Part shown: in pieces, positions 1-24,091 of the stretch
Layout of the letters: each line of letters starts with the position of its first letter
How positions within the stretch are numbered: position 1 is the stretch's first letter
Origin: a virus
Direction: 5' to 3' (one strand)
Length of the DNA: 24,091 bases
IMG/VR virus record: IMGVR_UViG_3300022074_000371
Span: 1 to 24,091 of that record
Translations under genes and position numbers: made by a program
Notes under the pieces: generated by a model
Seen by the model: the letters and a program-made list of their open reading frames with translations, nothing else
Told to the model about the DNA's origin: nothing
Databases searched by the model: none

Positions 1-353
1 TGGCTGATGTATTTAAAAGGTTTACACAAAAAGCAGCTAACACCGCAGCTATAACAATTTTTACAGTCCCTGTTGCAAATGTGGCAGCAACTCCTCCAAC
101 ACCTGTTTCAACCTTTATAGTTCAAACGATAGTTCTTCATAATGATTCAGGATCAGGCACTGTTAACGCAAAAATAACACATAATAATGGCTCTACTGAC
201 GTAGAAGTTAACAACATTGATGTAGCTCACGGAACTACTCAACAACTTAATGGACCTTTTGTGTATGAGGGTGGAGACTCTTTAAAAATTCAAGCGTCTT
301 CAACAGACCTCACCTCTGATGTATCTGTATTAGAGATCAAGCAACAGCAATAA
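1..353 (+). CDS. Small beta-rich virion-associated protein (5' end one base outside window)
   Basis: The frame is open to the left edge. Base 1 is the T of what must be an ATG whose A lies just outside, giving MADVFKRFTQKAANTA... (about 117 aa) rather than the internal GTG at 81. After a basic, Ala-rich N-terminus the protein is dominated by alternating hydrophobic and polar residues with HNDSGSGT, VYEGGDSLKIQASS and SVLEIKQQQ, a pattern typical of small beta-sandwich proteins in marine phage neck or tail modules. I recognise the style but no named family. It is first of the late + genes and a 40-nt gap separates it from the next gene. The reading frame is firm; the virion role is inferred from position. 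Confidence 0.78.
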   Translation, partial: ADVFKRFTQKAANTAAITIFTVPVANVAATPPTPVSTFIVQTIVLHNDSGSGTVNAKITHNNGSTDVEVNNIDVAHGTTQQLNGPFVYEGGDSLKIQASSTDLTSDVSVLEIKQQQ

Positions 354-393
354 ACCTGTTGATTTCCTAGCTTTCTACCTATAAAAATAGAGT

Positions 394-645
394 ATGGCAA
401 AGATTGTAGATGAGCCAAAGATTTTGCGTTATGACGTGATTAATGGCGAAAAAATTCCTGTGTATAGTGCAAAAGTAGAGACAACTGTCACTAATACTAA
501 AACAGGTCAAGAGTATAATTCACACGAGGAATGTCAGGCAGATATTGACAATCCAGAAACAGAAACAAAAGAAGCAGATATTAGAAGAGATGTTCACGTA
601 ACAGCTCCGAATGTATTTGCAGGGGCACACACCCTCCCTGAGTAA
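394..645 (+). CDS. Small conserved-type phage protein, 83 aa
   Basis: Hypothetical protein of 83 aa, acidic and rich in Thr and Glu (KVETTVTNTKTGQEY, then NPETETKEADIRRDVHV). There is no signal peptide or membrane segment. The style resembles short proteins lying between head/neck and tail genes in marine phages, but no biochemical role can be read from it. Upstream is only a weak purine stretch, so the start rests on the first ATG of the frame. It sits 9 nt before the next gene and probably belongs to the same late transcript. Confidence 0.72.
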   Translation: MAKIVDEPKILRYDVINGEKIPVYSAKVETTVTNTKTGQEYNSHEECQADIDNPETETKEADIRRDVHVTAPNVFAGAHTLPE

Positions 646-654
646 AGGAATAAA

Positions 655-1764
655 ATGCAAGAAAAGGAGTACGCACAAGTTTATGAATTAGGTCTCGGAT
701 CGTTGGTAGGTGACTTCTTTCAAAATGTTAAGGACACTGTAACAGGTGTTGCTAGAGCTGTAGCTCCTATTGCTCCCTTTGTTTTACCTTTTGTAGCTCC
801 TTATTTAGCTAGCACAGGAATAGGAAGTTTATTGGGTGGTGGTGTTGGTAAATTTCTTACAAGTAAATTAGGTCAATCAGCAATAGGTGCAGGTATTCAA
901 GGATTAGCAGGAAAAAAACCTGCTGACATAGCAAAAAATTTAGCTCTTCAAGTTGCCACCACAGGTATTCGAGGAGCTTTAAGTGGTGGTGAAGGAACCA
1001 TGGGTCAAAAATTCATGAGTGGTGTGACAGGAAGAGATTTACCTAGTGCAAAAACAATTACAAATTCTAAAATTTATGATCCAGTTTCTAATGCTTTAAG
1101 AGATACAGTGACTCCTCCACCAGCGCCTGAACCTAGTTTTATGGATAGATTAACTAAAAGTTTAGGTAAAACTTTTGATCCTAGTCAGAGAACACAAAAT
1201 CCAAAATTTCAACAGTTAAAGTTATTAGGAGTTCCTGAAGAAAAAATAATTGCTTCTGGAATATCTCCAGACGCCTCTTTCACATATCAATATGGTCCTT
1301 CATTACAAGCAGGCTTATATGCTCTTCCTGCAGCTGAACAGATATACAACCAATACATAAATCCTCCTGAAGAAGAAGAAGAAGCGTCTGAAAACCTATA
1401 TGCAATGGACCCTTCTCAATATCAAATCGGTTCTATTACAGGATACAATCCTGATGGTTATTTTATGGCAGCAGAAGGTGGTGAAGTGACAGGTTTTGCA
1501 GAAGGCAGTGGACAACAAATAGAACACCCTGATGGTAAAGTAAAAGAACATCCTAAACGTATTGGAGAAATTGTAGGTCCTGGGACAGGAACATCAGATG
1601 ATATTCCTGCGATGTTAAGTGATGGTGAATTTGTAATGACTGCTCAAGCTGTTCGAAACGCGGGTGGTGGATCGCGAAAAGTGGGAGCAAAAAACATGTA
1701 TAAAATGATGAAAAGTTTAGAAAACGGTGGTAGTTTATCACAACAAAGCATAGGTATGGCATAA
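655..1764 (+). CDS. Virion protein with hydrophobic N-terminus and DGEFVMTA C-terminal motif
   Basis: 369 aa. A good ribosome-binding site (AAAGGA, 655 minus 6 to 11) supports the ATG. Residues about 30-110 are Gly/Ala-rich and hydrophobic (APFVLPFVAPYLA, GIGSLLGGGVGKFL), suggesting membrane contact. A Pro/Glu-rich linker with five Glu at 239-243 follows. The C-terminus carries AEGGEV (273-278) and then DIPAMLSDGEFVMTA (about 316-330) followed by AVRNAGGG and a basic amphipathic end. The DGEFVMTA...AVRNAGGG block recurs in marine podovirus-type tail or ejection proteins. Its stop overlaps the next start (TAATG). Inferred role: tail or DNA-ejection component acting at the host envelope. Function is not proven by sequence. 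Confidence 0.78.
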   Translation: MQEKEYAQVYELGLGSLVGDFFQNVKDTVTGVARAVAPIAPFVLPFVAPYLASTGIGSLLGGGVGKFLTSKLGQSAIGAGIQGLAGKKPADIAKNLALQVATTGIRGALSGGEGTMGQKFMSGVTGRDLPSAKTITNSKIYDPVSNALRDTVTPPPAPEPSFMDRLTKSLGKTFDPSQRTQNPKFQQLKLLGVPEEKIIASGISPDASFTYQYGPSLQAGLYALPAAEQIYNQYINPPEEEEEASENLYAMDPSQYQIGSITGYNPDGYFMAAEGGEVTGFAEGSGQQIEHPDGKVKEHPKRIGEIVGPGTGTSDDIPAMLSDGEFVMTAQAVRNAGGGSRKVGAKNMYKMMKSLENGGSLSQQSIGMA

Positions 1765-2825
1765 TGGTAACAACAGAACAAATTGTAAGAGAAGCAGCTG
1801 AAGTAGAAGCTAGGAAACTAGGGCTTTTAGACACTGCAAAAAATTTAGCTTCAACTCCTGTTGGTGGATTTCGTTACGATGATCTTGGCAATCCTATATT
1901 AGAAAATGTAATTGATCCTGTAACAGGTCTTCCTGTAAAAGATGAGCAAGGTAATATTGTTCAACGTCCTGTTAGAGCAGGATTACCTGGACAACAAATA
2001 GCTGGATTATCTCCTCAACAACAAAGAGCGCTTCAAGTGGGAGAAGCAGGTGTAGGGTCCTTTGAACCTTTTTTAGCTAGTGCTCTTCAATCACAAGCCG
2101 CGGGCCTCGGAACGTTAGGTCAAGCAGCAAGTGCCTATACAGATATTGGTAAAGCTCCAACTATGGAACAGCTTCAACCTTTTATGAACCCCTATCAACA
2201 ATCAGTTCAAGATGAAATTAATCGTGCTTATAATATTGCAGAGCAAGGTGCTGCTGCTCAAGCGATTGATGCAGGTGCTTTTGGTGGTGGTAGAGAAGGT
2301 ATTCAAAGAGCAGAATTAGAACGTAATCGTGCTTCAGCATTAGCTCAAGCTCAAGCTCAATCTTTTTTAAATGCACAACAACAATTTGGAGCAAGACAAC
2401 AAAGCTCAGCTGCAGGGTTAGGAGCGTTAGCTCCTCAATATGGAACAATAGCAGGACAACAAGCAGGATTGGGTCAAATTGGTCAAGCATCGACAGGTCA
2501 AGATATTAACACCTTATTAGGCCTAGGTGGACTAACACAACAGTTTGGATCGACAGATCCCACAGGAACATTTACTCCAGGTCAAGCTCAGTTAGACGCA
2601 TTAAGAGCTAATCAAGTACAAAATTTATATGAGCCTTATCAACGATTAGGTTTCTTATCTGATATTTATCAGGGAGCACCAACATCACAACAAACAATTC
2701 AAACATCGACTGCACCTAGCACTCAAGGATCTCCTCTAGCACAGATTGCAGGTTATGGTATCGCAGGCCTTGGAGCGTTAGGTCAGTATAATGCTCTCAG
2801 CAATATGGGTGGAGGATTATTTTAA
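1764..2825 (+). CDS. Ala/Gln/Gly-rich virion protein, probable DNA-ejection or tail protein
   Basis: 353 aa, strikingly rich in Ala, Gln and Gly, with no Cys. The core has FMNPYQQSVQDEINRAYN followed by GAFGGGREGIQRAELERNR and long Ala-Gln helices (ALAQAQAQSFLNAQQQFG). The NPY...GAFGGxRE pattern is familiar from virion proteins of marine podovirus-like phages, often labelled internal virion or tail protein. The C-terminal 20 residues are hydrophobic and Gly-rich (IAGYGIAGLGALGQY). Start and stop are both in TAATG overlaps with the flanking genes, so translation is probably coupled along the block. The family role is inferred; a coiled-coil core protein is the simplest reading. Confidence 0.75.
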   Translation: MVTTEQIVREAAEVEARKLGLLDTAKNLASTPVGGFRYDDLGNPILENVIDPVTGLPVKDEQGNIVQRPVRAGLPGQQIAGLSPQQQRALQVGEAGVGSFEPFLASALQSQAAGLGTLGQAASAYTDIGKAPTMEQLQPFMNPYQQSVQDEINRAYNIAEQGAAAQAIDAGAFGGGREGIQRAELERNRASALAQAQAQSFLNAQQQFGARQQSSAAGLGALAPQYGTIAGQQAGLGQIGQASTGQDINTLLGLGGLTQQFGSTDPTGTFTPGQAQLDALRANQVQNLYEPYQRLGFLSDIYQGAPTSQQTIQTSTAPSTQGSPLAQIAGYGIAGLGALGQYNALSNMGGGLF

Positions 2826-5821
2826 TGATGAATCAAGTTATGCAACGACCTATGTTTAGACAACAGGGAAGCCCTATGGGTGGTGAACAAGCTTTTATGC
2901 AATATTTACAAACGACCTTGTCTCCTGAACAATTACAATCCTTAATGCAAGACCCTAATAGAGATCAGATTATAGGTCAGCTATATCAAAAATTTATGTC
3001 TGAACAACAGGCTCCCTCTAGCCCTATGGTAATGAGACAAACAGGTTCTCCTGAGATGGGTGAGAGAAGTTCTACTTTTGTTCCTCCTTTTTTGAAATTT
3101 GATATTTTAGACAAGTTAGGAGTCATTAGTAATAAAAGTTTAAATAGAGAAGTACCTGATAAAGATTATAAAATTAATCTTGATGATGCGATGACCAATC
3201 CTCAGTTATTAGACACTGTTTTTGAAATGATAACAAATTCTACTGATTTTGACTTTGATGCGTTTATGAATATGGGTAGTGATCAACAAGGTGATTATTT
3301 AAAAACTATTAAAGGGAGACTTATTTTTGACAATCGTGAAGTACCAATGGGTAATAAAGTTGGAGAAAAAAAATTAAATGATTTTAATGAAGTAGGTGAA
3401 ACTGAATCTACCAGAAATCCAGGATTTCCTGTATTTAAGTATCCAGATGATTTAGGCAATTCAAACGTTGGCCCTATAGGACCTGAAAAAGTAGACATAA
3501 GACCTTTTTATGATAAAGACGGAGCTTTAACTTTTTCAACAGATCAAATGGGTATGTTTCAAGCTAATCAGCCAGGAGGTATAGCTGTTAAAAGAGCAGA
3601 AGGTGGTGAAATGAAGTCTGATGCTGTTGGCATTGCTGATGGATTAGATCAAGAAGAACCGATGACCGCGGACCGTGATCCGTCTCAAGAGGGTATCGCT
3701 AAAGTTTCTCCTGAGCAATATGTTCAATTAATGAACGAGGTTCGTGGTGACGAAGTTCCTATGGAAGGAAGAGTTCAAGAACTAGCAAGCGTTGTTGGTG
3801 AAAAAGATGCTACTGACACACCTTTATCTGTACTAGCTTTAGTGCAACCAGTGTTTGAATTACAAGAACAAAAACAACAAGGTATTGCTAACGCTCCTCA
3901 AGGACAAGAAATGATGGCCCAAGGACCTATACCTTCTCAGGGACCGATGCCTATGGCTAACGGTGGTATTGTACATTTGGCTAATGGACCTGGAGAAGAC
4001 GGTGTTTATTCAGGAATGGTTGGTCCTCTTTCTTTAGATCAAATACAAAATCTTGGTCTTTACACTAAACCTCAAATGTCTGATTTAGGAGTAGCTTCTT
4101 ATACAGCTGGAGCAGGAGATGTGTTGGAGTCAGGCTCACCTGAGGCAATTCTTACTCAATTATCAGGAATGGTAGAAGAACCTAAAACTTTTGCTGAAAT
4201 ACTAGCAGAAAAACAAGGAACAATAGGTGGGTTAGGATTATTTGAAGGTCAAAAAGATGCTTTAAAACTACCTTTTTTATCGCAAGTAACTAACCTTGGA
4301 TTAGATATTGCAAAAGGCGAAGATGTTATTGAGTCAGCATTGAATAGATTTAATCAAGCTACAAACTCTGCTCTACCTATGGCATTGAAAATAAAACAAC
4401 AAGAGAAACAACTACCTTTACAGTTAGCTTTAAGTGAATATTCAACTCAAAAATCTGATGCCAAAGATATGAAAAAATTTGTTTTAGGTAAGAGTTTTGA
4501 TTTAGCATTAGCAAATCAAAAAAATCAAGGTGTAGGAACCATAGGAGTCGTAGGAACTAATAATGAAGTTATAGATAATGCTTTTGGAGAAGGTGTGTCT
4601 CAATCTCTTCCAGTCGGAACCATCGTTCAAAAAAATACTTCAGGAGTGATGTCCGTTATTAAGCCTGATAAGTTCAAAGCTGAAAATTTAATAACCGTAA
4701 CAGGAACCTATGTAACCAATAAGCTTGATGAAAATGGTAGACCTATAGTAGAAAACATAAACACTGTGATTGATCTAAGCACTGAAACTGGAAAAGCTGA
4801 ATTTGATATGTTAAAACAAGCTTCTCAATTAGACGCATCACAACTTATATTTAAAACTTTTTTTGAGATGCAACCTACAAATATAATACAAATGCCTGAT
4901 CCCATTTTAAATGAAGCACAAGGTGGTGAAATAGTAAAAAGAAGCAACGGAACTGATGATAATCCCATAGGTGGTGAAGTAGCAACAAGTGATGGACTTA
5001 CTGACATAATGTCTAACGAAGCTTTTGCAGACTTAAAAATAGATCCTTTTGCAGCAGGACCTGGAAAAATAGATATAACTAAGTTGGATGGATCCAATAG
5101 AATATTAGGTCTTAGACACAATACAGGTTATGAAACACTTGCAGCGATAGAAGATTTAGTTTTAAGAACTTACACACAACCTCAAACAGTGGGTGTTTTA
5201 GGTGGAACATTAAGAGGAATTGCTAACATATCTAATACCGTAGATGAACTTTTATCTCAATTAATTGGAAAAGGATTACCTGAATCATTCGTCTACAATA
5301 ATCCTGAACTTCAACAAACTTTAGAAGACATGATGAAAATTCCTAAATTAATAGCTGAAGTGGAAGCAGGAGCTTCTAGATATAGAGCCACATCAAAAGA
5401 CATAGATAAAATAGCTAAAGAAAGATTAGATTATGGAGCACTAAGTTCAGCTTCTAGTATTAGAAAAAGTTTAATGGCTGTTCATAAATCAATTTTTGAT
5501 AAAATGAACACATACAGAGATAGTTTAGGTCAAGGATCGTTAGAGTATAAAGAGCCTGAAATATTTAATGAAGAATATGGATCTACCTTAGAGCCTAAAG
5601 AGCCTCTTAAACTCCCTTCAAAAGAAGACTTTAGTGTAGATAATTTACAAAGCACTTTATTAGAAGCTCTTCCTAACATTGATGTAAAAAAATATCCTCA
5701 ACTATTAACTGATCCTATTTTTACAGGGGCCATTTATTCTATTAGTCAAGGAGCTACTGTTGAAGATATTAAACCAAAATTTTTAGAATTATTTAACGAG
5801 AAATACGGAACAGGAGAATAG
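2825..5821 (+). CDS. Large virion protein, 998 aa, with three GGE/GGI motifs
   Basis: 998 aa, Met/Gln-rich at the N-terminus (MMNQVMQRPMFRQQG). It has no catalytic motif that I can see; in particular no lytic transglycosylase or peptidase signature. Three copies of a short motif break it into segments: AEGGEM at residue 258, MANGGIVHLANG at 377, and AQGGEIV at about 698. Residues about 290-350 contain EVPMEGRVQELASVVGE and then TPLSVLALVQPVF, a block seen in large virion proteins of marine phages. The C-terminal 300 residues look helical and charged. It starts in a TAATG overlap. Likely an internal-core, ejection or tape-measure-like component by size and position. Two copies of the 12-mer repeat (3667, 3736) lie inside. 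Confidence 0.75.
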   Translation: MMNQVMQRPMFRQQGSPMGGEQAFMQYLQTTLSPEQLQSLMQDPNRDQIIGQLYQKFMSEQQAPSSPMVMRQTGSPEMGERSSTFVPPFLKFDILDKLGVISNKSLNREVPDKDYKINLDDAMTNPQLLDTVFEMITNSTDFDFDAFMNMGSDQQGDYLKTIKGRLIFDNREVPMGNKVGEKKLNDFNEVGETESTRNPGFPVFKYPDDLGNSNVGPIGPEKVDIRPFYDKDGALTFSTDQMGMFQANQPGGIAVKRAEGGEMKSDAVGIADGLDQEEPMTADRDPSQEGIAKVSPEQYVQLMNEVRGDEVPMEGRVQELASVVGEKDATDTPLSVLALVQPVFELQEQKQQGIANAPQGQEMMAQGPIPSQGPMPMANGGIVHLANGPGEDGVYSGMVGPLSLDQIQNLGLYTKPQMSDLGVASYTAGAGDVLESGSPEAILTQLSGMVEEPKTFAEILAEKQGTIGGLGLFEGQKDALKLPFLSQVTNLGLDIAKGEDVIESALNRFNQATNSALPMALKIKQQEKQLPLQLALSEYSTQKSDAKDMKKFVLGKSFDLALANQKNQGVGTIGVVGTNNEVIDNAFGEGVSQSLPVGTIVQKNTSGVMSVIKPDKFKAENLITVTGTYVTNKLDENGRPIVENINTVIDLSTETGKAEFDMLKQASQLDASQLIFKTFFEMQPTNIIQMPDPILNEAQGGEIVKRSNGTDDNPIGGEVATSDGLTDIMSNEAFADLKIDPFAAGPGKIDITKLDGSNRILGLRHNTGYETLAAIEDLVLRTYTQPQTVGVLGGTLRGIANISNTVDELLSQLIGKGLPESFVYNNPELQQTLEDMMKIPKLIAEVEAGASRYRATSKDIDKIAKERLDYGALSSASSIRKSLMAVHKSIFDKMNTYRDSLGQGSLEYKEPEIFNEEYGSTLEPKEPLKLPSKEDFSVDNLQSTLLEALPNIDVKKYPQLLTDPIFTGAIYSISQGATVEDIKPKFLELFNEKYGTGE
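3667..3678 (+). repeat. Dispersed 12-mer CGNGGNNCGTGN, copy 1
   Basis: CGCGGACCGTGA inside the 998-aa gene. With the seven bases before it, it shares 18 of 19 positions with copy 6 at 14806-14824, which is in an unrelated gene on the opposite strand. Confidence 0.75.
3736..3747 (+). repeat. Dispersed 12-mer, copy 2
   Basis: CGAGGTTCGTGG, 69 bp after copy 1 in the same gene and in the same codon phase. Confidence 0.7.
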
Positions 5822-5825
5822 TCCC

Positions 5826-8720
5826 ATGGTGGAAAATAATCCCTATGCAGAGTTTATCCCTACAAAAACAGATGAAATAGGAGGGTTAGGATTAGAAGAC
5901 AATCCCTATGCAGAGTTTATTCCTGTTGATGAATCTGGTTTTCAAGGAACTAGACTAATAGAGGGAGTGGTTCCAGCTTTAAATTTTCCTAGTTTTACGC
6001 AACCAGTTTACTTGGATATTGACGATAAAGACGGTCAAAAAATAATTTATATGGGTGATTCTCCTTTCAAGGAAGATTATTCTCCAATTGAAAATGAAAA
6101 TGAAAAATCTTTTTTTTTAGAAAGTTTTTTAGGATTTGACGTAAGAGAGCAAGTCTCTAGTGAGAAAAAAAAGGAGTATGATACCTACATTCAAGGCTTA
6201 GTAGATGAAGTAGGGTTGGAGGCATACTTTCCAAAAGAGGTAGCAACTATTACAGGATCAATATCAGGTCCTTTAATTTTAAATTATTTTGCAAAAAATC
6301 CTGACAAAATTCCAAAAACAGGATCAGGTGCAGTGGCTTTTAAAACAGTTTTTCAAAAATTATGGGATTTTCAAAAAGCAACCATTGATAAACTTCCTAT
6401 TCCTGAGAAATATAAAAAACCAGTTAAAAAAAGATATATATTAGGTGCTATTGCAGCAGCAACACTAGCTGGCACAGGTGGCTTTGCTTATGATACCTAC
6501 AGCGATTATTTAGATGGAGATGAAGAAACAATAGACGAAATTATAGCGAAGCTTCCTGAGAATTTAAAAACAGAAGGTATGAACGAATTAATTGGTTTAG
6601 GAATTTTAAAAACTCTTGGAGTGGGTAAGAATAATATAATTTTAGCTAATGACGCTGTTAAAAAAAAATTAAAAGATTTTTATGAAGTAGGAGTAAAACC
6701 AATTTTAGCAGATGTTGCTGAAGAGTCAGGTACATATGCACAAGCTTTTTTAAAGTCTTTTGGTAGGCTACCTTTAGTTGCTGACAGAGCAGGAGCATTT
6801 ATTAAAGAACAAGGACCTATTATTAAAGATAAGATAGACAAGATGATCAGTGCTTTTGCGCCTAGGTCAGGTAAAGACGCTACAACTACTTTTTTAGAAT
6901 CAATGCTTAAAGGTAGAGCTGAGTGGAAAGCAGTAACAGGAGCTGCTTATGACAACTTTTATAGACAAATAGATGAATTATTTGGTAAGGGAACATCTAT
7001 TTTTCCTATGATAAAAACACGATCCAATCTTATTGACTTTATAAGTAAGGCAGATAAACAAGCTTCAGGAGTTTTAAAAGATACTCCTTACTATAGGTTT
7101 GCTAAAAAATTTTTAGAAAACTCTAAAGGAAAAAAACTTACCATAGACGATTACAAATTTTATAAAGATGAATTAAATGACATTTATAACTCACTTCCTT
7201 ACGAGGATAACACCACTAGAGCTTTAATAGACGGTATTAAAACTGATTTTATAGAGGACCTAGGTTACGTAACAGCCACTGAAGGAGGAGCATTCACAGT
7301 AAATCAAGCAGGTAAAATTACTTCACAAGTTTTACCAAGAATATTAGATCCAAGTAAAGTAGCCTTACTTAGAGAGTCTAAAAAGTTTGCAGATGATGTC
7401 TTTAGATTTGGAGTAGATAGAAATGGCGCCATGCCTATGGGAAAAGACTTTTTTGATAAAGGTGTTTTTGCAAAAATGACTCAAACCTACAGACAGGGAA
7501 CCGATACAAGTGATTTTTCTAAATTAGTTGGATTTGGTGACGAAGGGTACACCGTTAAAAAAGTTATAGATCTTCCTGGGGCACCTGGAACAAAAATAAC
7601 TCAGACTTATAATGTTAATCAACTATATCAAACTCCTCTCTCAAAAGAAGGAACTCAATATTATGATCAAATATTTAAAAAAGTAATGCAACAATTAAAT
7701 TCTCCCACTGCTGTAAAACAACTTTTTAAATTAACAGGTAACGATCCTAATGTTTTTGGTAGTTTTATTTATAAGCTGATGGACGATAGTATGAACTTAT
7801 CTATAAAAGCTTTAAAATCTTCAGGTGAAAATACTTCTAGTTTTTCTGCTACTAAAAACTTTTTAAACTTTGATCCTGTTAAATTCAAAAATGGTATTTT
7901 TGGAACAAATGATCAAATGAAAAAAGGTGTTATGGCAGCTTTTGATTTATTACATAAAAGAGCACCAAAAGAATTTATATCAGGACAACAATTAGATAAG
8001 CTTTTAAACGTGTTAGTAGCAAGAGGAAATACATTTATTCCTAGTGCGGCAGGTCTTTTAAATAGAAAGCTTTCTATTGGTGCTGTTAATTTGAGCACAG
8101 GGTTATTAGGTATTCTTTTTGGAGGGTTTGTAGGATTAAAATCAGGAGTAACTGCACCAGCTTTATTTTTAAGACTAAGAAGCATGGCTAATATTTTAGG
8201 AGATCCTAAAAAAGCTAGAGCTTTTTACAAAGCGATGGATCAAAACACTAATTATAAAACAAGATACTCTAATATGGTTCGTTTAATAAAGATGTACACA
8301 TCTGATGTATTAAAAGAAAAGTTTGAAGAGGGAACTGAAGCTTATGAACAACATAAAAGAGAGGTAGAGGAGCTGACTAAATTTGGTCAAATTGCTCAAG
8401 AAACTTTAGATAACATGGCTGATGATTACGATGGAGACATATTTGAAGAACAAATGCTTAACGATGTAGAAACTATTAATTCTGCTCCCAAAGAAGAGAT
8501 TCCTATAAGTAGAGGACAGACTGATATTCCTTTAATACAACCTCTTAATATACCTCCAATTGATTTTCCTTCTTTAGGAGGACAAGGTAGTGGAGCGACT
8601 AATCCACAAACAATGGCTGGCTTAGAATCTGTTGGATTACCTTTGTTTAATGCAGCAGAAGGTGGTATCGTGGATCTCTATGAATCAAAAAAGTTTAAAA
8701 AACCACAGGTGGTAGCATAA
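5826..8720 (+). CDS. Large internal-virion/ejection-type protein, 964 aa, with N-terminal NPYAEFIP duplication
   Basis: 964 aa. GGAG sits upstream of the ATG. The N-terminus has two copies of NPYAEFIP (residues 5-12 and 26-33). Short Asn-Pro-aromatic repeats like this are found at the start of some phage internal proteins. Two hydrophobic segments are visible: about 204-223 (YILGAIAAATLAGTGGFAY) and about 754-785 (STGLLGILFGGFVGLKSG), which could insert in the host membrane. Between them is a long helical, Lys/Phe-rich region. The C-terminus ends with AEGGIVDLY and a basic tail. No protease or transglycosylase motif is evident. By size and place it could be the counterpart of T7-like core proteins gp15/gp16, but sequence alone does not show homology. 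Confidence 0.75.
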   Translation: MVENNPYAEFIPTKTDEIGGLGLEDNPYAEFIPVDESGFQGTRLIEGVVPALNFPSFTQPVYLDIDDKDGQKIIYMGDSPFKEDYSPIENENEKSFFLESFLGFDVREQVSSEKKKEYDTYIQGLVDEVGLEAYFPKEVATITGSISGPLILNYFAKNPDKIPKTGSGAVAFKTVFQKLWDFQKATIDKLPIPEKYKKPVKKRYILGAIAAATLAGTGGFAYDTYSDYLDGDEETIDEIIAKLPENLKTEGMNELIGLGILKTLGVGKNNIILANDAVKKKLKDFYEVGVKPILADVAEESGTYAQAFLKSFGRLPLVADRAGAFIKEQGPIIKDKIDKMISAFAPRSGKDATTTFLESMLKGRAEWKAVTGAAYDNFYRQIDELFGKGTSIFPMIKTRSNLIDFISKADKQASGVLKDTPYYRFAKKFLENSKGKKLTIDDYKFYKDELNDIYNSLPYEDNTTRALIDGIKTDFIEDLGYVTATEGGAFTVNQAGKITSQVLPRILDPSKVALLRESKKFADDVFRFGVDRNGAMPMGKDFFDKGVFAKMTQTYRQGTDTSDFSKLVGFGDEGYTVKKVIDLPGAPGTKITQTYNVNQLYQTPLSKEGTQYYDQIFKKVMQQLNSPTAVKQLFKLTGNDPNVFGSFIYKLMDDSMNLSIKALKSSGENTSSFSATKNFLNFDPVKFKNGIFGTNDQMKKGVMAAFDLLHKRAPKEFISGQQLDKLLNVLVARGNTFIPSAAGLLNRKLSIGAVNLSTGLLGILFGGFVGLKSGVTAPALFLRLRSMANILGDPKKARAFYKAMDQNTNYKTRYSNMVRLIKMYTSDVLKEKFEEGTEAYEQHKREVEELTKFGQIAQETLDNMADDYDGDIFEEQMLNDVETINSAPKEEIPISRGQTDIPLIQPLNIPPIDFPSLGGQGSGATNPQTMAGLESVGLPLFNAAEGGIVDLYESKKFKKPQVVA
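5838..5920 (+). repeat. 20-bp direct repeat encoding NPYAEFI
   Basis: AATCCCTATGCAGAGTTTAT occurs exactly at 5838-5857 and 5901-5920, 63 bp apart and in frame, giving the duplicated NPYAEFIP peptide. Exact identity at the DNA level, including third positions, suggests either a recent duplication or recombination. Confidence 0.9.
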
Positions 8721-9964
8721 TGGCATATCCTGGTTATCAACCTCCTAATAGAACCAACGTTGGACCTCCCTCTAAAAGCAAAGATCAAATCGCTAGAGAG
8801 CTAGACGTGGCTCGTGGCCGTAGAGAATTTTTTTCAGATAGACCTGATGTATCAGATGACAGAGCATTGAGAAGAATGAAACAGTTCGATGAAATGCGAT
8901 CATTTAAAAATAAATTAATGGATAGTGGAAGAGTATTAAAAGGAGTAAGACCTGATGGTACTGAATATATTGTCAAAAACACAAATACTGGCGAACCTGT
9001 TTATTTAGGAACCACCCCTAAGTTTGATACGAATTCCTCTAGCCCTACATTTGGTCGATACACTTCAACCTCTGTCGCAGATAAGGGAAAGCAATTAGCT
9101 AACTTGTATGGTCCCACCTTTAAAGAAATTGGAAGTGATATTGGTTATGGTCTTGGAAATATTGCTAAAGGTTTCGCTGAAAAAGGAACTCCTTTAATAT
9201 CTTTAATAAAATCATTGTATGGTAAAGGAAAAGATTTTGTCACTCAAGGTATTCCAAGCGCTTTAAGAGGTGAAAGTCAGTTTGTTGTCCCAAGACCTGA
9301 TCCTTTTTCAAGTGGAGCAGATGCAATCGGAGGAGCTTTTGTAGGCCCTACTTTTAATGATCAAAAAATTAATACACAATCTTTAGATAGTGTTTTTCCT
9401 CTGCCTCCAAGTAAAATGTCAAATGAACAATTTGATGAGGAATTTCCTTTTTTACCTGAAAGAACTGTTAATTTAGATAATCCTTTATTCAAACAACAAA
9501 ACTTTCAACCAATTAGAGTGAGTGATATGGATATGACAGGTGTCACTGCTCAAGAAGGTGATCGACCAGTTCTTCCTGAGAATGTCATTCCTATGATGAG
9601 AGTAGGTGAGCCAATGAATATTGATCAATATAAAACTCCTGTTTTACCTCCTGAAGTGACAGATCCAAGAATGTATCAAGGTCAAACTTTATACGCTCAA
9701 AACTTTGGATTACCTTCTTTAAAACAGAGTTATGATTTTTTAAGAAAACCTCAAGTAGAGACTCCTTTAGGTAATTTAAGATTTGATAATTTTTTATCTG
9801 GAAACCCTCAATTAGGTTATGGAAATACTGTTATGATCAACGGTGTTCCTGTCGATCTGAGCGCTACAATAGGTCAAGATCAAATTTCTGGTGGATTAAG
9901 TTTTGCATTTAAAAAAGGTGGAAGTGTAGACAAACACTCTGGTTTAGGTTATAAACTTAAATAA
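8720..9964 (+). CDS. Virion-block protein of unknown function, 414 aa, C-terminal GGSVDKHSGLGYKLK
   Basis: 414 aa, starting in a TAATG overlap with the 964-aa gene. The N-terminus is basic and charged (RELDVARGRREFFSDRPD). The middle is Pro/Asn/Phe-rich without obvious secondary-structure repeats, and the C-terminus ends with KKGGSVDKHSGLGYKLK, another form of the GG motif seen in three upstream virion proteins. No enzyme motif is visible. As last of the big coupled genes before the lysis genes it could be a tail, fibre-attachment or core protein. It holds one 12-mer repeat at 8806. Confidence 0.7.
   Translation: MAYPGYQPPNRTNVGPPSKSKDQIARELDVARGRREFFSDRPDVSDDRALRRMKQFDEMRSFKNKLMDSGRVLKGVRPDGTEYIVKNTNTGEPVYLGTTPKFDTNSSSPTFGRYTSTSVADKGKQLANLYGPTFKEIGSDIGYGLGNIAKGFAEKGTPLISLIKSLYGKGKDFVTQGIPSALRGESQFVVPRPDPFSSGADAIGGAFVGPTFNDQKINTQSLDSVFPLPPSKMSNEQFDEEFPFLPERTVNLDNPLFKQQNFQPIRVSDMDMTGVTAQEGDRPVLPENVIPMMRVGEPMNIDQYKTPVLPPEVTDPRMYQGQTLYAQNFGLPSLKQSYDFLRKPQVETPLGNLRFDNFLSGNPQLGYGNTVMINGVPVDLSATIGQDQISGGLSFAFKKGGSVDKHSGLGYKLK
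8806..8817 (+). repeat. Dispersed 12-mer, copy 3
   Basis: CGTGGCTCGTGG near the 5' end of the 414-aa gene; two CGTGG words 7 bp apart. Confidence 0.75.
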
Positions 9965-10054
9965 ATGAAATTAATTCAATTTATTATAAATATATTTAAA
10001 AGAAAGGTAGAAAAAGATCCCCATGAAGAACATTGGGGCATAGGTGCATCATGA
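9965..10054 (+). CDS. 29-aa peptide coupled to the lysozyme gene
   Basis: ATG directly follows the TAA of the 414-aa gene, and the TGA overlaps the lysozyme ATG as ATGA. The peptide starts MKLIQFIINIFKRK, a short amphipathic hydrophobic stretch plus basic residues, then DPHEEHWGIGAS. The ribosome-binding site is weak, but the exact stop/start joints on both sides argue for a real gene. Placed immediately before an endolysin that lacks its own export signal, it could help lysis, for example as a very small holin-like or membrane-active peptide. That is inference; at about 11 hydrophobic residues it is too short to be a classical holin. Confidence 0.6.
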   Translation: MKLIQFIINIFKRKVEKDPHEEHWGIGAS

Positions 10055-10500
10055 TTGAAATTACAGATGAGTTAAGAGCTAGAGTCACTTCTGCGGAAGG
10101 AATTGTTGACCACGTATATTTAGACAGTTTAGGTAAAGCCACGATTGGCATAGGCCACCTCATTCAACCACATGAAAGAGATAGATTTCCTGAAGGAAAA
10201 AAAATATCTAGAGAAGAAATAGATGAACTGTTTGATTTAGATTTAAATAGAGCAGCAGCGGGAGCTGATGTTTTAATTGAGGAGTGTATTGGTCACGATT
10301 TGCCTACTCATATAGAGCATGTGATCGTTGAAATGGTTTTTCAATTAGGAACTCAAGGTGTTCGAAATTTCTCCAAAATGTGGAAAAATATGAGAGTCAA
10401 GAAATGGAAAGATGCGGCTATCGAAATGAAAGATTCTAGGTGGCATAAACAGACCACCAAAAGATGTGAGCATTTAGCTGAAATAGTAGCTAATACTTAA
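10051..10500 (+). CDS. T4-type lysozyme (endolysin, GH24)
   Basis: 149 aa. It hydrolyses the MurNAc-GlcNAc bond of peptidoglycan to release progeny phage. The catalytic triad of the T4 lysozyme family is visible with exact spacing: Glu16 (SAEG), Asp25 (YLDSLG) and Thr31 (KATIGIGH), matching the E-9-D-6-T spacing of T4 Glu11/Asp20/Thr26. The C-terminal half keeps the family pattern FQLGTQGVRNF and SRWHKQTTKR. I choose ATG 10051, because it forms ATGA with the preceding small gene; a longer frame from TTG 10033 would add six residues without support. There is no signal peptide, so a holin or membrane-active partner is expected. Its stop overlaps the convergent - gene by 4 nt. Confidence 0.95.
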   Translation: MIEITDELRARVTSAEGIVDHVYLDSLGKATIGIGHLIQPHERDRFPEGKKISREEIDELFDLDLNRAAAGADVLIEECIGHDLPTHIEHVIVEMVFQLGTQGVRNFSKMWKNMRVKKWKDAAIEMKDSRWHKQTTKRCEHLAEIVANT

Positions 10501-10673
10501 AGAGTTCTTCTAATAAAATTAGGGAACTGACCTTCTTCTTTGTAAAATCTATAAGCTGCGTACCAATCTTTTTTGTACTCTGATTGACAAAATTCTTTTA
10601 TTGACTCGTCTTTATCTTCTTGCTTAAAGAAGTTTAAGAAATGATTCTTGGCTTTATTAGTTAGGTTAAACAT
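10497..10673 (-). CDS. Small hypothetical protein, 58 aa
   Basis: A 58-aa gene supported by a perfect AAGGAG seven bases before its ATG. The product starts MFNLTNKAKNHFLNFFKQED and continues to WYAAYRFYKEEGQFPNF, rich in Phe, Tyr and Lys and probably helical. No family is recognised. It is the last gene of the - operon and its TAA shares TTAA with the lysozyme stop on the other strand. Its ribosome-binding site can be hidden in the hairpin listed next, so its translation may be controlled. Confidence 0.72.
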   Translation of the reverse strand: MFNLTNKAKNHFLNFFKQEDKDESIKEFCQSEYKKDWYAAYRFYKEEGQFPNFIRRTL

Positions 10674-10710
10674 TATTATCTCCTTGGTTTATTTCGAGGA
10701 GAATATAATA
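10674..10710 (-). promoter_or_regulatory. Hairpin that can sequester the ribosome-binding site of the 58-aa gene
   Basis: On the - strand TCTCCT (10702-10697) can pair with AGGAGA (10684-10679), extended by TATTAT with ATAATA through a small bulge. The 12-nt loop holds CGAAATAAACCA. The AGGAG of the downstream gene is inside the stem. It could equally act as an intercistronic stability element. It is not followed by a U tract, so a terminator is less likely. Confidence 0.45.
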
Positions 10711-10711
10711 C

Positions 10712-10942
10712 TTATTCTTCTTTTTTACTTATGCTTTTTACAGTTTTCTGATGTGCCTCTAATGCATCCCATACTTCAACAGCAGACCAGTGAGCTAAAA
10801 CGCATTTTGAAATATCTTCGTGTAAAACCTTCAGCCAACTAATATCCATTGGTATACTTCTACCTTTGTTATCAGCAATATGATCCACTTCTTCATTAGT
10901 TAAAGATAAGTTTAGTTCACCATTATTATAGGTTATTCTCAT
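10712..10942 (-). CDS. Small hypothetical protein, 76 aa
   Basis: 76 aa (MRITYNNGELNLSLTNEEV... ends SISKKEE), acidic N-terminal half and helical middle with Trp (LAHWSAVEVWDALEAHQ). AAGGAG lies just upstream of the ATG, and its start overlaps the preceding zinc-ribbon stop as ATGA, so the two are coupled. No family recognised. It lies at the distal end of the replication operon. Confidence 0.72.
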   Translation of the reverse strand: MRITYNNGELNLSLTNEEVDHIADNKGRSIPMDISWLKVLHEDISKCVLAHWSAVEVWDALEAHQKTVKSISKKEE

Positions 10943-11115
10943 TTTTTTTCTCCTTTTATAACTTTATAACTTTTTTGTTCAGGAAGAAAAACTTCCACAT
11001 GACTATCACAATTAGGACAGGTTAAATTTGTCACCATAATATATTCTTCTGCTTCATCCTCTAAATCATGATCTCCACCCCATATTAATTGTGTATTACA
11101 ATGCCAACAGTTCAT
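10939..11115 (-). CDS. Zinc-ribbon protein, 58 aa
   Basis: 58 aa. Two CxxC pairs, Cys3/Cys6 (NCWHC) and Cys33/Cys36 (TCPNC), 26 residues apart, form a classic treble-clef or zinc-ribbon metal site. Between them is an acidic stretch (GGDHDLEDEAEEY). I place the start at ATG 11115, which overlaps the polymerase stop as ATGA and has GGGAG upstream, rather than a TTG at 11130. Small zinc-ribbon proteins next to phage polymerase genes are common, and a nucleic-acid-binding or polymerase-partner role is plausible but unproven. Confidence 0.8.
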   Translation of the reverse strand: MNCWHCNTQLIWGGDHDLEDEAEEYIMVTNLTCPNCDSHVEVFLPEQKSYKVIKGEKK

Positions 11116-12992
11116 TTTGCTTCTCCCCAATTGTTTCCTATTGCTACATCGACCTTGGAAGGAACACTCATTTCAATCGTGTTTTCCATAATATCGATGA
11201 CTTTTTTCTCCACTTCAGGATCACCATTAAGACTAATGGCTAGTTCATCGTGAATTTGAATCATAGGATTGATACCTTCTTTATCTAAATCAATCATGGC
11301 TTTTTTTGTTTGATCAGCCGCTGATCCTTGTATCAACCTATTTAAAGCTTTATACGTCCCTGATCTTTTCAAAGGAGTATATTCACCATACTCTTCTTTA
11401 GCTCTATCCAAAGGATACGCTTTGTAAGAACCAAATGCTTTTGGCTCCCATAATTCAAAACGACATCTTCGACCTAAGAAAGTTTTAACAGCTCCTCTTT
11501 TATTAGCATGGTCAGATACTGCGTCAGCTAATTGTCTAACAAAAGGAACTCTTTCATTATATTGTTTGATTAAAGATTTACCTTCCTCAGGATCAATGCC
11601 TAATTGATCAGATAGCTTTCCCACACCCATACCATAAAATAGCCCTAAATTTATGGTTTTAGCGCTCTTACGAGGTATATTTCCTATTTCAGCCATGATT
11701 GTATGAAAATCTGTTTCTTTGTCTTCATTGTAAGCTTTAACGATTTTTTCAGCACCCTCTAGCTTCACGATGTTTGCATAGTGGCTCACGAGTCGTGGCT
11801 CTTGTTGAGAGTAGTCAAAAGAACCCCACCTCTCTCCTTCTTCAGGTAAGAACAATCCTCTAACTAAGGAACCGATTTTAATATCCGATTCAGCGTCATC
11901 TTTAGCAGGAATTTGTTGAAGGTTAGGGTTAGAATAACTAAAACGACCTGTCAGCGTACCACCGTTTTCTGTTCGTAGCTGATTAATGTTGGCATGAATT
12001 CTTCCGTTATGCTGATACTTTTCTATTGTATGAAGGAACGTGGTCCGTGCCTTGTTGAAGTTTCTGGCCTGAACAATTGCCTTCGGAATAGGATGAGGAT
12101 GAAACTCTAAAAAGCTTTTTGTAAAACTAGGATTACCTTTTTCTGTTTTAGGATAATCAATCTTACACTGATCAAAAATGGTAGCAATGGAACGAGCAGC
12201 CCATATATCACATTTGAGCCCTGTCTTTTCAAAGATGAATTTCATTAATTCATTTTCTTTTTTAACAAATGTCTTTTCAGCTTTCTTTAATTGTTCTAAA
12301 TCCACTCTTACACCTTTTTTTCTCATCTTCATAAGAATAGGTATGAGGTCAGTTTCTAAATCAAAAACTGTTTGCAAGTCTTGTTGAACTATTTCAGGTT
12401 TTAATCTATCCCAAAGTTTTAAAGACAGCACTGCGTCTTGTTCAGCATACTCTCCTACATATTGAGAAGGTATTTTAAACATTTCGCTTTTAGGATTAAC
12501 ACCCCATTGTGCTGCTGTTTCATTTAAAAGAAATTCGTTTTTACTTTCAGCTAAATATTCTTTTGATACTGCATTTAAAGAATAACTAAATTTGTTTTCA
12601 TTAATTAAAGGAGCAGCAATCATTGTGTCAATGATACGACCATTCCATTTGACTCCTTCAGCTTCTAACCAACCAAAGTCATAAGTAGCGTTGTGAGCTA
12701 TTTTTTCTCCGTCTCCTGAAAGAGCTTCATTAAGCCAATCAAACACGACTCGTGGATCGTGGTTAAAACCTGTTTCATGTCGAATAGGATAGTATCCCTT
12801 CCAACCGTCCACAGCGATAGCAACACCAATAATTTCTCCGTCATTAGTAGCCCAACCTGGGCCTTTCTGCATAAGATTAGGATCTTTTGTTTCTAGATCT
12901 ATTGCTATTTTATCTGCGTCTTTAATATTAGGAAAATCCATAGGTGGAACCCACTCGGATTTCGGTTTAAACATTCCTATTTGTTTACTCAT
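11112..12992 (-). CDS. polA: Family A DNA polymerase with 3'-5' exonuclease
   Basis: 626 aa, the phage replicative polymerase. The N-terminal DEDDy proofreading domain is intact: Asp32/Glu34 (AIDLET), His100-Asn101...Asp105 (AHNATYD), Tyr182/Asp186 (YAEQD). Then come TGRFSYSNPNLQQIP (348-362), motif A Asp393 (DYSQQEPR; the common form is DYSQIELR), motif B Arg441/Lys445/Leu449/Tyr453 (RKSAKTINLGLFYG) and motif C His581-Asp582-Glu583 (IHDE). There is no 5'-3' exonuclease domain and the length fits T7-like phage enzymes. Leu449 is at the position of E. coli Pol I Phe762. The gene overlaps the helicase stop (ATGA) and the zinc-ribbon start. Two 12-mer sites and two CACGASTCGTG palindromes lie within it. 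Confidence 0.97.
   Translation of the reverse strand: MSKQIGMFKPKSEWVPPMDFPNIKDADKIAIDLETKDPNLMQKGPGWATNDGEIIGVAIAVDGWKGYYPIRHETGFNHDPRVVFDWLNEALSGDGEKIAHNATYDFGWLEAEGVKWNGRIIDTMIAAPLINENKFSYSLNAVSKEYLAESKNEFLLNETAAQWGVNPKSEMFKIPSQYVGEYAEQDAVLSLKLWDRLKPEIVQQDLQTVFDLETDLIPILMKMRKKGVRVDLEQLKKAEKTFVKKENELMKFIFEKTGLKCDIWAARSIATIFDQCKIDYPKTEKGNPSFTKSFLEFHPHPIPKAIVQARNFNKARTTFLHTIEKYQHNGRIHANINQLRTENGGTLTGRFSYSNPNLQQIPAKDDAESDIKIGSLVRGLFLPEEGERWGSFDYSQQEPRLVSHYANIVKLEGAEKIVKAYNEDKETDFHTIMAEIGNIPRKSAKTINLGLFYGMGVGKLSDQLGIDPEEGKSLIKQYNERVPFVRQLADAVSDHANKRGAVKTFLGRRCRFELWEPKAFGSYKAYPLDRAKEEYGEYTPLKRSGTYKALNRLIQGSAADQTKKAMIDLDKEGINPMIQIHDELAISLNGDPEVEKKVIDIMENTIEMSVPSKVDVAIGNNWGEAK
12039..12050 (+). 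repeat. Dispersed 12-mer, copy 4
   Basis: CGTGGTCCGTGC, antisense to the polymerase gene, whose codons here read in a different phase from the + gene copies. Confidence 0.65.
12751..12762 (+). repeat. Dispersed 12-mer, copy 5
   Basis: CGTGGATCGTGG, antisense to the polymerase gene and touching the palindrome CACGACTCGTG (12744-12754). Confidence 0.75.
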
Positions 12993-14593
12993 ATTCTATA
13001 TGCCTCCCGCGATTGTGGCGTTATTATAAATAAATTTTCTTTAGCTCTAGAAAAAGCAACATAAAACAGTCTATGCTCACTAATAGGATTAGTACGATAT
13101 TCTTCGTATGCCATTTTTCCTATATCTAAAGAAACAATAACATTATCTGCTTCACCACCTTTTTGTTGATGTATAGTAGATAAAGTTACTCTTGGTTCTA
13201 AGGCTAAGTCTTCGCCTCTTGTTTCTAAATTTTCTAAATACGCTTTTGTTTCTGTATTAATTGTTGTCATTACATCTGCCCAAGGCGTACCAAAGTCAAC
13301 CGTTAGTCCAAAGTCATCTTTCAAATCTTTAAAAGATAATTTCTTATCAGGAAAAGCTTTTCTTTGTTCTGCAATAAGTTTTTTATTTCCACGAACCACA
13401 AACTCTTTTCCTAAACACTTGTATAAATTTTCTATTAATCTTATAGGCACTTGATTGTTTTCATTTCTCATCAAATCTTTCCAAGTAAGAATAGCATTTC
13501 TTTCCTTACTTCCAATAGAATATCTATATTTATTGTCTTTTAATTTAACTCTAAAAAAAATATTTTTCTTTCTCATGACTTCTTCCATATCATCACGAAT
13601 AGTTCTTGTTCTACCCATTATCAACCAAGAGCCCTCGTCCATGTTTAAATGATACATGCCTCTAATAAACTCGACAGATCCGTCTCGATTAGCTGGGGAC
13701 CACTTAATGTCGTCATATCCTACTATTTGTTCCTCAACACGATTAACAATTTCCCAAACTTTTCTTGGAACTCTTTTTGATTGATCTAACACAATAATAT
13801 TGTTAGCTTCATCTTTGACTTGTATTGCTTTTGATACATCTGCGTCTGCCCAAGTATAAATAGCCTGATTAGGGTCCATGGCGAGATAACTTTTTTCTGA
13901 GTTTTTCCATATTTTTTCTGCCATTTTCCACTGTATCGTAGACATATCTTGAGACTCATCAAAGAAAACAACTTTAAAATGTTTATAAAAACTACCTTTA
14001 ACAAAGTTTGTTATTAAATCTGTAAAATCTACTTTTGGTCCTTGATCTTTTACAAGATATCCGTCACTACCACTTGTAAACTGTTCATACCCAAAATCTT
14101 TATAATCTCTGAGACCTTTATCTATGTATTCTAATTTATGCCAAATAATATCTTTCGCAAACATAGCCCAACAATCACGTAAAGGTATGTCTCTTCTTTT
14201 TGCCTTTTCTATAAGATCAACATATTTGTCGTCATAGTTGTTGAAAAATATGTCATCATCATTATTAACGTTAATATTAATCCTAAGTTCATTTGATATG
14301 TTCCTCCAATCATTGTTGCTCAATATGTGCTCTCTCGTAAGACCCATTTGTCTTAATGCGAAAGAGTGTAATGTGCTAAAATTTTCTAGCTGACTTAGTG
14401 GTATTTTAAATTTTTGAGAAGCTCTTTGTTTAGCCTCATCAACTGCTTTATTAGAAAAAGAAAAGAAAGCTATTTCATCGATACCGACATCATTAGCCAA
14501 ATACTCTTCTATTTTTTCAAGTATAAAAGTTGTTTTCCCTGTCCCTGGGGGACCAATAACAACTGTAGGAGTTTTCTTATCCAATAAACTCAT
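12989..14593 (-). CDS. Superfamily 1 (UvrD/Rep-like) DNA helicase
   Basis: 534 aa, an ATP-driven DNA helicase that would open DNA for the polymerase or in repair and recombination. Motifs in order: Walker A GPPGTGKTT (14-22), Ia FFSFSNKAVDEA (43-54), Walker B FFDESQD (210-216; Ser in place of the usual Ala of DEAQD), III MDPNQAIYTWADAD (239-252), IV Arg274, V TIHQQKGGEAD (473-483) and VI RLFYVAFSRAKENL (508-521). The domain order and motif VI are UvrD-type, though the protein is shorter than the usual 650-750 aa. The ATG overlaps the ABC-GNAT gene by 17 nt and the stop overlaps the polymerase start, so the three are made together. Confidence 0.93.
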   Translation of the reverse strand: MSLLDKKTPTVVIGPPGTGKTTFILEKIEEYLANDVGIDEIAFFSFSNKAVDEAKQRASQKFKIPLSQLENFSTLHSFALRQMGLTREHILSNNDWRNISNELRININVNNDDDIFFNNYDDKYVDLIEKAKRRDIPLRDCWAMFAKDIIWHKLEYIDKGLRDYKDFGYEQFTSGSDGYLVKDQGPKVDFTDLITNFVKGSFYKHFKVVFFDESQDMSTIQWKMAEKIWKNSEKSYLAMDPNQAIYTWADADVSKAIQVKDEANNIIVLDQSKRVPRKVWEIVNRVEEQIVGYDDIKWSPANRDGSVEFIRGMYHLNMDEGSWLIMGRTRTIRDDMEEVMRKKNIFFRVKLKDNKYRYSIGSKERNAILTWKDLMRNENNQVPIRLIENLYKCLGKEFVVRGNKKLIAEQRKAFPDKKLSFKDLKDDFGLTVDFGTPWADVMTTINTETKAYLENLETRGEDLALEPRVTLSTIHQQKGGEADNVIVSLDIGKMAYEEYRTNPISEHRLFYVAFSRAKENLFIITPQSREAYRI

Positions 14594-15674
14594 GTGCGTA
14601 ACAAACCCTTTCTTTATGTTTTTCTCTTAACTCATGTGAATAACCACCAAAAGTTCTTATTTTAGTTTCACCTTTTTCTAGTCTTTTTAATTCTTTCTCA
14701 TAATCTTTCTTTCTATTTTGTCTATTATGAGTCGTTGGTCTCCATTTTTCAGGATGAGCTTCTCGATACTCACCAAAACGAGGATGTGCTGTTTTAGAAA
14801 AGAAACGATGACCGAGGACCGTGAATTGTTTTGCGACTGCCTCAGACAAACGAACGCCTAGCCCTAAACCTTGAAAATCAGGAAGTATCACTGTCCTGTG
14901 TTCCCTCCACGCTTTTTCTTTGATTGTTCCTGAGGGAAAAAAGATAACTGATGAAAATCCGACTGGAGTTCCGTTCCATGTTGCGATCCAACATCGTGTA
15001 GCTGTACTGATGTTTCCTGTGAGATAGTGATGCTCAGCGAAGTATGACCAAATTTTGTGGGAACAAGGAACGACTTCCAAAACAATCTTGGGTCGCCTAA
15101 GTAACCCCCTTGTCACCACCTTGCTTGAGCTTGTATCAAAAACCCAATCAGGTTGTAACCAATCAATGATGTCATAATGACATGAAGCAAAGACAACATT
15201 CTTAATATTTTTATTTCTAATAAACTTTTGCAAAGCATTCGAACAAGACTTAGCCACATTACGATCTACAACACTTGTAAATTCATCGATAACTGCATTA
15301 TCTTTTATTCTTCTAGCTAAGTCAGATCGAAATCTTTCTCCTGTACTTAAAACGTGATAAGGTCTCATCCAAGAAGGAATAGAATTAAATCCAACGGAGG
15401 ATAGTCTGTCTTGAGCTTCCTCAGGGTTTTCAAAGTGAGAACAAACTGCTTTATCTTCTTCCCAAATTATATTTTCCTCTTCTCCAAATTGTTTTAATAA
15501 GCTTGACTTACCACTTCCTGAGGCCCCTACAATCAATCCAATATTGAAATCTTGTGTAGGTTTTTGAAACTCAGGTAATGTAAATTCTGTTTGACCGTCA
15601 AATTGATAATCAAACATTCTACTAATTTCATCTGTGATGTAATCAGTTTGTACTTGTGAAGTTAGTTTTTTCAA
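14577..15674 (-). CDS. ABC-type ATPase fused to a GNAT acyltransferase-like domain
   Basis: 365 aa. Residues 44-185 are an ABC-type ATPase: Walker A GASGSGKSS (50-58), signature LSTGE (109-113), Walker B AVIDEF (127-132) and H-loop His166 (SCHYD). There is no transmembrane segment. Residues about 198-310 look like a GNAT fold: HHYLTGNIS (215-223), VGFSSVIFF, and the acyl-CoA loop PDFQGLGLG (265-273), followed by SKTAHPRFGEYR. The C-terminal 50 residues are basic. The start is a TTG overlapping the primase stop (TTGA) with GAGGAG eight bases upstream; the next ATG is Met20. The HHYL plus GNAT layout recalls Mu Mom-like DNA-modifying GNAT proteins, which is inference. Alternatives are protein or small-molecule acylation. 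Confidence 0.85.
   Translation of the reverse strand: MKKLTSQVQTDYITDEISRMFDYQFDGQTEFTLPEFQKPTQDFNIGLIVGASGSGKSSLLKQFGEEENIIWEEDKAVCSHFENPEEAQDRLSSVGFNSIPSWMRPYHVLSTGERFRSDLARRIKDNAVIDEFTSVVDRNVAKSCSNALQKFIRNKNIKNVVFASCHYDIIDWLQPDWVFDTSSSKVVTRGLLRRPKIVLEVVPCSHKIWSYFAEHHYLTGNISTATRCWIATWNGTPVGFSSVIFFPSGTIKEKAWREHRTVILPDFQGLGLGVRLSEAVAKQFTVLGHRFFSKTAHPRFGEYREAHPEKWRPTTHNRQNRKKDYEKELKRLEKGETKIRTFGGYSHELREKHKERVCYAHEFIG
14813..14824 (+). repeat. Dispersed 12-mer, copy 6
   Basis: CGAGGACCGTGA, antisense to the GNAT part of the fusion gene; partner of copy 1 in the 19-base near-identity. Confidence 0.75.
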
Positions 15675-17227
15675 AATGGTATCTCCTCTTCTTTAACTTC
15701 TTTTTTCATATCAGGAACATCTAGCTCCACATCTTCTATGTTTAATTGCTTTATTTTCCATAGTCTCATTCTTGTGTTTTTAACACTCCTGATAGTGTCG
15801 TCAGCATTATATTCTTCTTTTAATCTCATTGTTACCCAAGGTCTTGACTCTTTAAAATCATTTCTCTTTAAATGATCCATTAAGTCCTTGAGAGCAAAAT
15901 AAGTAAATCCTTCTTCAGTGTAAGATTTACCTAAAAATATATCTGCTATTGTCAGAGCCTCGCCTTGATGTAAACAAAACTCTTCTAACAATTCTTTAAA
16001 TTCACCCTTCTTTGTAACTTCCTCAGGTGGATGATCAATGGAAATAGATTCAAATAAATCACTATATGTTTGATTCCATTCTGCTGAACTCATGTTCATA
16101 ATACCTTTATTAAGCTGTTCTAAACAGGCTTGAATAATTTTTTTATGAGTCATCAAGTCCTCTGTGTTAGCTATCTCTATTCTTCTGTCGTCTACATTTA
16201 AAAAATATCTAGGTGGATCTGACTTATATACTTTTAAATCAGAATAAACTGGATGATCTCTATCCCCCTCACTGCCAATACCAAATTTTCTTTTTTTACA
16301 AAGTCTTTTATTACATAAAGACTCAATGGGAGGTTGAGAACAACGATACATATATTTCGGTGCACCATTGTTATCGCTTTGACTTACTTGTTTTATCACT
16401 ATCAAAACTTCATCAGACTTTAATGGAGGCTCAATATAGTTTCTGTTGTATTCTTCGACTAATTCCTTGTAATTATCAGGATCAGCTTTACGATAGTAAA
16501 CGCCTACATTGAACAGAGCGTTATTACGTGATCCGTCAGAAACACCCTGTTCAGTTAGTATTTGTAGGCATGGAGGTCCGTCTTTAATAACCTCGTTCTT
16601 GAAATCGGTTTTAATCGATTTGAGAGCACCAACAACGAGACTATCGTAGTGAGAAAGAAATTCTTCTAAACTTAACGCATTACCGTTTTGATCTAGTCCA
16701 TATCGACTTCTTCCATGGTAAGGCAAATTAATCCAACTGCCTGTATCTCTTTTTTCTTCTCCCTCTCTTTGATACAGTTCAATTTGTTTTGGAAAGACTT
16801 CAGCTTTTGGATAGCCCAAAGCTGTTGCCATTTCACTTAATTTAGTTTGTATATCTTTTGCTGTGACATACGTTTTTGTAAATAAATATAAATGTGCTCC
16901 ACCACTTTTTGATAGACACATGATTAAGGGAAACTTTTTTTGTTTTACTATTTTCAGTAAAGCTTTGTGATCAAGAGGATAAACATCAATATCAATAACA
17001 CCAAATTTACATTTATCTTCGTCGTTAATAGGAACAATACCCATGGCAGGATATTCTCCTTTTAAGTGTTGTTCAAATTTTTCCAAGGTCGGTGGCTCGT
17101 GGACCGTGGTCATTTTAGCCTCTACTTTTAATCCTTCTTGTGGCTCGTTCTTTTTATAAAAGACACCATGAGCCCTCTCAAGACCTGTAAAGACTTCTTT
17201 AAACTTTTTTACTAATTCTAACTCCAT
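15671..17227 (-). CDS. Archaeo-eukaryotic-type (AEP) primase
   Basis: 518 aa, predicted to lay down primers for the family A polymerase. AEP hallmarks: catalytic DxD in GVIDIDVYPLD (Asp79, Asp81), the SGGAHLYLF motif (108-116) with His112, and a third block GSWINLPYHGR (163-173). Residues about 230-285 (SDGSRNNALFNVGVYYRK, EVLIVIKQV) resemble the helical PriCT-like domain that follows many phage AEP cores. Cys296, Cys305 and Cys310 near KKRKFGIG may bind metal. There is no fused helicase domain, unlike T7-type primase-helicases. The acidic C-terminus ends KEEEIPF, very like an SSB tip. GAGAGG precedes the ATG, and a structured RNA leader fills the 140 nt upstream. Confidence 0.88.
   Translation of the reverse strand: MELELVKKFKEVFTGLERAHGVFYKKNEPQEGLKVEAKMTTVHEPPTLEKFEQHLKGEYPAMGIVPINDEDKCKFGVIDIDVYPLDHKALLKIVKQKKFPLIMCLSKSGGAHLYLFTKTYVTAKDIQTKLSEMATALGYPKAEVFPKQIELYQREGEEKRDTGSWINLPYHGRSRYGLDQNGNALSLEEFLSHYDSLVVGALKSIKTDFKNEVIKDGPPCLQILTEQGVSDGSRNNALFNVGVYYRKADPDNYKELVEEYNRNYIEPPLKSDEVLIVIKQVSQSDNNGAPKYMYRCSQPPIESLCNKRLCKKRKFGIGSEGDRDHPVYSDLKVYKSDPPRYFLNVDDRRIEIANTEDLMTHKKIIQACLEQLNKGIMNMSSAEWNQTYSDLFESISIDHPPEEVTKKGEFKELLEEFCLHQGEALTIADIFLGKSYTEEGFTYFALKDLMDHLKRNDFKESRPWVTMRLKEEYNADDTIRSVKNTRMRLWKIKQLNIEDVELDVPDMKKEVKEEEIPF
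17098..17109 (+). repeat. Dispersed 12-mer, copy 7
   Basis: CGTGGACCGTGG, antisense to the 5' part of the primase gene. Confidence 0.75.
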
Positions 17228-17240
17228 ATTAACCTCTCAA

Positions 17241-17368
17241 ATTAATAGCCTCTCCTTTAATTAGATTGGGGCATGGTCCGAAAGGAGGCTCGAAAAAACC
17301 ACACCCCAACCGATTAAGAGTGGGAATCGGAGGATAAGACCACTCTTAACTTTACGCGGGCTATTAAT
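17241..17368 (-). ncRNA. Three-way-junction structured RNA, candidate cis-regulatory leader of the primase gene
   Basis: The 140-nt gap before the primase folds into three stems around a junction. Closing stem: ATTAATAGCC (17241-17250) with GGCTATTAAT (17359-17368), 10 bp. Second stem: TTAAGAGTGG (17314-17323) with CCACTCTTAA (17340-17349), 10 bp. Third stem: 17266-17276 with 17299-17309, 11 pairs. Its two non-canonical pairs are G-U on the - strand but C-A on the + strand, so the - transcript is favoured. A competing hairpin CCGATT/AATCGG (17310-17315, 17325-17330) is mutually exclusive with the second stem. Loop bases 17281-17289 are complementary to the AAAGGAG-like run at 17258-17248. I do not recognise a known riboswitch. 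It could also be a DNA-level cruciform such as an origin. Confidence 0.7.
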
Positions 17369-18210
17369 CAGAACGGTATGTCGTCACCATTCTGCGAGGC
17401 ATTCCCCTGTGGGGAAACTTTGTCATCATCCTGTGTCGGAGTGATTTCTATGTCACCACTGTGAATAGATTTTTCAAATTGAATAGCGTCTTCAACTATT
17501 GCTTGAACATTTTTAAGCCCAAGTTCATCAATCCATTCATTCTCAGTAACGACCCAACCATGCCAAGAACCCTTTGAGTTCTTTTCTTTGACCGTGGATA
17601 GCGTATATGCACGAGCAAAGTCTTTTGGTTGGTAAATTTCATCACCTTCAACACGTCTCTGATTGGACATTAATGAATTCCATGTCCTTGATTTTTTTAA
17701 CTGTGTTGATTTCATTTTAATAATCGCTTTACTCCAAGCACCACCGTCTTCGAGTACGATTACATAATGTTCAGCAGTATTCTCAATATAGGTATCTGGT
17801 TTTCCTACAAAGCGTTCTTTGTTATCGTCTCCACGAACAACTTTTCCTTCCATTTGGAATTTTTGAAATTGTTCTGGTGTATAGATATTTACTGGAGCAC
17901 CAGACCCTTCTCCACGTTCAGCCCATTCTACAAATCTTCTACGATAGTAAACTGGTAAAACGTTTATGGAGGCGTAGACTTTGTTAGTAACAGTATTAAA
18001 AATCTGTCCTAATTTTGCGCCTTGGATATACTTACCGTCATCTTCTTCAAGCTGAGGTGCGCCCTTACTTAAAATATTAAAGTAAGGAATTTGATAATCT
18101 TCAGCTTCTCTTTTTGAGAGAGAGGGACCTGCCTTTAATAGACTACTGATAGTCGCTACTTCGCTACCCTTATTCTCTTTCACTACTTGTTTTTTCACTG
18201 TCTCTGTCAT
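17368..18210 (-). CDS. Putative single-stranded DNA-binding protein with SSB-type DDIPF tail
   Basis: 280 aa. The end is SSB-like: a polar linker (TPTQDDDKVSPQGNASQNG) and then GDDIPF, matching the acidic, Ile-Pro-Phe tip by which bacterial SSB recruits partners. The body has many aromatic and basic residues (PVYYRRRFVEW, SRTWNSLMSNQRR, GSWHGWVV) suited to ssDNA contact, but I cannot show an OB fold from sequence alone, and it does not obviously match T7 gp2.5 or E. coli SSB. It lies between a coiled-coil protein and the primase in the replication operon, abutting the upstream stop with AAAGG before its ATG. SSB function is the best reading. Confidence 0.72.
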   Translation of the reverse strand: MTETVKKQVVKENKGSEVATISSLLKAGPSLSKREAEDYQIPYFNILSKGAPQLEEDDGKYIQGAKLGQIFNTVTNKVYASINVLPVYYRRRFVEWAERGEGSGAPVNIYTPEQFQKFQMEGKVVRGDDNKERFVGKPDTYIENTAEHYVIVLEDGGAWSKAIIKMKSTQLKKSRTWNSLMSNQRRVEGDEIYQPKDFARAYTLSTVKEKNSKGSWHGWVVTENEWIDELGLKNVQAIVEDAIQFEKSIHSGDIEITPTQDDDKVSPQGNASQNGDDIPF

Positions 18211-18753
18211 TTATTTACCTTTCTTGATATTGACTTTATGTCCTACAAATACTCCAAAAGTATCTATAGGAAGGTTTTTTCCACCTTCAATCATTTCACG
18301 AATGAAACCTCGAAGAGTAGACGGTTCGACCTTAACATTTCTGTCAGTGTCCAACCCTTGGTTAGCTAGATCAGAAAAAAGTTCTTTTGCTTTTTCATCT
18401 TCAGCTCTTCCAAATTTTACTATGACTTGATTTTTAATCAAGTCTTCATATCCGTTATCACGCAACCATTCAAAAGCTTCTTCTTGTTTTTCTTTTGAAA
18501 TAGAACCTGTGTAAAACGGTTTTATTTCTACGTTACTTCCGTCTTTCATTTTGATAGAAGTAACACCACGCTCTTCAAACAACTGAACTAAATTTTCATT
18601 TGCTTTACGAAGAACTTCCTTTTTAACTTTCATTAAAGCCTCAAGGTCTTCTATTTCTTTTTCAGCTTTCAAGTAGTCTTGAGAAGCTTTAGAAATAGGA
18701 TCGACTTCCGTTACTTGAAAGTCGGACTGTTCACGTCTTAAATTAATAGCCAT
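18211..18753 (-). CDS. Coiled-coil protein of unknown function, possibly Gam-like, 180 aa
   Basis: 180 aa with a perfect AAGGAG seven bases before the ATG. Residues about 24-62 form a charged helix likely to be a coiled coil (AEKEIEDLEALMKVKKEVLR). A short beta-type segment follows (TSIKMKDGSNVEIKPFY), then helical WLRDNGYEDLIKNQVIVKFG, then a compact C-terminus FGVFVGHKVNIKK. The layout (long N-terminal coiled coil, then a small mixed domain) resembles Mu Gam-type dsDNA-end binders that protect phage DNA from exonucleases, but identity cannot be judged by eye. Its place directly upstream of the SSB-like gene fits a DNA-binding or recombination role. Confidence 0.7.
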   Translation of the reverse strand: MAINLRREQSDFQVTEVDPISKASQDYLKAEKEIEDLEALMKVKKEVLRKANENLVQLFEERGVTSIKMKDGSNVEIKPFYTGSISKEKQEEAFEWLRDNGYEDLIKNQVIVKFGRAEDEKAKELFSDLANQGLDTDRNVKVEPSTLRGFIREMIEGGKNLPIDTFGVFVGHKVNIKKGK

Positions 18754-18773
18754 GTCTTTTCTCCTTTTTATTC

Positions 18774-19121
18774 TTAGTTATAAATGTCAACACGAATAGG
18801 AAAATAATCTTTTTCTATTCTATCGTATTTTAACATATTATATCTACCATTAGATATAGTGACTAATACCGAAGTTGTCAACCCTATCAATGCGGGATCT
18901 CCAACTAAAAGTAAATAATCGTTGTCACTAAAGTCTTTTAGAACGGTTTTAAGTTTTCTTATGGTAGGTTGTGGAGACATTACTACCTGTTTGTTTCCGT
19001 CAAACAAAAAAACAACTTCTCCAAATCTTTCCGCTTGAGAATAATCCAATCCTCGATAAGTACCGTCAGGATATTTTCTCATTACATTTTGTATAATGTA
19101 CACTTTACTTTTTGAATTCAT
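18774..19121 (-). CDS. Hypothetical protein, 115 aa, first gene of the - replication operon
   Basis: 115 aa (MNSKSKVYIIQNVMRKYPDG..., contains NDYLLLVGDPALIGLTTSVL). Predicted mixed alpha/beta globular protein with a hydrophobic core strand and no recognisable catalytic motif. The ATG is preceded by AATATAATAA and no clear ribosome-binding site, so it may be read from a very short leader or start at a later Met (Met14). It stands head to head with the SNF2 helicase gene and is probably the first gene of the leftward transcript. Confidence 0.65.
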   Translation of the reverse strand: MNSKSKVYIIQNVMRKYPDGTYRGLDYSQAERFGEVVFLFDGNKQVVMSPQPTIRKLKTVLKDFSDNDYLLLVGDPALIGLTTSVLVTISNGRYNMLKYDRIEKDYFPIRVDIYN

Positions 19122-19156
19122 TTATTATATTCTCTTATAAGAATAAAATATTATAT
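19122..19156. promoter_or_regulatory. Divergent intergenic promoter region
   Basis: Only 35 bp, almost entirely A/T, separate two head-to-head genes. The - strand carries TATAAT a few bases before the 115-aa gene ATG, and a CTTATAAG palindrome lies in the middle. No confident -35 box is visible on either strand. At least one promoter for each direction should lie here or just inside the neighbouring genes. Confidence 0.45.
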
Positions 19157-20617
19157 ATGTTGTTAGAAAAATACAAGTTTAAAACAAAGCCTATGGAACA
19201 TCAATTGATTGGTCTTGCAGGAATGATGAATTCTTTTGATAAAGATGTTCCTGAGTATGCTTTATTTATGGAAATGGGTTGTGGTAAAACAAAGGTTTTA
19301 ATAGACGGTGTTTCTATTTTATATGACAATGGAAAAATAAGTAATCTTTTAGTTATTTGTCCCAACGGAATTAAATATAATTGGCGAGAAGAATTAGGAA
19401 AACATTTAGCTGATCACATTGAATACGATGTTCATGTTTGGGAAGGGGCCAAAACAAAAAAAGAACAAAGTGAAATTAAATTAAAATTATTTGCAACGGA
19501 TAATAAGTTAAAAGTTTTAGTTATGAACATTGACGCTATCATTACTAAAAACGGAAGTATGATCGCTGAAAAATTTTCTTACACCGATAAAACTTTAATG
19601 TGTGTCGATGAGTCTACCATTATCAAAAATGGATCAGCAAAGAGAACAAAAAGATGTATTAAGATAGGTTCTTATTCACGTTATCGAGTTATCTTAACAG
19701 GCTCTCCTATCACTAAATCACCCGAAGACTTGTATTCTCAATGTGCTTTTTTAAACGAGGATCTTTTGGGTTTTAGTTCTATTTATACTTTTAAAGCTAG
19801 ATACTGTGATCAAATGAAAATGAGTTTTGGTGGAAGAAGTTTTAACAAGGTAACTGGGTACAAACGTTTAGATGAACTTACTAATAAGATTAGAAATTTT
19901 TCTTATCGAGTCACGAAAGACGAAGCGTTAGATTTACCTGATAAAATATATTTAAAGAGACGTGTACCGATGACCGAGAACCAATTGAAAGCTTATGTCA
20001 TGATGAAAAAATTAGCATTAGCTGAAATTGACGGTGAACAATTAACTACTGCTACATTAATTGCTCAATTAAAAAGATTACATCAAATAGCTTGTGGTTA
20101 CATGACAACCGATGAAGGAAAGCTAATTGACTTTTCAGAAAACCGAGTAAAAGAATTGTTAGACACTATCGAAGAAGTAGACGGAAAAGTAATTATTTGG
20201 TGCTCTTATAGACACAATATTAGAACAGTTATTGAAGCCTTAGACAAAAAATATGGAAAAGGTTCTGCTGAAGGTTTTTATGGTGAAACACCTTCGACAG
20301 AAAGACCTAAAATTTTGGAAAGATTTAAGGACCCTAATCATCACATGAGATTTTTGGTAGGACACCCAAGAACAGGGGGATATGGTCTTACCTTGAATAT
20401 AGCTCAAACTATGATATTTTATTCTAACGACTATGATCTTGAAATACGAGAACAAGCTGAAGCTAGAAATCATAGGATTGGAACAGAAAAGAAAGTTACT
20501 TATGTTGATCTTATCTGTGAAGGAACGGTAGATGAGAATATTATTAAAAGTCTTCGTTCTAAAATTAACATCGCTACTGAAATAATGGGCGAACAATTTA
20601 AGGAGTGGTTAATATGA
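19157..20617 (+). CDS. SNF2-type superfamily 2 helicase/ATPase
   Basis: 486 aa, an ATP-driven DNA translocase or helicase. Motifs in order: Q-like KPMEHQLIGL (11-20), Walker A MEMGCGKTK (38-46), Ia LVICPNGIKYNW (65-76), Walker B VDEST (150-154), III LTGSP (180-184), IV region VIIWCSYRHN (345-354), V VGHPRTGGYGLTLN (401-414) and VI QAEARNHRIG (433-442). MEMGxGKT and the GGxGLTLN plus QxxARxHRIG end are SNF2-like. The minimal two-lobe length fits phage versions without extra domains. I choose ATG 19157 over one at 19112, which would overlap the divergent gene. The stop overlaps the next ATG. Likely job: replication start, fork remodelling or recombination. Confidence 0.92.
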   Translation: MLLEKYKFKTKPMEHQLIGLAGMMNSFDKDVPEYALFMEMGCGKTKVLIDGVSILYDNGKISNLLVICPNGIKYNWREELGKHLADHIEYDVHVWEGAKTKKEQSEIKLKLFATDNKLKVLVMNIDAIITKNGSMIAEKFSYTDKTLMCVDESTIIKNGSAKRTKRCIKIGSYSRYRVILTGSPITKSPEDLYSQCAFLNEDLLGFSSIYTFKARYCDQMKMSFGGRSFNKVTGYKRLDELTNKIRNFSYRVTKDEALDLPDKIYLKRRVPMTENQLKAYVMMKKLALAEIDGEQLTTATLIAQLKRLHQIACGYMTTDEGKLIDFSENRVKELLDTIEEVDGKVIIWCSYRHNIRTVIEALDKKYGKGSAEGFYGETPSTERPKILERFKDPNHHMRFLVGHPRTGGYGLTLNIAQTMIFYSNDYDLEIREQAEARNHRIGTEKKVTYVDLICEGTVDENIIKSLRSKINIATEIMGEQFKEWLI

Positions 20618-20799
20618 TATTAAGTCCTGATCGTGAAAAAATAGATCACAGGAAGTTAAAAGAAGCATGTGAATGCTTTAATGAACTAATTAAAATGCAA
20701 GAAAGTTTAGACAAGTATGAAAAATGGGCTATGGCCAATATTGTTCACGAGACTGCTTTACAGTTAGCTGAGTCTATAACAGGTAAATTAAAAGAATGA
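20614..20799 (+). CDS. Small helical protein, 61 aa
   Basis: 61 aa, nearly all helical (KLKEACECFNELIKMQESLDKYEKWAMANIV), with Cys15 and no known motif. The ATG at 20614 overlaps the SNF2 stop (ATGA) with AAGGAG eight bases upstream, a better start than the GTG at 20605. Coupling to the helicase suggests a partner role, but this is positional inference only. Its own stop overlaps the next ATG. Confidence 0.72.
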   Translation: MILSPDREKIDHRKLKEACECFNELIKMQESLDKYEKWAMANIVHETALQLAESITGKLKE

Positions 20800-20987
20800 G
20801 AAATAAAAAAGTTTTTCCAATAAATAAGTATCATCAAAAGTTATTAAGTCTTTATCAAAGACAGTTGAAAAAATGGAGAAATGATATCGACAATTGGAAT
20901 GATAAAAATTTGAAAATGACAGAGAGCAGAATTAAATCTGTAGAATTTTTAATTAATAAAAATCATAAATATTATGTGGGGTTTTAA
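20796..20987 (+). CDS. Small basic protein, 63 aa
   Basis: 63 aa, strongly basic (MRNKKVFPINKYHQKLLSL... KKWRNDIDNWNDKNLKM) with three Trp/Tyr-rich helical segments. The ATG overlaps the previous TGA (ATGA) and its TAA is directly followed by the methyltransferase ATG, so the run of genes is continuous. Charge and size fit a nucleic-acid-binding protein, but no family is recognised. Confidence 0.68.
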   Translation: MRNKKVFPINKYHQKLLSLYQRQLKKWRNDIDNWNDKNLKMTESRIKSVEFLINKNHKYYVGF

Positions 20988-21620
20988 ATGAAATATTATG
21001 AAATACCAGGGTGGTTTAATGGACATGAACAATACGATAAAGCAGTAGATTATTGTCCTCAAAACGGAAAAATTTTAGAGATCGGTTGTTTTTATGGAAG
21101 ATCAACTCACTATATGTGCTCTAATATCGTCAATACTAATCGAAAAGACATATCGGTTTATTGTATAGATACTTTTCAAGGATCGTCAGAACATGCTACG
21201 TTAAAAGAATTAGTAGGTAAAGACGGTACATTTTACGACTTTACAGAGAAAAATTTGCAGTCTTTTATTGATGAGGGTTTTTTAAAATTAATTAAAAGTA
21301 GGTCAGATAGTCTTGAAACTATAAACAGTTTTGAAGATAAATTTTTCGATACCATTATCGTAGACGGTGCTCATGAGTATGACGCAGTGCTAGATGATAT
21401 AGAAAATTGGTGGTCAAAGTTGAAAGATGATGGAGTTATGCTCTTTGATGACATGTATATGGAGTCGGTCAATCAAGCCACTCATAAGGGATTGGTGGAC
21501 AAAGTATCAGAATTTTCAATTGTTTATGGTAAAGAAGCCTATGGAATTGCTTGTAAAAGTGATGATAAAAAACAAATGGAAAAATTAGTAAAAATAACGC
21601 CTGAAAACTATTTTAAATAA
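20988..21620 (+). CDS. Class I SAM-dependent methyltransferase
   Basis: 210 aa with a Rossmann-type methyltransferase fold: motif I ILEIGCFYGRST (29-40) for SAM binding, acidic Asp61 at the end of strand 2 (YCIDTFQGS), and IIVDGAHEYDAVLDDIENWW (123-142) followed by DDGVMLFDD (147-155). The VDGAHxYxxVxxDxxxW block is characteristic of the Methyltransf_24/CmcI-TylF-like group, whose members often modify O- or N-atoms on small molecules or sugars. There is no DNA methylase DPPY/NPPY motif, so a DNA target is unlikely. GGGG precedes the ATG. The role in the phage is unknown; metabolic or surface-sugar modification is possible. Confidence 0.87.
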   Translation: MKYYEIPGWFNGHEQYDKAVDYCPQNGKILEIGCFYGRSTHYMCSNIVNTNRKDISVYCIDTFQGSSEHATLKELVGKDGTFYDFTEKNLQSFIDEGFLKLIKSRSDSLETINSFEDKFFDTIIVDGAHEYDAVLDDIENWWSKLKDDGVMLFDDMYMESVNQATHKGLVDKVSEFSIVYGKEAYGIACKSDDKKQMEKLVKITPENYFK

Positions 21621-21630
21621 TATAAAATTT

Positions 21631-21647
21631 AGACGTGAAAAACGTCT
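21631..21647 (+). promoter_or_regulatory. Small hairpin over the GTG start of the 82-aa gene
   Basis: AGACGT (21631-21636) pairs with ACGTCT (21642-21647) around loop GAAAA. The presumed GTG start at 21635 lies inside the stem and no ribosome-binding site is visible, so initiation may be weak or coupled. It lacks a following U tract on either strand, so it is not listed as a terminator. Confidence 0.4.
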
Positions 21648-21883
21648 TAGAAAAAAAAGTTGAAATTGAGTGGATAGACGCTTACGAAATGGAAAGTGGG
21701 TGGCATGACTTGGAAGACGCTAAAAAAATCTCGCCTCCTACGGTTTTTAGCCTTGGCTATGTGGTTAAGAACACGAAAGAATACGTCATCATATCTGCTG
21801 ATAAAGGTCGTAAAGGAGACTCTGACTGTGGTCGTGTTCAAGTTATTCCGAAACCTTGGGTCAAAAAAATAGATCTACTGTGA
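21635..21883 (+). CDS. Small hypothetical protein, 82 aa
   Basis: 82 aa if the GTG at 21635 is used; the first ATG (Met19) would give about 64 aa. The sequence IEWIDAYEMESGWHDLEDA followed by PPTVFSLGYVVKN and YVIISADKG is a compact beta-rich domain with conserved-looking Trp/Asp/Gly residues, ending QVIPKPWVKKIDLL. No enzyme motif is seen. It is coupled to the nuclease gene: CTGTGA provides its TGA and the nuclease GTG. Confidence 0.66.
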   Translation: MKNVLEKKVEIEWIDAYEMESGWHDLEDAKKISPPTVFSLGYVVKNTKEYVIISADKGRKGDSDCGRVQVIPKPWVKKIDLL

Positions 21884-22221
21884 AAGAGTTCCTGAACAAA
21901 AAACATATATCAGGAACTGTCTCCGAATATTCAGCAGTTAATAAACTTTTACAATTAGGATTTTTAGTTTTTAAAAACGTAGCGCCTCAAGGTATGATTG
22001 ATTTAATTGCGATCTCTCCAGATAATGAAACTTTTCGCATTGATGTAAAAACAATTTCTAGAAGAACTAAGAAAACAAATTATAGAGAAGAGGGAGACCG
22101 AATTTATAGGACCCCCACAAGTGAGCAAAAAAAATATGATGTTGTGTTGATGATCGTGGACCGTGATGAATTTAAAGTTCACCCAATTCGTTCTAAATTG
22201 TCAAAGTGGTTAAAACTTTAA
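21880..22221 (+). CDS. PD-(D/E)XK-type nuclease, Holliday-junction-resolvase-like
   Basis: 113 aa from GTG 21880, chosen because it forms GTGA with the previous stop; TTG 21856 would add eight residues. The nuclease signature is visible: early Glu in GTVSEYSAVNKLL, then GMIDLIAI (first acidic residue), then FRIDVKT with the D-x-K catalytic pair, and a basic stretch SRRTKKTNYRE. The helix-strand order and size fit Hjc/VRR-like or T7 endonuclease I-type resolvases that cut branched DNA. A role in resolving replication or packaging intermediates is likely, but a restriction-like or host-DNA-degrading function is not excluded. The stop overlaps the convergent gene by 12 nt and a 12-mer site lies at 22155. 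Confidence 0.8.
   Translation: MKEFLNKKHISGTVSEYSAVNKLLQLGFLVFKNVAPQGMIDLIAISPDNETFRIDVKTISRRTKKTNYREEGDRIYRTPTSEQKKYDVVLMIVDRDEFKVHPIRSKLSKWLKL
22155..22166 (+). repeat. Dispersed 12-mer, copy 8
   Basis: CGTGGACCGTGA in the nuclease gene; 22148-22166 matches the 19-base copy 1 region at 16 positions. Confidence 0.75.
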
Positions 22222-22425
22222 AAGATAGTCTTCTAAAACACCTGAGCTAACACAAGTTAATTTCATTTCTACGTCTTCGATTTTTGATAGCTCTCCCAAA
22301 ATCAGGTTATAATGTTGTTGACAACTTTCTAAAGAATTATGAATAACCTCAGAACCCATTCTAACACAACTTGTTTCAGTGCTAGAGTAGACACAGGCCC
22401 AACCAATCAAGAAAAATTTAAGCAT
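22210..22425 (-). CDS. Small secreted or membrane-associated Cys-containing protein, 71 aa
   Basis: 71 aa. The N-terminus MLKFFLIGWACVYSST is hydrophobic with Lys3, like a short signal sequence or a weak lipoprotein signal (Cys11). The remaining part has Cys20, Cys35 and Cys58, which could form disulfides outside the cytoplasm. There is no obvious ribosome-binding site. It may be a periplasmic phage protein, for example in lysis or superinfection exclusion, but this is conjecture. It stands alone on its strand. Confidence 0.6.
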   Translation of the reverse strand: MLKFFLIGWACVYSSTETSCVRMGSEVIHNSLESCQQHYNLILGELSKIEDVEMKLTCVSSGVLEDYLLKF

Positions 22426-22446
22426 GGAACAATGCTATCATAAAAG

Positions 22447-22463
22447 TCAAATCATTTATTTGA
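22447..22463. repeat. Inverted repeat between divergent small genes
   Basis: TCAAAT (22447-22452) and ATTTGA (22458-22463) flank a 5-nt loop. It lies 22 nt before the ATG of the 71-aa gene and 42 nt upstream of the TATAAT box reading the other way. Possible operator; being AT-rich, it could also be chance. Confidence 0.35.
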
Positions 22464-22504
22464 TAAAATCAAAAATAAATGTGTGGCTTTTTGTACATCA
22501 AGTT

Positions 22505-22513
22505 TGATATAAT
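22505..22513 (+). promoter_or_regulatory. Extended -10 promoter
   Basis: TGATATAAT is a perfect extended -10 element (TGN then TATAAT at 22508-22513). No good -35 hexamer lies at 17 bp, as is usual for extended -10 promoters. It is 31 nt upstream of the 41-aa gene ATG, leaving room for a short leader with AAAGGAG. Host sigma-70-type RNA polymerase is the likely reader. Confidence 0.65.
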
Positions 22514-22543
22514 GATCTTTCACGCTAAAAAAAAGGAGATTTA

Positions 22544-22669
22544 ATGACCGAAGAACAAGAAAACAAGCTAGTTATAGCCTACTTACAGGACGTAATAGCT
22601 CAAATGACTGCATATAAGGAATATAAACCAGAAGACAGTCAAACAGAAGAGAGAACTAGAACTATTTAA
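22544..22669 (+). CDS. 41-aa acidic peptide with its own promoter
   Basis: 41 aa (MTEEQENKLVIAYLQDVIAQ, then MTAYKEYKPEDSQTEERTRT). AAAGGAG sits seven bases before the ATG and an extended -10 promoter lies upstream. The first half is an amphipathic helix; the second is charged. It is the only + gene in the right-end cluster and its stop shares TTAA with the convergent gene. Possibly an early host-takeover or regulatory peptide, from its position and strong expression signals only. Confidence 0.75.
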   Translation: MTEEQENKLVIAYLQDVIAQMTAYKEYKPEDSQTEERTRTI

Positions 22670-22872
22670 GTTCTTCTTCTCTCTAAAATTTCTTTACCTT
22701 TTTCAACTACTTTTTTCCAAAAACTAAAATCATAAAGCTTCTCTGAACCGTCAGTAAACTCTACCAATACCTTTTGAACAATATTTTCCTCTTCGTCAGG
22801 TACGTCAACGTATTCGACTCTATAGACAGTCTTCTGAAAGAAGTGTGGATTATCTTTTAATATCTCCAACAT
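22666..22872 (-). CDS. Small hypothetical protein, 68 aa
   Basis: 68 aa (MLEILKDNPHFFQKTVYRVE..., ends EKGKEILERRRT). The middle has an alternating strand pattern (KVLVEFTDGSEKLYDFSFW), then a basic helix. No family recognised and the ribosome-binding site is weak. It lies downstream of a palindrome that may be an operator. Confidence 0.66.
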   Translation of the reverse strand: MLEILKDNPHFFQKTVYRVEYVDVPDEEENIVQKVLVEFTDGSEKLYDFSFWKKVVEKGKEILERRRT

Positions 22873-22887
22873 TCTTAAAAAATATCA

Positions 22888-22905
22888 TAATTTATCCATA
22901 AATTA
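22888..22905. promoter_or_regulatory. Perfect 8+8 palindrome, candidate operator
   Basis: TAATTTAT-CC-ATAAATTA is a perfect inverted repeat with a 2-bp centre, located in the 35-bp gap between the ribbon-helix-helix candidate gene and the 68-aa gene. It is 15 bp upstream of the latter's ATG. Such short palindromes are typical operator half-sites for RHH dimers; the AT richness lowers confidence. Confidence 0.45.
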
Positions 22906-22907
22906 TA

Positions 22908-23072
22908 CTAAACTTTTTCTAATTTTTCGTAATATTCTTTGACAATTAAATGTAATTGAGTGGGTTTTGTTCGCATTGTATCTTTACAAATTCTTTCTAA
23001 TAGCTTTTGTGTATCTTTAGAGATTATTTGAGACACCCATTTTTGATCTTCTTTTTTTATTGTTTTAGTCAT
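22908..23072 (-). CDS. Ribbon-helix-helix-type DNA-binding protein candidate, 54 aa
   Basis: 54 aa. The pattern fits an Arc/CopG-like RHH protein: a short N-terminal strand (KWVSQIIS), helix A (KDTQKLLERICKDTM), a Lys/Thr-Pro turn (RTKPTQ) and helix B (LHLIVKEYYEKLEK). I start at ATG 23072, which has GAAAGGAAG upstream, rather than the ATG at 23090 that would place the ribosome-binding site inside the coding region. Palindromes lie on both sides of the gene, consistent with an autoregulated repressor. RHH assignment is by pattern only. Confidence 0.68.
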   Translation of the reverse strand: MTKTIKKEDQKWVSQIISKDTQKLLERICKDTMRTKPTQLHLIVKEYYEKLEKV

Positions 23073-23117
23073 ATTAATTCTTCCTTTCATAAAATGAATT
23101 ATTTATTTATATAATAT

Positions 23118-23127
23118 TTAAGCTTAA
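23118..23127. promoter_or_regulatory. TTAAGCTTAA palindrome upstream of the RHH candidate
   Basis: Perfect 10-bp palindrome about 46 bp before the RHH-candidate ATG, next to an AT-rich run on the - strand (TATTATATAAAT) that could hold the -10 box. Candidate operator or promoter region, weak on its own. Confidence 0.35.
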
Positions 23128-23139
23128 TTTAAAATGATT

Positions 23140-23166
23140 TAATGAGGGGGTGTTTCCCCCTCATTA
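23140..23166 (-). terminator. Strong 11-bp hairpin, probable intrinsic terminator
   Basis: TAATGAGGGGG (23140-23150) pairs perfectly with CCCCCTCATTA (23156-23166) around a 5-nt loop. It lies just after the stop of the - strand gene at 23171, where a terminator for the right-end operon is expected. On the - strand it is followed by AAATCATTTT, an interrupted U run, so it may be only partly efficient. G5/C5 tracts are unusual in DNA this AT-rich, which supports selection for the stem. Confidence 0.7.
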
Positions 23167-23170
23167 TGAA

Positions 23171-23362
23171 TTAGATGACATCAAGTAACTTATTGATGTT
23201 AGTTAATTCGTTTCGAAGTTTCTCTATTTCATAATCAAACTTCTTGTTTACTATATCAATTTTAGATTGATTTCTCACTTTGATATATTTTTCTAGTAAT
23301 GATAAAATATCAAGCTTTCTTTTTGAATGACGATTCCTCCAATATTGTTCTTCATCGATCAT
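23171..23362 (-). CDS. Small coiled-coil-like protein, 63 aa
   Basis: 63 aa (MIDEEQYWRNRHSKRKLDIL..., later KFDYEIEKLRNELTNINKLL). Almost wholly helical with heptad-like Leu/Ile spacing at the end. AAGGAG is upstream of the ATG, and the start overlaps the preceding gene by 11 nt. Function unknown. Confidence 0.68.
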   Translation of the reverse strand: MIDEEQYWRNRHSKRKLDILSLLEKYIKVRNQSKIDIVNKKFDYEIEKLRNELTNINKLLDVI

Positions 23363-23543
23363 ATTTTATCTCTCCTTCTCTGTTTTGTAGTTCTTTTTCA
23401 ATAACATATTTTAATTCTACATCTAAATCACAATGTGCTGAATTTTTAATAATATTTTTTATTTTATTGAGTCGAGCCAATAGTTCTTCATTAGAATATT
23501 GGCTCAACGGATAATCAACAAAGCCTCTAATATAAATGGACAT
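23352..23543 (-). CDS. Small hypothetical protein, 63 aa
   Basis: 63 aa (MSIYIRGFVDYPLSQYSNEE, then LLARLNKIKNIIKNSAHCDL). A short N-terminal strand is followed by two helices. There is no clear ribosome-binding site and it overlaps both neighbours (11 and 17 nt), so it is probably translated by coupling. Function unknown. Confidence 0.66.
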   Translation of the reverse strand: MSIYIRGFVDYPLSQYSNEELLARLNKIKNIIKNSAHCDLDVELKYVIEKELQNREGEIKYDR

Positions 23544-23775
23544 CGCTAACTTTGTTTTTTGCTATGCGAATGATCTCTTTTATTCTTGCGTTTTTGAGTT
23601 CTTTCACATCATTGACGTATTTAGGATCAACACGAGGAATTTTTGTTTTAAACAAATAATTTCCGTGATCGTAAACGTAAACCTCTTGTTTGTTTACTTG
23701 TACTAAATGAAAATCAAACGGTCCTTCGATATGACCGTGATTGATTGTATTGTTGAACGCGTACTCGTGTTTCAT
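23527..23775 (-). CDS. Small hypothetical protein, 82 aa
   Basis: 82 aa. The N-terminal half is beta-rich and His/aromatic-rich (HGHIEGPFDFHLVQV, EVYVYDHGNYLFKT); the C-terminal half is a basic helix (KELKNARIKEIIRIAKNKV). AAAGGAG precedes the ATG. The first 62 nt are also the end of another reading frame (next entry). Function unknown. Confidence 0.7.
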   Translation of the reverse strand: MKHEYAFNNTINHGHIEGPFDFHLVQVNKQEVYVYDHGNYLFKTKIPRVDPKYVNDVKELKNARIKEIIRIAKNKVSDVHLY

Positions 23776-23878
23776 AGTTATTGCTCCTTTCTTGTTCTTG
23801 TGGTACCCACCATGGCACTCTTAACCAACCGTCTCTATGAAGAAGTATATCGATTATATGATCAAACTTATATTTCAT
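23714..23878 (-). CDS. 54-aa protein whose gene overlaps the next one by 62 nt
   Basis: 54 aa. The ATG at 23878 overlaps the stop of the 71-aa gene as ATGA, with AAAGGAG ending six bases upstream. The product begins MKYKFDHIIDILLHRDGWLR and continues VPWWVPQEQERSNNYE, an amphipathic helix plus a Trp-rich segment; the basic C-terminus (RVRVQQYNQSRSYRR) is encoded out of frame inside the 82-aa gene. Signals at the start are as good as those of its neighbours, but the long overlap makes the C-terminus uncertain. Confidence 0.58.
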   Translation of the reverse strand: MKYKFDHIIDILLHRDGWLRVPWWVPQEQERSNNYETRVRVQQYNQSRSYRRTV

Positions 23879-24090
23879 TCTTTCTCCTTTTCTAGCGCTA
23901 ACTTTTGCACCTCGTTTAACCTACGTTCTTTTTCTTCTAAAGGTAAATTATCCCAATCGTCAGGAAAACTTATTCCATTGACTGTTTCAAAAAATCTTTT
24001 TTGATGTTTAACTTTAGTTTCTTTGTCGTTTCCAGACATAATACCAAACATAGCTGATACCATGCCCACTGTTTTTAATTGATCGTTCAT
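23875..24090 (-). CDS. Small hypothetical protein, 71 aa
   Basis: 71 aa (MNDQLKTVGMVSAMFGIMSG..., then FPDDWDNLPLEEKERRLNEV). Short hydrophobic N-terminal stretch (GMVSAMFGIM), then a charged helical C-terminus. The ATG is one base from the right edge, so its ribosome-binding site is outside the window. It overlaps the 54-aa gene as ATGA. Function unknown. Confidence 0.66.
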   Translation of the reverse strand: MNDQLKTVGMVSAMFGIMSGNDKETKVKHQKRFFETVNGISFPDDWDNLPLEEKERRLNEVQKLALEKEKE

Positions 24091-24091
24091 T

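Follow-up and report, generated by a model that had tools for sequence, protein, structure and literature searches.

What is the role of a 29-residue open reading frame that is fitted exactly between a virion gene and a lysozyme gene? The window, i.e. the whole stretch of DNA analyzed (24,091 nucleotides), is a 24-kb viral fragment whose polymerase is nearest to those of HTVC023P-type pelagiphages and similar 57-62 kb phages (47-52% identity). The features that bear on the question are:

8720..9964, + strand: upstream gene of 414 aa, ending a run of large genes taken as virion genes (no family match)
9965..10054, + strand: 29-aa micropeptide ORF including the stop (family member found ahead of the lysozyme at 69 of the best 80 loci out of 240; in-frame pN/pS 0.28)
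9968..10015, + strand: codons 2-17, predicted basic amphipathic helix whose sequence varies within the family (helical moment; AlphaFold2 helix 2-19 in the relative L111)
10016..10045, + strand: codons 18-27, conserved tail D-P-H-E-E-H-W-G-I-G (alignment of 23 members; pN/pS 0.21 over the ten motif codons)
10051..10054, + strand: ATGA stop/start overlap of peptide and lysozyme, read in the sequence
10051..10500, + strand: GH24 (T4-type) lysozyme of 149 aa without a signal sequence (PF00959, phrog_7)

The frame translates as MKLIQFIINIFKRKVEKDPHEEHWGIGAS. Its ATG at 9965 abuts the TAA (9962-9964) of the upstream gene with zero spacing, and its TGA (10052-10054) overlaps the lysozyme ATG at 10051, confirming the exact fit between virion gene and endolysin that an earlier note on this DNA had described. 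That note had named recurrence of the peptide before related endolysins as one check on its idea, and non-conservation as its refutation. The peptide does recur: of 80 related IMG/VR loci, taken as the best 80 of 240 lysozyme relatives, 69 have the tail immediately ahead of the lysozyme. All ten motif codons are present in 68 of the 69, the motif in L003 being interrupted by the contig end. Most loci are near copies of one another, and these counts are not independent events. For the window-like form (19 distinct DNA sequences), pN/pS is 0.28 in the peptide frame versus 1.15 and 1.60 in the other two frames; for the ten codons of the tail, compared across 23 distinct sequences, the values are 0.21 versus 1.81 and 1.39. 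Low values in frame and high values in the other frames indicate that the frame is under purifying selection and that the peptide, rather than the DNA, is conserved. Since the frame precedes the lysozyme in most of these loci and substitutions are mainly synonymous in the peptide frame only, the ORF is, judged by sequence comparison, a real gene beyond chance.

The micropeptide family appears to be undescribed within the literature and family-model searches made, because no paper with the motif was found and no family model matches. The string HWGIG is absent from the open-licence literature searched. Searches with 23 members gave no NCBIfam match and best E values of 0.19 in Pfam and 0.12 in PHROGs, the window peptide alone had no match in Pfam or PHROGs, and one relative had no match in the PDB. 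A tblastn search of the peptide against named phages found nothing; the match of a longer relative to named phages was rejected as a chance hit, as were the partial matches (approximately 30% of the query) from an 86-base DNA search. Seven regions read from named pelagiphages with related lysozymes did not contain the tail motif. Conservation of the family extends widely among marine phages, many of whose genomes carry it next to the lysozyme.

The peptide has two parts. The motif D-x-H-x-x-H-W-G-I-G ends one or two residues before the stop; all 23 aligned members share its D, H, W, G, I and G without exception, and the second H is almost invariant. The N-terminal half has no fixed sequence, yet it is cationic and amphipathic across members. 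In the window peptide, residues 1-17 carry a net charge of +4 and the helical-moment z is +1.37. The mean z was +1.58, versus -0.47 when the angle was set to 170 degrees as a control, for 24 hand-picked representatives, a set that includes one segment (L250) taken out of a longer frame and omits the L092, L093 and L114 types. In these types a basic gene upstream runs into the frame, for which no convincing start or amphipathic helix is seen. The AlphaFold2 model of a 33-aa relative (L111) contains a helix at residues 2-19 with a mean pLDDT of 70.6, and a tail of low confidence (pLDDT 54-62). By moment and model, the N-terminal half has the predicted cationic amphipathic helix expected of a disruptin. 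Its hydrophobic run spans about 10 residues with lysines at either side; hydropathy scans did not flag the peptide, and neither they nor the sequence revealed a transmembrane segment. The spanin hallmarks, a lipobox or an N-terminal transmembrane anchor with a periplasmic domain, were not found in the peptide sequence. Thus, the earlier description of the peptide as short and amphipathic stands, while basic applies to the N-terminal half only, the C-terminal part being acidic and histidine-rich.

The downstream gene matches PF00959 (E 4e-12, 46.9 bits against a cut-off of 22.3 for the Phage_lysozyme domain) and the phrog_7 endolysin family (E 4e-22). Its residues E16, D25 and T31 are spaced like the catalytic triad of T4 lysozyme. 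No N-terminal hydrophobic stretch was seen by eye, in agreement with the earlier note, which had argued from this lack of a signal sequence that a membrane-active partner was needed. That argument loses its force in the relatives, which have other candidates. Among the matches listed, 117 motif loci have 700 or more bases before the peptide, and in 36 of these a 3TM-type gene of one of three kinds is located no more than 1.2 kb upstream. The first kind is the PF11351 / phrog_3427 holin, and the remaining two have matches to phrog_2524, a family of unknown function, and are not called holins by Pfam. L136 directly shows the gene order holin-peptide-lysozyme. A search of 19 records for PF11351 found it in 4, among them the peptide-lacking G005 and two close relatives of the window that carry the peptide, G014 (85.6% identity over 18.8 kb) and G015 (90.5% over 15.1 kb), where the holin lies approximately 27 kb from the peptide. 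No holin was found in the window itself, which is a fragment. Because PF11351 holins occur in peptide-bearing relatives, the peptide is probably not the missing holin but an accessory, rather than the sole membrane-active lysis gene. The small 3TM holins (GTA_holin_3TM, PF11351) are thus often its upstream neighbors in the same cassette, and differ from it in their length (137 aa) and several transmembrane segments, whereas the peptide has none. The idea of a minimal lysis factor keeps its link to the lysis genes and loses the form of a classical transmembrane holin, for which the segment is too short and charged.

Two further sets of small ORFs were observed near these genes. In L234 (G014:44262-44357) and L248 (G015:36721-36819), a 31-32-aa single-TM peptide, a further unannotated micro-ORF among the lysis genes, lies directly upstream of the PF11351 holin. 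The window also contains, at 22210-22425 on the minus strand, an ORF of 71 aa that has cysteines and a hydrophobic stretch at its N-terminus and by eye resembles small secreted ORFs adjoining the lysozymes in L136 and HTVC200P.

The reading that we favor, with a probability of roughly 0.4, is that the peptide is a trans-acting accessory of the lysis module that acts at the membrane surface, beside a separate holin and endolysin. It would be made by stop-start reinitiation from the virion gene, as the TAAATG junction suggests, and its own stop would feed the lysozyme start at the ATGA junction. The amphipathic cationic helix would lie on the membrane surface, and the tail, DxHxxHWGIG, would serve as a nearly fixed recognition or active segment. 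The membrane-bound peptide would then engage a conserved envelope component and help or time envelope failure, assisting the separate holin and this endolysin without replacing the holin. The partner of the tail would more likely be a host component than a single phage partner, because the tail stays constant even as the holin types upstream are swapped and lysozyme identity falls to approximately 31%. A non-holin accessory encoded next to an endolysin has a parallel in Mu releasin gp25 (DUF2730), described in PMC9239132 as an integral membrane protein of 99 aa that acts on SAR endolysins; in contrast, a SAR domain is lacking in the lysozyme here, and a transmembrane segment in the peptide.

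The strength of the link to the lysozyme was gauged from the tail alone. The pattern D-x-H-x-x-H-W-G-I-G was scanned over viral contigs without lysozyme information, and 119 of at least 120 matches were examined. Among the matches listed, a lysozyme lies directly downstream of the tail in 116 of 119 loci (77/80 and 39/39), the exceptions being L116, L163 and L137; tails with YWGIG behave like those with HWGIG. The L137 match was rejected as a chance match. The same pattern has 13 matches in 84,980 prokaryote genomes, none of them C-terminal (within two residues of a stop). The lysozymes of L163 and L116 are elsewhere in the genome, and that of L163 adjoins a 3TM-type gene. In the L163/L251 clade, the peptide lies between the primase region and an exonuclease, unlinked from the lysozyme; it is present at this replication locus in 5 of 9 close relatives, and in 5 of all 44 loci examined. 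This location argues for a trans-acting product and against a coupling-only role, and it is also awkward for a role in lysis. As a separate observation on replication genes, the window primase (15671-17227, minus strand) and a putative ssDNA-binding-type protein (17368-18210, minus strand) both end in an acidic IPF tail resembling the tip of SSB, to which proteins of repair and replication are recruited.

The peptide is absent from 11 of the 80 loci (L024, L025, L062, L065, L068, L069, L071, L072, L076, L079 and L080). On a 45-row lysozyme tree, which omits 24 loci without a usable lysozyme row and merges rows of more than 93% identity, its presence or absence changes 6 times, 5 of these changes being forced by well-supported branches; only the best-80-of-240 loci on this tree were sampled irrespective of the peptide. 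Given these absences and at least five to six changes, the peptide is dispensable or replaceable. Such repeated gain and loss, together with the replication-locus clade and a tail that stays constant while 3TM-type genes and lysozymes change, would also suit a host-takeover or superinfection micropeptide that rides with the lysozyme, its helix bringing the tail to a target in the host that has nothing to do with lysis. We regard this as unlikely, though the most serious of the alternatives, since the lysozyme neighborhood found in 116 of 119 listed matches extends across distant lysozyme clades and a 3TM-type gene often stands on the other side of the peptide.

Regulatory leader peptides such as TnaC are encoded by tiny ORFs that end at a downstream start and are conserved near the C-terminus, and the peptide resembles them in both respects. 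As a cis-acting leader or coupling cistron, it would be inert itself, and its translation, perhaps pausing at the tail, would set lysozyme output. This fits the stop-start overlaps with the lysozyme (ATGA, TAATG), the confinement of conserved residues to the last 12 codons, and the Shine-Dalgarno sites that relatives without the peptide have sometimes gained before the lysozyme (L024, L079). We nevertheless rate it a little less probable again. In other loci without the peptide (the L062 type, L068 and similar), the lysozyme overlaps the virion gene and couples to it directly, and in L257, L306, L314 and L312 another micro-ORF intervenes between peptide and lysozyme. The peptide of the L163/L251 clade, unlike a leader, is not beside the lysozyme at all. 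RNA structure around the lysozyme start showed no excess over shuffles (z 0.79, -0.06, -0.62 and -0.08), and there was no Rfam match at gathering score. A candidate RNA element was rejected on the lack of excess structure and on a CCCC-AUG/CAU-GGGG hairpin that is lost when H codons become CAC. The simple coupling cistron that the earlier note had offered as its other option is therefore unlikely, the tail being kept at the protein level.

By analogy, the nearest idea to the peptide is the phiKT-type disruptin, reportedly from Holt et al. in 2022. In PMC12819732, the phiKT disruptin is described as a short amphipathic helix peptide; judged by that description, the two share small size, phage origin, an amphipathic helix and a lysis context. 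A cationic peptide of this kind, disrupting the outer membrane where spanins are lacking, would agree with the cationic helix, with the lack of a lipobox spanin candidate in a crude scan that covered the window and six genomes, and with the approximately 13% of such phages that have no identifiable spanins according to the same source. However, we consider it improbable: conservation sits in the nearly invariant tail and not in the variable helix. The peptide-lacking G005 showed no lipobox spanin in that scan either, so that there is no anticorrelation, and G001 keeps the peptide despite a spanin-like gene (TM and coiled coil) near a holin-type gene.

That the peptide is a minimal holin, the only hole-former of the phage, is suggested by an amphipathic product adjoining a lysozyme without a signal sequence, but is very improbable given the PF11351 holins of the peptide-bearing G014 and G015, the holin directly upstream in L136, and the lack of any stretch with the length and hydrophobicity of a transmembrane helix. 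That the ORF is an accidental frame with no function, as its extreme shortness might suggest, has next to no likelihood against pN/pS values of 0.21-0.28 in frame and 1.15-1.81 in the others and conservation in 69 of the 80 loci (best 80 of 240).

The region around the tail also contains overlapping frames. In some members, the tail codons are shared with a second micro-ORF, read in the +1 frame, which continues into a CPxC-x-LD-x-CxC zinc-ribbon-like peptide, e.g. MNMKDIGESVVEICPVCELDVEDCDCLE. It was seen at L257:2207-2292 and L251:7580-7670 and in L262, L264, L305, L306, L311, L312 and L314, and so accompanies lysozymes of two distant clades and also occurs at the replication locus; a TAG within the motif closes the +1 frame in the window. 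In L093, L098, L127, L114, L120 and L153, a small lysine-rich gene read in a different frame extends with its 3' end into the peptide frame. These overlaps hold A-rich, slippery-looking runs, such as GCA AAA AAG before the stop in L114, and the motif in these six loci may be reached by frameshifting or an internal start. Stop-codon read-through from the virion gene was rejected, the frame relation to the upstream gene differing between groups.

More tentatively than the lysis role itself, and on balance doubtfully, the family could represent a new class of mobile micropeptides, in which a replaceable amphipathic anchor presents an invariant DxHxxHWGIG tail to a conserved host envelope target, and which move between lysis cassettes and a replication locus, the tail codons sometimes starting the +1 zinc-ribbon-like micro-ORF. 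ORFs this short are usually missed by gene callers, and the family has thus remained without a name despite adjoining the lysozyme in many marine phages. If the peptide is a lysis accessory, it would add an extra part to the holin-endolysin scheme in phages without a recognized spanin. If the tail has a host target, a pull-down with its invariant ten-residue segment could search for that target directly.
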